Positions 1 through 64,000 of a stretch of 64,000 nucleotides of DNA are shown here, piece after piece. The translations under genes and the position numbers were made by a program. How positions within the stretch are numbered: position 1 is the stretch's first letter; each line of letters opens with the position of its first letter. The notes under the pieces were generated by a model. That model was given only the letters and a program-made list of their open reading frames with translations. It was not told the origin of the DNA and ran no database searches. Source of the DNA: Gammaproteobacteria bacterium (lineage in GTDB: Bacteria; Pseudomonadota; Gammaproteobacteria; Steroidobacterales; XN24); NCBI GenBank assembly GCA_024640085.1, contig JAHEFR010000001.1:248001-312000 (forward strand), in the 5' to 3' direction.

Positions 1-106
1 CCTCAGCCACCTCGACCGGCGCCGGCGGGGGGCCGTTCTGTGCATGAGCCAGGCCGGCGACAATGCAGGTCGCGAACGCGGTCAGGATACGACGCTTGAT
101 CGACAT
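1..106 (-). CDS. RND membrane-fusion (periplasmic adaptor) protein, N-terminal fragment
   Basis: Only the first 35 codons lie in the window; the gene runs off the left edge. Translation from the ATG at 106 gives a basic start (MSIKRR), a hydrophobic stretch ending in LAHA, then a proline-rich segment PPPAPVEVAE. A cleavable signal peptide followed by a P-x-P-V-x-V beta-strand is how HlyD/AcrA-type adaptors begin. It follows the RND permease gene on the same strand after 57 bases, so the two should form one efflux operon with the permease first. Adaptor identity rests on the N-terminus and context only. Confidence 0.6.
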   Translation of the reverse strand, partial: MSIKRRILTAFATCIVAGLAHAQNGPPPAPVEVAE

Positions 107-163
107 GAAGGTCCTCTTCGAAACAGTCGAGATGGATAGCCGGGCCGACAGAGTTTACAGCCC

Positions 164-3100
164 CTAGTCGGAAGGACGTCTCTGGGCGTATTGTCCCTGG
201 GCCGCACCAGCCGCGACCGGCGACGATTCCATCGCCGTTTCGCCGAGCCTCAGCAGGCTGGGTAGGAGTATAAGCGTGAACAGCGTGCTGACGCTCATGC
301 CTCCGACGATCACCGCCGCCAGTCCACGGTAGAGTTCGGTTCCGGCGCCAGGGATCAGCAGCAGCGGCAGCATACCGAACAGGCTGGTCATGGTGCTCAT
401 CAGGATGGGGCGGAGACGGTATCGCACTGCCTGTTCCACGGCGTCTCTCCGCGGAGTGCCTTCGCGTTCCGCTTCTCGCGTCTGGTGGACGAGCAGGATA
501 GCGTTGTTGACTACCAGCCCGGTCAGCGTGATGAAACCGATCATCGTGAGCAGGTCCATGGGCTGGAACGTGATGAGATTGGTAACCCTGAGAGACACGA
601 CGCCACCCACGATCGCCAGCGGCAACGCCAGGATCACCAGGAGGCTATCCCGGAACGAGCGGAACAGGGCGCTCATCAGCAGGTACAGGATGGCGATCGC
701 CAGGGCCAGACTCTCCGCCATGTTGCGGATGGCCGTGTCCTTGTCGTCCGCGGTCCCCTGATAGCTGATGTCACCGTCTTCGGGGAGATGATCCCGAATC
801 ATTGGGTCCACCTGCTCCTTGATGAGATCGATGGAGGTGCCGAGCGGCATGTCCGACGGGGGCGTCACCTCCAGCGTGATGGTTCGTCGGCGGTCCACGC
901 GACGGATCTGGTCGGGGCCGGCGGTCCGCTCGAGCTCCACCAGCTCTCCCAATGGCTGAACGCTGCCGTCCGGTGTCATCACGGGCGTGGCCATCAGTTG
1001 CTCCGGAGTGGACCAGTCGGTGCCCCGCAGGATCACATCCAGGCGCTCGTCGCCGTCAAAATAGTCCCCCACGTAGAGACCGTCGCCCAGCGCCCGGATG
1101 ACCCTGGCGATCGTCTGGCGATCCCAGCCGGACTCGACGATGCGCCGTTCCCTGGGCAGCAGGCGCAACTCGGGATCGACGAGTTCCACCCCCGGGATCG
1201 GCCTGACCCGGGCTCCGGGCATGGCCTCGGCGATTGCCCCCATACCGACAGTCGCGGCGCCCAGCATGGAGTCGATATTACGGCTCTGGATGTTGACGTC
1301 GATGGACCGGCCACCGCCCAGCCTGCCGAATAGCGACGCGCGGTTCACGAATGCAAGCGTATCGGGCAGTCCCCGGAGTACCTCGCCGTTGAATAGCCCA
1401 ACAAGTTCGTCCACGTCGTCCCGGTCCTCCGCCCTGGCCCCCATGAAGCCGAAGCGGCCGAAAATGCCGAGGAAGTAATTCTGGATCGCGGGCTGTCGTT
1501 CGCCGTTGAGGAACGGCGTCAATCGCTGGTTGATCACGCCAGCGATCTCCTCCTTGGCTGAATCCACACTGATGCCTGGCGGCGGCAGGATGATGCCGAA
1601 GAGGAAATTCTGCTTGCCCTCGGGGAGGTAATCGGTCTCCGGCATGAGCGCAGCGGTCGAGCCCACCGCGATCGAGATGAGACCGATGATCCATATGATC
1701 CGCCGGCGCGGCGTATCCGTAAGCCGCATGACGAGCTTTGTGCCGTTGCGCCACCAGGACTGGTGGGGATCCTTTAGCTCGACATTGCGCAGCCAGCTGG
1801 TGGCCGCTGTCGGGATGATGGTGACGGCGATAATGAGGGAGGCGACGACAGCGATGGCCATGGCCAGGGCCAGGTCAGCGAACAGCTGCCCGGCGATATC
1901 GCGCAGGAACACGATGGGCAGGAAGATGGCCACGGTAGTGGCCGTGGATGCAACCAGGGCGCCCCAGACCTGGGTGGTCCCCGAAAGCGCGGCCTCGTCG
2001 CTATCGACACCCTTTTCCTTCAGGCGGACGATGTTCTCCAGCACAACGATCGCGGCATCCAGCACCATTCCCACGGCGAAAGCCAGCCCGGCCAGGGAAA
2101 TGATATTGATGGACCGGCCGGCGGCATTCAGGGCGATAAAGGTGATGAACAGCGACACGGGTATGGCCAGGGCCACCATCATGGTGGCGCGGAATTTCCG
2201 CATGAACCACCACAGAATCGCTACCGCCAGGAAGATGCCAAGCATCAGGTTGTTGCGGAGCATGGCCACCGAGTCTGTGATGTAGACGGTCTCGTCGTAG
2301 ACCTGGGTGATGGACAAGCCGGCTCGGGCGACCGGGCCTTCGTTGAGTTCCGCGACGGTCCGCTTGAGTTCCGCCATCACCTCGAGGACATTGACGTTCT
2401 GTTCCGGCTGGGCGTTCATGGCCATGGACGGACCGCCGTTCTGATTCAGCGTCCCGGTGGGGTCACGGAGCACCGTCTCGACGGTCGCGATGTCGTACAG
2501 GTGGACCGGCTGGCCGTCCCGCCAGGCCAGCACCATGTCGTTGAAGCTCTCGACGGTGTACTGGCCCGAGAAACGCACCGTGAAGGAGCGCCGGCCAACA
2601 TCCTGGAACCCCCCGGAGACGTCGGTATTGTTACCCGTCAGCCGGGCCAGGGTGGGTACGTCGATGCCGAGCGCCGCCGCCCGGTACGGATCGAAGGTGA
2701 TGCGTACCTCGCGATTCCTGCCGCCGTAGATATCGGCGGTGGCGATCCCGGGGATCTGCTCGATCCGGGACTGAACGACTTCCTCGACGAAGTCTTGATA
2801 GCTGGTGATGTCGCGCTCGTTGCCGGGTAGCGGCCGGATGGCGAACCAGGCGATAGCGGTGCCGAAACGGCCGCGGCCCGCGTAGATGATCGGTTCGTCC
2901 ACGTCGGGCGGATAACTGGGCACACGGTTGAGCCGGTTCATGACCTCGATGAGTGACCGCTCAAGGCGAGAGTCGACGCCGAAGTACAGAGTGACCGACG
3001 CGTTGCCACGGCTGGCCGAGGACTCGACCTTTTCAAGGCCCGGAAGACCACGCAGGGCGTCCTCCTGGGGCTCGACGATCTCGGCTTCCACTTCCTCCGG

Positions 3101-3265
3101 AGCGGCGGCGCGCCAGCTGGTGCTGATCTCGATCAGTGGCCGCTCCACGTTCGGGATCATCTGGATCGGCATGCGGACGAGGGCAATCGTGCCGAACATG
3201 ACGACCATGATGATGCCGACGATGACGGCTACCGGATTACCGATGGCCGGGCGAGTGAGATTCAA
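164..3265 (-). CDS. RND efflux permease (HAE1/AcrB superfamily)
   Basis: Inner-membrane proton-driven exporter, about 1030 residues, the normal RND size. The N-terminal helix (NPVAVIVGIIMVVMFG), the first periplasmic domain with the P-x-x-E-R-P-x-I-E motif, the central transmembrane block, the second periplasmic domain and the last helices are all present. I place the start at the TTG at 3265, giving MNLTRPAIGNPVAV, because GGAG sits ten bases upstream and RND proteins begin at this point; an upstream TTG at 3352 would add an atypical basic leader. In TM4 the segment is GMVLDAAIVV (Asp403, Ala404) and in TM10 VVNNAILLV, so only one of the two AcrB relay aspartates is kept and the TM10 lysine is Asn. 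It heads an operon with the adaptor at the left edge. Substrate unknown. Confidence 0.93.
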   Translation of the reverse strand: MNLTRPAIGNPVAVIVGIIMVVMFGTIALVRMPIQMIPNVERPLIEISTSWRAAAPEEVEAEIVEPQEDALRGLPGLEKVESSASRGNASVTLYFGVDSRLERSLIEVMNRLNRVPSYPPDVDEPIIYAGRGRFGTAIAWFAIRPLPGNERDITSYQDFVEEVVQSRIEQIPGIATADIYGGRNREVRITFDPYRAAALGIDVPTLARLTGNNTDVSGGFQDVGRRSFTVRFSGQYTVESFNDMVLAWRDGQPVHLYDIATVETVLRDPTGTLNQNGGPSMAMNAQPEQNVNVLEVMAELKRTVAELNEGPVARAGLSITQVYDETVYITDSVAMLRNNLMLGIFLAVAILWWFMRKFRATMMVALAIPVSLFITFIALNAAGRSINIISLAGLAFAVGMVLDAAIVVLENIVRLKEKGVDSDEAALSGTTQVWGALVASTATTVAIFLPIVFLRDIAGQLFADLALAMAIAVVASLIIAVTIIPTAATSWLRNVELKDPHQSWWRNGTKLVMRLTDTPRRRIIWIIGLISIAVGSTAALMPETDYLPEGKQNFLFGIILPPPGISVDSAKEEIAGVINQRLTPFLNGERQPAIQNYFLGIFGRFGFMGARAEDRDDVDELVGLFNGEVLRGLPDTLAFVNRASLFGRLGGGRSIDVNIQSRNIDSMLGAATVGMGAIAEAMPGARVRPIPGVELVDPELRLLPRERRIVESGWDRQTIARVIRALGDGLYVGDYFDGDERLDVILRGTDWSTPEQLMATPVMTPDGSVQPLGELVELERTAGPDQIRRVDRRRTITLEVTPPSDMPLGTSIDLIKEQVDPMIRDHLPEDGDISYQGTADDKDTAIRNMAESLALAIAILYLLMSALFRSFRDSLLVILALPLAIVGGVVSLRVTNLITFQPMDLLTMIGFITLTGLVVNNAILLVHQTREAEREGTPRRDAVEQAVRYRLRPILMSTMTSLFGMLPLLLIPGAGTELYRGLAAVIVGGMSVSTLFTLILLPSLLRLGETAMESSPVAAGAAQGQYAQRRPSD

Positions 3266-3287
3266 TTTGAAGTCGCTCCGGACGGGG

Positions 3288-3305
3288 TACAATCGTGCAA
3301 TTGTA
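3288..3305. promoter_or_regulatory. Inverted repeat in divergent RND/lipoprotein intergenic region
   Basis: TACAAT-CGTGCA-ATTGTA is a 6-6-6 inverted repeat 23 bases upstream of the RND TTG start, within the divergent region between the RND gene and the lipoprotein gene at 3423. Each arm also resembles a -10 hexamer, so a dimeric repressor bound here could block transcription either way. No matching -35 box is obvious and no regulator gene is adjacent. Operator function is inference. Confidence 0.3.
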
Positions 3306-3422
3306 AACTTTCGGACAGAAGTCTCGCGAAGAAATTCCGCCGCCGACCGCAATTAACGGTCCGCTGGCCGAACTTCGCCGGGCTGTCGATGTCTGCTGAT
3401 GGCAGGGACCGGATCGAGGCAA

Positions 3423-4355
3423 ATGGCGGGGCACTGGCTTTCACTGGGACGAACGCTGGCGCTTGCCGTCGGGGCAGTAGTGTTGGCTGTCGCCTGCGAT
3501 GGCCGGGAGGGCACTGCCAGTTCTCCGGAGATGATGCCGGAGATGGACGTCTATCTCGTCGAGATGGCCGGTGACCTCAACCAGCCGGCATTCGGCGAGC
3601 CGAGGAATGTCACCGCTCGGCCCGGTTACGACAATCAGCCGGTCTTCCTGCCGGATGGCGCAGGCTTCCTGTACACCGCCTATATCGACGAGCAGGCGGA
3701 CATCTACCGGTTCGAGATCGCCGACGGGAGCATCCACCGCGTGACGGCCTCGACGGCCGGGGAGTGGGCGCCGGCCCTGACGCCGGACGGCGCCGGTTTC
3801 ACCATCTCCCGCAACGAGCCAGAAGGTTTCCAGCGGCTGTGGCGGTTCCCGATGGACGGACGATCTCCCAAGGTGATTCTCCGCGACATCACCGGCGCCG
3901 GATACCATACCTGGGTGGACGACAGCACGGTGGCCCTGTACCTGCTGCCGGAGCCCGCCAGGCTGGTGCTGATTGACGTCGATTCCGAGGAGCGCCGGGT
4001 CGTCGCGGCCAACGTCGGCAGATGCATCCAGCGCGTTCCCGGGCGGCGAGAGCTCGCCTACGTGGACAAATCGGATCCGGATGCGTGGCTGATCAGATTC
4101 CTGGACCTGGATACCATGGAGGTCACCCGTTCAGTGCCTACCCTGGAAGAGCGTGAGGACTTTGCCTTCGCGGCCGACGGGTCCATCCTGATGGGCAAGG
4201 AGAGCAAGGTATATCGCAACCTGCCCGAGACCATTGACTGGCAGCTCCTGGCGGACTGGGGAGGGCAGCTCCCCGGGAGCATCACCCGGATCGCACTGAG
4301 TCCGACCGGACGGCATATGGCATTCGTGGTGTGGCAGAAATCCAGCGATGGCTGA
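3423..4355 (+). CDS. TolB-like (PD40) beta-propeller lipoprotein
   Basis: The protein starts with a signal peptide (MAGHWLSLGRTLALAVGAVV) ending in a lipobox-like LAVAC-D, so it is probably an exported, lipid-anchored protein. I chose the ATG at 3423 because GAGG lies just upstream and the signal peptide then begins at once; an ATG at 3399 is possible. The mature part has repeats of the PD40 type, for example NQPVFLPDGAGFLYTA and APALTPDGAGFTISR, giving a beta-propeller of WD40-like blades, followed by similar but weaker repeats. Such proteins bind ligands or partners; no catalytic signature is visible. Its 3' end overlaps the GFA gene by eight bases, suggesting coupled translation, although the functions are not obviously linked. 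Confidence 0.75.
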   Translation: MAGHWLSLGRTLALAVGAVVLAVACDGREGTASSPEMMPEMDVYLVEMAGDLNQPAFGEPRNVTARPGYDNQPVFLPDGAGFLYTAYIDEQADIYRFEIADGSIHRVTASTAGEWAPALTPDGAGFTISRNEPEGFQRLWRFPMDGRSPKVILRDITGAGYHTWVDDSTVALYLLPEPARLVLIDVDSEERRVVAANVGRCIQRVPGRRELAYVDKSDPDAWLIRFLDLDTMEVTRSVPTLEEREDFAFAADGSILMGKESKVYRNLPETIDWQLLADWGGQLPGSITRIALSPTGRHMAFVVWQKSSDG

Positions 4356-4761
4356 TAGGATCGCTGATAGGTCGGATGCGTTGGTGGTCCACACCGGCGG
4401 ATGTCACTGCGGGGCAGTGCGTTTCGAGGTCCGGGCGCCGGCGGAGCTGGAACTCCACGAATGCAACTGTTCCATCTGCGCCACCAGCGGCTACCTTCAC
4501 CTCATTGTCCCGGCGGACAGGTTCACCCTGCTCCGCGGTTCGGGGTCGCTCACGGAATACCGGTTCAACACGGGTGTGGCGAGGCACCTGTTCTGCAGCG
4601 TCTGCGGCGTAAAGTCATTCTATGTCCCGCGGTCCAACCCCGACGGGTACAGCATCAATTTCCGCTGCCTGGATCCGGGGACGGTTCAACATCACCGGAT
4701 CGTGCCCTTCGATGGCCGGAACTGGGAGCGCGCGGCCGGCGCCCTGACCCATCTGATCTAG
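4348..4761 (+). CDS. GFA / CENP-V family zinc-binding protein
   Basis: A 137-residue protein of the glutathione-dependent formaldehyde-activating (GFA) fold. The two zinc sites are intact: GGCHCG (Cys19, Cys21), CNCSIC (Cys39, Cys41, Cys44) and FCSVCG (Cys83, Cys86). The length is usual for the single-domain family. Founding members were proposed to speed the reaction of glutathione with formaldehyde, but most homologues are uncharacterised, so the substrate should be left open. The start codon overlaps the 3' end of the lipoprotein gene, so it is probably translated from the same mRNA. An inverted repeat follows sixteen bases after the stop codon. Confidence 0.88.
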   Translation: MADRIADRSDALVVHTGGCHCGAVRFEVRAPAELELHECNCSICATSGYLHLIVPADRFTLLRGSGSLTEYRFNTGVARHLFCSVCGVKSFYVPRSNPDGYSINFRCLDPGTVQHHRIVPFDGRNWERAAGALTHLI

Positions 4762-4776
4762 GGGTGACGTCGCCCC

Positions 4777-4800
4777 CAATCCCGAACAGGATCGGGATTG
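4777..4800. repeat. Perfect 9-bp inverted repeat downstream of the GFA gene
   Basis: CAATCCCGA and TCGGGATTG form a perfect nine-base stem around a six-base loop, 16 bases after the GFA stop codon. It lacks a following T-tract on either strand, so it is either a factor-dependent terminator or an RNA-stabilising 3' hairpin. The sequence up to 4988 holds no gene. Confidence 0.5.
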
Positions 4801-4988
4801 CGGCAGAGGCGATCTGACGTCTCTGGTCCACTGGCATGATCCATGACCAAGGGCCGCCGGGCGGGGCGTCATGGTACCGGCGTGGGCCTGTCCCAGGTGG
4901 ATCCGGTTCCCCCGTATGGCCGGGGGGTGGGATCGGCGCAGGGTCGGGTTAGAATACGCATTCTTGGATCTACCCGGACAATCGATCT

Positions 4989-5606
4989 ATGCGAGCTCTC
5001 ATCGCCCTCGCGGCCCTCTTGATACTTCCCGCCATATCCGCCGCTGAATCTAAATTCGTGGAGGTCGAGGTGACGCTGAGGACCGGACAAGGCACGGAAT
5101 TCAACATCGTCCGTATGATCCGCTCTGGCTCCGCCGTGGAGGTCCTGGAAGAGGACAGGCAGAAAGGCTATACCAAAGTCCGGACCCCCGAAGGGGCCGA
5201 TGGCTGGATCCTTTCCCGCTATCTCACCGACGCGCCGATCGGACAGGAGCAGCTGGTCGCTGCCAGGCAGAAGGTCGACCAGCTGACACGGGAAAATCGT
5301 GAGCTGACTGGCGAGCGAGACCGGTATATGAAAGACGCGGATGCTCTCGCCGAAGAGCTGGCGCGTCTGAAGGACCTGTCTTCCAATGCACTCTCCCTCG
5401 AGGAGACCAACAAGCAGTTGCGATCCACGCTGGTCCAGGACCAGAAGACCATCGAACGGCTGCAGGCGGAAAATCAGCTCCTGATCTCCAAAGGCAGTCG
5501 GGAATGGTTCATCGCGGGTGGTGGCGTGCTCGCTTTCGGTATCTTTCTCGGCGTCGTACTGCCGAGGATCCGCTGGCGTCGCAAGCGCAGCTGGAGCGAC
5601 CTGTAG
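4989..5606 (+). CDS. TIGR04211-type SH3 domain membrane protein (YgiM-like)
   Basis: A 205-residue envelope protein with the domain order typical of gammaproteobacterial YgiM/TIGR04211 proteins. A signal peptide (residues 1-18, ending AISA) is followed by a bacterial SH3 domain at about 22-80 (VTLRTGQGTEFNIVRMI, then GWILSRYL). A coiled coil covers about 88-160, a transmembrane helix about 172-192 (AGGGVLAFGIFLGVVLP), and the tail is basic (RIRWRRKRSWSDL). The SH3 domain is therefore periplasmic, held away from the membrane by the coiled coil. Bacterial SH3 domains commonly bind peptidoglycan peptides; function in this family is not established. It stands alone, convergent with ppsA. Confidence 0.88.
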   Translation: MRALIALAALLILPAISAAESKFVEVEVTLRTGQGTEFNIVRMIRSGSAVEVLEEDRQKGYTKVRTPEGADGWILSRYLTDAPIGQEQLVAARQKVDQLTRENRELTGERDRYMKDADALAEELARLKDLSSNALSLEETNKQLRSTLVQDQKTIERLQAENQLLISKGSREWFIAGGGVLAFGIFLGVVLPRIRWRRKRSWSDL

Positions 5607-5651
5607 CGGGGCGATCTTGCGCGTACCGCACGCCAGCCGAATCCAGGGGAA

Positions 5652-5669
5652 CCCGGGGTCAATCCCGGG
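5652..5669. repeat. CCCGGG hairpin between convergent genes
   Basis: Two CCCGGG blocks six bases apart form a short GC-only stem between the convergent ends of the SH3 gene and ppsA. It could serve as a bidirectional terminator, but there is no T-tract. The rest of 5607-5750 shows nothing notable. Confidence 0.25.
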
Positions 5670-5750
5670 CGGAAACCACGGCGGAGGCTACCACCCGGGT
5701 AAGGATCAGCCGGACCATGCGAGCGGCTGCCGGGACACTCCGCCTGCCTG

Positions 5751-8102
<2,352 letters not shown>

Positions 8103-8117
8103 TTGTCGCCCCCTTGG

Positions 8118-8153
8118 TTTTGCCTCAGCGGCAATGCAAAATGCCCGCGGGCA
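8118..8153. promoter_or_regulatory. Palindromes in the ppsA-ppsR divergent control region
   Basis: The 79-base gap between the two start codons holds a perfect 12-base palindrome TGCCCGCGGGCA (8142-8153). Next to it are nested inverted repeats: TTTTGC (8118-8123) with GCAAAA (8136-8141), and TTGCC (8120-8124) with GGCAA (8130-8134). Their position between ppsA and ppsR makes a shared operator plausible. No known consensus is matched. Confidence 0.35.
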
Positions 8154-8181
8154 ATCGAGTCACCGATCCGCAGGTCGCATA

Positions 8182-9021
8182 ATGAATCATCGGACAGTTT
8201 TCTTCGTGTCAGACCAGACGGGAATCACTGCGGAGACACTCGGGCACAGCCTGATGACGCAGTTCGACGGCCTGAGATTTCGGAGCGTCACTGTGCCATT
8301 TATCGACAGCGTTGACAAGGCAAGGGAGACGGTCAATCGCATCAATCTGACGGCCGAGGTGGAAGGGGCCAAGCCCATCGTTTTCGCCACGCTGATCGAG
8401 GATGAGCTTCGGGCGGTGCTGAGCCAGAGCAAGGGGCTATTCCTGGACTTTTTCGACGCTTTCATCGGTCCGCTCGAGCGTGAGCTGGAGGTGCGTTCCT
8501 CGCACACGGTCGGCAAGGCTCATGGGGTCTCCAACACCACGGCCTACGCCCGGCGCATCGACGCGATGAATTTCGCCCTGGATAACGACGACGGTGCCCA
8601 CACCCGGGATTACAATCGGGCAGACATCATACTGACCGGTGTCTCCCGGTCGGGAAAAACGCCGACCTGCCTGTATATGGCCCTGCATTACGGTATTTTC
8701 CCGGCCAATTACCCCCTGGCGGAGGAAGAGTTCGAGAAGGGCGAGCTGCCGGAGGCGCTACAGGCGTTCCGGGACAAGCTGTACGGGCTGACCATCTCTG
8801 CGGAGCGGCTGGAGCAGGTCCGGGGCGAGCGCCGTCCCGGGAGCCGTTATGCGTCCGCCCAGCAGATCAGTTTCGAACTTCGGTCGGCGGAGGCCCTGTT
8901 CAGGAAGAACGGGATCCCGTACCTGGACACCAGCGAGTGCTCCATCGAGGAGATCGCGAGCACGATCCTGCACGGCAAGGGCTTGCTGGACCGAAACGGT
9001 GAGCCTGTCGGGGCGGAGTAG
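8182..9021 (+). CDS. ppsR: PEP synthase regulatory protein (DUF299 kinase/pyrophosphorylase)
   Basis: Bifunctional regulator that inactivates PEP synthase by ADP-dependent threonine phosphorylation and reactivates it by phosphate-dependent dephosphorylation. From the ATG at 8182 the product has 279 residues, the family norm, and opens with the family start MNHRTVFFVSDQTGITAETL. The P-loop GVSRSGKT lies at residues 153-160, followed by TPTCLYMALHYG. An in-frame start further upstream would extend across the ppsA start region with no family match. Its divergent position next to ppsA is the usual arrangement and supports the pairing. Confidence 0.96.
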   Translation: MNHRTVFFVSDQTGITAETLGHSLMTQFDGLRFRSVTVPFIDSVDKARETVNRINLTAEVEGAKPIVFATLIEDELRAVLSQSKGLFLDFFDAFIGPLERELEVRSSHTVGKAHGVSNTTAYARRIDAMNFALDNDDGAHTRDYNRADIILTGVSRSGKTPTCLYMALHYGIFPANYPLAEEEFEKGELPEALQAFRDKLYGLTISAERLEQVRGERRPGSRYASAQQISFELRSAEALFRKNGIPYLDTSECSIEEIASTILHGKGLLDRNGEPVGAE

Positions 9022-9092
9022 GGGATACTGTCACGCCCGCTGGGCACCGGTGAGTCATTCGCGTCCGGTCGAGTGTGGACTGGGGGCATCGC

Positions 9093-9108
9093 TCTCGAAG
9101 CTTCGAGA
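9093..9108. repeat. Perfect 16-bp palindrome
   Basis: TCTCGAAGCTTCGAGA is a perfect palindrome 72 bases after the ppsR stop and about 70 bases upstream of a candidate promoter. Its place and perfect symmetry suit a DNA-binding dimer. A terminator is less likely because there is no loop or T-tract. Confidence 0.35.
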
Positions 9109-9176
9109 CATGATCCGATGAATCTCGCCAGGGAGAGGAGATTGTGTTGCCCGCCACCGGTGTCACGGACCTGTAA

Positions 9177-9205
9177 CAGACAGCCATCCTCGGCTCAGAT
9201 AGAAT
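9177..9205 (+). promoter_or_regulatory. Candidate sigma70 promoter for the DUF1254/1214 gene
   Basis: CAGACA (9177-9182) and TAGAAT (9200-9205) are separated by 17 bases and read toward the gene starting at 9267. The -10 box differs from consensus at one position and the -35 at two. Confidence 0.4.
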
Positions 9206-9266
9206 GAGAATTGATTGTATTTGTGCCCCTGTAGCCGCCCGTTATCCCCGAAAGGAGAATGTTTTG

Positions 9267-10886
9267 GTGAACGTCGCCGGACGACTGCTGATTCTGATTG
9301 CCTCGATACTGCTGGCTGCCCCCGCACTTGCGGCGGACTGGAAGGCCGCTCCCATCCCCCCGGGGCTGGTCACGCCGGACCGGGCGGATACGCGCATCGG
9401 CGGGCTGGAGTTCAATGACGGCGTGCCGACTGTCGCAAGCGCCGAGAAGGTTCGGGATGCCCTCGACTTCACCCGAGCCCTGAACGTGTACAACAACAGC
9501 TTCCGGGGTGCGTCCGCCTACGCCATCGGCGAGGGCTTCCACAGTGTCGGGGCGGAAGACAATACGGTGATGATCTTCTCCGACCTGATGGACGCCAGGT
9601 CGCTGTTCCTGACGGCCAACGCCGACACCGTCTATTACGTCGCCGTCGTAAACCTGTCGACGGGACCGATGGTCATCGAACAGCCTCCGCGCGGTCTCGG
9701 CACCATCAACGATATGTGGTTCAGCTGGATTATCGATATCGGTCTCCCCGGCCCTGACCGTGGCGAAGGCGGCAAGTACCTGCTCGTGCCGCCCGGCTAC
9801 GATGGGCCCCTGCCCGACGGCGGCTTCTTTGTCGCCCACTCGAAGACCAATCGCGTGCTCTATGCAGCGCGCGCGTTCCTGGACGATAACGATCCGAAGC
9901 CTGCGGTCGAGAACATCAGGACGCATCTCAAGATTTACCCATACACGCCGGGCGGTATTGGCACGAGCATCGCGACCGCGCTGGAGGGAACTGTCCGGCT
10001 GGCAAAGAATCCCCCCGTGCCGGAAACAAAATTCATCGAAGGAAGCGGCAGGACATTCAACACGATCCCGCCCAGCGATTTCGGTTTTTTCGAAATGATC
10101 AACGCGAACGTGCAGCAGGAACCGGCGAACAGCTACGATGTGGAACTGGCCGGGCAACTGGCGGCCATCGGCATCGTCAAGGGCAAGCCGTTCGATCCCG
10201 ACGCGCGGATGAAGAAGATCCTCACCGATGCCGCCGCAGTGGGCGATGCTGCCGGCCGGGTACTCAACTGGCGCTATGCAATGCTGCATCCCGAGTGGTC
10301 GTATTACCCGGACTCACACTGGGGCAACATGTTGTTCCAGGGTGGCGCCTTCTTCGAGACGCCCCCACCGGCCTTCGAGGACGGCATGTTCAAGCCCTAC
10401 CCGCCCACCGGCGCCCGCACGCTCGATTCCCGCGTCGCCTTCTATTATGGCTACACGCTCGATTCCCCGGGCATGATCATGCGCATCCCCGGGGTCGGCT
10501 CCCAGTATCTGATGGGCTTTCTGGACTCCGATGGCAATCCGTACGATGGCGGCAAGACTTACAAGGTCACCTTGCCCAAGGGCATCCCGGCGAAGGCCTT
10601 CTGGTCCTTTACCCTCTATGACAACCAGACGCGCTCGATGCTCGACACACCGCAGCGCTACCCTCGCGCCGGCAGCCAGAGCTATCCGTCCCCCGCCGCC
10701 AAGGCCGATTCGGACGGATCGACCACGGTCTACTTCGGCCCCGAGCAGCCCAAGGGCGTGGCGCGCGGCAACTGGATCCAGACCATGCCCGGCAAGGGCT
10801 GGTTTACCCTCTTGCGCCTGTATGGTCCGCTGCAACCGTTCTTCACGAAGGAATGGCGACCAAGCGAGATCGAACTGGTGAAGTGA
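9267..10886 (+). CDS. Exported DUF1254/DUF1214 domain protein
   Basis: Periplasmic protein of about 539 residues. I take the GTG at 9267 as start because AAGGAG sits nine bases upstream; a TTG at 9264 is also possible. It opens with a signal peptide (LLILIASILLAAPALA, cleaved before ADWKAAP). The N-terminal part matches the DUF1254 pattern: a Tyr/Asn-rich early segment (NVYNNSFRG), then LTANADTVYYVAVVNLS and DMWFSWIIDIGLPG. The C-terminal part matches DUF1214 with FWSFTLYDNQTRSML, TTVYFGPEQPKG and NWIQTMPGKGWFTLLRLYG. This two-domain architecture is widespread in proteobacteria but its biochemical role is not known. It appears monocistronic and is convergent with the phosphoglucomutase gene. 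Confidence 0.9.
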   Translation: MNVAGRLLILIASILLAAPALAADWKAAPIPPGLVTPDRADTRIGGLEFNDGVPTVASAEKVRDALDFTRALNVYNNSFRGASAYAIGEGFHSVGAEDNTVMIFSDLMDARSLFLTANADTVYYVAVVNLSTGPMVIEQPPRGLGTINDMWFSWIIDIGLPGPDRGEGGKYLLVPPGYDGPLPDGGFFVAHSKTNRVLYAARAFLDDNDPKPAVENIRTHLKIYPYTPGGIGTSIATALEGTVRLAKNPPVPETKFIEGSGRTFNTIPPSDFGFFEMINANVQQEPANSYDVELAGQLAAIGIVKGKPFDPDARMKKILTDAAAVGDAAGRVLNWRYAMLHPEWSYYPDSHWGNMLFQGGAFFETPPPAFEDGMFKPYPPTGARTLDSRVAFYYGYTLDSPGMIMRIPGVGSQYLMGFLDSDGNPYDGGKTYKVTLPKGIPAKAFWSFTLYDNQTRSMLDTPQRYPRAGSQSYPSPAAKADSDGSTTVYFGPEQPKGVARGNWIQTMPGKGWFTLLRLYGPLQPFFTKEWRPSEIELVK

Positions 10887-10919
10887 CGTGGGCGCCGGGG
10901 TGGCCAACAACCTCGGGTG

Positions 10920-12551
10920 TCAGACGGTGGCGGTCGGCGAGCTGAGCCCGGTCAGGTCTCCAACGGAGGCAATTGACCGGGCAGCTTGGGACAATGGCGC
11001 GTTCAGCTCGACCGCCGGGCGGCAGAGGAGGGGGCCGTCCTCGATCCGTCGCTCCAGGTAGATCCTGAGCGTGGCGCCGGCGGTGCCGGTGCCGGACAAG
11101 CGGAAGACGATCCTCGAGTCGTCTTCGAACACAACCCGGACCCCCTGATGCCCGGAGACGCTGCCGTCCACCGGGTCCTCGTATTCGAAGACGTCTGCCT
11201 GCCGTATCGGACGACCGTCGCAGCGCGTGCCGATCATTGTCGACACCGACGCCTCCAGACGTGCCAGCAGGTCGTCGCCGATCCCAGCGTCGGCGATGAA
11301 GTAGTCCTCGCGGCTAAAGGCGTTGCGGCCGAAGCGACGCCAGTGGGCCTGGATTATCTCCGGCACGGACTTGCCGGTGACCGCGATCAGGTTCAGCCAG
11401 AACAGCACGGCCCACAGCCCGTCCTTCTCCCGCACGTGGCTGGAACTGGTGCCGAAGCTTTCCTCCCCACACAGGTCGATCCTTCCGTCGTCGAGGAGGT
11501 TGCAGAAAAAGCGCCAGCCTGTGGGGGTCTCGTAGCAGGGGATGTCGAGGGCTGCTGCAACCCGGTCGACGGCCCGGCTGGTCGGCATGGACCTGGCGAC
11601 GCCCGCCAGGCCCTTGCGGTAGCCGGGGATCTCAGTGGCCATCGCAGTCATGACGGCCAGGCTGTCGCCGGGGGAGACGACCATCCCCGGGCCGAGGATC
11701 ATGTTGCGGTCTCCGTCGCCGTCGGAGGCGGCCCCGAACCGCGGCGGATCGTCCCCTGTCATCACCGACATCAGATCCGCGGCATCCACCGGATTCGGGT
11801 CCGGGTGCCCGCCGCCGAAATCCGGCAGGGGCACGGCGTTCAATATCCAGTCGGCAGGGAGGCCCAGCCTGCGATGGAGGATCTCGGACGCGTATGGCCC
11901 GGTGACGGCGTGCATCGCATCGTATCGCGCAGTGAAGCCACCTGCGAACAGCGATCGAATACCGCCGAAGTCGAAGAGGCGCTCCATCAGGGCCGCATAT
12001 TCCGCCACCGGGTCGACGATCTCTACGGTCAGAGGTCCGTAACGGGACTCACCTGTCCGGTCGAGGTCGACCGGTCCCACCGCGGCTGTCAAGTAGCGGC
12101 TGATCGAACGGGTGTGTCGGTATACCGCCTCCATCATGCTTTCGGACGCCTGACCGCCGGATGCGGTGTTGACCTTGATGCCGAAATCGCCGTCGGGGCC
12201 GCCGGGATTATGGCTCGCCGTGAGTAACAGGCCGCCGGCGGCCCGCCGGGTGCGGATCAGATGGGAGGCTGCCGGAGTGGACAGGAGACCGCTTCGGCCG
12301 ATGATCAGGCGCTCTACGCCGTTGCCCGCTGCAATCCTGGCAAGCGTCTGGATCGCCTGGTCGTTGAAATAGCGCCCGTCGCCGCCAGCGACGAGAGTGG
12401 CGCCCCGGTAATTGCCGGCGGCGTCGACGATGCTCTGAAGAAAGTTTTCCAGATACCCCGGTTGCTGGAAGACTACGACCTTCTTGCGCAGTCCGGCGGT
12501 GCCTGGCTTCTGGTCCGGGAAGGGGCGGGTGCTTACGGTTTCGGTGCTCAA
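10920..12551 (-). CDS. pgm: Phosphoglucomutase (alpha-D-glucose-specific)
   Basis: Interconverts glucose 1-phosphate and glucose 6-phosphate in the cytosol, feeding glycogen and nucleotide-sugar synthesis. The 543 residues and the opening segments PFPDQKPGTAGLRKKV and QQPGYLENFLQSI place it with the PGM1/ExoC type. The phosphoserine loop TASHNPGG is complete with Ser113. The metal-binding loop DGDGDRN is present, as are the sugar-binding loop CGEESFGTSSSHVREKDG and the C-terminal phosphate-binding segment FRLSGTGTAGATLRIY. Nothing is missing. It is divergent from the DUF1249 gene and shows no operon partner. Confidence 0.95.
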   Translation of the reverse strand: MSTETVSTRPFPDQKPGTAGLRKKVVVFQQPGYLENFLQSIVDAAGNYRGATLVAGGDGRYFNDQAIQTLARIAAGNGVERLIIGRSGLLSTPAASHLIRTRRAAGGLLLTASHNPGGPDGDFGIKVNTASGGQASESMMEAVYRHTRSISRYLTAAVGPVDLDRTGESRYGPLTVEIVDPVAEYAALMERLFDFGGIRSLFAGGFTARYDAMHAVTGPYASEILHRRLGLPADWILNAVPLPDFGGGHPDPNPVDAADLMSVMTGDDPPRFGAASDGDGDRNMILGPGMVVSPGDSLAVMTAMATEIPGYRKGLAGVARSMPTSRAVDRVAAALDIPCYETPTGWRFFCNLLDDGRIDLCGEESFGTSSSHVREKDGLWAVLFWLNLIAVTGKSVPEIIQAHWRRFGRNAFSREDYFIADAGIGDDLLARLEASVSTMIGTRCDGRPIRQADVFEYEDPVDGSVSGHQGVRVVFEDDSRIVFRLSGTGTAGATLRIYLERRIEDGPLLCRPAVELNAPLSQAARSIASVGDLTGLSSPTATV

Positions 12552-12604
12552 AGATCCGACCGCGTTCGCGTTGAGGCCTGATTTGCTGTGTTATATTCGC
12601 GAGC

Positions 12605-13078
12605 ATGATAGCAGACAGCCTGTTGCGGTTGCCTTGCCTTGCACGGCCCGGCAGTTTCGCCGCTCTGATGTCATTGTACGAGAGCAACTTTGTCAGGCTC
12701 GGCTGGCTGCTTGCTGATCCCCGCCGAATAGAGGGAAACATGGCCTCGGAGGCGGCAGACGACCTGCCTTTGTATCTGACGCTGGTCGAACGGAGTCGCT
12801 ACACCACGACTGTCCGCATGACCTATTTCTTCGACGAGGAAGAGGGCAGGGTGGCCGATCCGGATCTCTCTGTCCGCGTCTACCACGACGCCCTGCTGGT
12901 GGAAGCGAGGGCCTGTACTCATCGCCATCGGCACGAGGCGCTCAAGTCCTTCGATACCAGGCCTGGCGCGGAGCTCTCGCGGCGCTGGGTCCGAAACGTC
13001 ATGCTCAACAAGTGGCTGGAATACTGCGTCGAGAAAGGGCATCGTCTTCTGCCAGCCCGCGACATCGAGAATTCGTGA
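12605..13078 (+). CDS. DUF1249 family protein (YqiB-like)
   Basis: A 157-residue cytosolic protein with the pattern of the gammaproteobacterial DUF1249 family: ALMSLYESNFVRLGWLL near the start, VERSRYTTTVRMTYFF in the middle, then VRVYHDALLVEA and a C-terminal NKWLEYCVEKGH. In enterobacteria yqiB lies close to cpdA, but no such neighbour is here. The start at 12605 keeps the RPGSFAALMSLYE segment that family members have; an internal ATG at 12668 would remove it. Function unknown. The stop codon lies inside the first copy of a 16-base direct repeat. Confidence 0.85.
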   Translation: MIADSLLRLPCLARPGSFAALMSLYESNFVRLGWLLADPRRIEGNMASEAADDLPLYLTLVERSRYTTTVRMTYFFDEEEGRVADPDLSVRVYHDALLVEARACTHRHRHEALKSFDTRPGAELSRRWVRNVMLNKWLEYCVEKGHRLLPARDIENS

Positions 13079-13110
13079 CACGGTTCACGACGATTTCGTG
13101 ACGCGGTTCA
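13072..13110. repeat. Tandem 16-bp direct repeat (23-bp period)
   Basis: TTCGTGACACGGTTCA (13072-13087) recurs as TTCGTGACGCGGTTCA (13095-13110), with one mismatch and a period of 23 bases. The first copy contains the stop codon of the DUF1249 gene. The pair lies about 100 bases upstream of the coiled-coil gene, where two activator or repressor sites on the same helix face could sit. Confidence 0.5.
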
Positions 13111-13211
13111 TGTCTGACCTACGGGTAACTGTCCTAAAGTGTGCGACATAATGTGGCCGCCGGAATCGCGGCGCACGCATGGACGGGTTGCATATGTTTG
13201 GTGGACTGTTG

Positions 13212-14213
13212 ATGGCGGCCAGCGATAGCAAGGGCGTTTTTGACGAACGGCTGCTGCAGCTGTTCCGGAATCGCGCCCAGCTGAAAAAGAGCCACCAGGA
13301 ACTACAGAACCAGTACCACTGCCTCGAGGAAAAGCTCAAAAACTCCGAGGCTTCCACTCGCCGTGCAGAAGAGCGGCTGGATGCCATCGAACGTCTCATG
13401 GCCAAGCCCGAGGCCGGATACAACGGCATGGTCTACTTCCAGCTTCGCGCCCTTTGGCGGGCGTGTAATGACCAGCTACAGGCCTTTGCCGAGGATCTCC
13501 GCAAGCAGCAGGAAGACCGGGAGAGGAAGAAGCAGCTCCAGCGCTTCAACCAGAACCGCCAACACCGGATGGAGGAGGTCAACGACCTTATCATGCGGCT
13601 CAAAGACGACGCCGACGCCGCCGCCGAGGAGATTGTTGCCCTCGAAGAGCGCAAGGCGCGCCTGGTGGGAATCTGGAATTATTTCCGTCGCCGTGAGCTC
13701 GGAGCACGGTTGGGGCAAAAGCGTAGCGAACACGCTGCGGCTCGCGCCAGGATCGAGGAGATGTTCGATCGCAGGATAAAGATCGAGGGCGAACCCTGGC
13801 CCGAGTTTCCTGGACTGAGCGTGGAAGGCCGGAGGATTATCAACGTCGCGGTGATCGCATACGCACAACTTCTTTACGCCCATTTTTCCGAGAGCAACAT
13901 CTCCCGGCTCGCCCGTGAGGCGGTAACCCGGCCAATCCAGGACCTCAAATACGGCTCGGAAAAGGAATGCACCTACCTGACAGGCAAGATCGAGAAGCTC
14001 ATGCTCGATTTAAAGGGGCGTCATCTCAACGTGCCCGGTCTCAAGGAACTCGCCCTGGAGATACGTCGTCACGTCGAGTTCCGTAACGACGAGGAGACGG
14101 TGCCGGTGGCGGCGTCCCTCGACGGGATGGCGCTCGACGTCGCTGCCAGGGGGCCGCGTATCAACGTCATGATGGAAGAGTACTGGGACCTGTACGAGGT
14201 GTTTATCCGCTAG
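13212..14213 (+). CDS. Predicted coiled-coil cytosolic protein of unknown function
   Basis: About 333 residues with no recognised catalytic motif. Residues about 10-200 are rich in charged heptads (KKSHQELQNQYHCLEEKLK, EERLDAIERLM, RKQQEDRERKKQLQRF, AAEEIVALEERKARL) and should form long coiled coils. A more globular C-terminal part follows (FPGLSVEGRRIINVAVIAYA, YLTGKIEKLMLDLKGRHL) and ends in YWDLYEVFIR. There is no signal peptide or membrane segment. I chose the ATG at 13212 because GGTGG lies seven bases upstream; ATGs at 13179 and 13194 are alternatives. It sits alone behind a tandem direct repeat. A structural or scaffold role is only inference. Confidence 0.78.
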   Translation: MAASDSKGVFDERLLQLFRNRAQLKKSHQELQNQYHCLEEKLKNSEASTRRAEERLDAIERLMAKPEAGYNGMVYFQLRALWRACNDQLQAFAEDLRKQQEDRERKKQLQRFNQNRQHRMEEVNDLIMRLKDDADAAAEEIVALEERKARLVGIWNYFRRRELGARLGQKRSEHAAARARIEEMFDRRIKIEGEPWPEFPGLSVEGRRIINVAVIAYAQLLYAHFSESNISRLAREAVTRPIQDLKYGSEKECTYLTGKIEKLMLDLKGRHLNVPGLKELALEIRRHVEFRNDEETVPVAASLDGMALDVAARGPRINVMMEEYWDLYEVFIR

Positions 14214-14222
14214 CGCGAAGTC

Positions 14223-14251
14223 CCTCCGGGCCCCCCGGTTTTCCCCGGAGG
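14223..14251. terminator. Hairpin between convergent coiled-coil and RND genes
   Basis: CCTCCGGG (14223-14230) pairs with CCCGGAGG (14244-14251) around a 13-base loop, ten bases after the coiled-coil gene stop. There is no clear T-tract. The same gap holds three copies of CGAAGTCC at 14216, 14254 and 14288. Termination is inferred from position and stem strength. Confidence 0.4.
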
Positions 14252-14346
14252 CTCGAAGTCCCCCGGGTGTTTCTTCACCAGGCAAATCGAAGTCCGATTG
14301 CTTTCCGATCCCGGTGTGATCCTCCGCTCTGCCGTCGGCTGGCCGC

Positions 14347-17300
14347 CTAGATCTCGCGACCTGGCTCGCCGGCCGGGGTCGGCACAGCGGTCCTCCTTGC
14401 CACCTGCATCACCTTCCTGCTCCAGCGGTTGAGGTCGTCCAGGACCGCGTAGAGGTACGGCACCAGCAACAATGACGTGAGGGCGGAAAAACCCAACCCA
14501 CCGATGATCGCCCTGGCCATCGGGAAGTAGGGTGGGGCGCCGACGTCGTCACCGCCCACCTTGGTGGTGCTGATAGCCAGCGGCAGCAGGCCCAGGATGG
14601 TTGTGGCCACCGTCATCAGGATCGGCCGCAGCCGGTCGCGTCCCGCTTGCAGGATGGCCTCGTCTCGCGGCATTCCTTCCCGGCGCAGGTTGTTGATGTG
14701 GTCGACCAGCACGATACCGTTGTTCACCACGACTCCGATCAGGATCATGATGCCGATGGAAGCCATGAACGAGAACGTGGTGCCGGTGACGAGGAAGAAC
14801 CAGAATACGCCGACTACGGAGAAGGCGATCGAGGTGATGATCGATAAGGGGTAGAGGGCGGACTCGAACAGCGCCGCCATGACGATGAATATCAGGGCGA
14901 TGCCCAGGATGATGTTCTGGGCCATGATCTGCTGGGTCTCGTCACTGCGCTCGAAGCCCCTGCCGAATTTCCAGGAATAGCCGGGCGGGAAGTTGAAGTT
15001 GTCCATCAGGTTCTCGACGCCTGGCTTTACTTCGTCAAGCGAGATGTCGTTCAGCGTGGCCGAAATCACCGCGGCGGTCTGGCGGTCGACACGCTTGATC
15101 TCCTGCACGGCACGCTCGATGCGGAAGTCGGCCACTGAGCCCAGCCGGAGGCGCTGCCCACTGGGCGCGAACAAGGGGATGTCGGCCAGTTGCTCGAGGG
15201 ACTGCCGGTCGGTCTCCCGGAACGCCAGGCGTACGTCCACCTCGCCGTCATCGCCACGGAAATCCCTCAGCTTCTGCCCGCGCAGCGCCACGGCCACCGC
15301 ATCGGCGACCCCTTGCGGACTCAACCCGACCTGGGCGGCGCGGTCCCGGTCCACGGAGATCTGAATCTCCCAATCGCCTGTTCCTACATCGGAGCGGACG
15401 TCCTCCAGCCCCTCGACAGTTTCCAGTATACGTGCGACTTCGGGGCTCAGTCGGGCCAGTTCCTCGGTGGACTCGCCCATGATCTGCAGGCTGAATCCCT
15501 CTTGTCCGCCCTGCTGGTCCAGGTCGAAACTTGGCTTGCCGATGACGATGTCGGGCATTTCGTTTTCGATGCGGTCGATGATGTCCTTCGTCCTGACCGT
15601 GGCCTGGTCCTCTTCGGTCAGCAGGATCATGGTCTGGGCGCGGCCTTCGTCGAAGTAGCTGTATACGGAACGGATATCCAGTTCCTCCTTGTGGGAAAAA
15701 AGGAAATCCTCGAAGGTGTCCACCGCATTCTCGACCCGCGCCAGGGGGAAGTTGCTCTCCAGGTTGAACTGCATGAAAAGCTTCCGGCCGGCTTCCTGGG
15801 GAAAGGTGTCGAATTTGACCAACTTGATCGGCACCGCGATGCTGGCGAGCGTGAGCACGATCAGCCCCGCCGTCTTCCAGCGCCTGCTCAGGGTCCAGTC
15901 CAGGGCGTTGACGTATCGTTCGATCAGCCGACCCATCCGGGTGCCCGCCGCAGTGGGCGGCGGGGGCGGGATGCGGGACGCCAGCATGGGCACGAGGGTC
16001 TGGGCGATTACCAGCGACGCAATCATGGCGACCACGATGCTGACGGCGACGTGGGTCAGGAACACTGTGATGTCGGTCTGCGTCCCCCACAGGATCGGCA
16101 CGAAAACAATGATCGATGTCGCGGTCCCGGCGACCACGGCCAGCCCCACCTCCCTGACACCCATCACGGTGGCCTTGATCGGCTCATCCGGCATCATCTG
16201 CCGGTACCTGAATATGCTCTCCGTTACCACCACGGCGTTGTCTACCAGCATACCGACCGCCAGCATCAATCCCATCATCGACAGGATGTTGAGGCTGATG
16301 TCGAAGAAATACATGAAACCAAAGGTGATCAGGATGGAGAATGGCACCGAGAGCACCACGATGATGGTGGTGGCCACCTGCCGGAGGAAGAGGAACAGCA
16401 CGATAAAGGCCAGCGAGGCGCCGATGGCGCCGGACTTCGTCAGATCAGACAACGAAGAAGTGACGCCCTGAGCCTGGCTTTCCAGTTCGAAGATATTGAT
16501 GCCGCTCATCTGCGGGGTGTCGCGCGCAGCCTCGACGGCCTTCAGCACTCGCCCGGCCACGTCAACAAGGTTAGAGCCTGGCTGCTTGAAGATGTCCAAT
16601 CCGATGGCATAGGAGCGGTCCAGGTGTCGCCCGTAGTTTCGATCGGGTGTACGCAGATCGACCTCCGCGATCTCGCTCAGACGCAGATTCTCGCGGACCA
16701 GGATGTCCTTCACGTCCTGGAGCGAGGCCAGTTCCCCGATCGGCCGCACACTGAATCGCTGTTGGCCATCAGTCATGCGGCCCGCACTGACGGAAAAATT
16801 CGCTTTCTCGAGGCGGTTGCGTAATTCGTTGAGATCGACCCCGTGGGCGGCGACCCGGTCGGCGTTAAGTAGTATGCGGATTTCCTTGGGATCGACGCCG
16901 TACAATTCCACCCGCGAGACGCCGTCGATCCGCTCGATGGGGCGTTTGAGATTGCGGTCCAGCATCTCGTAGCTGTCGGACAGATCCCGGGCACTGGATA
17001 TACGCAGGGTGAGGATGGGTTGGTCGCCAAAGGACCCGGTGAACATGATCACCCGATCGACGTCCGCCGGCAGGTCGTCTCTTATCGCGTCCACTTTGGC
17101 CCGGGCCTCGATGCCCTTCGCGCTGACATCCTCGTCCCAGTCGAACTCGAGGAAGATTTCCGCCTGGTCCTGACGGGAGGTGGATCGCATCCTCGCAACC
17201 CCGCTCAGGGTGGCCAGTGACTCCTCGATAGGCCGCGTGATCTGGCGTTCGACTTCCTCGGGGGTGGACCCGGGGTAGGGCACCTGGACAAAGATGCCGG

Positions 17301-17427
17301 GGAACTGAATGTCGGGGAATTTCTCCAGCGGGAGCAGGCGGACGGATACCAGGCCGATCAGCGCCAGCGCCACAAAAGTCATCACCGTTGTGACCGGGCG
17401 CCTGAGCGCAAATTCGGTATGTTTCAC
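14347..17427 (-). CDS. RND efflux permease, distal gene of MFP-MFP-RND-RND operon
   Basis: Inner-membrane RND exporter of 1026 residues from the GTG at 17427. AGGAGG lies just upstream, and GTGA overlaps the stop of the previous permease, so translation is coupled. The start MKHTEFALRRPVTTVMTFVA is typical. Later segments include EEVERQITRPIEESLATLSG in the first pore domain, GMLVDNAVVV in TM4 (Asp396, Asn397) and VVVNNGIVLVDHIN in TM10. The TM4 and TM10 residues show it lacks the second AcrB aspartate and the lysine. Two different permeases encoded in tandem with translational coupling suggest a mixed trimer, as in MdtBC; that is inference. Confidence 0.93.
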   Translation of the reverse strand: MKHTEFALRRPVTTVMTFVALALIGLVSVRLLPLEKFPDIQFPGIFVQVPYPGSTPEEVERQITRPIEESLATLSGVARMRSTSRQDQAEIFLEFDWDEDVSAKGIEARAKVDAIRDDLPADVDRVIMFTGSFGDQPILTLRISSARDLSDSYEMLDRNLKRPIERIDGVSRVELYGVDPKEIRILLNADRVAAHGVDLNELRNRLEKANFSVSAGRMTDGQQRFSVRPIGELASLQDVKDILVRENLRLSEIAEVDLRTPDRNYGRHLDRSYAIGLDIFKQPGSNLVDVAGRVLKAVEAARDTPQMSGINIFELESQAQGVTSSLSDLTKSGAIGASLAFIVLFLFLRQVATTIIVVLSVPFSILITFGFMYFFDISLNILSMMGLMLAVGMLVDNAVVVTESIFRYRQMMPDEPIKATVMGVREVGLAVVAGTATSIIVFVPILWGTQTDITVFLTHVAVSIVVAMIASLVIAQTLVPMLASRIPPPPPTAAGTRMGRLIERYVNALDWTLSRRWKTAGLIVLTLASIAVPIKLVKFDTFPQEAGRKLFMQFNLESNFPLARVENAVDTFEDFLFSHKEELDIRSVYSYFDEGRAQTMILLTEEDQATVRTKDIIDRIENEMPDIVIGKPSFDLDQQGGQEGFSLQIMGESTEELARLSPEVARILETVEGLEDVRSDVGTGDWEIQISVDRDRAAQVGLSPQGVADAVAVALRGQKLRDFRGDDGEVDVRLAFRETDRQSLEQLADIPLFAPSGQRLRLGSVADFRIERAVQEIKRVDRQTAAVISATLNDISLDEVKPGVENLMDNFNFPPGYSWKFGRGFERSDETQQIMAQNIILGIALIFIVMAALFESALYPLSIITSIAFSVVGVFWFFLVTGTTFSFMASIGIMILIGVVVNNGIVLVDHINNLRREGMPRDEAILQAGRDRLRPILMTVATTILGLLPLAISTTKVGGDDVGAPPYFPMARAIIGGLGFSALTSLLLVPYLYAVLDDLNRWSRKVMQVARRTAVPTPAGEPGREI

Positions 17428-20400
17428 GTCCCGGCCTCCTGCGTCCCGGCGGCGGTGCCTCGGGGAGCTTCCGACCATTGTTTGCGATCTATCAACGAAT
17501 AGACCACGGGGATGACCAGAAGTGTCAGCAGAGTGGATATGATTAGGCCCCCGATGACGGTGATGGCCATCGGCGCGCGGACCTCCGAACCCTGACCGAA
17601 ACCGAGCGCCATGGGCAGCAGGCCCAGGGTCGTGGTAAGGGTTGTCATCAGGATCGGCCGCAACCGTGCTCGGCCCGCCTCCATCAACGCCTCGATGCGA
17701 TCCACGCCCTCGCGGCGTAGCTGATTGACCAGATCGATCAGGACGATGCCGTTATTGACAACGATCCCGGCCAGCATGATCAGTCCGATGAATACCACCA
17801 CGTTGACTGTCGTGCCGGTGAGGAACAGGGCGAGGATCGCGCCGACCAGGGCCAGCGGTATGGTGAACAGGATGACGAAGGGGTGAAGCAGGGACTCGAA
17901 CTGGGAGGCCATGACCAGGTAGACGAGGAAGACGGCCATGATCAGCGTGAAGACCATCGACCGGAATGACTCGCTCATTTCGGCGCTCTGGCCGGAGACG
18001 GTCGTGACCACGTCGCCGGGCATGCTGGTGTTACGGAGGATGTCTCCGACCTGGGTGACCGCCGTGGCCAGATCCCCGTAAGCAAGGTTGGCGGAGATCA
18101 CCGCCACCCGGGCCTGATCGCGGCGCCGGATCTCCGCCGGGCCAAGCGCGGTCGTGATATCCGCCACCGCTGTCAGGGGGATCGGCCGATCGCTCTCCGG
18201 GTTGACAATGAGGTTTTCGATTTCGGTGATAGAGGACTGGCGCGTATCGACGCTGCGCACGAGGACATCGATCTTCTTGTCGCGCCAGGTATACCGGGTC
18301 GCGACGTCGCCTCTCACGTTGCTGACAACGACGTCGGCCACGTCACGTACTACGAGGCCGAGGCGGGCGGCGCGTTCGTGATCGAAGAGGATCTGAATCT
18401 CGGGATTGCCTTCCTGGATCGTCGACTTGACATCCGCGAACCGGTCGGACTGGTTCATCCTGGCCTCCACCGCCGATGCGACGGTGGACAGGCCCGCCAG
18501 GTCGTAACCGGTGATCTCGATCTCAAGTGGGGTGCTGAAGCTGAATAGCGCTGGGCGGGCGAATTCATAGTCCACGCCCGGGATGCGCTGCAGACTGGCG
18601 CGCATGGCGGCCATTGCCTGGTCCTCCTGCTGCCGGCTGGCGTCCGGACCGAGCTTCACATTGAGCTCGCCGGTATTTTCGCCTGCGTCCACCGGGCTGG
18701 CATCCAGGCGGTTGCCAGTGCCTGCAACCGAGAAAGTCAGGTTGACGCCGGGGAGGTTTCTCGCGAGTTCGTCCACCTGCATCATGACTCTGTCTGTCTC
18801 GACCAGCGGTTTTCCCGGGGGCAGCCGGATCTTGACCGAGAACTCGCCCTGGGCCAATTGGGGGATCAGTTCCTGACCCAGTCCGGCGACCAGGGTCAGG
18901 CTGCCGAGAAAAGTCGCCAGGGCTGCCAACAGGACCACGGCCCGGTGCCGCAGTGACCAGCCGAGCAGGCCCGGATATGCTCGTGCGATGGCCCTGTACA
19001 TACCCTGGAACAGCCAGACTAGGGGGCGAAGCAGCAGCCCCGTCAGCCGCCCGATCAGCCGGAACGCGACAGAGATCCAGGAGATCACCTTAGCGACACC
19101 ACGGGTGAAACGCGCCGGCGGACTGCTGTCGCTCATGTCGGCAAATCGCGGTTGTCCCCCCATGGCCGCGAGCATCGGGATCAGAGTCAACGCCACCAGC
19201 AGCGAGAAGATCAGGGCGAAGGTCACTGTCAGGGCCTGGTCACGGAATAGCTGGCCGGCGATGCCGGAAACGAACACCATGGGGAAGAACACCGCCACGG
19301 TAGTCAATGTGGCGGCTGTCACAGCGGTGGCGACTTCGCTGGTCCCGACGCGGGCCGCTTCCAGGACGCCGAGGCCCTGTTCCTTCTTGCGGACGATGTT
19401 CTCCAGTACCACGATGCTGTTGTCCACCAGCAGCCCGACCGCCAGCGCAATACCGCCGAGCGACATGATGTTCAGAGTGACGTCGGAGGCATACATCAGC
19501 ACGAATGTGCCGACGACGGATACCGGAATTGCCACGCCGATGATGAATGTGGCCCGGGCATCCCGCAGGAAGGCGTACAGCACCAGGATCGCCAGAAGGC
19601 CGCCCAGCACCGCGGCGGATTTCACCTGACTGATGGCCTGCTGAATGAACACCGACTGGTCGTAGACGACCTTGAGTTCCGTGCCCGGCGGCAGCCTGTC
19701 GGTCAGCGCGTCAACCCTGGCCGAGACGCGGCGGGCAACCTGGACCGTGTTGGCATCGCCCTCCTTATAGGCAGCCAGTTCCACTGACTCGCGTCCACCG
19801 ATCCGGGTAACGGCATCGCGCTCCTTATAGCCGCGCGTTACCTCGGCGACATCACGGAGATAGACCGGCCGTCCCTCTGGTGTAGCGATGATGGCATCGG
19901 CGATCTGGTCCACCGACTGGAATTCATTGATGGTCCTGACCAGGAAGCGCTGGGATCCCTCTTCGAGGCGACCGCCCGAGAGGTTGACGTTCTCGGCCCG
20001 GATCCGCGCTGCCACCGTCGCGATGGAGATGCCGAGCTGGGCGAGCTTCTCTTCGTCGACCAGGATCTGGATTTCGTCCTCGAAACCACCGCTGACCTTG
20101 ATGGCAGCAGTGCCTTCGATCGATTCGAGATCGTTCTTTAGCTGGTCCTCTGCATAGCGGCGCAGGGCTCTCAGCTGGAGCAGGTTGTCTTCTGTGCCGA
20201 CCGGAGCGGCCGCTTCCGGTGTGTAGACCAGCGCCAGCCGCTGGATCGGTTCGCTGGACGGATCGAAGCGAAGCAGCATGGGGCGATCCGCTTCCCTGGG
20301 CAGTTCGAGGATATCCAGCTTCTCGCGCACTTCGACGCCCGCGATGTCCATGTCCGTCCCCCACAGGAACTCCAGGGTCACGTCAGACTGATCCGAGCGA

Positions 20401-20651
20401 GAGACCGAGCGCACTTGCCTCACGTTCTTGATGACACCGACTGCCTCCTCGATGGGCTTGGTCAGGAGGTTTTCGATCTCCAGCGGCGCGGCACCGGTCA
20501 GCTCGGTCCGTACCGTGATGGTCGGGTAGGAGAGATCGGGCAGAAGGTTGACCTTCAGCCTGGACAGGGAGACGAAGCCGAACAAGAGGATGGCGAACGT
20601 AAACATCACGATGGTGACACGGCGTTCGGTCGCGACGTCTACCAGTTTCAT
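17424..20651 (-). CDS. RND efflux permease, first permease of the operon
   Basis: RND exporter of 1075 residues beginning MKLVDVATERRVTIVMFTFA. The pore-domain motif PLEIENLLTKPIEEAVGVI, the TM4 segment GLLVDNSIVVLENI (Asp410, Asn411) and the TM10 segment IVVNNGIVLIDLVNQ are visible. It carries a cytoplasmic insert with extra hydrophobic residues near the middle (SVAFRLIGRLTGLLLRPLVW), which explains its length. It lies 63 bases after the second adaptor gene and overlaps the next permease gene by four bases. The relay-residue pattern matches its neighbour, so the two are probably related duplicates. Substrate unknown. Confidence 0.93.
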   Translation of the reverse strand: MKLVDVATERRVTIVMFTFAILLFGFVSLSRLKVNLLPDLSYPTITVRTELTGAAPLEIENLLTKPIEEAVGVIKNVRQVRSVSRSDQSDVTLEFLWGTDMDIAGVEVREKLDILELPREADRPMLLRFDPSSEPIQRLALVYTPEAAAPVGTEDNLLQLRALRRYAEDQLKNDLESIEGTAAIKVSGGFEDEIQILVDEEKLAQLGISIATVAARIRAENVNLSGGRLEEGSQRFLVRTINEFQSVDQIADAIIATPEGRPVYLRDVAEVTRGYKERDAVTRIGGRESVELAAYKEGDANTVQVARRVSARVDALTDRLPPGTELKVVYDQSVFIQQAISQVKSAAVLGGLLAILVLYAFLRDARATFIIGVAIPVSVVGTFVLMYASDVTLNIMSLGGIALAVGLLVDNSIVVLENIVRKKEQGLGVLEAARVGTSEVATAVTAATLTTVAVFFPMVFVSGIAGQLFRDQALTVTFALIFSLLVALTLIPMLAAMGGQPRFADMSDSSPPARFTRGVAKVISWISVAFRLIGRLTGLLLRPLVWLFQGMYRAIARAYPGLLGWSLRHRAVVLLAALATFLGSLTLVAGLGQELIPQLAQGEFSVKIRLPPGKPLVETDRVMMQVDELARNLPGVNLTFSVAGTGNRLDASPVDAGENTGELNVKLGPDASRQQEDQAMAAMRASLQRIPGVDYEFARPALFSFSTPLEIEITGYDLAGLSTVASAVEARMNQSDRFADVKSTIQEGNPEIQILFDHERAARLGLVVRDVADVVVSNVRGDVATRYTWRDKKIDVLVRSVDTRQSSITEIENLIVNPESDRPIPLTAVADITTALGPAEIRRRDQARVAVISANLAYGDLATAVTQVGDILRNTSMPGDVVTTVSGQSAEMSESFRSMVFTLIMAVFLVYLVMASQFESLLHPFVILFTIPLALVGAILALFLTGTTVNVVVFIGLIMLAGIVVNNGIVLIDLVNQLRREGVDRIEALMEAGRARLRPILMTTLTTTLGLLPMALGFGQGSEVRAPMAITVIGGLIISTLLTLLVIPVVYSLIDRKQWSEAPRGTAAGTQEAGT

Positions 20652-20714
20652 GTTCTTCCCGTACCGGATGACCGGTTCATCGTGGTTGAGGTAGATGGCA
20701 CGGGTGAGGCAGGC

Positions 20715-21812
20715 TCAGCCCGCTGCCGGTGTCTCTGCGGCGATCACCGTGACCTCGGCGCCGTCCTTGAGACCGCTCTGCCCCAGGGTTATGACGGTCT
20801 CACCGCCGGAGAGTCCCTCGACGACTTCCACGTTCTCGCCCATGGCATATCCGGTCTGAATTTTCTGTCGCCGGGCAAGGCCGTCCTCGACGATGAAGAC
20901 CGATTTCTGCGTCTCGTCCTCCAGCACCGCCATCCGCGGCACCAGCAGCACGTTTTCGCGCTTGTCGTAAACGATCCGGAAACGTCCGAACATGCCCGGT
21001 TTCAGGCGCCCCGAGGGATCGGTGACGGCCAGTGTGACCTTGAAGGTGCCGGTTTGCGGATCCACTACGGGACTGATGCGCAGGATGCTGGCCACAAAAT
21101 CCTCGCCCGGGGCCGCATCGACCGTCATCCGCGCCGGTTGCCCGGGCCTGAGCCTCCGGAATTCCTTCTCGGGCACGAACAGGTAGCTGAGCAAAGGATC
21201 CATATCGGTGATCCGGAATGCTTCATCGTTGGCGGAGATCGTGTTCCCGACTTTGATAAATCGCTCGGAGATGACGCCGTCGATGGGGGCGCGTATGTCC
21301 GTGTAGCTGTATTCGAGTCGCGCCAGATCATAGGCGGCCCGGAGGGAGTCGAGTTCGTACTTGATGCCTTCGAAGGCGCCGGCACTCACCAGTCCCTTTT
21401 CTTTGAGTTCGACAGTCCGGTTGTACTCCTGCTCCAGCTTCTTGAGGTTCGCCAGCGCCCGCTGCATCTCCAGTCTCAGGCGGTCGCCGTCCAGACGGGC
21501 CAGGATGTCTCCGGCCTTGACCGGGTCTCCTTCCTCCACCAGCAGTTGCCTGACTTCGCCACCTACCTTGGCGACGATGAGGGCCTCCTCCTCGGTTTCC
21601 AGTGACGCCGTTCCGGAATACATGGCGTACACATCGCCACGGAACGGGGTCAGGACCTCCACCGGTATCGGAGGCGTGTCGTCGTCATCATCCTTGTCCG
21701 CCGACGCAGACGTGTTCGCCGCGCCGTTGTCGCAGGCGGCGAGGGCGGCCGCGCAGAGGATGCCGATCAGCGGCCAGTACTTTGCGGTGGGACTGTAATT
21801 GTTCTGTCGCAT
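20715..21812 (-). CDS. RND membrane-fusion lipoprotein (second adaptor)
   Basis: A 365-residue periplasmic adaptor. The N-terminus has a lipoprotein signal (LIGILCAAALAAC-DNG), followed by an acidic linker with five consecutive aspartates. Lipoyl-like halves bracket the helical hairpin: LIVAKVGGEVRQLLVEEGDP and DIRAPIDGVISERFIKVGN, with the coiled coil LEMQRALANLKKLEQEYNR between them. The beta-barrel and membrane-proximal domains follow (RISPVVDPQTGTFKVTLAV; RFRIVYDKRENVLLVPRMA). It lies 35 bases after the first adaptor gene. A related but distinct second adaptor would fit a hetero-oligomeric adaptor ring. Confidence 0.92.
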   Translation of the reverse strand: MRQNNYSPTAKYWPLIGILCAAALAACDNGAANTSASADKDDDDDTPPIPVEVLTPFRGDVYAMYSGTASLETEEEALIVAKVGGEVRQLLVEEGDPVKAGDILARLDGDRLRLEMQRALANLKKLEQEYNRTVELKEKGLVSAGAFEGIKYELDSLRAAYDLARLEYSYTDIRAPIDGVISERFIKVGNTISANDEAFRITDMDPLLSYLFVPEKEFRRLRPGQPARMTVDAAPGEDFVASILRISPVVDPQTGTFKVTLAVTDPSGRLKPGMFGRFRIVYDKRENVLLVPRMAVLEDETQKSVFIVEDGLARRQKIQTGYAMGENVEVVEGLSGGETVITLGQSGLKDGAEVTVIAAETPAAG

Positions 21813-21847
21813 GGGCAGATATCGTCCAAATTGCGTCCGCGGCCGGG

Positions 21848-22921
21848 TCAGATTCGTTGGGACTCGTCCGTATCCGAGACGGGGGTGCCGTCTCGAAGGG
21901 TACCCTGGCCGACCACGACGATCCGCTCGGATCCCTGCAAACCGGAAGTCACCTCGACGCTGCTGCCGCTCTCCAGTCCGATGGTAACCGTCCTCAGACG
22001 GGCGACCCCTTCCTCGACGACGAAGACGGCCGGCTGGGCATCCTCCGCAACGACTGCCTTCAGCGGCACCAGGATAGCGTTCTCGTGGACCTCATAGACG
22101 ATTTTCGCACGAGCGAACATACCGGGTCGCAAATTGCCGCCGTCGTTATCGATGCCAAGCGTTACCTTGACGGTGCCGGTCTCGGATTCGACCCTGGGGC
22201 TGACGCGCAGGATGTTCGCCTGATGGCTCTCACCAGGCAGCGCGTCCAGCGTCAATTCTGCCGTCTGGCCGGTGTTGAACCGGAACAGGTCACGCTGGGG
22301 CACATGTAGATAGGCCAGGAGTTGGGTCGAGTTGCTGATCCTGAGCACGACATCACCCGTGGATACAGTGTTGCCGATACGCCCGATCTTCTCCGCGACC
22401 ACCCCGCCGATGGGCGCGCGGATGTTGGTGTAGTCCAGTGACAGGTCCGCCAGCTTGTAGGCCGCGTCTGCGGCCTCGAGGTCGAAGCGGAGATTCTCGA
22501 ACGCCCCTTCGCTGACCAGGCCCTGCTCGTGGAGCTGTACGTTGCGTCGGTATTCCTGGGACAGTTTGTTCAGGTCCGCCCGGGCCTGATCTCTCATCAG
22601 TTTCAGACGGCTCTGGTCGAGGCGCGCAACGACCTGCCCGGCCTTCACCGCCTGGCCTTCCTCGACCAGGATCTCGACGATTTCGCCGTTGACTTTCGCG
22701 ACGACGGCCGCTTCCGCATCGGTTTCCAGGTTTACCGTGCCTGAATGGTAAGCGTAGGCCTCGCCGCGGGAAGGCGTTTGCGTGACCACTGGCATCGCAA
22801 TGGTGCTCTCGCTTTCGGTGGCGACGCTGGCTTCCCCAACGCCGCAAGCGGACAGGACGGGCAGCCCGAGGGCGGCGGTCGTCAGGACCAGGATTCCTCG
22901 GCTTGATCGTTTCATCGTCAC
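21848..22921 (-). CDS. RND membrane-fusion lipoprotein (first adaptor)
   Basis: Promoter-proximal gene of the efflux operon, 357 residues. The lipobox is LPVLSAC-GVG. Adaptor landmarks are AAVVAKVNGEIVEILVEEGQ, the helical hairpin LMRDQARADLNKLSQEYRR, the second lipoyl half NIRAPIGGVVAEKIGRIGN and the barrel strands ILRVSPRVESETGTVKVTLG. It is clearly similar to the following adaptor gene, pointing to local duplication. The start may be the GTG at 22921, with GGGGAA upstream, or the ATG at 22915. A candidate promoter with an overlapping palindrome lies 55-82 bases upstream. Confidence 0.92.
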   Translation of the reverse strand: MTMKRSSRGILVLTTAALGLPVLSACGVGEASVATESESTIAMPVVTQTPSRGEAYAYHSGTVNLETDAEAAVVAKVNGEIVEILVEEGQAVKAGQVVARLDQSRLKLMRDQARADLNKLSQEYRRNVQLHEQGLVSEGAFENLRFDLEAADAAYKLADLSLDYTNIRAPIGGVVAEKIGRIGNTVSTGDVVLRISNSTQLLAYLHVPQRDLFRFNTGQTAELTLDALPGESHQANILRVSPRVESETGTVKVTLGIDNDGGNLRPGMFARAKIVYEVHENAILVPLKAVVAEDAQPAVFVVEEGVARLRTVTIGLESGSSVEVTSGLQGSERIVVVGQGTLRDGTPVSDTDESQRI

Positions 22922-22963
22922 GGTGGTTCCCCGATCGATAGCGATTGATGATTCACTTGAGTA

Positions 22964-23003
22964 GTGTTGTAGTGAAGTATAACACCAATCTCGCCGACCG
23001 CAA
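22964..23003 (-). promoter_or_regulatory. Promoter and overlapping operator of the MFP-MFP-RND-RND operon
   Basis: On the minus strand TTGCGG (22998-23003) and TATACT (22976-22981) are 16 bases apart and read toward the first adaptor gene. A 22-base imperfect palindrome with GTGTT and AACAC arms (22964-22985) covers the -10 box. A second inverted repeat TTCACT/AGTGAA (22952-22957 and 22971-22976) overlaps it. A dimeric repressor here would block RNA polymerase directly. No regulator gene is adjacent, so it would have to act in trans. Confidence 0.5.
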
Positions 23004-23076
23004 TACTGCCGAGGCCGTCGGGCGATGGTTAGCCGTAACCAACTGTTTTTATTCGGGTTACCGTGTGCTGGCCAAG

Positions 23077-23108
23077 CCCCTCCGGCAGCCTCGCGGCGGC
23101 CGGAGGGG
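23077..23108 (-). terminator. 10-bp stem-loop after prc
   Basis: CCCCTCCGGC (23077-23086) pairs perfectly with GCCGGAGGGG (23099-23108) around a 12-base loop, about 20 bases beyond the prc stop codon. There is no adjacent U-tract. It separates prc from the efflux operon downstream on the same strand and probably protects or terminates the prc transcript. Confidence 0.5.
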
Positions 23109-23127
23109 GTAGTGGATGCGCGAAATC

Positions 23128-25221
23128 CTACGGTGTCCGGTTCTGGGCCAGGCCGGCAGGCGGGATCTGAGACATGTCCGCGACCAGCTCGGCTGCGGTG
23201 TCCAGGATGATATCCGGGACCTCGTCTGCGGGGACGGCGTCCAGGGTTTGTGCCGGCTCGATCCCCAGTGCCGCGCGGCGCTGGTTGATCCGCTCCAGCT
23301 GTCTGTGGCTGGCGTCTTCGCGCTCCTGCTTCCGCTTCTCCATCGACAGCGAGATCGATCGGTGGGACATATCCTTCTTCTGCTCGTCGATCTCCTCCAG
23401 CAGGTAGACATAGTCGGGATCGGAATCTGACCGCTGGACCAGATTACCCGACAGGACGGTGACGGCCGACTGCAGGGGCTGTCCTGCCTTGTACTGGGTC
23501 GGATCGATCTGGTCCCACGGCAACGCCGAATCCCTGGAGCTCTCGCCGATCAGGTCCGTATCCACGGGAGAGGGCAGTTCGATATCGGGCGAAACACCCT
23601 TGTTCTGCGTGCTGCCTCCGGTCACCCGGTAGTACTTGCCGATGGTCAGGGTCAACTGGCCGAACTGCGGGTCGCGGCCCGGCGCATACCTGTCCAGCGG
23701 ATACAGGTTCTGTACCGTTCCCTTGCCGAAGGTCTGCTGGCCGATGATGACACCGCGGTTATAGTCCTGGATGGCGGCGGCAAAGATTTCGGAAGCGGAG
23801 GCGCTGAAGCGGTTGACCAGCACCGCCAGGGGACCGTCGTATACCTTTTCCGGCACCGGGTCGTCGAGCACCTCGATACGGCCGTTGGTGTTGCGGAGCT
23901 GGACGATGGGTCCGCGGTCGACGAACAATCCACTGAGAGCGGTCGCCTCGGACAAGTGTCCGCCCCCATTATTGCGCAGATCGAGGACGAGTCCGTCGAT
24001 ACCCTCCTGCTCCAGTTCACGGATGAGTCGTTCCACATCCCTCGTGGTGCTTGTGTAGTCCTTGTCGCCCGCAGAGCGGGCGTTGAAATCCTGGTAAAAG
24101 CTGGGGACTGTGATGACACCCACGCGCAGCATCTTGTCGCCTCGCTTGATCTCGATGCGATCCTTCTGGGCCGCCTGGGCTTCGAGTTTGATCTTGTCGC
24201 GGGTGAGGGGAAGTAGGCGTTCCGACGTGCCCGGTGCGGCACCGGCCGGCAGGACCTGCAGACGGACAATGGTTCCGCCTGGGCCCCGGATAAGGTCAAC
24301 GACCTCGTCGAGGCGCCAGCCGACCACGTCCACCATCTCGCCTTCAGTCCCCTGGCCTACGGCGGTGATCCGATCCTTTGGTTTCAGAGTACCGTCGATG
24401 GCGGCCGGGCCACCCGGGATCACGTTGAGGATCGACACATAGTCGTCCTCCACTTGCAAGGACGCACCGATGCCGTCGTAAGACAGGCTCATCTGGATGC
24501 GGTATTCCTCTGAATTACGCGGTGAGAAATAGCTGGAGTGCGGATCGAGCGTGTGGGAATAGGCATTCATGAAGGCCTCGAACACGTCATCCGAGTTGAC
24601 CTGCTCGGTGCGTTTGAGCACTCGTTCGTACCGTGTCTGCAGCAGGTCTGCGGTCTCGTCCCACGACTTGCCGGCGAGCATCAGGCTGAGCGCGTCGTTC
24701 TTGACCCGTTTGCGCCAGATGTCATCCAGTTCCTCGGTGGACGTCGCCCACGGTGCTTCCGAGCGATCGAACTCGTAGACCTCGTCGATGCTGAAATCCG
24801 GTTCCGCCTCCAAGATGGTCAGCGCGTAGTCAAGGCGTTGGCGGGTCCTCTCCAGGTAGCGGGAGTACATGTCGAAAACCGGTTGGAGTTCGCCACGTTT
24901 GACCGCGTCGTCGAGGGTAAGCCTGTAGACCTCGAAATCCTCTATATCGCTGGCAAGGAAATACTGGCGATTGCCGTCCATGGTCTCGATGTATCGATCG
25001 AGCATCCGCGAGGAGACGGTGTCGTCCACTCGGATCTGGCGGTAGTGGGACCGCTCGAATAAGGTGGTCACCAGCCGGCTGACCTTGGCGTGCCGATCGG
25101 ATTGCGCCAATTCGGGCGCATCGGCGCTCGCCAGAGCAAAGGCGGGACCGGCCGACAGGGCGAGGGCGAGCAGGATGACGCTCAGCCATCGCGGGCGGAA
25201 AATTTCCAGAATTCTGATCAT
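23128..25221 (-). CDS. prc: Carboxy-terminal (tail-specific) processing protease Prc
   Basis: Periplasmic S41 serine protease that trims or degrades proteins from the C-terminus, including peptidoglycan hydrolases and SsrA-tagged exported proteins in well-studied species. From the ATG at 25221 the product has 697 residues with a signal peptide (WLSVILLALALSAGPAFA). It has an N-terminal helical domain, a PDZ domain (GIGASLQVEDDYVSILNVIP) and the S41 core. The catalytic Ser475 (FSASASEIF) and Lys500 (TFGKGTVQ) are 25 residues apart, as in E. coli Prc. A charged C-terminal DUF3340-type region follows (MEKRKQEREDASHRQLERIN). An upstream in-frame start at 25275 would spoil the signal peptide. Confidence 0.95.
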   Translation of the reverse strand: MIRILEIFRPRWLSVILLALALSAGPAFALASADAPELAQSDRHAKVSRLVTTLFERSHYRQIRVDDTVSSRMLDRYIETMDGNRQYFLASDIEDFEVYRLTLDDAVKRGELQPVFDMYSRYLERTRQRLDYALTILEAEPDFSIDEVYEFDRSEAPWATSTEELDDIWRKRVKNDALSLMLAGKSWDETADLLQTRYERVLKRTEQVNSDDVFEAFMNAYSHTLDPHSSYFSPRNSEEYRIQMSLSYDGIGASLQVEDDYVSILNVIPGGPAAIDGTLKPKDRITAVGQGTEGEMVDVVGWRLDEVVDLIRGPGGTIVRLQVLPAGAAPGTSERLLPLTRDKIKLEAQAAQKDRIEIKRGDKMLRVGVITVPSFYQDFNARSAGDKDYTSTTRDVERLIRELEQEGIDGLVLDLRNNGGGHLSEATALSGLFVDRGPIVQLRNTNGRIEVLDDPVPEKVYDGPLAVLVNRFSASASEIFAAAIQDYNRGVIIGQQTFGKGTVQNLYPLDRYAPGRDPQFGQLTLTIGKYYRVTGGSTQNKGVSPDIELPSPVDTDLIGESSRDSALPWDQIDPTQYKAGQPLQSAVTVLSGNLVQRSDSDPDYVYLLEEIDEQKKDMSHRSISLSMEKRKQEREDASHRQLERINQRRAALGIEPAQTLDAVPADEVPDIILDTAAELVADMSQIPPAGLAQNRTP

Positions 25222-25344
25222 TTGCTTACCGTGTGTTGTGGCAATGCGTGGGAGCCGTCCCAATCGTTGGGTCAAGGCTAGAGTGCAATTCCCGGCCGAT
25301 CAAGGGCATTATTCGCAACTTCGTCCAACTCTGATTCAAGATAC

Positions 25345-25629
25345 GTGCAACCACTGACGGTCATCACGGGCATCCTGCTCGGCACCTCGGCCTCGATCGC
25401 GGCGGGTCTGACGGTGGTGCTGTTCCTGTTTTTCATACTGGTGGACGAGCATCCGAGGCTGGCCACCGAGTTCGCGCCGCTGCAGGTCAGCACCGCCATC
25501 TTCCTGGTTATGACAGCGGTTTGCGCGGCCAGTTTCCTCGGACTTGTCCGGCGCGCCCGCTGGCGCTGGATCGCCCAGGGGGCCATGTGGCTCGGGCTGG
25601 GGCTGGCGGTGATGTACTATCTGCCATGA
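25345..25629 (+). CDS. Small three-helix membrane protein
   Basis: A 94-residue protein starting at a GTG, divergent from prc. It is almost entirely hydrophobic. TM1 is at about 5-32 (VITGILLGTSASIAAGLTVV onward), TM2 at about 45-68 (QVSTAIFLVMTAVCAASFLG) and TM3 at about 74-92 (WIAQGAMWLGLGLAVMYYL), with a basic loop RRARWRW before TM3. The regular helix spacing and positive-inside loop support a real protein. I do not recognise a family, and no strong ribosome binding site precedes it. The region 25630-25887 beyond it holds no convincing gene. Confidence 0.65.
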   Translation: MQPLTVITGILLGTSASIAAGLTVVLFLFFILVDEHPRLATEFAPLQVSTAIFLVMTAVCAASFLGLVRRARWRWIAQGAMWLGLGLAVMYYLP

Positions 25630-25887
25630 GGTTCGGGTGAACAGGGTCCAGGCTCCATGCATTACGCTGTACTGAAACTCCAGGCTCTGCGGGATCGCTG
25701 CCGCCGATTCCTGCCTGAACGGTGGGTGGTTTCGCCACGCAGTCACGCCGAGGGCCTCTACCCGCGCAAAGCCTCCAGGGCGGAGATGGAACTGTCGACG
25801 GATTCTCCGGCCTCGTCCTGGGTCGCCTGGGAAATCAGCGGAAGACAGCGCAGCGGCGCCCGAAGGAGCCGCAAGGGGCCGACTGAG

Positions 25888-26463
25888 TCAAAAGAGTGAG
25901 AACGGAGATCGGCCGCTCCCGCGGCTGCGTCTGCTGCGGTCCCGGTGTCGCCGGTCTCTCATCCATGCCACCAGCATCTTCCGTTGCTCGGCCAGCCATT
26001 TCTCCCTGGCGTCCTTGTCCAGCATGTGGCCCGAACCCTTCTGTTCTTCGGCCGCCCGCATCCGGCAGAAGCGGGTAAAGGCCTGTATCTCGAAGCGGAA
26101 CTCCCGGCACACGAGTTCCACCATGATGGCGTCGTCGAGGAAACCCAGCCCCGGGACGTGGTCCGGGATCAGGTCCTCAGGCTCCGCGAAGTAGGCGAGG
26201 GCGTTCATTACCCGCTCGGTCTCTTCCTCGGGGAGCTGCCACTCCGCGTCTTCCAGCATCTCGAGGAGGATCTTGATGTTCTCGAGCCTGCCGCGGACGA
26301 AATCCGGCAAGTCCACTTTCTTGACTGATTCGAGGAGGCCGTGGGCTGACTGGAGCACCTCTTCGGTGGAATGTTCGGCAGCCACGTCCCCGGCCTCTCG
26401 CATGATCTTGCGAAAGTGGTTCAGGTCGGAATCGCGGAGCTCGAAGGTGACTCTGAGGCTCAT
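25888..26463 (-). CDS. DUF1232 (YkvA-like) domain protein, copy 1
   Basis: A 191-residue protein containing the DUF1232 signature in the middle: ALAYFAEPEDLIPDHVPGLG then FLDDAIMVELVCRE. The N-terminal part is amphipathic helical (FELRDSDLNHFRKIMREAGD). The C-terminus is strongly basic with Arg/Ser-rich repeats (RDRRHRDRSRRSRGSGR), which could bind nucleic acid or membrane phospholipid. A clear paralogue lies at 43640-44188; the two align through the N-terminal helix, the signature and the region after it, but the tails differ. The ATG at 26463 has AGGGAA upstream. Family function is unknown. Confidence 0.85.
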   Translation of the reverse strand: MSLRVTFELRDSDLNHFRKIMREAGDVAAEHSTEEVLQSAHGLLESVKKVDLPDFVRGRLENIKILLEMLEDAEWQLPEEETERVMNALAYFAEPEDLIPDHVPGLGFLDDAIMVELVCREFRFEIQAFTRFCRMRAAEEQKGSGHMLDKDAREKWLAEQRKMLVAWMRDRRHRDRSRRSRGSGRSPFSLF

Positions 26464-26671
26464 GAGGTGTTCCCTGCCTGGTGATGTTGGGCAAGCCTAA
26501 TCGGGACCCGGGATGCCGTCAAATGGGGAATCCGCCGTAGCGACACGGTGCGGTGATTGCGACGGGGCGACCGGGCGGCGAGATAGCGGGAGTGCCTGCT
26601 CGTGGCCCGGGTCAGTAGTATCGATATTGCATGGTGAACGATGCTGGCAGCCTATCCGGCCCGAGTGACGA

Positions 26672-28864
26672 ATGACAGTGCAAGCGGATCCCCTCATTGC
26701 CCGGACCCTGAGCGACCTGAAGCGTCGCAAGGTTTTCCGTGTGGCCGGCGCCTATGGGGTCGTTGCCTGGCTACTGATCGAGGTGACGTCCGTCGTCCTG
26801 CCCGCGCTCCGACTTCCGGAATGGACGGTTACAGCAGTTGTCATCTGTGCATTGGCAGGATTTCCGGTCACCTTGCTTCTGGCGTGGTTGTTCGACCTCA
26901 CCTCGGAGGGTGTGGTTCGGACCCGACCGGTAGCGGAGGGCGCGGCGGAGGTACGCAGGGTCGCCAGACGAGGTATAGATTTCGTCGTCATCGGCGTGCT
27001 GCTGGTCATCATCGCGTATCTGCTGTTTCACCAGGGATCCTCGATGTCCCGGCCCATGATCGGGCAATCCATCGCCGTCCTGCCTTTCGTCGACCTCAGC
27101 GAATCCGGAGACAACGAGTATTTCAGCGACGGGATTTCCGAGGAATTGCTTAATTCCCTGGTGGGTATCGAGGGCCTGCGGGTCGCGGCGCGGACTTCGT
27201 CATTCGCCTTCAAGGGCCGGCAGGAGGACGTGCGGGTCATCGGGGAGAAGCTCAATGTAGGCACGGTTCTAGAGGGAAGCGTCCGCCGGGCAGGCGACCA
27301 GGTCCGCATTGCTGCCCAGCTGGTAGACGTCCGGGACGGGTTCCCGATCTGGTCAGAAACCTACAGTCGGCGCCTTGACGACATTTTCGCCATCCAGGGC
27401 GAGATCGCCCGTTCTATCGCTGAGGCCCTCAAGCTCGAGCTCACCGGACAACGATCCGCGGGCCAGCAGGGTGGCCCGACCGGGAGCATCGAGGCTTATG
27501 ACCTGTATCTGCTTGGCCGGCATCACTGGCACCGGCGTACGCCCGAGTCTCTGCGGCGGGCCCTGGACATGTTCCAGCAGGCGGTGGAGCGTGACCCGGA
27601 GTTTGCGCTTGCCCACACCGGCATGGCGGACACCTATCTGCTTCTCGACGGTTACGGGGATCTTTCGACCGAAGAGGCCGTGGCTTGGGCAGAGCCTTCC
27701 GTTACGCGCGCTCTGGCCCTGGACGCGGATCTGGCGGAAGCTCATGCGTCCCTCGGACTGCTGCGCCTGAACCAGGGCGACGGGGTCTCGGCCGAGCGCG
27801 CATTGCGCAGGGCGATCGAGCTGAACCCGAACTCCTCGATGGCGCATATGTGGCTGGGTCTGGTGCTTGACGGAACGACGGGCCCGCTGGATTCGACTGA
27901 GGAATTCCGTCGCGCCTATCAGCTGGATCCGCTCCATCCCGTGGTCAACCAGAATCTCGTGCGCGCCTACGCGTCCGTCGGGCGTCTCGAGGATGCCCAG
28001 CAGCTACTGCTCGCGATGACCGAGACCGACCCGGTCAATCCTGCTGTCTTTCCGGGTCTCGCCCGCCTCAACCGGTCCTATGGCCGGCTGGACCAGGCCG
28101 TACAGTGGGCCTTGCGTGGAACCCGGGAGCCGTCGCCCGCCGGGAGCCAGCTGGAACTGGCCCTCGCATTGCTGGAACTGGGGGATATGCAACGAGCGGA
28201 GGAAGTCCTGGACACGGCGGAGCGCAACACGCCCGGCAAGATCGACGTGGCATGGGCCCGGGTCCAGCTATACCTGGCCGCAGGACAGATTGACGAACTT
28301 GGGTACCTTGGGGATTCCCTGGTCGATGATGACGCCAGTGGCAAACACGAGGCCGCCATTCGCGTCCTGAAGGGACTCGCGGCGATACTTTCTGGAGACC
28401 CACGGAGGGGCGTAGATGATCTACAGGTGGGCCTGGAGAAGGTCGAAGGCTACGGGATGGATATGCCGGACGGAATAGGGTGGCGACTCGTGCTCGCTTA
28501 CGGGTACGGGCTCCTTGGGAAAGAAGCACTCGCACGGGAGTCCCTGACGATGGCCCTGGAGCGCACTCGCGAAGCCCGGCTCTCCGGCTGGGCGATCCCG
28601 CGGCTGGCGGCATGGGAGGCGGTTGCCCTGAATATGGCAGGCCGGTCCCGCGAAGCGTATGACAGCCTGGACGCCGCCGTGGCGTCGGGCTGGCGAGGGT
28701 ACGGTACGATCCGGTATTTTCCGCCGGCTGCCGATCTCTTCGCAGCGCCTGGGGCACAGGTAGCTGTGGCGCAGGTCAAGGGCGATCTCGCACGCATGGC
28801 CGCGAATATCGCAGGCTTGGATGCTGGGCAAGCAAAAACATCAGGGCGGATTCCGGGCGGATGA
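26672..28864 (+). CDS. TolB-like/TPR membrane signalling protein, copy 1
   Basis: A 730-residue protein with an N-terminal membrane module: about residues 24-43 (VAGAYGVVAWLLIEV), 53-75 (TAVVICALAGFPVTLLLAWL) and 103-121 (VVIGVLLVIIAYLLF). A FlgO/TolB-N-like domain follows at about 132-265 (SIAVLPFVDLSESGDNEYFS, GTVLEGSVRRAGDQVRIAAQ, FPIWSETYSRRLDDIFAIQ). Tetratricopeptide repeats run to about residue 690. This architecture often follows a DNA-binding or cyclase domain in other bacteria; here no such domain is present. It closely resembles the protein at 38274-40499. The probable role is scaffolding or sensing at the membrane. Confidence 0.85.
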   Translation: MTVQADPLIARTLSDLKRRKVFRVAGAYGVVAWLLIEVTSVVLPALRLPEWTVTAVVICALAGFPVTLLLAWLFDLTSEGVVRTRPVAEGAAEVRRVARRGIDFVVIGVLLVIIAYLLFHQGSSMSRPMIGQSIAVLPFVDLSESGDNEYFSDGISEELLNSLVGIEGLRVAARTSSFAFKGRQEDVRVIGEKLNVGTVLEGSVRRAGDQVRIAAQLVDVRDGFPIWSETYSRRLDDIFAIQGEIARSIAEALKLELTGQRSAGQQGGPTGSIEAYDLYLLGRHHWHRRTPESLRRALDMFQQAVERDPEFALAHTGMADTYLLLDGYGDLSTEEAVAWAEPSVTRALALDADLAEAHASLGLLRLNQGDGVSAERALRRAIELNPNSSMAHMWLGLVLDGTTGPLDSTEEFRRAYQLDPLHPVVNQNLVRAYASVGRLEDAQQLLLAMTETDPVNPAVFPGLARLNRSYGRLDQAVQWALRGTREPSPAGSQLELALALLELGDMQRAEEVLDTAERNTPGKIDVAWARVQLYLAAGQIDELGYLGDSLVDDDASGKHEAAIRVLKGLAAILSGDPRRGVDDLQVGLEKVEGYGMDMPDGIGWRLVLAYGYGLLGKEALARESLTMALERTREARLSGWAIPRLAAWEAVALNMAGRSREAYDSLDAAVASGWRGYGTIRYFPPAADLFAAPGAQVAVAQVKGDLARMAANIAGLDAGQAKTSGRIPGG

Positions 28865-28984
28865 TCCGCTAGACTCTGCAATCGACGATCAACAATCCAT
28901 AATCAGGGGCAGTCAGACAGTGAACAGACCCGATTGCGCCACCGGGCGGGAATCCGGTCGCCTGTGGATACCGGGAGAGATCCG

Positions 28985-29653
28985 GTGAATCAGCGCCAAC
29001 CATGCGCCGGCGAGTGGTCCACCGTCACCCGGTCTCTATTCCTGTATTTGCTCGTGGCCTGGCTCCTGGTCCGTTATGGTGCCTCGGCCAACTCCGATAC
29101 GTCCCCGTCGGAACTCGTGTCCCTCGCCATCCTCGCCGGGTTCCCCGTCGCGGCTCTGGTGGCCAGCAGACTGGGGAGAGGCGCGGCCACCGGGCGGTGG
29201 AGCGCAGTCGTTATCGCAGTCGCTGCCGCATCGTCGCTTCCGGTGATCTGCATGCACGGTCAGAGTTCGCAGGAGCTATCCGAGGAGATCGTTCTCACTC
29301 CCGTGACATCTCCCGCCGGCACGCTTGCCGGAGCGGATTTGTCGCGGCCCCATGACGGATTGCGACTGCGCGTCCGGGGGCTTTCTGTCGAACTACCCGG
29401 CTCGGACAGATCATCTTCAGACGGACGCGCCGCGGAGATTCTTCTGGTGACGTCGGTCCGCGAGGGGCGCACGGGGGAGGAACTGGTGATTTCGGCAAGA
29501 CTGGTCTCCTCAGAGTCCGGCGGCGTGATCTGGCAGGCGGAGTACACCGGAGATCCAACGGACCTGGTGGCGGTGAGGAGACTACTGATCAAGGCCCTTA
29601 CGGAAGCGATGAGCCTGACGCGCGAGGGCGTTTCGGGCGGGCAAATCGTGTAG
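28985..29653 (+). CDS. TPR-less relative of the TolB-like/TPR membrane proteins
   Basis: A 222-residue protein starting at the GTG at 28985, with GGGAGAG upstream. It has two membrane helices (FLYLLVAWLLVRYG and ELVSLAILAGFPVAALVASR) that mirror those of the upstream gene (YGVVAWLLIEV, ALAGFPVTLLLAW). A third helix (AVVIAVAAASSLPVI) follows. The C-terminal part again resembles the FlgO/TolB-N domain: EILLVTSVREGRTGEELVIS, then ARLVSSESGGVIWQAEYTG and DLVAVRRLLIKALTEAMSL, matching EGSVRRAGDQVRIAAQLVD and its continuation upstream. The IAVLPF segment is not recognisable and all TPRs are missing. It is probably a decayed or specialised duplicate in the same transcription unit. Confidence 0.75.
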   Translation: MNQRQPCAGEWSTVTRSLFLYLLVAWLLVRYGASANSDTSPSELVSLAILAGFPVAALVASRLGRGAATGRWSAVVIAVAAASSLPVICMHGQSSQELSEEIVLTPVTSPAGTLAGADLSRPHDGLRLRVRGLSVELPGSDRSSSDGRAAEILLVTSVREGRTGEELVISARLVSSESGGVIWQAEYTGDPTDLVAVRRLLIKALTEAMSLTREGVSGGQIV

Positions 29654-29685
29654 GGCGCCCCCGACGCAGGGATCAATTAATTTAG

Positions 29686-29714
29686 TTGATACTGATGTTG
29701 CGTCGCAGTATGCT
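29686..29714 (+). promoter_or_regulatory. Candidate sigma70 promoter before a small ORF
   Basis: TTGATA (29686-29691) and TATGCT (29709-29714) are exactly 17 bases apart, each with two mismatches to consensus. It reads rightward into the possible 51-codon gene at 29750. Confidence 0.45.
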
Positions 29715-29749
29715 CTCTGCAGATGATTTGACCGATTGGACGTCACGCG

Positions 29750-29905
29750 ATGGACAACTGTCGACATTTCGGTAACAGACTGCGGATCAGCCACCGGCTG
29801 ATCCAGATGGCTGACCCGGCGTTGAGCCGGCGTCACGAAGATGAGCCCAAGGCCCGTCGCGGAACGGTGGTCCCTGGCCGACGGCGCACAGACCGCCGCT
29901 ACTGA
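29750..29905 (+). CDS. Possible small basic protein (51 residues)
   Basis: An ATG reading frame in the gap between the TPR-less gene and the basic-protein gene. The product starts MDNCRHFGNRLRISHRLI and ends in an Arg-rich tail (RRGTVVPGRRRTDRRY). A good promoter lies just upstream, but the ribosome binding site is weak and the frame is short. A perfect 9-base stem-loop (29784-29804, GGATCAGCC/GGCTGATCC) lies inside it, so the transcript might instead be a structured RNA. Treat as a candidate only. Confidence 0.3.
   Translation: MDNCRHFGNRLRISHRLIQMADPALSRRHEDEPKARRGTVVPGRRRTDRRY
29784..29804. repeat. Perfect 9-bp stem with 3-base loop
   Basis: GGATCAGCC, loop ACC, GGCTGATCC. The stem is perfect and lies 70 bases downstream of a candidate promoter, within the 51-codon frame. 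No T-tract follows, so it is not a standard terminator. Confidence 0.5.
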
Positions 29906-29928
29906 TCGCGCCCAGGATGCGCGCCGGC

Positions 29929-30261
29929 CTAGCGCCGGCCCGTCCTCCCAATGGGGATTTCGTCCCAGCCCCGCTTTTTCTTGGCCGGAACGGTGGTGGC
30001 GTTGTCGTAGGGGTTATCCCGCCCCTCGTAAGAGGAGACCTCCTGTCCCGGCCGCGCCCTGCTTGCCAGTGGCGTGCGCTTGGCCGCGCGGCCAATGGAG
30101 TTGTAGGGATTGGCTCCCTCGAGCCTTGGCTTGCTTGCGACGCGTTCGGACGGCAGTCTCCCGGTCGTCTCCGCCAGACCCCGCCGAATGACTCCGCCTG
30201 CCTCATCACGCAAAGGTTTATCTTTGGCGGCCGATTTCTTCTTTCGACCGAAGATCATCAT
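29929..30261 (-). CDS. Basic 110-residue protein of unknown function with NPY repeats
   Basis: The ATG at 30261 is preceded by a strong ribosome binding site (GGGGGGAGGG). The product starts MMIFGRKKKSAAKDKPLRDE and is strongly basic. It has two related segments, GANPYNSIGRAAKRTP and GRDNPYDNATTVPAKKKRGW, and ends WDEIPIGRTGRR. Low-complexity charged sequence suggests an intrinsically disordered protein. I do not recognise a family. A CRP-like site with a well-spaced -10 box lies upstream, so its expression may follow carbon or energy status. Confidence 0.72.
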   Translation of the reverse strand: MMIFGRKKKSAAKDKPLRDEAGGVIRRGLAETTGRLPSERVASKPRLEGANPYNSIGRAAKRTPLASRARPGQEVSSYEGRDNPYDNATTVPAKKKRGWDEIPIGRTGRR

Positions 30262-30314
30262 AACCCTCCCCCCAGAGCGGTCTCGTGATCGATTTTCGGA
30301 TTTCCCCGAGACTC

Positions 30315-30361
30315 AGTGTAGGGAACCGCCGATTGAGAATTTGTGACGACCGTCACAAATT
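30315..30361 (-). promoter_or_regulatory. CRP-family site and class II promoter
   Basis: A 24-base inverted repeat (30338-30361, eleven-base arms around two bases) contains TGTGA-N6-TCACA, the CRP/Vfr/Clp consensus. On the minus strand TACACT (30315-30320) lies where a -10 box would place the start at about 30308, putting the site centre at -41.5, the class II activator position. It reads toward the 110-residue basic protein gene. The repeat also covers the stop codon of the small membrane gene (30353-30355) and might help end that transcript. Confidence 0.6.
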
Positions 30362-30712
30362 GTCGGGTGGAGGAGATGGCGCCCGCTTTCTTCTGAGCGG
30401 GACAATTGCGAGTCTGAGGGCTTGTATCCCGAGCCATGGGCTTAGCACGAGGATCCAGGCCGGCAGGTATCCGGCTGCCAGGTCGGCGAAAATATCGCCA
30501 TACAGATGCCCGATGCCATGGCCTTCGTCAGAGTAGGGGCCCAGTAAGGCCTGGCCGGTGAAATAGATCGCTATGGGTAGCAGGATTGCGCCGACAGCGA
30601 TGGATGCGCCCGCGAGGATCAGTTCCTTGCGGATCCAGCGTCCCGTGGCCGGCGGCGGCCTCTCCTGGCCCGATGGCCCGTCGGAGTCTGGCTGCACTGT
30701 CTCTTGCATCAT
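30353..30712 (-). CDS. Small two-helix membrane protein coupled to tetR
   Basis: A 119-residue protein with a proline-rich cytosolic N-terminus (QERPPPATGRWIRKE), then two membrane helices (LILAGASIAVGAILLPIAIY and YLPAWILVLSPWLGIQALRL) and a basic tail ending PPPDNL. Between them lies a Gly/His/Asp-rich loop (PYSDEGHGIGHLYGD) that might bind metal. Its ATG overlaps the TetR stop codon as ATGA, so the two are translated together. No family recognised. Confidence 0.72.
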   Translation of the reverse strand: MMQETVQPDSDGPSGQERPPPATGRWIRKELILAGASIAVGAILLPIAIYFTGQALLGPYSDEGHGIGHLYGDIFADLAAGYLPAWILVLSPWLGIQALRLAIVPLRRKRAPSPPPDNL

Positions 30713-31359
30713 GTGCCGGTGTCTCTGACCTTGACCTGGATTCCGGAGAGAATGGTATCGCAGACAGAATTCGCCAGCCCGCGGATCTCGCGATCACCTG
30801 CAGGACTCAGTTTTCCGCTGCCCAGAATCAGCATGGTCAGCCCGTGGACCGCTGCCCAGCAGGTCAGAACGATCTCGTCCGTCGTCGATCCGGCAAAGAC
30901 GGCACAACTGCGACCGTCGTCGATAATCCGGTAGATCTGTTCATAGGCCGCCTCGGCGGACGCGTGAAGCTCTGCGTCGATGTGCTCGGATTTCATCATG
31001 CCGCTGAACATGAGCCGGGTGCGTTCCGGGTTCTCGGTCGCCCAAAGCACATAGGCGACGCCGGCATCGCGAAGCTGCTTTACAGGATCGCCGGGGTGGC
31101 CCTCCCGGGCGGCGGCGATCATATCGCCGAGCTGATCGAACCCGGCCTGGGCGACGGCCTCCATCAACGCGGCCTTGTCCCGGAAGTGGCGATAGGGGGC
31201 GGCGTGGCTTACGCCAGCGCACTGACACACTTCCCGGAGGCTGACCCCGGCGGCGCCGCGATCCTCCAGGAGGCGTTCCGCGGCGTCTACAAGGGAACGA
31301 TGAAGGTCGCCGTGGTGGTAGGGGCGGCGGAGGCGGCACTGTGATTTCGGGTTGACCAT
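30709..31359 (-). CDS. TetR-family transcriptional repressor
   Basis: A 216-residue protein from the ATG at 31359. The N-terminal helix-turn-helix is typical (LVDAAERLLEDRGAAGVSL, then REVCQCAGVSHAAPYRHFRD). The C-terminal ligand-binding part includes YVLWATENPERTRLMFSGMM and a TetR_C-type end. A much longer in-frame upstream extension runs antisense through the MFP gene and is not coding. It is divergent from the MFP-RND operon, with a palindromic operator between them, the standard arrangement for a drug- or lipid-sensing local repressor that also represses itself. Confidence 0.93.
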   Translation of the reverse strand: MVNPKSQCRLRRPYHHGDLHRSLVDAAERLLEDRGAAGVSLREVCQCAGVSHAAPYRHFRDKAALMEAVAQAGFDQLGDMIAAAREGHPGDPVKQLRDAGVAYVLWATENPERTRLMFSGMMKSEHIDAELHASAEAAYEQIYRIIDDGRSCAVFAGSTTDEIVLTCWAAVHGLTMLILGSGKLSPAGDREIRGLANSVCDTILSGIQVKVRDTGT

Positions 31360-31383
31360 GGCCGTCGCAGTGTAACACACATG

Positions 31384-31417
31384 TTGACACCGTAAACATA
31401 TATGTTTACATTGCCAA
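31384..31417. promoter_or_regulatory. tetR/efflux divergent promoters with shared operator
   Basis: The 18-base perfect palindrome GTAAACATATATGTTTAC (31392-31409) lies in the gap between tetR and the MFP gene. Rightward, TTGACA (31384-31389) and TACATT (31407-31412) are 17 bases apart. Leftward, TTGGCA (31412-31417) and TACGGT (31389-31394) are also 17 bases apart. The operator thus occupies the spacers of both face-to-face promoters, and one bound TetR could silence both directions. Confidence 0.75.
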
Positions 31418-31444
31418 CATAGCGTTACCTGCGCGGACATCTCC

Positions 31445-32521
31445 ATGCTTTCGACTCTCACCCGCACGTTGCCGGCAATCGCCGCAATCGCCCTGGTCCT
31501 GACCGGCTGCGGAATGGATTCCAGCGCCGAGGAGCAGCATTCCGCTATCCGGTCTGTCCGGGTTGCCGAGGTCCGGGCCCTGGACTCGGCGCGGGAAGTG
31601 CGAGTCTCCGGCGTCACCCGCGCCGCGCGACGGGCGACCCTGTCGTTCCTGGTGTCCGGCACGCTTGTAGACCGCCCGGCGGATCTGGGGCAGACCGTAC
31701 GCGCGGGTGAGCTCCTGGCCAGAGTCTCCAATCCTGGACTGCGTCCCGCGGTGGCCAGCGCCGAGGCGCGGCTGAGAGAGCTGGATGCGAGGGTGGAGCA
31801 GCTGGGGCGGGACCTGGCTCGGGCGAAGGATCTCCGCGGCCGGGGGTTGATCAGCCAGGGGGACCTGGAGCGAGTGCAGACCGACCGTGATGCGACGGCG
31901 GCCGCAAGGGATCTCGCCGCCGCCAATCTGGCGGAGGCGAGGAACCAGCTCGATGAGGCCAGCCTGCGGGCCCCCTTCGATGCAACCGTCGACGGCGTCT
32001 TTTTCGAGCCCGGAGAATTCGTCGGCCCCGGGCAGCCAGTGGTGCAAATCAGCGCGTCCAGAAACCTGGAAGTCCAGATGGAGATCCCCGAGTCCCTCAT
32101 CGACAGGTTCGCGCCGGGAATCGACGTGGTCCTGATCATGTCCTTCCTGGATGAACGGGAGGTCTCGGGCAGGGTGGTCCACGTCGGTGACGCCGGGGGC
32201 GCCGTCGGCGGCTTGTTCCCGGTGGAAATCCGCCTGTCCGACGAGCCGGGACTGCGCCCGGGTATGACTGTCGAGCTGGCGTTCCCGGTGCGCAAGGACA
32301 CGGGTCTGGCCGTCCCCCTTGCCGCCATCCTGGATCCCGGCACGGGCAGGCCCAGGGTTTTCCGCGTCTCCGAAGGTCGGGTCGAACCGGTGTTCGTCAC
32401 CGTGGGTCAGCTGTTTGGCGAGGTGGTCGCCGTCAGCGGCGCCCTGCAGGCAGGTGACCAGGTTGTCGTCACGGGCCTGAGTTCCCTGACGCCAGGGCAG
32501 CGTGTCGAGGTCTTGCGATGA
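31445..32521 (+). CDS. RND membrane-fusion lipoprotein (TetR-controlled)
   Basis: A 358-residue periplasmic adaptor with lipobox LVLTGC-GMD after a short signal (LPAIAAIALVLTGC). Adaptor features in order: first lipoyl half (RATLSFLVSGTLVDRPADLG), helical hairpin (LRELDARVEQLGRDLARAKD), second lipoyl half (LRAPFDATVDGVFFEPGEFV) and beta-barrel (GRVVHVGDAGGAVGGLFPVE). The C-terminal VVVTGLSSLTPGQRVEVLR is typical. The stop codon overlaps the permease ATG as ATGA, so both are made together. Confidence 0.94.
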   Translation: MLSTLTRTLPAIAAIALVLTGCGMDSSAEEQHSAIRSVRVAEVRALDSAREVRVSGVTRAARRATLSFLVSGTLVDRPADLGQTVRAGELLARVSNPGLRPAVASAEARLRELDARVEQLGRDLARAKDLRGRGLISQGDLERVQTDRDATAAARDLAAANLAEARNQLDEASLRAPFDATVDGVFFEPGEFVGPGQPVVQISASRNLEVQMEIPESLIDRFAPGIDVVLIMSFLDEREVSGRVVHVGDAGGAVGGLFPVEIRLSDEPGLRPGMTVELAFPVRKDTGLAVPLAAILDPGTGRPRVFRVSEGRVEPVFVTVGQLFGEVVAVSGALQAGDQVVVTGLSSLTPGQRVEVLR

Positions 32522-35500
32522 AACTGATCGACGCCGCTGTCCGCCAGCGGCGCCTGGTCCTCGCGGTGGCCGTGGTTCTGGCAGTTGTGGGGATGGCCGC
32601 ATGGAACGGCATGATTCGGCAGGAAGATCCGTCCTTCCCCTATCGCGCGGGCTTCATCCTGGTGGCGTATCCCGGCGCCGATCCGGAGCGGGTCGAGCGC
32701 CTGGTGCTGGAGCCCCTCGAGGAGGAACTGGCAGAGATCGAGGAGATCGATTACATCCAGTCCACGGTGCGTTCGGGGCAAGCCGCCATCCGGCTGCGTC
32801 TGAAAGAATACGTCTACGACACTGACACCCAGTGGGACAGGATCCGGGTGGCGGTGGATCGGGCGAGCCAGGTATTTCCCGATGGCGTCGGCGAGCCGGT
32901 GGTGGACGATCGGCTGGTGGACAACGTGTCGGCCGTGATCGCCATCCGCGGGTCCGACGATCTTCTCGAACTGGCCCATGCGGCCGATCGCCTGGAGAAG
33001 AAGCTGTTCCGACTCGAAGGCGTGTCGCGGGCCGAGATCGTCGGCGATCCCGGCGAGCAAGTGACCGTCGCCTACAGGGACTCCACCGCCAGGCGGCTCG
33101 GGCTGACGCCCCAGTCCCTGGCCGGCCAGCTCAATGCGAGAAACCAGGTGCGGGGCGGCGGCACAGTCCTGGTCGCCGGCAAGACCGCTACCCTCAGACC
33201 AGAGACTGAGTTCCGGTCCATCGAAGAGATCCGTTCTGCCCCGGTGGCGTTGCCTTCGGGTATCACGGTGCCTCTGTCGGAAGTCGCACAAGTCCGCCAT
33301 GGCCCGCGGGAACCAGGTGCCGAATTCATGTGGGTGAACGGCATGCCTTCGGTAGGCGTCTCCATCATCGTCGAGCGGGACAAGGCGCATGTGGTGGAAT
33401 GGGGGCGGCGGCTGAAGTCATTCGTTGAGGACATACGTCCAGACTACGAGCCGCTGGCGCTGGAGATCATTCTCTTTCAGCCCGATCACACCGAGAGCCG
33501 GCTACGGGAACTTGGGGCTTCCCTGCTGCTGGGTGTCGCCATCGTCGCGGGCATCCTATTCCTGACGATGGGTCTTAGGCTGGGCGCCCTCGTCGCGTCG
33601 GTGGTGCCCCTGGTCACGCTGTCCACGCTGGCCCTGTACGCCATCGGTGGCGGGGTTCTTCATCAGATGGCCATCGCCGGAATGGTCATCGGGCTCGGCA
33701 TGCTAGTGGACAACGCCATCGTCATGTCGGAGAACATCCAGTGGCACCTGGACCGGGGGGTGCCCAGACGGGAAGCATCGGTCATCGCGGTGAGGGAGCT
33801 TGCCCGACCTCTTGGGTCTGCTACCGGCACGACTCTCGCGGCATTCGCTCCCATGTTTATCGCAGAGGGGAACACGGCCGATTTCACGCGCATGATCCCG
33901 GGCATGGTGATGCTCATGCTCACCGTCAGTTATTTCTATGCCGTCCTGGTAACTCCTGCGCTGGCGGAATTCATGTTGAAGCCGTCGGCCGGAAGGAAGG
34001 AGGGCGCGCTGGCAAGGCTGGGAAGGCGTCTCGGAATGCTGGCTGTGCGGCACAGCAGGATCGTCCTGGTTGCGGCGGCCGCCCTGGTCTCCCTGGCCGT
34101 GTGGGGGGCCCGCTTCGTCGATCGGGACTTCTTCCCCGATACGGCTCGAAACGAGATGGTCGTGAACCTGAATTTCGCCGAGGGCACGCACATCAGCACC
34201 ACCTCCGCTGCGGCTGTGGCGATGGCGGACGCCATGCTCGAACTCGAGGAGGTAGAAAACGTCTACGCGTGGACCGGGTTCTCGGGGCCCACATTCTTCT
34301 ACAATCTTTCCGAAAACCCCCGCAGCCCCCATATCGGCAGGCTCGCCGTGATCGCCCGTTCGGTCGAGGATCTGCCGGCTGTCTTTGACTGGGTACGCGC
34401 CTACGCCCATGCCCGGCTCCCGGATGTCGAAGTCGTGCCTCAGCGTCTCGGCCAGGGCCCGCCCGTCCAGGCCCCGATCGAGATCCGCCTGTTCGGCGAC
34501 GATTTCGGCTTACTGCGCCAGGCGAGCGAACAGGTGATGGACCTGGTGCGCAGCACTGAGGGGACGACGGACGTTCGCGAGACCCTTGGCACAGGCACGC
34601 CGACCCTGGTATTCGAGGTTGGCGACGCCTCCGCAGCTCGTTACGGGTTGGATCGGGAGGATGTTGCCAACGCGCTCCTTGGAAGAACACTGGGGATTCG
34701 CATAGGAGACTATAGGGCCGGGCTGGACCCGGTGCCGATCGTCCTGAGGTCGCCGGAAGGGGAGAGATTCGACACCGACCACCTGGATACGGCCTATGTG
34801 TTTACGGATTCCGGTGATTCGGTACCCCTCGCCCAGCTCGTGGACCAGTCGCTCGTCTGGCAACCATCCGCTATCCAGCATCGAGATCTCCAGCGGGTGG
34901 CGATCGTCCTGTCGGAACTGGAACAAGGCTATCCTTTCGGCAATGTGACCGATGCAGTCAACAGGAAACTGGCGGCGATCGATCTTCCGCGTGGCGTCAG
35001 CCTGGAGTTCGGTGGAAAGCAGGAGAGTTCCGGCGACGCCAACGCTGCCCTGTTTTCAGCCATGCCCGTGGGGATAGTCCTGTTGCTCGTCTTCCTGCTG
35101 CTGGAGTTCAACTCCTTCCGCCGACTCGTGATGGTGCTGGTCACGGTGCCGCTGGCCGCGACCGGCGTCGTCCCTGGCCTCCTGCTCACCGGTAATCCCT
35201 TTGGCTTCACGGCGCTGCTGGGGGTCGTCGCCCTGGCCGGCATCGTGGTCAACAATGCCATCGTGCTGATCGACGTGCTGGACGCGAATCTGGCGGCGGG
35301 GCGGCCTCTCGGCGAGGCCATCGCCGACGCCGTGGCGCGGAGGACCCGTCCCATCCTCCTGACGACCGTGACCACGGTAGCCGGTCTCGCGCCTCTCACT
35401 TTTACTAGCAGCACGCTATGGCCGCCTCTGGCGTGGTCTATCATATCCGGGCTTTCGGCCTCCACAGTGCTCACGTTGCTGGTGGTACCGGCCATGTGCC

Positions 35501-35532
35501 GTTACCTGCTGAATGAGCGGTCTGCAGCCTGA
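32518..35532 (+). CDS. RND efflux permease (TetR-controlled)
   Basis: A 1004-residue RND exporter that starts MKLIDAAVRQRRLVLAVAVV. The first periplasmic domain has YPGADPERVERLVLEPLEEE. TM4 reads GMLVDNAIVMSENI (Asp398, Asn399) and TM10 AGIVVNNAIVLIDVLDAN, so the second AcrB aspartate and the lysine are missing, as in the other three permeases here. The sequence is only distantly similar to them, so this is a separate pump. It is coupled to the adaptor gene; no outer-membrane channel gene is in the operon, so a TolC-type protein encoded elsewhere must complete the pump. Confidence 0.94.
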   Translation: MKLIDAAVRQRRLVLAVAVVLAVVGMAAWNGMIRQEDPSFPYRAGFILVAYPGADPERVERLVLEPLEEELAEIEEIDYIQSTVRSGQAAIRLRLKEYVYDTDTQWDRIRVAVDRASQVFPDGVGEPVVDDRLVDNVSAVIAIRGSDDLLELAHAADRLEKKLFRLEGVSRAEIVGDPGEQVTVAYRDSTARRLGLTPQSLAGQLNARNQVRGGGTVLVAGKTATLRPETEFRSIEEIRSAPVALPSGITVPLSEVAQVRHGPREPGAEFMWVNGMPSVGVSIIVERDKAHVVEWGRRLKSFVEDIRPDYEPLALEIILFQPDHTESRLRELGASLLLGVAIVAGILFLTMGLRLGALVASVVPLVTLSTLALYAIGGGVLHQMAIAGMVIGLGMLVDNAIVMSENIQWHLDRGVPRREASVIAVRELARPLGSATGTTLAAFAPMFIAEGNTADFTRMIPGMVMLMLTVSYFYAVLVTPALAEFMLKPSAGRKEGALARLGRRLGMLAVRHSRIVLVAAAALVSLAVWGARFVDRDFFPDTARNEMVVNLNFAEGTHISTTSAAAVAMADAMLELEEVENVYAWTGFSGPTFFYNLSENPRSPHIGRLAVIARSVEDLPAVFDWVRAYAHARLPDVEVVPQRLGQGPPVQAPIEIRLFGDDFGLLRQASEQVMDLVRSTEGTTDVRETLGTGTPTLVFEVGDASAARYGLDREDVANALLGRTLGIRIGDYRAGLDPVPIVLRSPEGERFDTDHLDTAYVFTDSGDSVPLAQLVDQSLVWQPSAIQHRDLQRVAIVLSELEQGYPFGNVTDAVNRKLAAIDLPRGVSLEFGGKQESSGDANAALFSAMPVGIVLLLVFLLLEFNSFRRLVMVLVTVPLAATGVVPGLLLTGNPFGFTALLGVVALAGIVVNNAIVLIDVLDANLAAGRPLGEAIADAVARRTRPILLTTVTTVAGLAPLTFTSSTLWPPLAWSIISGLSASTVLTLLVVPAMCRYLLNERSAA

Positions 35533-35590
35533 GCGCACCGCCCGGCGGACTGTTATCCTAGAGCGGGTCTGATGGCCGGACCGGAGAAGC

Positions 35591-36682
35591 ATGACGCTGC
35601 ACAATATCCGCGGGTGGATCGGGCGCCAGCTCGCCAATCCCCAGATCGTCACCTTGAGCGTGATCATCGTCACGATCACGTTCATCGTCTATTTCTTCGG
35701 CCACATGTTGGCGCCCTTGTTTGCGGCCGTCGTCATCGCATACCTGCTGGGGGGTCTCATCGGCAGACTCGAGCGGCGCGGGGTTCCGCATCTTGGATCG
35801 GTGCTGGTGGTTTTCCTGAGCTTCTTCGCGTTCCTGATCTTCGCAGTCTTCGGCCTGCTGCCCATGCTTGTCAGGCAGCTGACACAGCTCGCCCAGCAGG
35901 TGCCGGCAATGATCGCCAGGATGCAGACCGCGCTGATCGACCTGCCGCAGCGGTATTCGATGATCACCGAGCGCCAGATACAGGAACTGCTGAACAGCAT
36001 CAGTTCGGAAATCCTCAGCGCCGGGCAGACCCTGCTGTCCTATTCGCTGTCGTCCCTGATCACCGCTCTGACCATCGGCGTCTATCTGGTGCTGGTACCG
36101 ATCCTCGTCTTTTTCCTGCTCAAGGACCGGAAGGAAATCTTGGCATGGGCGACCGGATTTCTCCCATCGGACCGGCCACTGACCGATCAGGTCTGGAAAG
36201 AAGTTGACCGGCAGATTGGCAACTATGCGCGGGGCAAGGTCTGGGAGATCTTTATCGTAGGCGCCGTCACCTACACGGTGTTCAAGTTTCTCGGCCTCCA
36301 GTACAGCCTCCTGCTCGCCGTGATCACGGGGTTCTCTGTGCTCATCCCCTACATTGGCGCGTTCTTCGTTACCCTGCCGGTGGCCGGTGTCGCCATCTTC
36401 CAATGGGGCGTGCAGCCCGAGTTCTATTGGGTGTTGATTGCCTATGGGGTGATCCAGTTTCTCGACGGCAATCTGCTCGTGCCGCTGCTGTTCAGCGAGG
36501 CGGTCAACCTGCATCCCGTGGCGATCATCGCGGCCATCCTCCTGTTTGGCGGGTTGTGGGGTGTCTGGGGAGTGTTCTTTGCTATCCCCCTGGCCACGGT
36601 GATACAGGCCGTGCTGCGCGCCTGGCCGAAAGACATCCCCCCGCCGGACACCGATCGGGGCAAGGCAATCCAAGTCGGCTAG
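35591..36682 (+). CDS. AI-2E family (PerM-like) transporter
   Basis: A 363-residue inner-membrane protein of the AI-2E/PerM family, with about eight helices. TM1-2 (VTLSVIIVTITFIVYFFGHM, APLFAAVVIAYLLGGLIGRL) and TM3 are followed by a large extracytoplasmic helical domain at about 95-155. Then come the conserved segment VLVPILVFFLLKDRKEIL, the glycine-rich GFSVLIPYIGAFFVTLPVAG and the C-terminal signature GNLLVPLLFSEAVNLHPVAI. Members export AI-2 or act as Na+/H+ antiporters; the substrate cannot be told from sequence. It stands alone 58 bases after the RND gene. The following 173 bases (36683-36855) hold no gene. Confidence 0.93.
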   Translation: MTLHNIRGWIGRQLANPQIVTLSVIIVTITFIVYFFGHMLAPLFAAVVIAYLLGGLIGRLERRGVPHLGSVLVVFLSFFAFLIFAVFGLLPMLVRQLTQLAQQVPAMIARMQTALIDLPQRYSMITERQIQELLNSISSEILSAGQTLLSYSLSSLITALTIGVYLVLVPILVFFLLKDRKEILAWATGFLPSDRPLTDQVWKEVDRQIGNYARGKVWEIFIVGAVTYTVFKFLGLQYSLLLAVITGFSVLIPYIGAFFVTLPVAGVAIFQWGVQPEFYWVLIAYGVIQFLDGNLLVPLLFSEAVNLHPVAIIAAILLFGGLWGVWGVFFAIPLATVIQAVLRAWPKDIPPPDTDRGKAIQVG

Positions 36683-36855
36683 CCCGGTTCCCGGCCGTGA
36701 GCGGGGCTGGCGATTCTCTGCCGGTCGGCGCGGCGGGCCGGCGCCGGGCGCCGAACCGCTGTCTTCGGGGCCAACTATGCGGTGCACGCGGCAGATTCAT
36801 GGAAGGGGCGATAGAAGGTTCGGGCCCACTTGAATTCCTTGCCGACTGCAAGCCG

Positions 36856-37620
36856 TCATCCGTGCTGCCAAGGCAGATTGCGCCACACGATGAAGAGGCC
36901 CATGAAGATTAGGAAAATTCCGAACCCCCGCTTCAGCCTGTGGTGAGGCAGCTTCACCGCCAGGCGGTTGCCGAAGAGACTTCCGATGACGCCGAGGGCT
37001 GTCACCACTGCGAGGACACTCCAGTCCAGTTCCAGGCCTTGCGTGTCGAGGACGTCCGTGTACTTCCAGAATCCGGCGAAGGACTTGAGCGCGATGATGG
37101 CCAGGCTGGTCGCCACCGCCCGGTGCATGCTGAGCCCGCCCAGCAGGACAAGGGCCGGCACAATCAGGAACCCGCCGCCGACGCCGACAAAGCCCGTCAG
37201 GACACCGACGACCAGACCGTCCGCCATGACTTTCCAGGCGCGACGCCGAGCCGGGGCAGCTGTCACCAGCGGTTCCCGCCGCAACATGAATCCGGCGGCC
37301 ACGAGCATGACCATGGCAAAAGCCAGCAGTTGGGTCTGCCCGCTGACGTAGGCCGCCAGCCAGGCGCCCAGCCAGGTGCCGGCCATGCCGGGAATCCCGA
37401 ACAGCCCGAGGCTGCGCCAGTCGATCATCCGGCGGGCGAGGTAGGGCAGGGCGCCGACAAGAGCGATGGAACCCACCACGGCCAGTGAGCCCGCGATGGC
37501 GACCTTTTCCTCCTGGCCGACGAGATACACCAGGACCGGGACGGTCAGGACCGAGCCACCCGAGCCGAGCAGACCTAGGCTCAGGCCGATCGCGAGCGCT
37601 CCGATCCATGCCATAATCAT
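36856..37620 (-). CDS. TauE/SafE family sulfite/organosulfur exporter-like permease
   Basis: A 254-residue inner-membrane protein with eight helices in two related halves, as usual for TauE/SafE (DUF81). The first half starts IGALAIGLSLGLLGSGGSVL and the second has VGVLTGFVGVGGGFLIVPAL. The glycine-rich GSGGS and GVGGGF loops are the repeat signature. Family members move sulfite, sulfoacetate or related anions; substrate here is unknown. A strong terminator hairpin stands in its 5' leader, 45 bases before the start codon, and a promoter lies further upstream. Confidence 0.92.
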   Translation of the reverse strand: MIMAWIGALAIGLSLGLLGSGGSVLTVPVLVYLVGQEEKVAIAGSLAVVGSIALVGALPYLARRMIDWRSLGLFGIPGMAGTWLGAWLAAYVSGQTQLLAFAMVMLVAAGFMLRREPLVTAAPARRRAWKVMADGLVVGVLTGFVGVGGGFLIVPALVLLGGLSMHRAVATSLAIIALKSFAGFWKYTDVLDTQGLELDWSVLAVVTALGVIGSLFGNRLAVKLPHHRLKRGFGIFLIFMGLFIVWRNLPWQHG

Positions 37621-37659
37621 CGGTTAATCAGTGTATTAAATGGTATATCTAGAAATACG

Positions 37660-37737
37660 ATTAAAATCGCCCGGACCGAGGCGGGTCCGGGCGATCAGCG
37701 GGCCACATCACGACTTGGGGGAGTCATATATCAGCGA
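37660..37737 (-). ncRNA. Candidate leader/attenuator RNA upstream of the TauE gene
   Basis: A promoter on the minus strand (37744-37773) would start transcription at about 37737. The transcript then meets a perfect 12-base stem followed by UUUUAAU, 45 bases before the TauE start codon. This makes either a short RNA of about 78 bases or a 5' leader whose terminator must be bypassed for TauE expression. I do not recognise a known riboswitch in the leader, so the ligand or regulator is open. Confidence 0.4.
37666..37695 (-). terminator. Intrinsic terminator in the TauE leader
   Basis: A perfect 12-base stem (37666-37677 with 37684-37695, ATCGCCCGGACC arm) around a six-base loop is followed on the minus strand by TTTTAAT. 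This is the strongest intrinsic terminator I see in the window. It faces the TauE gene, so it either insulates TauE or acts conditionally. Confidence 0.8.
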
Positions 37738-37743
37738 CATCTA

Positions 37744-37773
37744 ATAATACATCGATAACATCAGGGATGTCTA
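37744..37773 (-). promoter_or_regulatory. Candidate promoter for the TauE leader
   Basis: On the minus strand TAGACA (37768-37773) and TATTAT (37744-37749) are 18 bases apart; each differs from consensus at one position. GACATC (37736-37741) and GATGTC (37766-37771) form an inverted repeat around the -10 box and could be an operator. Confidence 0.5.
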
Positions 37774-37842
37774 ATGTTTTTGCGGCCCTTATCATACCGG
37801 TCCTGCCAAGGTTCCCACGAACAGAAAATTCCGGAGATGACG

Positions 37843-38262
37843 TTGAAATACCTGCACACGATGGTCAGGGTGACCGATCTCGAGGCGTCACTGGCGTTCT
37901 ACTGCGACAGGCTTGGCCTGAAGGAGTTGCGCCGCTATGACAACGAGGGGGGACGATTCACGCTCGTGTTCCTGGCCGCCCCGGGGGACGAATCGGCCCA
38001 GGTCGAGCTGACCTACAACTGGGATCCGGAGGAATACACGGGCGGCCGGAACTTCGGACACCTGGCCTACCAGGTCGACGACATCTACGGGCTCTGCCAG
38101 AAGCTCATGGACGAGGGTGTCGTCATCAACCGGCCGCCGCGGGATGGACGGATGGCTTTCGTCCGGTCTCCAGACAATATCTCCATCGAGCTGCTGCAGA
38201 AAGGCGAGGCCCTTCCGCCCCGGGAGCCCTGGGCGTCGATGCCGAATACGGGGGCGTGGTAA
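37843..38262 (+). CDS. gloA: Lactoylglutathione lyase (glyoxalase I)
   Basis: Metalloenzyme of the VOC family that isomerises the methylglyoxal-glutathione hemithioacetal to S-lactoylglutathione. I choose the TTG at 37843, six bases after GGAG, giving the family start [20 protein letters not shown]; the ATG at 37837 has no room for the ribosome binding site. All four metal ligands are present: His5, Glu55 (VELTYNW), His73 (FGHLAYQV) and Glu116 (ISIELLQ). The 139-residue length is normal. It stands alone and is convergent with the TPR gene. Confidence 0.92.
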
Positions 38263-38273
38263 CCGGCGACCGC

Positions 38274-40499
38274 TCAGAATCGGGCGCCGGCGCCGAGTTC
38301 CGCCAGCTGGGTCTCGACCGCCGATCTCTGGTGGGCGATCTTCTCGCCGATTCGCGCCGCCAGCTCGACGACCTCGGGCCGGTCGGCGATGGGCGCCCAG
38401 TCAGGGTCCTCCAGTATTGTCCAGCCCCAGCCGAAGCTCCCCACCCACCCGTCATCCACCGCGAGACGGGCCTCGGCTATGGCCGAATCGAAATCCCCGT
38501 TGATCACGGCGAGCTGGGCCAGAAAGATGTGCCGGTTGGCGGGAGCCAGGATCTGCGATTCGGCATAGACCCGGGCCGCGCCCGTGACTTCGCTTGCCTG
38601 CTCCATGTCGCCGGTGGCGAGCAGGGCCCGGATCGCGCAAAACGCGTTGCCGTTATTGTTGTCGTTGACCTGGGGCGGATTGGTGAACAGCTCCGGGTCG
38701 CGTTCCTTTAGCATCGGGATGGCCTTGCCGGACTGGCCGCCGAGTTGGAGCGCCAGACACCGGAGTTGACGCAACACAAAGGGCAGGGCGTGGCCCGCCT
38801 TTTCCGCCGCATCGATCTGGGCATTCAGTGCGTCGGCGTTCTGTGTCAGGGCGGTTTTCCAGACCGGGATCACGGTGGCGATGGGATGCTCCGGTGCGTC
38901 ATTTTCGATCCGGCGGGTCCAGCGATCGAATTCCTCGTCCATGCCGAGGGTCCGGTACAGGAAGGGAAGATTGATGGCGAGGGTGACGTCCATGGGCGCC
39001 AGTTCGTTGGCCTTGAGGTACCACCGGTGGGCCTCGTCCAGGCGATGGTAGATATTGTTGTTCAGGTTGGCCAGGCTCTGGTATGGGGTCGGGTAATCGG
39101 GGTCGAGAGTAATAGCGCGCCGGAATTCGGCTTCCGCCTCGTCGTATCGACCGAGTTCCGTCAGGATGGCGCCGACGTTGTTCTGGGCCACCCGGGAAAG
39201 GGGATCGATCTCCAGGACCTTACGGTAGAGCCCGAGCGCCCCTTCGTCGTCATTGAATGGAGGCGATGAACGCACCGACGCCAGCCACAGGTATCCGGTG
39301 GCGTAGCTCGGGTTCAGGCGGATGGCCTTTTCCAGTGCGCTTTCCGCGGCTTCCGGGTGTCCACTATGCGATTCCATCAGGCCCTTGGAGGCCCACACTT
39401 CAGCGGACTCTGGGTCCAGCGCAACGGCTCGTTCCAGCAGCGGCCGGGCCTCCGTCTCGGCGTCTTCCGGAGTAATGAGATTGTGGTTGTTGGACAGGAG
39501 CTGGATGGAATCCGCCAGACCCGAGTAGGCCAGCGCGTAACCGGGGTCCATCCGGACCGCTTCCTGGAACAGCCGCCGGGCCTGCTGCACGGACTCCTGG
39601 GTGCGCAGGTGAAGGAACTGGCGCCCGCGAAGATAGAGATTGTGGGCCTCCAGGTTGGTCGTGGCCCGTTTCGTCAGGCGCTGGCGATCCGCGCCCAGCA
39701 GGCTGACCTTGAGAGCGTCGACCACGGCCAGGGAAATCTCGTCCTGGATCCTGAAGATGTCGTCCACCTCGTAGTCGTAAGTATCGGACCACACGTGGAA
39801 CCCATCGTTGGCCTTGATCAGCTGCGCGGTCACACGGATACGGTTGCCTGACTTTCTGACGCTGCCTTCCAGCACGTGATCCACGCCCAGTTTCGCGGCT
39901 ACTGCTCGGAGGTCCTCGTTCGTGCCCTTGAAGTGGAATGACGAGGTTCGGGCGGCGACTCTCAGGCCATCCACCTGGGCCAGCACGTTGAGCAGTTCCT
40001 CCGACAGCCCGTCGGAGAAGTACTCGTTGTCCTTGTCGTCGCTCATGTTGACGAAGGGCAGGACGGCGATGGATTGGGTAGCGGACTGATCTGTCGCGTC
40101 AGATCGTTCGCCGGATGAGCCGAGGTCGCCGAGAAAGCCGCCTCGAGTGAAGAGAAGGAACGCCACCGCGGCCACGAGCACACCGATGATGGCGTAGTTG
40201 ATCTTCTGCCCCGTCTTGGGCGTGATGGACTCGCCGGGATCGACCTCGGTCGATCGCTTGAGTCCTTCCGGAGTGAGTTCGAAGGCCCAAGCGAAGATCA
40301 CGGCGATGGGGAACAGGATACCCAGGAGGACGACGATAAACGTCACCGTCCACTCGGGAAGCTGCAACACGGGAAAGACTGTCTCGGCGACCTGGATCAG
40401 GAACCAGGAGGCGATCAGATAAACCGTGGCAACCTTGATGACGTTACGACGACGCAACTCACCCAGGAAGCTGCGCGGACGCGGGGCGTCTTCGTTCAT
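38274..40499 (-). CDS. TolB-like/TPR membrane signalling protein, copy 2
   Basis: A 741-residue relative of the protein at 26672-28864. Starting at the ATG at 40499 it begins MNEDAPRPRSFLGELRRRNV. Membrane helices follow (KVATVYLIASWFLIQVAETV, LPEWTVTFIVVLLGILFPIA, NYAIIGVLVAAVAFLLFTRG). The FlgO/TolB-N-like domain (SIAVLPFVNMSDDKDNEYFS; HVLEGSVRKSGNRIRVTAQL; FHVWSDTYDYEVDDIFRIQD) precedes TPRs from about 265 to 690. The two copies share every domain and key motif but lie on opposite strands 10 kb apart. An in-frame upstream extension to 40664 has no family match. Confidence 0.86.
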   Translation of the reverse strand: MNEDAPRPRSFLGELRRRNVIKVATVYLIASWFLIQVAETVFPVLQLPEWTVTFIVVLLGILFPIAVIFAWAFELTPEGLKRSTEVDPGESITPKTGQKINYAIIGVLVAAVAFLLFTRGGFLGDLGSSGERSDATDQSATQSIAVLPFVNMSDDKDNEYFSDGLSEELLNVLAQVDGLRVAARTSSFHFKGTNEDLRAVAAKLGVDHVLEGSVRKSGNRIRVTAQLIKANDGFHVWSDTYDYEVDDIFRIQDEISLAVVDALKVSLLGADRQRLTKRATTNLEAHNLYLRGRQFLHLRTQESVQQARRLFQEAVRMDPGYALAYSGLADSIQLLSNNHNLITPEDAETEARPLLERAVALDPESAEVWASKGLMESHSGHPEAAESALEKAIRLNPSYATGYLWLASVRSSPPFNDDEGALGLYRKVLEIDPLSRVAQNNVGAILTELGRYDEAEAEFRRAITLDPDYPTPYQSLANLNNNIYHRLDEAHRWYLKANELAPMDVTLAINLPFLYRTLGMDEEFDRWTRRIENDAPEHPIATVIPVWKTALTQNADALNAQIDAAEKAGHALPFVLRQLRCLALQLGGQSGKAIPMLKERDPELFTNPPQVNDNNNGNAFCAIRALLATGDMEQASEVTGAARVYAESQILAPANRHIFLAQLAVINGDFDSAIAEARLAVDDGWVGSFGWGWTILEDPDWAPIADRPEVVELAARIGEKIAHQRSAVETQLAELGAGARF

Positions 40500-40648
40500 A
40501 GGCCTCCCCTCGACCCGAAACCGCCCACAGGCTAGCAGATACCGGTGGCAGCCGCACAGGCCTGGGCGGCTCGGCTGGCCGTAGAGCGAGATCGGACTGA
40601 CTGACTGACGTAAAATGCCCTGGATTTGCCCTAGGCTGGCCGGGTCCC

Positions 40649-41569
40649 GTGGATTCATTATCACGACGCATTCTGGGTTCCGAATATCGCTTCCGTGTCA
40701 TTCTGAAGCATCCCCTGGCGTTCCTCGCCCGGGTGTGGCGTGGCATGCGGCGCAACCAGGTCTTCCTCATGGCCGGCGCCATCGCCTACAACGCCCTCTT
40801 GAGCCTGATCCCGTTCCTGGCCCTGATCCTGCTGGGACTATCGTACTTCGCGGACGAGACTGCCCTGCTGCAAACGCTCAGGGAAGCGATCGAGGTCTTC
40901 ATCCCCGGCCAGTCCGACGTGGTGCTGGTTCAGGTCCAGGGACTCGTAGAGGGCAAGGAGGGTCTGGGGTGGGTGGCCATGGGCCTGCTCATCTTCTTCA
41001 GCGCCTCCGCCTTCCTGGTGCTTGAGCGGGCCCTCGAGAGAATCTTCGAGCACCGCCGGCGGATCCAGCGTCGGCATCTCATCGTGTCCGTGGTTATCCC
41101 CTACCTGTACATGCTGGCGCTCGCTCTCGGTCTTATCGGCCTGACTGTCATGACGGGCGTGGTGACCGGTTTCGAGGAGCGATTGCCTCAAACCCTGTGG
41201 GGCATCGGTTTCCGCGACGCATTCTCGTCGGGGCTCGGATTTATCTCTGTTTATCTGTTCCAGGTGGCGCTCCTCACATCCTTCTACCTGGTCATGCCCA
41301 TCGGTCGGATCAGCGTGCCGGCATCCATCGCCGGCGGCGTGTTCGCCGCGACCCTGTGGGAGATCGTCAGGCGAGTCCTCTCCTGGTACCTGTCCAGCGT
41401 CTCGTCGGTGAATCTGGTGTATGGCTCCCTCGCGGCCGTGATCATCGCGTTGTTGCTGCTGGAAGTCGGAGCCATCATCCTGTTAGCCGGCGCCCAGGTG
41501 ATCGCAGAATACGAGAGGTTCGTCCACCGGGAGCGATTCCGGCGGCGCCCCAGCCAGTCGGGTCACTGA
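40649..41569 (+). CDS. YihY/BrkB family inner-membrane protein
   Basis: A 306-residue protein with about six helices and the family signature MAGAIAYNALLSLIPFLALI, followed by the helix-rich FFSASAFLVLERALERIFEH and the conserved GGVFAATLWEIVRRVLSWYL. Older databases call this family ribonuclease BN, but that enzyme is encoded by a different gene in E. coli; the YihY role is not settled. The start is the GTG at 40649 with only a weak ribosome binding site. It precedes the 2OG oxygenase gene by 47 bases on the same strand. Confidence 0.9.
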   Translation: MDSLSRRILGSEYRFRVILKHPLAFLARVWRGMRRNQVFLMAGAIAYNALLSLIPFLALILLGLSYFADETALLQTLREAIEVFIPGQSDVVLVQVQGLVEGKEGLGWVAMGLLIFFSASAFLVLERALERIFEHRRRIQRRHLIVSVVIPYLYMLALALGLIGLTVMTGVVTGFEERLPQTLWGIGFRDAFSSGLGFISVYLFQVALLTSFYLVMPIGRISVPASIAGGVFAATLWEIVRRVLSWYLSSVSSVNLVYGSLAAVIIALLLLEVGAIILLAGAQVIAEYERFVHRERFRRRPSQSGH

Positions 41570-41616
41570 CAGGCTGGGATAAGATTGCGGGCAACGCGCC
41601 TGGGAGTGGTATCGAC

Positions 41617-42282
41617 ATGGCCGAGCGGATTCCGATCCGAATAGAGAAGACCGACGCGGTGACGCTGTTTCCGACCTTTGTCTGGCGGACTCGGCTCGCC
41701 CCGGAAACCTCCGATCCCGTCAACCGTGACTTGCTCGCGTTCCTGTACACGCTGTTGGGCGAACACGACCTTTCGCCAGGCGCCAAACTTCAGACCGAAC
41801 AGACCCTGCACCTGCGGCCGGAAATGTCTCTGCTGGTGGAGATCGCCAGTGGCGCAGTACAGAGCATCCTGGAATTTCTGAAAGTCGAACACGCGGGGTT
41901 CTCGATTACCGGGTGCTGGGCAAACGTCGGGGCACCCGGATCGCCCCATAAGATGCACAGCCATCCGAATAATTTCCTCAGTGGCGTCTATTACGTCCGG
42001 GCACCCGAGGGCGGCAACGCCATATCGTTCCACGATCCCCGACCGCAACCGGCAATCATTTCGCCACCAAGGTCCGAGATGGGGCCGGCCAATGCCGCCA
42101 AGGCCGACCTGAAGGTGGAAGCCGGAGACCTGGTCATCTTCCCGGCATGGCTGTTCCACTCCGTCCCGATCAATCGTAGCAAGGAGAACAGGGTCAGCGT
42201 GGCATTCAATTTCATGTTTCTTGATTTCGACCGCCTGATGAGCCCGCCCCAGTGGACCGGACGGGTAAAGCTCCCTGAGTAA
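41617..42282 (+). CDS. Putative 2OG-Fe(II) oxygenase (TIGR02466 type), copy 1
   Basis: A 221-residue protein starting MAERIPIRIEKTDAVTLFPT. The pattern FPTFVW near the N-terminus, SITGCWANV, HKMHSHPNNFLSGVYYV, FHDPRP and WLFHSVPINRS is that of the TIGR02466/2OG-FeII_Oxy_5 family. Likely iron ligands are in the His114-Ser-His116 segment and His181, with Arg in NRVSVAFNF for 2-oxoglutarate; this assignment is inference. A close paralogue is encoded at 48993-49646, and a TPR/O-GlcNAc transferase lies between them. The substrate is unknown. Confidence 0.88.
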   Translation: MAERIPIRIEKTDAVTLFPTFVWRTRLAPETSDPVNRDLLAFLYTLLGEHDLSPGAKLQTEQTLHLRPEMSLLVEIASGAVQSILEFLKVEHAGFSITGCWANVGAPGSPHKMHSHPNNFLSGVYYVRAPEGGNAISFHDPRPQPAIISPPRSEMGPANAAKADLKVEAGDLVIFPAWLFHSVPINRSKENRVSVAFNFMFLDFDRLMSPPQWTGRVKLPE

Positions 42283-42399
42283 CGCCTCTCACTCGACGGG
42301 GTCGGCGCGTAGCGTGTTTTCAGACAAGGGAGATTCGGTCGGCTGATTTCCCCGGGCCGGTCGGAGAAAAGAGGTCATCTGCTCCGGCGACGTTCCCAT

Positions 42400-42427
42400 T
42401 TGCCCACGCCCCGGATTGAGATAGGCT
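42400..42427 (+). promoter_or_regulatory. Candidate promoter for the zinc-ribbon gene
   Basis: TTGCCC (42400-42405) and TAGGCT (42422-42427) are 16 bases apart, 35 bases before the ATG at 42462. Moderate match only. Confidence 0.3.
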
Positions 42428-42461
42428 AGTCAGCAGACGGTGGGTTAACGGAGATGCCACT

Positions 42462-42836
42462 ATGCAGTGTCCCAAGTGCGGTCATGACATGGAGAAGGTC
42501 ACATTCGAGGAGGTCGAAGTCGATCGCTGCAAGCTGTGCAAGGGATTGTGGTTCGACAGCCTTGAACACGAGACTCTCAGGAAGCGGAAGGGTGCTGAAG
42601 TGATCGACGTTGGTCACGAGGAAGTGGGCGAACTATTCAACAAGGAGGACAATATAGATTGCCCCCTGTGCAAGGTCAGGATGGTCCGCATGGTGGACCG
42701 GGACCAGCGGCACATCTGGTATGAAGGCTGTCCAGAGTGCTTCGGGGTCTTCTTCGACTCCGGCGAGTTCCGGGATTTCAAGTTCAATACGTTATTGGAT
42801 TTCTTCCGCGACCTCCGAGCCAAAGAGAGAGATTAG
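42462..42836 (+). CDS. TFIIB-type zinc-ribbon protein
   Basis: A 124-residue cytosolic protein with two zinc ribbons of the zf-TFIIB (PF13453) type. The first uses Cys3, Cys6, Cys23 and Cys26 followed by GLWFDSLEHETL. The second uses Cys67, Cys70, Cys90 and Cys93 followed by GVFFDSGEFRDF. The W/F-F-D-S-x-E motif after each ribbon is diagnostic. Such proteins are common and uncharacterised; a role in binding nucleic acid or a protein partner is possible. It stands alone, convergent with the riboswitch-controlled gene. Confidence 0.9.
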   Translation: MQCPKCGHDMEKVTFEEVEVDRCKLCKGLWFDSLEHETLRKRKGAEVIDVGHEEVGELFNKEDNIDCPLCKVRMVRMVDRDQRHIWYEGCPECFGVFFDSGEFRDFKFNTLLDFFRDLRAKERD

Positions 42837-42876
42837 GCGGCCGCGTCCATCCCTGGGGCGGCCGCCACTACGAACG

Positions 42877-43263
42877 TTAGTCGCAGGCGCGAACGATAAA
42901 AGCGACGGCCGAATCCAGCGTGTCGAACCCGTGCTCCTTGTCCACTTCCTCGTAGGCCGGTCGCCGGCGGATCTGCCGGTCGCGCAACATGAACCGCTGT
43001 TGCATCAGGCCCCTGTCGTCGAAGCTGAGCTTCAGGTGAAGCTTTAACTCCCTGTCGTCGCCGATACGGACGAATATCGCCTGCTCGCCGCGCTCTACCG
43101 ATACAGCCGTATAGCCCGAGAATCGGCTGTTCAGCTGGACGGCGGCGTCGTCCATGGCCTGGAGAACGCGTTGAGCCTTGCGCTCGCGCCACTCGAGCTC
43201 CAGCGTCTTGAGGCGATGATTAGTCGCCGCCGTATCGACCTTGCGGTCACTAAGAATACCCAT
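42877..43263 (-). CDS. 128-residue protein of unknown function, cyclic-di-GMP riboswitch-controlled
   Basis: The ATG at 43263 follows AGGA at four bases. The product starts MGILSDRKVDTAATNHRLKT with an amphipathic helix, followed by a probable alpha/beta domain (RFSGYTAVSVERGEQAIFV, ELKLHLKLSFDDRGLMQQRF) and a C-terminal FDTLDSAVAFIVRACD. No signal peptide or membrane segment is seen and I do not recognise a family. A cyclic-di-GMP-I riboswitch lies in its 5' leader, so its level should follow cyclic-di-GMP and hence the motile/sessile choice. Charged strands and small size would suit a regulatory or adaptor protein, but that is inference. Confidence 0.8.
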   Translation of the reverse strand: MGILSDRKVDTAATNHRLKTLELEWRERKAQRVLQAMDDAAVQLNSRFSGYTAVSVERGEQAIFVRIGDDRELKLHLKLSFDDRGLMQQRFMLRDRQIRRRPAYEEVDKEHGFDTLDSAVAFIVRACD

Positions 43264-43639
43264 CTTCCTACTCCCTCACTCCCGTGATCGGATGCCGCAC
43301 GCCGGCGTCCGAGCAGCATCGGGCAATCGACGAAAAGCGGGGTCGGTCGGAGGAGGGGATGCGAGGGCTGGCGCCGACCGGGTGACCGGTGGGCTACAGG
43401 CGACCCCGCTGTCCTAGGCTCCTGCCCTTAGACCGGTGGCTTTGCGTCACCGCCTTTCGGCGGTTATGCCTTTTTCTGCTCGATCCACGCTGGCACAAGG
43501 CCATAGGAGTGTCAAGGCACTGGTCCGCAGACTCCGGAAATCGGGGGGAGAGGCGGATTCTGGCCCCGGTCCATTGACCGGTTACAGGTGTGGGTCTAGT
43601 CTGCCGCTACCTTCACGGCACAGGCGCAGGGACCGGCTG
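43264..43639. other. Intergenic region holding the riboswitch
   Basis: These 376 bases separate the 128-residue gene (minus) from the DUF1232 gene (plus). The riboswitch occupies about 43395-43485. Between it and the gene start (43264-43394) I see no clear terminator, so control may be at translation or through a structure not obvious by eye. From 43486 to 43639 there is only the start region of the DUF1232 gene, with AGGGA seven bases before its ATG. Confidence 0.6.
43395..43485 (-). ncRNA. Cyclic-di-GMP-I (GEMM) riboswitch
   Basis: Read on the minus strand, the region has the ordered signatures of the class I cyclic-di-GMP aptamer: GGCA-x-AACC, a perfect 6-bp stem capped by a GAAA tetraloop (stem 43449-43454 with 43459-43464), then the near-invariant GACGCAAAGCC ending at 43438. 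Next come CACCGGTCTAAG, a short hairpin (GGC-AGGA-GCC, 43417-43426), CCTAGGA as tetraloop receptor and AGCGGGGTC (43402-43410). The order and the key bases match the Vibrio Vc2 aptamer. It lies about 130 bases upstream of the 128-residue gene on the same strand. Whether ligand binding turns the gene on or off cannot be told. Confidence 0.9.
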
Positions 43640-44188
43640 ATGGGCATCAAGTTCGAGTTCGAACTGGACGAGCAAGACCTCCGATATTTCCAGAACATCA
43701 TCGAATCAAAGGGTCCGTCGCGCCCGGATATCGATCTGGAGGACATCGTCAGTGCGACCCGGGAACTTCTCGAGCGAGCAAGACGATCGGACGCCCCCAG
43801 GTTCATCATGGCCATGCTCGAACAACTGGGCCCGCTGGCGGACATGGTCACCGACGGCGACTGGCGGCTCCCCCAGGAAGATGTAGAGCGAGTGCGGGCG
43901 GCGTTGGCCTATTTCTCGGATCCAGAAGATCTGATACCGGATGACGTACCGGCTTTCGGTTATCTCGATGACGCGGTCATCGTCGAACTTGCCTGCCGGG
44001 CCCTGCGTCCGGAACTCGAGGCATACCGCGATTTCTGCAGCTTTCGTACCGATGAGTTGACACGCCGCAGGGAAGGCGGCGAAGACGTGGTGGTCGTGTC
44101 GAGAAAGGACTGGCTGGAAGCGAAGCGCATTGAGCTGCAGGAAAATCCGCACGCCCGACGGAACTTCTTCGGGCACAAGAAAGACTGA
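43640..44188 (+). CDS. DUF1232 (YkvA-like) domain protein, copy 2
   Basis: A 182-residue protein starting MGIKFEFELDEQDLRYFQNI at 43640, with AGGGA seven bases upstream. It carries the DUF1232 signature ALAYFSDPEDLIPDDVPAFG and YLDDAVIVELACRALRPELE. It is a clear paralogue of the protein at 25888-26463, including the helical region before the signature (ATRELLERARRSDAPRFIMA against SAHGLLESVKKVDLPDFVRG). The C-terminus differs: here KDWLEAKRIELQENPHARRN, without the Arg/Ser repeats. An in-frame upstream extension to 43436 overlaps the riboswitch on the other strand and is not coding. Confidence 0.85.
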   Translation: MGIKFEFELDEQDLRYFQNIIESKGPSRPDIDLEDIVSATRELLERARRSDAPRFIMAMLEQLGPLADMVTDGDWRLPQEDVERVRAALAYFSDPEDLIPDDVPAFGYLDDAVIVELACRALRPELEAYRDFCSFRTDELTRRREGGEDVVVVSRKDWLEAKRIELQENPHARRNFFGHKKD

Positions 44189-44233
44189 CCTCGCAGTCCA
44201 CGGCAGCCGCCCGGACGAGAGATTCCAAAGACC

Positions 44234-46381
44234 CTAGCAGAACGGCTCCTCCAGTGGCGGCACCCTGAAACTTGCTGGTGGGCGCCCCGAGATGAATCGG
44301 CGATGCATGCGCCGGTAAGCGCATTCCATGTGCCGGGTCAGCCTCGCGGTATCGTACAGGGGAGATAAGCGCTTAGCGGTCTCAAGCTTGCCCATAAGCG
44401 CGCGGCGCCCGGCCTCCTCAAGACCCAGCCGGATGGCAATGGCACGATAGTCCTCACGATCAGCCGCTATCAGCTCGCGCAAGCCCAGGGTCCGCAGCAT
44501 GCTCCCGGCGACCCGGGAAGCGAACGTGTCGCCAGGCAGAGTAAGGACGGGCAGGCCCGCCCAGAGGGCATCGCTGGCCGTGGTGTGCCCGTTATACGGC
44601 CGTGAATCCAGGAAGAGGTCTGCCACGGTGAACAATCCCAGGTACTTCCTTAACGGTAGCCGCGGAGCGAATACGATCCTGTCGGCATCCATCCCGAGCC
44701 GGACTGCTTCCGAGCGGAGGTTGTCGGCCAGGCTGCTGTCCGCGTTGCTGTTCTGGACCCACAGGACGCTGCCGGACACTTCCCGGAGTATGTGCATCCA
44801 GTCGGCGAAGACTTCCGGCCGGATCTTGTAACTGTTGTTGAATCCGCAGAAGATCACGCCCTTGGCCGGCAGACCGAGTTGCTCTCGGGCGGGTGGCTCC
44901 TCCGGCAGAGCCCGTCGGCTGTCGTCCACCCAGTAGGTCTCTGGCAGATACGCCACTCGTTCGGAACACGTCTCCTTCTGACTTTCCGGCAGAACGAAAT
45001 CGTCCGCCACGATGTAGTCGATGAAGTCTCCGCCGATAGTGCCGGGGTAGCCCTTGTAGTTCACCTGGATCGGAGCGGGCCGGAGCGCGAAGACATCCGT
45101 CGGCGCCTCCAGGGTATGGCCCTTCAGGTCGACCAGGATATCCACCTCGTCGGCATGGATCCTCCTGGCGACGTCCGACGCCGGCCAGCCGCTGACGTCC
45201 CGGAAGGTGTCGAAAGAGGCGATGACACGTCGCCGGATATCGCTCCCGTCATCGGGTCCATGGCAGTAACCGAGGATCCTGAATTTGGATCGGTCGTGGT
45301 TCTCGAACAAGCCTACCTTTGTGTATGCCGTCGGGTGGCGGCGAAAGTCATAGGAGAAGTAGCCGATAGTGATCCTGTCCCGGGCCGGACGATCATGACG
45401 CAGGCCGAGACGCTCTCCGACAGGGGCCATGCGCTCGGAAATATTCCGGCACCAAAGGCGGGCGCACTCCAGTTGCTCCATCGCCGTGGAGGGTTCCGCC
45501 AGATAGATAAATGGGGTCAGGCCCGGCAGGCCGCGGCGCACGCCGTCCGCGAATCGTTCCGACGATCGGTCCAGGTCGTCCCAGAGACAAAGGCTCTTCC
45601 TCAACAGCAGACTGCCGCTGATCGCGGGTCCGCAATCGGGATCCAGCGCCTGCGCCTGGTCGAAACAGGTCAGCGCCTCGTCCCACTTGCGCTCCGATTC
45701 CAGGCTTGCCGCCAGCCCGCACCAGTGCGTGGCGTCGTCCGGCTCGATATTGCAGGCGCGTCGGAGACTGGCCGTGGCCTCGGCCAGCCTGCCGAGGCTG
45801 GCCAGAATATTGCCCATCACGACATGGGCGCTGGCCAACTCGGGCTGCCTGGACAACGCCGCGGCGCAGGGCTCCAATGCCGCCTCCGCTCGCCCGGCCA
45901 GGAGCAGGGCATTGGCCAGGTTGACCAGTGTTTCGGCGAATGCCTCGTCCAGAGCGGTGGCCTTCCTGTAGCAGACGATACCCCCCTGGATGTCACCGGC
46001 CGCCACCAGGACGTTGCCGAGCGCGTTGTGGGCAGCAGCCAGGCGGGGATCAAGCGAGATGGCCCGTCGCAGTGCCTGTTCGGCGCCGCCGACGTCGCCG
46101 GCGGCATTGAGCACGATCCCGAGATTGCAGAACGCGTCAACATGTTCCGGTACCCGTATCGTCGCGCGCCGGAGCAGCTCAACGGCCTTGTCCAGGCGGC
46201 CCTGCTGATAACTGAGCACGCCCAGAAAGTGCAACGCGTGGGGATGATCGACGACCATCTCCAGCACTCGTGCGTAACCGGCCTCAGCGGAAACCAGGTC
46301 GCCTGCTCGGTGGCGGTCGAGGGCGTCGCCCATCAGGGCTTCGGGGTCCTGGTTGCCGTCGAGGTAGTCTTTTTTCGACAT
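44234..46381 (-). CDS. TPR/O-GlcNAc transferase (SPINDLY-type, GT41)
   Basis: A 715-residue cytosolic glycosyltransferase. Residues about 10-270 form tetratricopeptide repeats (PHALHFLGVLSYQQGRLDKA, AHNALGNVLVAAGDIQGGIV). The catalytic half has the GT41 signatures: FSYDFRRHPTAY with His349, DILVDLKGHTLEAPTDVFAL, QVNYKGYPGTIGGDFIDYIV, FCGFNNSYKIRPEVFADWMH and DLFLDSRPYNGHTTASDALW followed by AGLPVLTLPGDTFASRVAGS. All are complete, so it should be active. GT41 enzymes add GlcNAc or fucose to Ser/Thr of proteins; bacterial members modify diverse targets. It lies between the two 2OG oxygenase paralogues. Confidence 0.93.
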   Translation of the reverse strand: MSKKDYLDGNQDPEALMGDALDRHRAGDLVSAEAGYARVLEMVVDHPHALHFLGVLSYQQGRLDKAVELLRRATIRVPEHVDAFCNLGIVLNAAGDVGGAEQALRRAISLDPRLAAAHNALGNVLVAAGDIQGGIVCYRKATALDEAFAETLVNLANALLLAGRAEAALEPCAAALSRQPELASAHVVMGNILASLGRLAEATASLRRACNIEPDDATHWCGLAASLESERKWDEALTCFDQAQALDPDCGPAISGSLLLRKSLCLWDDLDRSSERFADGVRRGLPGLTPFIYLAEPSTAMEQLECARLWCRNISERMAPVGERLGLRHDRPARDRITIGYFSYDFRRHPTAYTKVGLFENHDRSKFRILGYCHGPDDGSDIRRRVIASFDTFRDVSGWPASDVARRIHADEVDILVDLKGHTLEAPTDVFALRPAPIQVNYKGYPGTIGGDFIDYIVADDFVLPESQKETCSERVAYLPETYWVDDSRRALPEEPPAREQLGLPAKGVIFCGFNNSYKIRPEVFADWMHILREVSGSVLWVQNSNADSSLADNLRSEAVRLGMDADRIVFAPRLPLRKYLGLFTVADLFLDSRPYNGHTTASDALWAGLPVLTLPGDTFASRVAGSMLRTLGLRELIAADREDYRAIAIRLGLEEAGRRALMGKLETAKRLSPLYDTARLTRHMECAYRRMHRRFISGRPPASFRVPPLEEPFC

Positions 46382-46700
46382 ATTTATTGTTAAATCAATA
46401 AGTAATTAGATTATATTTACGTAGTATATAGCTTGGCTGTAACCCCGGTCCGGGCATAAGCGGGGGCGGGTCATAATCGGCGCATTCTACTCGGTGGCAG
46501 GGGCCGAGGCTGGTCGTCTCGGTTACCTAGCACAGGAATACGTGCCGAGTTGGGGCGCGAAAATCTGGCGGTGCCAGCGACCCGCACCCTGGCAGACCCC
46601 CGCAGCTACGGGTTTATCCTCGGGCGACAAGTGTGCTACACGTATCTGCCGCGATCCGGCCGAGTGGTAATCAGGCCAGGTGGCGTAAGGAGGAATCTCT
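46382..46700. other. Divergent control region between the O-GlcNAc transferase and OPT genes
   Basis: The left 60 bases are very AT-rich and include TATAAT on the minus strand, probably the -10 of the transferase promoter; no good -35 pairs with it. The right part is GC-rich and ends in AAGGAGG seven bases before the TTG start of the OPT gene. I see no gene or clear hairpin in the 319 bases. Confidence 0.5.
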
Positions 46701-48431
46701 TTGACGCAGACAGCGGGTGGCCAGATTGTCAGAGCCGGAGCATATCCCGAGCTGACCTGGACAGGCGTGGCGGTTGGGTGGCTGCTGGGAGCGCTGATTT
46801 CGGTCAGCATCGGTTATGCTGCCCTGATCCTTGGATTCTCGATCGAGGGTTCCGAGCTGGCAGCTATCCTGGGCTTCGGCATCCTCCGCGGCATGCTACG
46901 GCGATACAGCATCGTCGAGAACAATGTGGCGCAGACGGTCGCGAGCGCGGTCAACGGAGCGTCCTCCGGCATGATGTTCTCGGTCCCGGCTCTGTTCATT
47001 CTCGGCGAGACCGATTTCAACCCCGTGATCATGACCTTCGGTTGCATCGCCGGCGCCTTTCTCGGCATCGCCTTCATCATCCCATTGCGTAAACAGATGA
47101 TCGACTACGAGCGGCTCACCTATCCGGGCGGCGTCGCGGTGGCGACCATTCTCAAATCACCCGGGGCCGGGATTCGCAAGGCCATCCTGCTGGTCACCGC
47201 GGCGGTCGCCAGCGCCGCGGTTCACTTCGCCACCCAGCTCGCAGGACTGGATAACTGGGACCTTGGCGCGATTCTCGGCATGCCGGAATACATGAATGGC
47301 ATCTGGTATTTGTCCCTGCTGACCATCGGCGCCGCGTTTATCGCTGGCAAGGGCGGCGTGGCATTCATCATCGGTGGATTCGCATGCTACTGGATGATCG
47401 CACCGATGCTCGCTGCGACAGGCTTGCTGCCCGTGGTGGGCGTCGGCCCCGGAGCTGCCGTCGTGACCGATCCCGAAATCCTGCGCCTCAGCCTGTTCAG
47501 GCCAGTCGGCATCGGGATGCTGATCGGTGGGGCGCTGACGGGCATCGTGCTTGCGCTGCCCCTTATCATAGGGGCCGTTCGCAGCATGCAGAGCGCTGCC
47601 CGTGTGCAGTCCGCGGTCTCTCGGGACGAGATGCCGATCAAGCTGTTGTATATAGCGGTAATTGGTTCGGCCCTGCTGCTGATGCTCATCGCCGTGCTGT
47701 CAACGGAGCATATGGGCATCGGGCGCGGCATCGCAATGGCGCTGCTTGGCACGCTGTGGATCTGGATAGCCGGAGTTATCCTCTCCGAGTGCATCGGCCG
47801 CACCAACTGGTCGCCCCTGTCGGGGATGACGCTGATTGCTGTTACCCTGCTGATCATCATCACCAGTGGCCTCGAGCGTAGCGAGGCGATCGTTGCAGCC
47901 GTCATGGTTGGTGCCGCGGTCTGCGTCGCCATGTCCCAGGCAACTGATCTCATGCTCGATCTGAAGACCGGCTACCTCGTTGGCGCCACGCCACGGATGC
48001 AGCAGGCTGGCCAGTTCTTCGGAGCCTGGCTGGGCCCGGTCCTGATCATCGGAGTTATTTTTGTCCTGCACGAGGCCTATGGCCTGGGCAGCGAGAAATT
48101 GCCGGCTCCCCAGGGGCAGGCACTGGCGAGCATGATCAACGGGATCCTGGGCGGGCAGGTACCCGTTGAAAAATACCTGGCTGGCGCGGGGCTCGGCGCC
48201 CTGCTGAGTGCAGCCAGCGGCGGGTTGGGTATCACGGTGGGGCTGGGTTTCTATCTACCCTTTAACATCGTGCTGACATACAGCATCGGCACCATCGTCC
48301 GCCTGATCACCGACGCGAAGTTCGGCAAGGAAGTCAGCGAGGACGTGGGCATCCCGATCGCCGCCGGCCTCATCGTCGGCGAGGCTCTGGTCGGTGTTGG
48401 TTTTGCAATCCGGGCCGTATTCGCGGCCTGA
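46701..48431 (+). CDS. OPT family oligopeptide/metal-chelate transporter
   Basis: A 576-residue inner-membrane protein of the oligopeptide transporter (OPT) superfamily, with about fourteen helices. The TTG start is supported by AAGGAGG. Family features are NNVAQTVASAVNGASSGMMF in the N-terminal half, RLTYPGGVAVATILKSPGAG, GGFACYWMIAPMLAATGLLP and the C-terminal GLGITVGLGFYLPFNIVLTY. Prokaryotic OPT proteins are thought to take up small peptides or metal chelates by proton symport; the substrate here is unknown. A small membrane gene follows after 12 bases and is probably co-transcribed. Confidence 0.9.
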   Translation: MTQTAGGQIVRAGAYPELTWTGVAVGWLLGALISVSIGYAALILGFSIEGSELAAILGFGILRGMLRRYSIVENNVAQTVASAVNGASSGMMFSVPALFILGETDFNPVIMTFGCIAGAFLGIAFIIPLRKQMIDYERLTYPGGVAVATILKSPGAGIRKAILLVTAAVASAAVHFATQLAGLDNWDLGAILGMPEYMNGIWYLSLLTIGAAFIAGKGGVAFIIGGFACYWMIAPMLAATGLLPVVGVGPGAAVVTDPEILRLSLFRPVGIGMLIGGALTGIVLALPLIIGAVRSMQSAARVQSAVSRDEMPIKLLYIAVIGSALLLMLIAVLSTEHMGIGRGIAMALLGTLWIWIAGVILSECIGRTNWSPLSGMTLIAVTLLIIITSGLERSEAIVAAVMVGAAVCVAMSQATDLMLDLKTGYLVGATPRMQQAGQFFGAWLGPVLIIGVIFVLHEAYGLGSEKLPAPQGQALASMINGILGGQVPVEKYLAGAGLGALLSAASGGLGITVGLGFYLPFNIVLTYSIGTIVRLITDAKFGKEVSEDVGIPIAAGLIVGEALVGVGFAIRAVFAA

Positions 48432-48443
48432 GGGACAGGGGGT

Positions 48444-48989
48444 ATGGTCACAGCGGGATTCATCTTGACGGCCCTGGGATTCCTTGGTGGCGCTTTTCTG
48501 GCGTCACTGGACGCCGAAACGGTCGAGTGGAGCTGGTTTATTCCCTGCCTGATCGTGGGCGTCGCCGGTGTTTTTCTGATCAAGCGGAGCACCATGCGGC
48601 ACGCGCGATCGGAGGAGACGCTGGCCAGTAACCGCAGCCACATTGAGGACAGCCTCGACCGGATCCTCGAGCAGTTGAGGGACCTGGACGGAGCCAAGAG
48701 CGAGATCCCGCCCTACGATCTCCGGTTCGAGATCGATCGGCGGTTTCGTTCTGAATTGAATCGTTTCGTCGAGGCCAGGGAGAGCCTTGCGCACATCTAT
48801 GGTCTGCAGGTCTATGCGGACATCATGAGTGCCTTCGCCGCTGGGGAGAGGTATCTGAACCGGGTGTGGTCCGCCTCTGCCGACGGCTATGCTGACGAGG
48901 CGCGGACATACATCGGGCGGGCAAAAGAGCAGTTCGAGGAGGCCAGGGTCAAGCTCGATGATGCCCGTGCCCGCGCCGATACCGCCTGA
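48444..48989 (+). CDS. Membrane-anchored coiled-coil protein downstream of OPT
   Basis: A 181-residue protein with two N-terminal membrane helices (TAGFILTALGFLGGAFLASL and WSWFIPCLIVGVAGVFLIKR), then a long helical, partly coiled-coil cytosolic domain (NRSHIEDSLDRILEQLRDLD, DRRFRSELNRFVEARESLAH, YIGRAKEQFEEARVKLDDAR). It starts 12 bases after the OPT stop with AGGGACAGGGGG as ribosome binding site, so an OPT accessory role is plausible. No family recognised. It ends three bases before the convergent 2OG oxygenase gene. Confidence 0.78.
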   Translation: MVTAGFILTALGFLGGAFLASLDAETVEWSWFIPCLIVGVAGVFLIKRSTMRHARSEETLASNRSHIEDSLDRILEQLRDLDGAKSEIPPYDLRFEIDRRFRSELNRFVEARESLAHIYGLQVYADIMSAFAAGERYLNRVWSASADGYADEARTYIGRAKEQFEEARVKLDDARARADTA

Positions 48990-48992
48990 GAC

Positions 48993-49646
48993 TCAACTCC
49001 AGTCGGTCGATGTGTCGGCTTGCCAAAGGGGGCTCGCCATCCGCTCGCCGAAATCCGGGAACATGAGGTTGAAGGCGATACTGACACGGGTGGTCTCGCT
49101 CCGGTTCGGTGGTACCGAGTGTTGCAGCCACGCGGGAAACATGACTAGCATCCCCTTCCTGACATTCAGCGTGATGCGATCGGGATTGGCGAGGTCCTGG
49201 TTGCGGGCCCGCGGCACGAGCAGGCCGGCCTGGGGTCGCGGATCGTGGAAATCGATGGCGTCGGCGCCGGCGGCCGTCTTCACGTAGTAGGCGCCGCTCA
49301 GATAATTGTTCGGGTGAATGTGTTGCTTGTGGGGATACCCCTGATTGCTCACGTTGGCCCAGCAGCCCGTGATATGAATCCGGTCGTAGTCGAGGGTCAG
49401 GGAATCGCAGATTCCGCGGGCTGTAGACATGATGACCTGGTTAAGACCAGTCAGTTCCGGGTGCCGATGCAGGTCCTGGTCGGTCTGCCACTGCCCCGAA
49501 CCCCGGAGGTCGGGCCGCTGGCCCAGGATGATTTCGAGGCGGGACTGGATGTCACGATTGATGGGCTGGTAGGTTTCGGGAGATAGCTGGGTAGCCCATA
49601 CGTAGGTCGGAAACAGCTTCAGGGTGCCCGATTTCTCGATCTTCAT
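48993..49646 (-). CDS. Putative 2OG-Fe(II) oxygenase (TIGR02466 type), copy 2
   Basis: A 217-residue paralogue of the protein at 41617-42282. Shared landmarks are LFPTYVWATQLSPET, HITGCWANVSNQGYPHKQHI, HPNNYLSGAYYVK, FHDPRPQAG, FPAWLQHSVPPNRSE and RVSIAFNLMFPDFGERMASP. The two proteins agree at all probable iron- and cosubstrate-binding positions, so both should be active. They differ most in the N-terminal third after the first strand, where substrate binding would be expected. The gene is divergent from the FHA gene. Confidence 0.88.
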   Translation of the reverse strand: MKIEKSGTLKLFPTYVWATQLSPETYQPINRDIQSRLEIILGQRPDLRGSGQWQTDQDLHRHPELTGLNQVIMSTARGICDSLTLDYDRIHITGCWANVSNQGYPHKQHIHPNNYLSGAYYVKTAAGADAIDFHDPRPQAGLLVPRARNQDLANPDRITLNVRKGMLVMFPAWLQHSVPPNRSETTRVSIAFNLMFPDFGERMASPLWQADTSTDWS

Positions 49647-49811
49647 GGCTCCATCGAACCGGTAATCTGCGCGCCCGTAGGGCTCCGATTACGGACATGG
49701 TAGCGATGCCACGGGACGGAAGCCACCGGAGAATTGGATGCTCAATATATCAGTCGGTTAGACTCGCCAGTTAAAGTTGGATAATAATACCCTCGGCAGG
49801 AGGGGAGAGGC

Positions 49812-50999
49812 ATGTACGATCTTGACCGGGGTCTGGTGACCGATCCGTTCGGGGCGGAGTTCGATAGCAAGTTCTTCTATCGCGGGTTTCAGCACGCTTC
49901 GGTTCTGAGTTTCCTCGACCGCGCGCTGAATTCCGGGGAGGCCATCATTGCATTGACCGGAGCCCGGGGATCCGGGCGGCGGTCCGCGCTGGAATATTTC
50001 CTGCGCGACGATGGTGGCCGGTTCCGGGCAGCTCGGCTCGATTCAGTCCCCGCAGATGGGCAGGCGTTCCTGGAGACCGTGCTGCAGGCGTTCGGTTTCG
50101 GGCCCGTCGACGCGGAGAGGAACGAGCTCCGCAATCTGCTCAGCGTCTTTCTGGTCCAGGTGCATCAGGGTGGCCAGCATCTGCTCCTTCATATCCACGA
50201 ACCTGCCGAGATCTCCGAAGAGGTGACGGACGAGATCCTGCGGCTGACCGGCCAACAGTCCCGTGAAGGAAGACTGAAGGTCGTACTTACCGGTGCGGAG
50301 GAGTTGAACAGGCTTCTGGATTCGTCCCGGATGGCCGCTCTGGGGGATCGCCTTCGGCTCCGGCATCGACTCGATCCACTGAGCGTGAGAGAGACAAACG
50401 ACTATCTTCATTTCCGCCTTGCCGCCGCCGGTTGCGGCCAGCCTGCCGACCTGATCTCGCCGGCCGTAGCGACTGCCATCCACGCCGCCACCGGCGGGGT
50501 TCCCGGGCTGATCAACGCCTTGACGTCCGGTGTCCTGGAGGCGTCTGGCGGGCAGCCGCTGAACGTGGATTCCGTCAAGGAGGTGGCGGCGAAAATGGGG
50601 CTGGCGGGAATCGACGCCATCGGTCTCGAGGCTCGCCTGGTGATATCCCTGGAGGGAGAGGCGTTTCTCGACGTGCCCGTGATGCGCGAGAAACTGCTGA
50701 TAGGCAGACACAGCTTCAACGACATCTGCTTGCGGGATCACTCGGTATCCCGTCATCACGCCATCGTGGTACCGAAAGGGGCGGCCTGGGTCATCGTGGA
50801 TCTGAACAGCACCAACGGCACAGTGGTCAACGGCCGGAAGGTGCGTCAACAGGTGCTGACAAACGGCGATGAAATCGAGATAGGCCGATTCGACCTGACG
50901 TTCGAGGGCGGTCCGTCCGGCGATCCGGCCCAGCCCCCCGAGGATTCCGACATGCGCAGGACGGTCGTGCTTACCGACAACTTCGAGAAACTCAGCTGA
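49812..50999 (+). CDS. Degenerate AAA (ExeA-like) protein with C-terminal FHA domain
   Basis: A 395-residue protein. The N-terminal two thirds follow the ExeA/GspA AAA pattern: DPFGAEFDSKFFYRGFQHAS, GEAIIALTGARGSGRRSALE, VVLTGAEELNRLLDSS, RLRHRLDPLSVRETNDYLHF and TGGVPGLINALTSGVLEASG. The nucleotide loop is GARGSGRR (residues 50-57), where Lys and Ser/Thr of Walker A are both Arg, and the Walker B position reads LLLHIHEP without the Asp. It is therefore unlikely to hydrolyse ATP. The FHA domain (about 275-365) is intact: GRHSFNDICLRDHSVSRHHA, NSTNGTVVNGRKV. It should bind phosphothreonine. Its 3' end overlaps the convergent lipoprotein gene by eight bases. Confidence 0.88.
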   Translation: MYDLDRGLVTDPFGAEFDSKFFYRGFQHASVLSFLDRALNSGEAIIALTGARGSGRRSALEYFLRDDGGRFRAARLDSVPADGQAFLETVLQAFGFGPVDAERNELRNLLSVFLVQVHQGGQHLLLHIHEPAEISEEVTDEILRLTGQQSREGRLKVVLTGAEELNRLLDSSRMAALGDRLRLRHRLDPLSVRETNDYLHFRLAAAGCGQPADLISPAVATAIHAATGGVPGLINALTSGVLEASGGQPLNVDSVKEVAAKMGLAGIDAIGLEARLVISLEGEAFLDVPVMREKLLIGRHSFNDICLRDHSVSRHHAIVVPKGAAWVIVDLNSTNGTVVNGRKVRQQVLTNGDEIEIGRFDLTFEGGPSGDPAQPPEDSDMRRTVVLTDNFEKLS

Positions 51000-51666
51000 T
51001 GCCCTCGACGAGGAACAGCTTGAGTTGATCGGACAGGCGTTTGCATGCCGCATTCTGGGTGGGCGCGATCAGCGGCACCGGGATCACCACCGCCGGCATG
51101 AATGACATTCCGTTGACATCAGTGGACACCATACCGGCAGAAGCCAGTTGCCTCATGTCCCAGACCGAGGCTTCGTAGTCCGAGTCCTTTTCCCACCACA
51201 TCATTCCGAAACAGCCACCCGCGCCGGGTCCCACGGTGCAACTGATGCTCCCGCCGCCTTCGAGGGCCTCCGTCGAGCCTTGCACCCAGATGATGTAACG
51301 GACACCCGTGTCGGCGAAGCGCTTGGCGACTGCGGCGTCCGACAGCAGCTTGGGAATGTCCTCGGGAGACTTTGGTGCCACCCGTGGCTCGAACCAGGGG
51401 TAGAAGGAGTCACGGAATTCGTCGTCCGGGATGACGACCAGTCCGCTCGAGCCGCCCGCGAGATGTTTGCCCACGCAGTCGATAAAGCCGCCCTCGGTGT
51501 AGTTGCCGTTGTGGTAGCTGCGGGCCAGTATGACCACGGAGTCACCCTCACCCACGCCGGTGAGCGTGTGGCGGCTCTGTTCCACGTGGGCCGTCATGCA
51601 CCCGGTGACGAGCATGGCTGCCGCAATGGTGGCACTGCTGGTGCCGAACGAAACTCGGTGCTTCAT
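50992..51666 (-). CDS. Lipoprotein of unknown function, coupled to upstream lipoprotein
   Basis: A 224-residue protein. The ATG at 51666 has AGGAGAG six bases upstream and overlaps the preceding stop as TGATG. It has a lipoprotein signal (TIAAAMLVTGC-MTAHVE). The mature part contains GEGDSVVILARSYHNGNYTE, CVGKHLAGGSSGLVVIPDDE and GVRYIIWVQGSTEALEGGGS, then a glycine/cysteine segment (CTVGPGAGGCFGMMWWEKDS). The pattern DTGVRYIIWVQG is reminiscent of small-molecule or stress-sensing lipoproteins but no family is recognised. Several cysteines could form disulfides in the periplasm. Confidence 0.8.
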   Translation of the reverse strand: MKHRVSFGTSSATIAAAMLVTGCMTAHVEQSRHTLTGVGEGDSVVILARSYHNGNYTEGGFIDCVGKHLAGGSSGLVVIPDDEFRDSFYPWFEPRVAPKSPEDIPKLLSDAAVAKRFADTGVRYIIWVQGSTEALEGGGSISCTVGPGAGGCFGMMWWEKDSDYEASVWDMRQLASAGMVSTDVNGMSFMPAVVIPVPLIAPTQNAACKRLSDQLKLFLVEGIS

Positions 51667-52325
51667 CAGCGCTCTCCTGGCCCCCGGGAGAATCGGGGGC
51701 CCTGGCTTATCCGGGCGGCTTCCTCTCTGAGCCACTCCCGAATACGCGGTTCGTCATCGAAATGCAAAGAAACGTAGGCACCGGCGTCCCGCATCGCCAT
51801 GGTCGTGGCCTCCGCCAGTGCCTCGTCGGCATTGAAAAGCTTGTGGCGGCTCTCGCCATAGGCCCTGACCGGCCACGAAGTGATGAGCTTGCCATCGGGT
51901 GTCAGCACGTTGACACGATAGGTGATCCAGACCGTGAAGGAGTGGGTCCCCCAGTCCGCCGGGGCTGCAAACTCGTAAGACTCGATTTCCGGTTGCACCA
52001 CGACGTCCACGCGGCGCGACAGCGCCCTGGGGGACTCTGTTCCGTCCAGCGGCACCGTCTGATCGAATACGGAGTCCAGCACCGAGTTGAACATGGCAAC
52101 GTTGGCCGATCCCATCATCACGATCCACTTGTGTTCACCCGGGATTGCTTCGGTGTACGAATAGTCACGGAATTCCTCCGTATAGCGGACACCAGCGGTG
52201 AGGGGCATGGGCGTCATGACCGGCGAAGGGAACAGATCGGGCACCGGTGCCGTCGTGCTGCAACCGGCCAGGAGGAGACCGCCGGCCAAAAGCCCGGTCC
52301 GCAGCACCAGCCTGAATTCCCCCAT
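51666..52325 (-). CDS. Lipoprotein of unknown function
   Basis: About 219 residues from the ATG at 52325 (an ATG at 52358 is also possible). The lipobox is GLLLAGC-STT after a short hydrophobic run. The mature protein has FRDYSYTEAIPGEHKWIVMM, PRALSRRVDVVVQPEIESYE, THSFTVWITYRVNVLTPDGK and YGESRHKLFNADEALAEATT. The strand-rich WITYRVNVLTPDG and the Ala-rich helix near the end are like the outer-membrane auxiliary lipoproteins of transport systems, but the match is weak. Coupled to the next lipoprotein gene, so the two probably act together. Confidence 0.78.
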   Translation of the reverse strand: MGEFRLVLRTGLLAGGLLLAGCSTTAPVPDLFPSPVMTPMPLTAGVRYTEEFRDYSYTEAIPGEHKWIVMMGSANVAMFNSVLDSVFDQTVPLDGTESPRALSRRVDVVVQPEIESYEFAAPADWGTHSFTVWITYRVNVLTPDGKLITSWPVRAYGESRHKLFNADEALAEATTMAMRDAGAYVSLHFDDEPRIREWLREEAARISQGPRFSRGPGER

Positions 52326-52485
52326 TGCCACCACCCCGAATGACGACGTCCCCGACATGTTCTGACAGCCAACCTCTCCAGATGTTCGAGTGCAGACTAT
52401 CTTTCATGTTCCTTTCGGGTGCTGCAAGCCCCTCGTTTTGCCGGCGGCTCCCTCCTCAGGTCCGCAAGGAAAGGGCGGGTTCCGG

Positions 52486-52923
52486 TCAGATTTCTGCTTC
52501 GGGCTCAGCGTCCTCGATTTGTTCCAGGAGGTTGATCGCGACGCCGAGGAAGTCCGAATCCGTGACTAGGCCTTCCAGTTGGCCTTCCTGCATCACCGCC
52601 AGGCAACCCACCCTGAGGGAGCGCAACCGCAAGGCGGCCCGTCTCACGTCCACCCTCGGATCTACCGTCATCACCGGCGAGCTCATGATATCTGCCAGGG
52701 TCCTTTGAGTCGCCCTTTGCTGGGGCCGGCCCGTCTTTGGTCCAGTGGCGGCGAGGATGTCCCGGTGGGAAACAATCCCGACCAGGCGTCCGGCGTCGTC
52801 AATGACCGGAATGTGCCTGATATCCCTCTCGGACATGAGATTGCCTGCCTCGGCAACCGTGGCCTCAGGCGGCAGGGTGACGAGGTCCCGGCTCGGGGTC
52901 ATGACCTCTCGGATGTCGATCAT
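52486..52923 (-). CDS. Tandem CBS-domain protein
   Basis: A 145-residue cytosolic protein with two CBS domains: VMTPSRDLVTLPPEATVAEA, then DIRHIPVIDDAGRLVGIVSH and RDILAATGP; and DIMSSPVMTVDPRVDVRRAA, then VGCLAVMQEGQLEGLVTDSD. CBS pairs bind adenosine nucleotides such as AMP, ATP or SAM and act as energy sensors. The start is the ATG at 52923, with AAGGA seven bases upstream; a longer frame to 52947 exists. No catalytic domain is attached, so it must act on another protein. Confidence 0.9.
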   Translation of the reverse strand: MIDIREVMTPSRDLVTLPPEATVAEAGNLMSERDIRHIPVIDDAGRLVGIVSHRDILAATGPKTGRPQQRATQRTLADIMSSPVMTVDPRVDVRRAALRLRSLRVGCLAVMQEGQLEGLVTDSDFLGVAINLLEQIEDAEPEAEI

Positions 52924-53136
52924 CGGAGTGTCCTTGGGGCACCTCATGCCCCGCCGTGTCGGCGCAGTATCGTTCCTTGTCTTTATACGGAGTCGGGCAG
53001 GACTCCCGCATTGATCTGGATCAATGGGCGCAGGTTCTCGGATTGATACATGTCAAGTCCGCTCTGCCGCCCGCCGTCGAGCCGTGTTAATCTGAAGCAC
53101 TGCGAGAAGATGATGCTCCGCAGCAGGAGGGAGAAG

Positions 53137-53376
53137 GTGGAAGCTGAGCTGAAGGAGAAGATCGCGGACATCCGCGAGACCTTCGAATTTTTCGATCGGG
53201 ACAATAACGGGCTCATCGATTTCGACGAATTCCGGTCCCTTCTTCGGACCGTCAATCCGGACGCCACGATCAGCCAGGCTGCCGAGGGATTTTCCATGAC
53301 CGACAAGAACAGCGACGGCTACGTCGATATCGACGAGTTCATTGCGTGGTGGCGGTCGACCTGGTGGGAGTACTGA
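53137..53376 (+). CDS. Small EF-hand calcium-binding protein
   Basis: A 79-residue protein with two EF-hands. The loops are DRDNNGLIDFDE (residues 20-31) and DKNSDGYVDIDE (56-67). Both have Asp at loop positions 1 and 3, Gly at 6 and Glu at 12, so both should bind calcium. I start it at the GTG at 53137 because AGGAGG lies exactly six bases upstream; in-frame ATGs at 53050 and 53110 lack a comparable site. There is no signal peptide, so it is cytosolic. The C-terminus is Trp-rich (FIAWWRSTWWEY). It ends five bases before the convergent EF-G-like gene. Confidence 0.85.
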   Translation: MEAELKEKIADIRETFEFFDRDNNGLIDFDEFRSLLRTVNPDATISQAAEGFSMTDKNSDGYVDIDEFIAWWRSTWWEY

Positions 53377-53381
53377 TCCCT

Positions 53382-55430
53382 CTAATCCTCCTGGGGCGAC
53401 TCGTATCGGGCCACCAGTTCCTGTTGTACGTTCGGCGGAACAGGCTCGTACCGGCTGAAGTCCATGGTGTAGGTGCCCGCGCCGCCGGTCATTGACTTGA
53501 GATGTGACTGGTAGTTCTGCAGCTCCGCCAGCGGCGCTTCGCCATGCACGACCACGCGGTCACCCGGCAGCGTAGTATTGCCCAGTATCCGCCCCCGTCT
53601 GGATGACAGGTCGCCGGTCACGTTTCCGACCGAATCCGACGGGATGGTGACGTCTACGGTCACCATCGGCTCGAGAACGACCGGGCGAGCGTTGGATATC
53701 GCTTCCAGGAATGCCCTCTTGCCCGCGGTGACGAATGCCACTTCCTTGGAATCCACCGGGTGGTGCTTGCCGTCGTAGACAGTGACCTGGATATCCTGTA
53801 GGGGATAGCCGGCGATGGCGCCCATTTCCAGAGCCTGTCTCACGCCTTTCTCGACTGCCGGGATGAACTGTCCGGGGATGGTGCCACCAACAACCTTGTT
53901 CAGGAACTCAAACCCGGACCCGCGCGCCATCCTGTCCACTCGCAGGTAGACCTCGCCGAACTGGCCCGCGCCGCCGGTCTGCTTCTTGTGACGATAATGC
54001 CCCTCGGCAGAGCTGTTGATGGTCTCTTTGTACGGGATGCTCGGAGGATGGGTGACCACCTCCGCGTTATAACGGTCCTTCATCCTCTCGAGGATCATGC
54101 GCAAGTGGAGGTCGCCCATCCCCAGCACCACGGTCTCGTTCGTGGATGCCCGGTGTTCGACCGTCAGGCAGGGGTCCTCGGCGCTCAGCTTGCTAAGGGC
54201 ATCCGAGATCTTCTGCTCGTCACCCCTGCGCGCGGGCTCGATCGCCAGTCCCATCATCGGTGGCGACATGGCCGCGGGCCTGAGATGGAAGTTATCCTCG
54301 TCATGGGAATCATGCAGCACCGAGTCGTACTGGATTTCCTCTACCTTGGTGACCGCACAGATGTCACCGGGCCCGGCTGAGGGTATTTCATCCATGTCCT
54401 TGCCCTGGAGCCGGAACAGGTGTGAGACCTTGAAGGGTTTGCGGGCGTCTCCGATATACAACTGGGTGTTCGGCGTCACCGTGCCCTGGTGTATTCGGAA
54501 CACGCCCATGCGTCCCACGTAGGGGTCGACAACAACCTTGAAGACGTGACCGATCACGTGACGTTTCGGATCGGCGACAACCTCGGCGGGCCTGGCGTCG
54601 TCGCCGTCGCCGCGCAGAAACGGCGGTGGGTTCCCCTCGAGGGGATTCGGCAATAACTCGATGACGACTTTCAGGAATGCGTCAATGCCCGCGCCGGTAC
54701 TGGCGGAGACGAAGCATACTGGCATCAGGTGCCCTTCCCGAAGAGCCTTCTCGAACGCGTCGTGAAGCTGCTCCGGCCCGACGTCGTCGGGAGACTCCAG
54801 GTAGGCCTCCATCAGTTCCTCGTCCACTTCGACGACCTGGTCGACGATGCGTTCATGGGCTTCGGCAATAGAGGAGAAATCGGTGTCGCCACCGTCGGGG
54901 GAAAAGAAGCAGTCGTAGACTTTCGTGCCGCCCTCGGCCGGCAGGTTCAGGGGCAGACAACGGTTGCCGAAGATCTCCTGGACTTCGTTCAGCAGCAGGC
55001 CCAGTTTCTCCGGCTCGGTGTCGATCTTGTTAATCACGATCATCCGGCACAGTCGGCTCTTCTTGGCGGCCTCCATGAGGCGGCGGATCCCGGTCTCGAT
55101 TCCCGCCTGGGCGCTCAGCACCAGTGCGGCGGTCTCCACGGCGGGCAGGACACTTATGGAGCGGCCGATGAAATCCGGATACCCCGGGGTGTCCACGACC
55201 TGGATTTTCGTCCCCTTGTGCTCCATGTGGCACACCGCGGTTTCGAGGCTGTGTTTGAGTTCGCGCTCCTTGGGATCGAAATCGCAGACGGTGGTGCCGC
55301 GCTCGACGGAGCCTGGAGCGTTGATGGCGCCGGTCTTGGCGAGCAGCATTTCGGCGAGCGATGTCTTGCCCGCCCCGGCCGGTCCGACCAGGGCGATGTT
55401 CCTTACAGATTCGATTTTCTTGTCAGTCAC
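53382..55430 (-). CDS. Elongation factor G-like GTPase
   Basis: A 682-residue translational GTPase-family protein, a paralogue of EF-G as found beside fusA in many bacteria. The G1 motif is GPAGAGKTS, G3 DTPGYPDF and G4 NKID. Later EF-G domains are present (HRHKKQTGGAGQFGEVYLRV; GKRAFLEAISNARPVVLEPM; domain V PSDSVGNVTGDLSSRRGRIL). In ordinary EF-G the G3 motif is DTPGHVDF, and its His positions the attacking water; here it is Tyr. The effector region after G1 also lacks the usual RGITI motif. It probably has slow or altered GTP hydrolysis and a role other than bulk translocation. Confidence 0.9.
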   Translation of the reverse strand: MTDKKIESVRNIALVGPAGAGKTSLAEMLLAKTGAINAPGSVERGTTVCDFDPKERELKHSLETAVCHMEHKGTKIQVVDTPGYPDFIGRSISVLPAVETAALVLSAQAGIETGIRRLMEAAKKSRLCRMIVINKIDTEPEKLGLLLNEVQEIFGNRCLPLNLPAEGGTKVYDCFFSPDGGDTDFSSIAEAHERIVDQVVEVDEELMEAYLESPDDVGPEQLHDAFEKALREGHLMPVCFVSASTGAGIDAFLKVVIELLPNPLEGNPPPFLRGDGDDARPAEVVADPKRHVIGHVFKVVVDPYVGRMGVFRIHQGTVTPNTQLYIGDARKPFKVSHLFRLQGKDMDEIPSAGPGDICAVTKVEEIQYDSVLHDSHDEDNFHLRPAAMSPPMMGLAIEPARRGDEQKISDALSKLSAEDPCLTVEHRASTNETVVLGMGDLHLRMILERMKDRYNAEVVTHPPSIPYKETINSSAEGHYRHKKQTGGAGQFGEVYLRVDRMARGSGFEFLNKVVGGTIPGQFIPAVEKGVRQALEMGAIAGYPLQDIQVTVYDGKHHPVDSKEVAFVTAGKRAFLEAISNARPVVLEPMVTVDVTIPSDSVGNVTGDLSSRRGRILGNTTLPGDRVVVHGEAPLAELQNYQSHLKSMTGGAGTYTMDFSRYEPVPPNVQQELVARYESPQED

Positions 55431-55524
55431 GATCTCGGGCCCTTTGTATTCGTGTTGGGGGAAGCCCGTAACGGGTCAATGGGAAAGCATATCATCGTCG
55501 GCATTGGTTGAGTGCTCCGCCCGG

Positions 55525-56334
55525 TCATGAGGATTCGTGCATGCGGACCGGGGTCCCCGGAGGCCAGGACCCGGCGGCGGCCGCGCTGCCCCTGGGCATG
55601 GCGATCTCGAGAAGACCGAAGGAGTTGAAGATAGCGACCAGTTCTCCGGATGTCGCCTCGTCATAGGCCCGGACCAGCCGCAGAGTGTGGGGCCCGATCG
55701 AGACGAGCGCCCGTTGCCATGCTGCTGGCATCGGTCCGGAGATGTTCGTATAAACGTTGCCAAACCTGTCCGGCAACAGCACCTCGCCGCTGACACCTTC
55801 CGCGTCCCGCCGGGGGCAGGGCAGCGGCGAGGGGACGAGATCCCGAGTCGCCGGGCCGAGCCCGGAGGGGTCGATGGATCCGGCGGCGAGGCGGGCAGCG
55901 ACCGGTGCGAATATGTCACGGCCGTGGAAGGTCGTGGAGGTAGCCTCGAGCTTCAGGGGGCCGGCTTCCACGACCGTGGCGCTCCAGTCATCCAGGTGTC
56001 GTGTCAGTTCTCCCGCGAGGCCGTTATCCGGCACGAGAAAGAGGTGTTCAGGAGATTCCACACAGACGATCCGCCTGTTTGTGCCGACGCCGGGATCCAC
56101 TACCGCGATGTGTACGGTCCCGGGAGCGAACCACCGATAGCATCTGCCGATCCACAGACCACCGATCTCTGCCCTGAACGGCGGAACCTCATGGCTCAGA
56201 TCGATGACATCGACGTCCCGCGCGGTGCTGGCGATCACACCCTTCATTATCCCCACGAAGGGGTCAGCCAGGCCGAAGTCGGTGGTCAGCGTAATGACCC
56301 CCGCTGGCCTGAATGTGCCATCGAGTCCTTGCAT
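55525..56334 (-). CDS. SAM hydrolase (DUF62 / SAM hydroxide adenosyltransferase)
   Basis: A 269-residue cytosolic enzyme of the family that hydrolyses S-adenosylmethionine to adenosine and methionine; fluorinases and chlorinases belong to the same fold. The signatures are TLTTDFGLADPFVGIMKGVI, IHIAVVDPGVGT-like AVVDPGVGTNRRIV, VPDNGL, TTFHGRDIFAPVAARLA and LPDRFGNVYTNISG. The DFG-D-VG-KG and DPGVG motifs give the catalytic Asp-Arg-His environment. No loop typical of halogenating members is evident, so hydrolysis is the default assumption. It lies 94 bases upstream of the EF-G-like gene on the same strand. Confidence 0.9.
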   Translation of the reverse strand: MQGLDGTFRPAGVITLTTDFGLADPFVGIMKGVIASTARDVDVIDLSHEVPPFRAEIGGLWIGRCYRWFAPGTVHIAVVDPGVGTNRRIVCVESPEHLFLVPDNGLAGELTRHLDDWSATVVEAGPLKLEATSTTFHGRDIFAPVAARLAAGSIDPSGLGPATRDLVPSPLPCPRRDAEGVSGEVLLPDRFGNVYTNISGPMPAAWQRALVSIGPHTLRLVRAYDEATSGELVAIFNSFGLLEIAMPRGSAAAAGSWPPGTPVRMHESS

Positions 56335-56384
56335 CGGGAGGGATGATAGGCGCGGTCCCCGATCGGTGCACAGGTCCGTCGTGG

Positions 56385-56460
56385 ATGTATCGAATAGGAA
56401 GATTATATATTCAATAAAAACAATCGATTAACAATTCTATGTAAAGTACTATCTAGAACA
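56385..56460. promoter_or_regulatory. AT-rich divergent promoter region (SAM hydrolase / FrnE)
   Basis: This block is strikingly AT-rich against the GC-rich background. On the minus strand a perfect TATAAT (56402-56407) sits at the right distance to drive the SAM hydrolase gene, whose start codon is 68 bases downstream. Rightward, TTAACA is present but no good -10 follows. Confidence 0.4.
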
Positions 56461-56553
56461 AGAACAGGACGATACAGGGTTGAAATCCGGATCCTCCGCA
56501 CCAACGTCGGGTAAGGATGTCAAAACACGTGGGGAAGATTGGATCAAGCACTG

Positions 56554-57237
56554 ATGACTGCGAGAACTGTACTGCGAATCGATGTTGTCTCCGACCTGGT
56601 GTCCCCCTGGTGCTTCCTGGGGCTGCGGCGGCTGGAGCAGGCGCTGGCGCGTCTGGACGGCGCCAGCGAGCCGGAGATCAACTGGCGGCCGTTCCAGATC
56701 AATCCCGACCTGCCGAAGGGTGGGGTACAAGTGGATACGTACCTCAGGTCGGTATTTGGGTCTCCGGAAGCCGGCAGAGCCGCCCTTGAGGAGGTGGCAA
56801 ACGCTGGAGAGCAAGACGGCATCCACTTCGATTTTTCACGTGTGCCCTGCGTCCCCAATACCATGGATGCTCATCGTTTGATCCTCATGGCGGCCGACGA
56901 CGGGCGAGCGTGCGCAGTGACGGATCGGCTGTTTCGCGGTTTCTTCGAGGAAGGACTCGATATCGGGAGCGCGGATGTGCTCGCGGAGCTGGGCGGCGAT
57001 GTGGGCCTTGACGGAGACTCGGTGCGGCAGTGCCTGGCGGGCGAACGTTATCGGAACGCGGTGCGCGTGACCGAGTCGCAGGCCCGCAGTGTCGGTCTCA
57101 CCGGCGTGCCCAGCTTCATCGTAAACAAGCGACTGGCTGTCACCGGAGTCCACGATCCGGATCTTTTGCTGTCGGTGGTGGAGAAAGCCCTGTTCGCCGA
57201 GCTGTCAGAGGACCCGGTCCGCGGCCAGCTGCACTAG
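56554..57237 (+). CDS. DsbA-family (FrnE-like) thioredoxin-fold protein
   Basis: A 227-residue cytosolic member of the DsbA/FrnE/HCCA isomerase family. The N-terminal strand and active-site region read RIDVVSDLVSPWCFLGLRRL. Family members such as FrnE have a C-P-W-C pair there; here the first position is Ser, leaving Cys20 alone, so it is a monothiol variant. The helical insert (FDFSRVPCVPNTMDAHRLIL) and the cis-proline loop (LTGVPSFIVNKRLAVTG) are intact. The ATG at 56554 is preferred; a TTG at 56539 would add five residues. It may be an isomerase or glutathione-dependent enzyme rather than an oxidant. Confidence 0.88.
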   Translation: MTARTVLRIDVVSDLVSPWCFLGLRRLEQALARLDGASEPEINWRPFQINPDLPKGGVQVDTYLRSVFGSPEAGRAALEEVANAGEQDGIHFDFSRVPCVPNTMDAHRLILMAADDGRACAVTDRLFRGFFEEGLDIGSADVLAELGGDVGLDGDSVRQCLAGERYRNAVRVTESQARSVGLTGVPSFIVNKRLAVTGVHDPDLLLSVVEKALFAELSEDPVRGQLH

Positions 57238-57267
57238 GGCCCGTCAGCTCTATCGGCCGGGTTCGGA

Positions 57268-58515
57268 TCAGGTTCCCACGATAGCGACGACCGCGCCCGT
57301 GCAGCAGGTGGCCAGGGTGCCCCCTACGATACTGCGTATGCCCAGTCCCACGATCTCAGCGCGTCGCTGTGGCGCCAGCGTGGTCAGCCCGCCGATCATG
57401 ATGCCGAGACTGCCGAAATTCGCAAATCCGCAGAGCGCATAGGTGAGGATCAGCCGGGTCTCGGAGGACAGGGCGTCGGCGGGCAGGTTGGCCAGGTCGA
57501 CGTAGGCGATAAATTCGTTGAGGACGGTCTTCGTGCCCAGCAGGGAGCCGGCGGTCATGGCCTGGTCCAGCGGGATACCCATCAGCCAGGCCAGCGGAGA
57601 CATGAGCCACCCGAGGATCCGCTGCAGGCTAAGCGGATCGCCGCCGACCTCCGGCAGGGTCCCAACGCCAAGGTTGGCGAGTTTGACCAGGGCCACCAGC
57701 ACCAGCAGCATGGCGAGAATATTCAGGTACAGTCGCAGCCCGCTCTGGGTGCCCTGAGTGACCGCATCCATGGTGCTTTCGTAACGGGGCGGCCTGATCG
57801 AGTCCCCGGCATCCTCCGCATCCCCCGGGACCATGATGCGAGCCATCATCACTGCCGCCGGCGCGCTGATCACGGACGCCACGAGAAGATGACCCGCGGC
57901 TCCGTCGACGACACCGCCAATGATCGACGCGTAGATGAAAAGCACCGTGCCCGCGATGGTAGCCATCCCGGAGCACATCAGGACGAACAGTCCGCTACGG
58001 CTCATGGTCGCCAGATAGTGGCGCACGAACAGGGGTGCCTCGACCATGCCGACGAATATGTTCGCCGCCGTCCCAAGGCCGACAGCGCCGCCGATACCGA
58101 AGGGCCGCTCCAGCAGCCGTGAGAATCTCTGAACAACCCAGGGAAGGATCTTCCAGTGTGTCAGGACGGCTGTCAGCGCACTGACCACGAGCACCAGCGG
58201 CAGAACCTGGAAGGCGAGCACGAGGGAGGTGGAGCCCTGGGTGGCCTCGAACGGCGCGGCCCCGCCGCCGAGGTAGCCGAACACGAACGTGCTGCCGGCC
58301 TCGGTGGCCGTCTGCAGCCCGCGTACCAGGTAATTCATGGAGTTGACCAGTCTGCGGGCCGGTTCCACGCCCAGCAGCACAAGAGCCAGGAGCAGTTGGA
58401 GCCCCAGCCCGACGAGCACCTCCCGCACCGGCAGTCGGTGCCGATCTTCGCTTAGCAGCCAGGCCAGGACGCAGAAGGCCAGCAAGCCGGCGCAGGCCTG
58501 TGTCGCCATCATCAT
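57268..58515 (-). CDS. NupC/CNT family concentrative nucleoside transporter
   Basis: A 415-residue inner-membrane protein with about ten helices, of the concentrative nucleoside transporter type. Family features are AANIFVGMVEAPLFVRHYLA, MATIAGTVLFIYASIIGG, GTKTVLNEFIAYVDL and YALCGFANFGSLGIMIGGLT. It couples nucleoside uptake to H+ or Na+. The Asn/Glu residues of the first hairpin and the GFANFGSLGI motif are complete, so it should be active. It is convergent with the FrnE gene and lies 72 bases after hypE on the same strand, without an obvious link to hydrogenase maturation. Confidence 0.92.
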   Translation of the reverse strand: MMMATQACAGLLAFCVLAWLLSEDRHRLPVREVLVGLGLQLLLALVLLGVEPARRLVNSMNYLVRGLQTATEAGSTFVFGYLGGGAAPFEATQGSTSLVLAFQVLPLVLVVSALTAVLTHWKILPWVVQRFSRLLERPFGIGGAVGLGTAANIFVGMVEAPLFVRHYLATMSRSGLFVLMCSGMATIAGTVLFIYASIIGGVVDGAAGHLLVASVISAPAAVMMARIMVPGDAEDAGDSIRPPRYESTMDAVTQGTQSGLRLYLNILAMLLVLVALVKLANLGVGTLPEVGGDPLSLQRILGWLMSPLAWLMGIPLDQAMTAGSLLGTKTVLNEFIAYVDLANLPADALSSETRLILTYALCGFANFGSLGIMIGGLTTLAPQRRAEIVGLGIRSIVGGTLATCCTGAVVAIVGT

Positions 58516-58587
58516 TCGCGGGTGCCCCCCGATAGACAGTGATTACGGAGCATAACAATCGGTGGGCGGAGGCGGGACCTGTGCCTG

Positions 58588-59595
58588 CTAGCAGATACGG
58601 GGCAGCGGATCGTCCTCCAGCTCCTCGAGGATCCGTTCGCCACCGATATCGGTCACCATGGTGACCGCATGCCGGCCTTCGGCCACTTCGCCGATGTCGA
58701 CCGCCTCGCTACCCTCCGCCAGTGATCTCCATGCCTCGAGGATGTGTCCGGAAGCGGCGGGATCCGCCACTGCAACCACGCGTCCCTCGCAGGCCAGGTA
58801 GAGCGGGTCATATCCCAGCATGTCGCAGACGGACTGTACCGGGTCCCTGATCGGTATCGACGGCCCCTGAAGGCGCACCGCGAGTCCGGTGCTCTTATGG
58901 ATTTCATGGGCGACGGTGGCGAGCCCGCCCCGGGTTGGATCGCGCATGAACCGGATACCCTCGAGAGCGCGGACAGCGCGTGTGAGGGGCAGGACGCTGG
59001 CGGCGTCCGAGTGCAGGTCACCGCGGAGCCCGAATTGTTCACGGGCCAGCATGACCGCGATGCCGTGGTCGCCGACCGGACCGCTGACGATGATCCTGTC
59101 GCCCTCCCGGATCCTGTCGAGGCCTAGATCCACGCCAACCGGCCTGATGCCGATGCCGGTGGTCGCCAGGTAGATGCCGCCGCCTTCGCCGCGCCGGACC
59201 ACCTTGGTATCGCCCGCGACTACACGCACACCGGCAGCGGCGGCAGAAGCGCCGAGTGCGCCGATCGCCCGGTCTAGCAGGGCGACCTCGAGGCCTTCCT
59301 CGATAAAGCAGTTCAGGGTGAAGTACTTCGGATCGGCGCCGGCGACGGCCAGGTCGTTGATCGTGCCATGGGCGGCGAGGGAGCCGATGTTGCCGCCGGG
59401 GAATTCCAGGGGCTGGACGGTAAACCCGTCGGTGGACACCATGACGTCTCCCTCGGGAAGTGGCGGCAGGGTCGCAGCGTCGGTGCGTGTGTCAAGATCC
59501 GGATTCGCCAGGTGCCGGGCGAATAGTTCCTGGATCAGTTCCTGCATGAACCGGCCACCGTTTCCGTGGGCCAGAGCGATGTGAGTGTCCTGCAT
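58588..59595 (-). CDS. hypE: Hydrogenase maturation protein HypE (carbamoyl dehydratase)
   Basis: A 335-residue cytosolic enzyme that receives the carbamoyl group from HypF on its C-terminal cysteine and dehydrates it with ATP to a thiocyanate, the source of the CN ligands of [NiFe] hydrogenase. The AIRS-type fold begins IALAHGNGGRFMQELIQELF. The ATP-binding segments VMVSTDGFTVQPLEFPGG and VVAGDTKVVRRGEGGGIYLA, the conserved FMRDPTRGGLATVAHEI and the C-terminal PRIC with the essential terminal cysteine are all intact. Twelve bases separate it from hypF; it is the last hyp gene of the operon. Confidence 0.97.
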   Translation of the reverse strand: MQDTHIALAHGNGGRFMQELIQELFARHLANPDLDTRTDAATLPPLPEGDVMVSTDGFTVQPLEFPGGNIGSLAAHGTINDLAVAGADPKYFTLNCFIEEGLEVALLDRAIGALGASAAAAGVRVVAGDTKVVRRGEGGGIYLATTGIGIRPVGVDLGLDRIREGDRIIVSGPVGDHGIAVMLAREQFGLRGDLHSDAASVLPLTRAVRALEGIRFMRDPTRGGLATVAHEIHKSTGLAVRLQGPSIPIRDPVQSVCDMLGYDPLYLACEGRVVAVADPAASGHILEAWRSLAEGSEAVDIGEVAEGRHAVTMVTDIGGERILEELEDDPLPRIC

Positions 59596-59607
59596 TGCGG
59601 GCTCCTC

Positions 59608-61911
59608 TCAATCCGGCGAAGGCCGGCGCTTATGCCCGGCCGCCATCTCGCTGGCCGCGTATTCTACGACCTGACCGGCGCACAGGCCTCCGTCATTTAC
59701 CGGAAGCTGCCCATCCATATCCACGCGGATGCCATGACGCTGGAGTCCGGCGATGGCACGGTCCGCCAACACGCGGTTCTGGAACACGCCCCCGGTCAGA
59801 CTGACTCTGCTGGCCCTGGTCTCGCCGCAGACCGCCAGAGCCTGTTCCACGAGCGCGCCTGCAAGGCTGTTGTGGAACAATGCGGCACGCTCCCCAATAG
59901 GCACTGTCAGGTCACGGAGGGGTCCGACCAGTGGCGCCCAGTCGCTGATCCACTGGTCGCCCCGCTTCTCAAGCGGCAAGGCCACGGTCCGGTCGCAACG
60001 GGGATCGACCAGCGCCTCTATCTCCATGGGACCCTGGCCTTCGAAGCTGGCCACGTCTACGAGCCCGGTCAGTGATGCCGCGGCATCGAACAGGCGTCCG
60101 ACGGCTGTGGTGGTGGGCGTATTGATCCCCCGCTTCCAGGCTTCCCGCGCAAGTCTCCAGTCTGTATCGCCGCGCAGCTGCCAGTCGACGCCGGTTTCCC
60201 AGCAGATGGCGGCGGCGCTGCGCCAGGGCTCGCGGCCCGCCCGGTCCCCGCCCGGGAGACGGAATGCCCGCATGTGCCCGACCCTGCGCCACTGACCGGG
60301 GCGACCGGCCAGCGTCTCTCCGCCCCAGAGGGTTCCGTCGGGACCGTAGCCGACCCCGTCCCAGGCAAAGACGATGCCGGTTTCGTGGGCGGTCCATTCC
60401 CGCGCGGTCGCCGAGGCATGGGCAAAGTGATGGTGCACCTGGACCATCGGCAGTCCGCTGTTTCGGGCCCAGCGGGTGGTGGCGTAATCGGGATGGGCGT
60501 CAGCGATCACCAGCCGGGCTCCGACCTTGTACAGTTCCTGAAGGTCGGCGACGACCTGTTCAAAGATCGCGACGCTCCTCGCCGTACCCATGTCGCCGAT
60601 GTGCGGCGACATGACCAAGCGGTCCTCCCAGGCAAGGGCGACGGTGTTCTTCATGTGGCCGCCCACCGCCAGGACCGGTTCCGGCAGGGCCGTGGCGAGC
60701 GTCAGTTCCACCGGTGCGGCACCTCGCCCGAGCCGCAGGGGGCGCAACCGGCCGGCGATGGGTCGGAACACGGAGTCGTCTGCCGGCCTGACGATGGGAC
60801 GGTTGTGATGGAGGTAAGCATCCACGACGCGGTATATCCGATCTTCCACCTCCGTGGCGTCGGTCAGGACCGGTTCTCCACTGATGTTGCCCGAGGTCGC
60901 CACCAGCGGGCCGCCGAACCCGGCGGTCAACAGGTGATGGAGCGGGCTGTAGGGAAGCATCACACCGATCTCGCCCAGCCCCGGGGCTACCAGGGACGAG
61001 ATGTCCCCGGTCGGGTTCTTGCGCATCAGGACGATGGGCCGGCCAGGAGAACACAGCAGTTCGATCTCTGGTGGTTCGATCGTTACTTCGTACCTGAGCG
61101 CATCCAGACCGTCTTCGCCCGCCAGCGGGAACATGACCGCCAGGGGCTTGTCCGGACGCGGCTTGGCGACCCGCAGCCGCTGGATCGGTTCGTCAGCCCG
61201 CGCGTCGCACATCAGGTGATATCCACCCACGCCCTTGACGGCGATGACCTTTCCATTGCGCAGGGATTCGATACACGCAGCCAGTGCGGCTTCGTTGCCG
61301 TGCACCTGCCTGTGGGGGTCGCGGAAAGACAATGCAGGGCCGCAGTCGGGGCAGGCCACGGGTTCGGCATGGAACCTGCGGTCCATCGGATCCTCGTATT
61401 CCCGCCGGCACGACTCGCACAGGGGGAAGCCGGCCATGGTTGTGTTGGGCCGGTCGTAGGGCATGGAGCGGATCAGCGTGTAGCGCGGCCCGCACTGTGT
61501 GCAGTTGATGAAAGGATATCGATAGCGCCGGTCCGCAGGATCCGAGAGTTCCCTGACACAGTCGTCGCAGGTGAAATAGTCCGGTGGGACGTGGATCCGT
61601 GCCTTGCTGTCGGGGGCGCTGTCGATGATCCGGAAATCGTCCGATGGGGCGTCGCCGCTTTCGACAACGGTATCCAAAACCGGACGGGATAGCGGCGGAG
61701 CCCGTTCCACCAGCGCTTCCTCGAAGCGGTCCAGCGCGGGCGTCGTACCCTGGGCCAGGACCTCGACCTCGCCCAGCTGGTTCTGGACCCAGCCGGTGAT
61801 GCCGAACTCGGCGGCGAGCCGGAATACGAAGGGACGGAAGCCGACTCCCTGTACGTGACCGGACAGGCGGATCCGCCGGGATACGGGTTGTGCGGCCCCC
61901 TCCTCAGTCAT
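59608..61911 (-). CDS. hypF: Hydrogenase maturation carbamoyltransferase HypF
   Basis: A 767-residue multidomain cytosolic enzyme that activates carbamoyl phosphate and transfers the carbamoyl group to HypE. Domains in order: acylphosphatase (RLSGHVQGVGFRPFVFRLAA, about 10-100); two zinc fingers with CDDC, CTQC, CESC and CPDC pairs (about 115-200); YrdC-like (KGVGGYHLMCDARADEPIQR, then KPRPDKPLAVMF, about 215-390); and Kae1-like (VGGHMKNTVALAWEDRLVMS, VQVHHHFAHASATAREW, VSLTGGVFQNRVLADRAI). All metal and nucleotide motifs are complete. It starts at the ATG at 61911, 66 bases after hypD. Confidence 0.97.
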   Translation of the reverse strand: MTEEGAAQPVSRRIRLSGHVQGVGFRPFVFRLAAEFGITGWVQNQLGEVEVLAQGTTPALDRFEEALVERAPPLSRPVLDTVVESGDAPSDDFRIIDSAPDSKARIHVPPDYFTCDDCVRELSDPADRRYRYPFINCTQCGPRYTLIRSMPYDRPNTTMAGFPLCESCRREYEDPMDRRFHAEPVACPDCGPALSFRDPHRQVHGNEAALAACIESLRNGKVIAVKGVGGYHLMCDARADEPIQRLRVAKPRPDKPLAVMFPLAGEDGLDALRYEVTIEPPEIELLCSPGRPIVLMRKNPTGDISSLVAPGLGEIGVMLPYSPLHHLLTAGFGGPLVATSGNISGEPVLTDATEVEDRIYRVVDAYLHHNRPIVRPADDSVFRPIAGRLRPLRLGRGAAPVELTLATALPEPVLAVGGHMKNTVALAWEDRLVMSPHIGDMGTARSVAIFEQVVADLQELYKVGARLVIADAHPDYATTRWARNSGLPMVQVHHHFAHASATAREWTAHETGIVFAWDGVGYGPDGTLWGGETLAGRPGQWRRVGHMRAFRLPGGDRAGREPWRSAAAICWETGVDWQLRGDTDWRLAREAWKRGINTPTTTAVGRLFDAAASLTGLVDVASFEGQGPMEIEALVDPRCDRTVALPLEKRGDQWISDWAPLVGPLRDLTVPIGERAALFHNSLAGALVEQALAVCGETRASRVSLTGGVFQNRVLADRAIAGLQRHGIRVDMDGQLPVNDGGLCAGQVVEYAASEMAAGHKRRPSPD

Positions 61912-61977
61912 GGGGCCGGATGCCAGCGACGGGATGCGGGGGCTCGGTGTGCGCTGAGAAGGACGTCTGCCCGGTCC

Positions 61978-63078
61978 TCAGGCACTTTTCCTTTCCCGGA
62001 CACCGCTGGCCCACCAGATCCGGCACGCGCCCTCGTCGGACACCATGCAGGGCCCGACCGGGCTTCGCGGCGTGCAGGCCACGCCATAGATTCGACACTG
62101 ATCGGGGTAGATCTTGCCAAGGACCACCTGGGCGCAGTCGCATCCCTGCGGCATCAGGCCGACCCGCTTGCGGGATTCGTCCCGGTATCCCGGATACCGC
62201 AGCCGCGCGTCGCGACTTGCGTATCGCGCCTGCAGGCCAAAGCCGGAGTCCGGGATGACGCCGATACCCCGCCAGGTCGCATCCTCTACGGTGAAAGCCT
62301 GCTCCATCTGCTTCCGGGCCACGGGGTTCCCGCCTGGTTGCACCACCGACGGATAGCAGTTGTCCAGGAACAGATTGCCGTCGATGAACTGCCGCAGCAC
62401 TGAGTAGGTCCCTGCCAGGAGGCTGTCGGCGGTGAATCCGGCGATGGCCGTGGGCAACCGGTGCTTGTCCACCACGAAGTCCCAGTCCTCCGGTCCCATG
62501 ACCGTGGACACGTGACCGGGCGCGATCAGCGCGTTGAAGCCGGCATCGCCGGACTCGAGCAGCATGGAGACCGCCGGCCAGGTGAGGCGTCCGGACAGCA
62601 GGAGATACAGATTCTCAGGCGCGCCCTCGCAGAGCATGGCTGCCACCGGCGCCATGGTCGTCTCGAAGCCTGCGGCGAAGAACACCACGTCCCGGTCGGG
62701 ATTGTCCCGCGCGATCCGGGTCGCTTCCGTTGGCGAGGCGATGGGCCGGATATCAGCGCCGGCAGCCTTGGCCTGTTCCAGGGAGCGGATCTCGCGTCTC
62801 GGCACATTGACCGGGACCCTGAGCATGTCCCCGAAGGTCACGAGGATGACGTTCTCTCCCATTGCCACATGGATGGCTTCGTAGACGTCTTCCTCCGGGC
62901 AGATGCAGACCGGGCAGCCGGGACCCGGGATCAGTTCGATGGCCGGGGGGAGAGCCCCGCGGATACCGGCGGCGCTGATGGATCGCTCGTGACCGCCACA
63001 GACATTCATGATCTTGACGTTCTCGGGCAGGTCGAGCCGTCGGATACGATCCAGCCAGTTTGTCGCCGACAGGGTCAC
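61978..63078 (-). CDS. hypD: Hydrogenase maturation protein HypD
   Basis: A 366-residue iron-sulfur scaffold on which, with HypC, the Fe(CN)2CO unit is built. Signatures: KIMNVCGGHERSISAAGIRG, LIPGPGCPVCICPEEDVYEA, FFAAGFETTMAPVAAM and GLMPQGCDCAQVVLGKIYPD. The CGGHE, GPGCPVC and C-terminal cysteines for the [4Fe-4S] cluster and disulfide are present. It starts at a GTG (63078) nine bases after hypB. The C-terminal extension (ACRIWWASGVRERKSA) is normal in length. A hypC is not next to it, although HypC binds HypD directly. Confidence 0.97.
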   Translation of the reverse strand: MTLSATNWLDRIRRLDLPENVKIMNVCGGHERSISAAGIRGALPPAIELIPGPGCPVCICPEEDVYEAIHVAMGENVILVTFGDMLRVPVNVPRREIRSLEQAKAAGADIRPIASPTEATRIARDNPDRDVVFFAAGFETTMAPVAAMLCEGAPENLYLLLSGRLTWPAVSMLLESGDAGFNALIAPGHVSTVMGPEDWDFVVDKHRLPTAIAGFTADSLLAGTYSVLRQFIDGNLFLDNCYPSVVQPGGNPVARKQMEQAFTVEDATWRGIGVIPDSGFGLQARYASRDARLRYPGYRDESRKRVGLMPQGCDCAQVVLGKIYPDQCRIYGVACTPRSPVGPCMVSDEGACRIWWASGVRERKSA

Positions 63079-63087
63079 ACTGATTCC

Positions 63088-63912
63088 TCAGGCCGCCGGG
63101 TGGGAATGTAGCCGGGTCCCGTCCGGCTGGATCGCTGGCCGGCGGGTCTCGCCCCCGGCCTGGCGCGTCCGCTGACCGTCTACCTCGGACGTAAGCCAGG
63201 TCAGCCATCCGTCGATGCCGGCGCCGTGTCGCGCGGACAGGGTCTGTACCGGCGCCTGTGAGGCCAGTTTTCGCAGGTGGCTCTCGGCGAGGGCCGGATC
63301 AAAATCTCCCAGCACCTCCAGCAGGTCGCTCTTTGTAAAGAGCACCAGGTCCGCGGCACGGAACATCACCGGGTACTTGGCGGGCTTGTCGTCGCCCTCG
63401 GTGCAGGACAGCAGGGTGACGTTTAGATGCTGACCGAGATCGAAACTGGCCGGACAGACGAGATTGCCGACGTTCTCGATAAACACCACGTCCAGCCCTT
63501 CGAGGGCCAGGTCGTGGAGGGCATCGTGGACCATATGGGCGTCCAGGTGACAGGCGTTGCCGGTAGCGATCTGGATGGCCGGCACACCCTTCGCGCGGAT
63601 GCGCTCGGCGTCGTTCTCCGTCTCCAGGTCGCCTTCGATGACGGCGATGGAGTACTTGCCTGCCAGGGCCTCGATGGTCGCTTCCAGCAATGCGGTCTTG
63701 CCGGCGCCCGGCGAGGACATGAGATTGACGGCGAGCACCCCGTGGACGTCAAAGTGCTCACGGTTGTGCGCCGCCTGGTGATCGTTTTCACTGAGCAGAC
63801 CCTGAAGGACGCTGACCGCCTCCCTGCCTGTCTCGGTCCTGGCAAGCTTGCCGTCGCCGGAGACCAGGTGCCGATTGCCCGGCGTCACGTTACATCCGCA
63901 GGTGTCACACAT
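63088..63912 (-). CDS. hypB: Hydrogenase nickel incorporation GTPase HypB
   Basis: A 274-residue cytosolic GTPase that inserts nickel with HypA. It starts MCDTCGCNVTPGNRH; the CxxCGC high-affinity nickel motif is at the N-terminus. The P-loop SSPGAGKTALLEATIEAL, the metal-site segment ATGNACHLDAHMVHDAL, the switch region FIENVGNLVCPASFDLGQHL and the KSDLLE nucleotide specificity motif are intact. A C-terminal tail of about 35 residues is rich in Arg, Gly and His (ending LHSHPAA). There is no His-rich N-terminal nickel store. It is the first complete gene of the operon in the window. Confidence 0.97.
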   Translation of the reverse strand: MCDTCGCNVTPGNRHLVSGDGKLARTETGREAVSVLQGLLSENDHQAAHNREHFDVHGVLAVNLMSSPGAGKTALLEATIEALAGKYSIAVIEGDLETENDAERIRAKGVPAIQIATGNACHLDAHMVHDALHDLALEGLDVVFIENVGNLVCPASFDLGQHLNVTLLSCTEGDDKPAKYPVMFRAADLVLFTKSDLLEVLGDFDPALAESHLRKLASQAPVQTLSARHGAGIDGWLTWLTSEVDGQRTRQAGGETRRPAIQPDGTRLHSHPAA

Positions 63913-63975
63913 GGGCCTTTCCCTCGTTGCTGAGCCGCCCGTCGCCGCCCCGGCCTGTGCCGGCAGGGCGGGCTG

Positions 63976-64000
63976 TCACTGATCCATCGCCTCCAGGACC
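63976..64000 (-). CDS. Probable C-terminal end of HypC
   Basis: One minus-strand frame entering from the right edge ends VLEAMDQ-stop at 63976, 63 bases before hypB. HypC proteins commonly end in a helix of this kind and hypC or hypA is the expected neighbour, since no hypC lies between hypB and hypD. Only seven residues are seen, so the call rests mainly on context. Confidence 0.3.

Follow-up and report, generated by a model that had tools for sequence, protein, structure and literature searches.

A c-di-GMP-I riboswitch aptamer upstream of a gene for a small, lineage-restricted protein in a gammaproteobacterial family

The c-di-GMP-I (GEMM-I) aptamers, gathered in Rfam family RF01051, include Vc2 of V. 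cholerae and Cd1 of C. difficile. The closest described system to the one reported here is the riboswitch of pilM in Geobacter metallireducens, a GEMM-Ib RNA that responds to cGAMP and acts as a transcriptional ON switch (PMC9262584). In this RNA, the terminator sequesters the ligand-pairing C of the aptamer, which makes it an ON switch (PMC9262584). Other aptamers of the class, such as Cd1, act as OFF switches (PMC9262584). The GEMM aptamers that prefer cGAMP are distinguished by the G20A difference (PMC7288161, PMC6274999). A literature search returned nothing on c-di-GMP-I riboswitches in metagenome-assembled gammaproteobacteria. Among the genomes that we sampled in the order, 105 of 147 carried at least one c-di-GMP-I aptamer.

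We searched the window, that is, the whole stretch of 64,000 nucleotides analysed here, against Rfam 15 with cmscan. A single match lay above the gathering cut-off, the c-di-GMP-I aptamer RF01051 at 43396-43480 on the minus strand. The match covers positions 1-87 of the 87 positions of the model and is therefore full length, with a score of 77.3 bits against a cut-off of 35 and an E-value of 1.9e-13 (whole window against 4227 families). An earlier note, made from the letters of the sequence, had proposed a c-di-GMP-I aptamer at 43395-43485. The covariance score, at twice the gathering cut-off, bears out this assignment, and the interval was right to within five bases. Moreover, the motifs on which the proposal was built (a GAAA-capped stem, GACGCAAAGCC, CCTAGGA and AGCGGGGTC) are all present in place; the RF01051 alignment contains a GAAA-capped P2 stem, GACGCAAAG, a P3 stem with the receptor-like CCTAGGA, and AGCGGGGTCGCC. 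As a representative of a known class the aptamer is ordinary, and the only unusual part of the locus is the orphan protein encoded behind it.

We then asked which ligand this aptamer would bind. Aligned to the Rfam consensus, the aptamer has a G at diagnostic position 20, 5′ of a conserved C. Indeed, AAGGCA on the 5′ side of the aptamer and TCGCC on its 3′ side provide both G20 and the ligand-pairing C, the latter presumably position 92 in the usual numbering. The diagnostic base is a G in 56 of the 59 aptamers of the taxonomic family and a C in the remaining three, which are weak matches. Because of the G at this position, cyclic-di-GMP rather than cGAMP is the expected ligand. The genome encodes ten GGDEF domains, and the cell can thus probably produce the signal.

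The open reading frame named in the earlier note (42877-43263, minus strand, 128 residues) is present, and its ATG lies 132 nt downstream of the aptamer, with a candidate Shine-Dalgarno sequence, GAGGGAG (43271-43277), located 7 nt before it. Judged by its substitution pattern, this open reading frame is a protein-coding gene under purifying selection: against the homologue of the same genus, dN is 0.24 and dS about 1.8, the latter being near saturation, and the differences cluster at third codon positions. Four homologues were found, this one included, with identities of 100, 66 (G001, same genus), 56 (G004) and 37% (G003), and all of them belong to the same taxonomic family. The three others lie in the records CP070833.1, CAMYOC010000045.1 and JARFQW010000192.1, all of them metagenome assemblies of gammaproteobacteria. 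Beyond the taxonomic family, profile searches gave no homologue in samples of the order (396 genomes), the class (369) and the phylum (398), which overlap partly and are not exhaustive. Four class genomes reached E-values of 0.002-0.005 over part of the profile only, which is chance level for so many genomes, and they were set aside. A single-sequence scan of the named genomes gave no relatives, and a search with the four-row alignment recovered the three homologues already known.

The earlier note had suggested searching for homologues of the protein and asking whether the aptamer is kept upstream of them, and none of those found lacked it. The aptamer lies upstream of the gene, on its strand, in all four genomes (73-79 bits), that is, in all three others that carry the gene. 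The four neighbourhoods also share their gene order, with a convergent gene for a TFIIB-type zinc-ribbon protein downstream of the 128-residue gene and a divergent DUF1232 gene together with a TPR/GT41 glycosyltransferase gene upstream. The leader between the aptamer and the ATG, in contrast, has diverged in length and sequence among the four homologues. Since the aptamer was kept while the leader diverged, the association does not merely reflect recent ancestry of the whole region.

The protein itself has no significant match in Pfam, NCBIfam or the PHROG collection. Weak hits to Pfam ORF_12_N (E 0.2), to two PHROGs (E 0.08 and 0.19) and to other Pfam entries were obtained with single family members only, and the weak matches to designed repeat proteins and to RPB5 in a sequence search of the PDB were taken as chance; none was retained. 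Read by eye, the protein has neither a secretion signal nor a membrane segment. An AlphaFold2 model built from four sequences is of moderate quality (pLDDT 79, pTM 0.65) and predicts a helix (residues 11-48), five strands and a second helix (116-127). Foldseek returned no match to this model with an E-value below 0.001; phage coat proteins, the actin capping protein and the CaMKII hub, with E-values of 0.07 or worse, were not accepted as relatives. The best VIA-align matches were frataxins, namely 6fco (Z 9.2 over 89 residues, rmsd 3.4) and CyaY 4lp1 (Z 8.1 over 83 residues, rmsd 2.5), obtained with this moderate-confidence model and next to unrelated folds at Z 7.6-8.0. The predicted fold is thus weakly frataxin-like.

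All four orthologous aptamers are preceded, at a distance of about 30 bases, by the invariant sequence CCTTGACA. Read by eye, a candidate promoter at 43487-43515 on the minus strand consists of TTGACA (43515-43510), a 17-nt spacer and a weak −10-like CAGCGT (43492-43487), and it would start transcription at about the first base of the aptamer. Its weak −10 kept it out of the list given by a consensus promoter scan. On the other side, the 3′ strand of the aptamer, AGCGGGGTCG (43401-43410), has an exact 10-nt complement at 43336-43345, within CGACCCCGCT followed by UUUU (43333-43345), a candidate terminator or anti-aptamer strand. This duplex is worth −20.6 kcal/mol; out of 1000 dinucleotide-shuffled versions of the leader, 2 do as well. 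The G004 leader can form a similar 9-bp helix without a T run (54 of 1000 shuffles were as good), and the leaders of G001 and G003 contain no anti-aptamer helix better than shuffles. When the other leaders of the family were searched systematically for an anti-aptamer strand, no general pattern emerged, and therefore no shared expression platform is claimed. In equilibrium folding, the structure with the terminator helix forced reaches −59.8 kcal/mol, against −62.6 to −64.4 kcal/mol for other downstream folds; the helix is not part of the minimum-energy fold, though it is nearly as good, and it has only a short T run. The ribosome-binding region has a predicted pairing of 0.7 whether or not the aptamer is fixed, and forcing the aptamer therefore lends no support to a translational switch.

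We next considered the other aptamers of the genome. There are nine c-di-GMP-I aptamers in this genome and 59 in the seven genomes of the family. The other copies precede pilM (PilM_2, E 2.9e-127), an M23 peptidase gene, a gene for an HZS-alpha-like lipoprotein, a gene for a large DUF11 protein and a unit of two genes that includes one for a TPR protein; in relatives, some aptamers precede a spore-coat-U type gene and the gene of an Ig-domain protein. The earlier note had placed the 128-residue protein in the cyclic-di-GMP regulon, and this claim has held: most other aptamers precede type IV pilus and surface-protein genes, and membership of the gene in the regulon is therefore well supported at the level of sequence. 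As the same switch stands before every copy of the gene that was found, the gene very probably belongs to the attachment and pili programme of the cell.

Several features of these other aptamers deserve mention. Tandem aptamers about 145 bases apart (L069, 1052-1135 and 1280-1365, G000:C5) precede a gene for a Calx-beta lipoprotein, and similar tandem pairs were found in all six related genomes searched. The aptamer-controlled lipoprotein encoded at L071, 1192-4140 has 983 residues and matches the middle domain of hydrazine synthase alpha (PF18582, E 1.6e-19), and similar genes sit behind an aptamer in several relatives. Two weak c-di-GMP-I matches (L073, 523-597, G000:C25, 44.4 bits; G001:C1:741804-741880, 37.5 bits) carry AGCCA in place of AGGCA and end in GGCTGTCAGC; the former is close to the end of a contig and has no clear gene downstream. 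From their sequences, they are possibly degenerate or variant aptamers. The aptamer at L070, 2501-2585 (G000:C48:60533-60617) precedes pilM in four of the seven family genomes, and in the other three pilM is present without an aptamer before it. The pilM aptamer and the 128-residue gene have the same spread, four genomes having both and three neither. This co-occurrence is only suggestive, because the three genomes that lack them represent one genus and hence a single phylogenetic contrast.

Altogether, we consider it highly probable, from the comparisons above, that a c-di-GMP-I riboswitch forms part of the 5′ leader of a transcript with a single gene, whose product is a small cytoplasmic protein. 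How the switch would act is a more delicate matter, and by analogy with Geobacter we lean towards an ON switch working by antitermination, a tentative choice since the helix is not consistently found in the homologue leaders. Without ligand, the aptamer 3′ strand (43401-43410) would pair with 43336-43345 to give a terminator ending in UUUU; with ligand, the strand would be held in the aptamer and transcription would continue into the gene, so that the protein would be made when cyclic-di-GMP is high. It is a lesser but real possibility that the riboswitch controls the gene as an OFF switch, or through translation or Rho rather than an intrinsic terminator. The lack of conservation of the 10-bp helix is consistent with this alternative, as is the existence of Cd1-type OFF versions of the class (PMC9262584). 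A possible route would be offered by the CCCCTCCTCC tract, rich in pyrimidines, together with the ribosome-binding region, rich in purines; a CU-rich leader stretch and a GGGAG-N-GGGAG ribosome-binding region occur both here and in G001. However, the unchanged pairing of the ribosome-binding region when the aptamer is fixed argues against translational control, and an exact complement followed by UUUU is rarely matched by shuffled leaders, in favour of antitermination. That the aptamer is a remnant or an independent RNA, exerting no control over the gene, is extremely unlikely: 132 nt do separate it from the ATG, and the control is read from sequence, but its orientation and position are the same before all four homologues despite the divergence of the leader, and the gene is the first conserved open reading frame downstream and is under purifying selection.

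The nature of the ligand and that of the protein can be weighed in the same way. GEMM-Ib aptamers are close relatives within the same Rfam family, and one of them controls pilM in Geobacter (PMC9262584, PMC8835794), which would be compatible with a response to 3′,3′-cGAMP. We nevertheless regard such a response as very unlikely here, for GEMM-Ib membership needs an A in place of G20 (PMC7288161, PMC6274999), and this aptamer, like 56 of the 59 family copies, has the G. As to the protein, one could imagine a divergent frataxin or CyaY-like protein through which the switch would couple iron-sulphur metabolism to attachment. The top structural matches are frataxins, and the Pfam frataxin/CyaY profile found no match in any of the seven family genomes searched (G000-G006), so that a recognisable CyaY is absent from every one of them. 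On the other hand, unrelated folds score nearly as high, Foldseek gave nothing below 0.001, the model is of moderate quality, and the Pfam frataxin family PF01491 was not matched by any of the four homologues. Furthermore, frataxins are expected to display an acidic ridge, whereas charge is balanced in this protein (23 K/R, 22 D/E). Sequence and charge thus give no support for a frataxin role, and we hold this reading to be very improbable.

The role of the protein can be approached through its regulation. The most economical reading is that the protein is soluble and has an accessory role in the attached state, in which type IV pili are made, a suggestion that is based on regulation alone and that we put forward as one possibility. 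The further step of the earlier note, towards a new biofilm or motility effector, is a conjecture. In the same tentative spirit, the protein might represent a new, family-specific group of cytoplasmic effectors or adaptors of type IV pilus assembly or attachment, with a riboswitch of its own that would turn it on in response to cyclic-di-GMP. Whatever the precise role, the riboswitch gives a firm regulatory lead on a protein that sequence comparison alone had left unexplained. The other aptamer targets of the genome are largely pilus and envelope proteins, and the aptamer at 43396-43480 is the only one in the genome to target a conserved, family-less protein in which no secretion signal or membrane segment is seen by eye. 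As the odd target in this set, the protein could reasonably be included in functional tests of surface attachment.

Compared with the RF01051 class as represented by Vc2 and Cd1, the whole covariance model is matched here, and a G also occupies the position that tells aptamers for cyclic-di-GMP and for cGAMP apart, binding being predicted from sequence. Elsewhere in the genome, the copies stand mostly before genes for pilus and surface proteins, whereas the gene behind this aptamer belongs to an uncharacterised family. The model of its product shares with the frataxin/CyaY fold the order helix, five strands, helix, but differs from it by a Z-score near those of unrelated folds, by the lack of an acidic excess and by the lack of a Pfam sequence match. 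The likeness to the Geobacter pilM riboswitch lies in the predicted expression platform: the aptamer 3′ strand can pair with a downstream strand that enters a U tract, the aptamer and the terminator helix would exclude each other, and this genome has an aptamer before pilM too. This leader differs from that of Geobacter in having G instead of A as the ligand base, in a helix that the homologues do not conserve, and in standing before a gene other than pilM.
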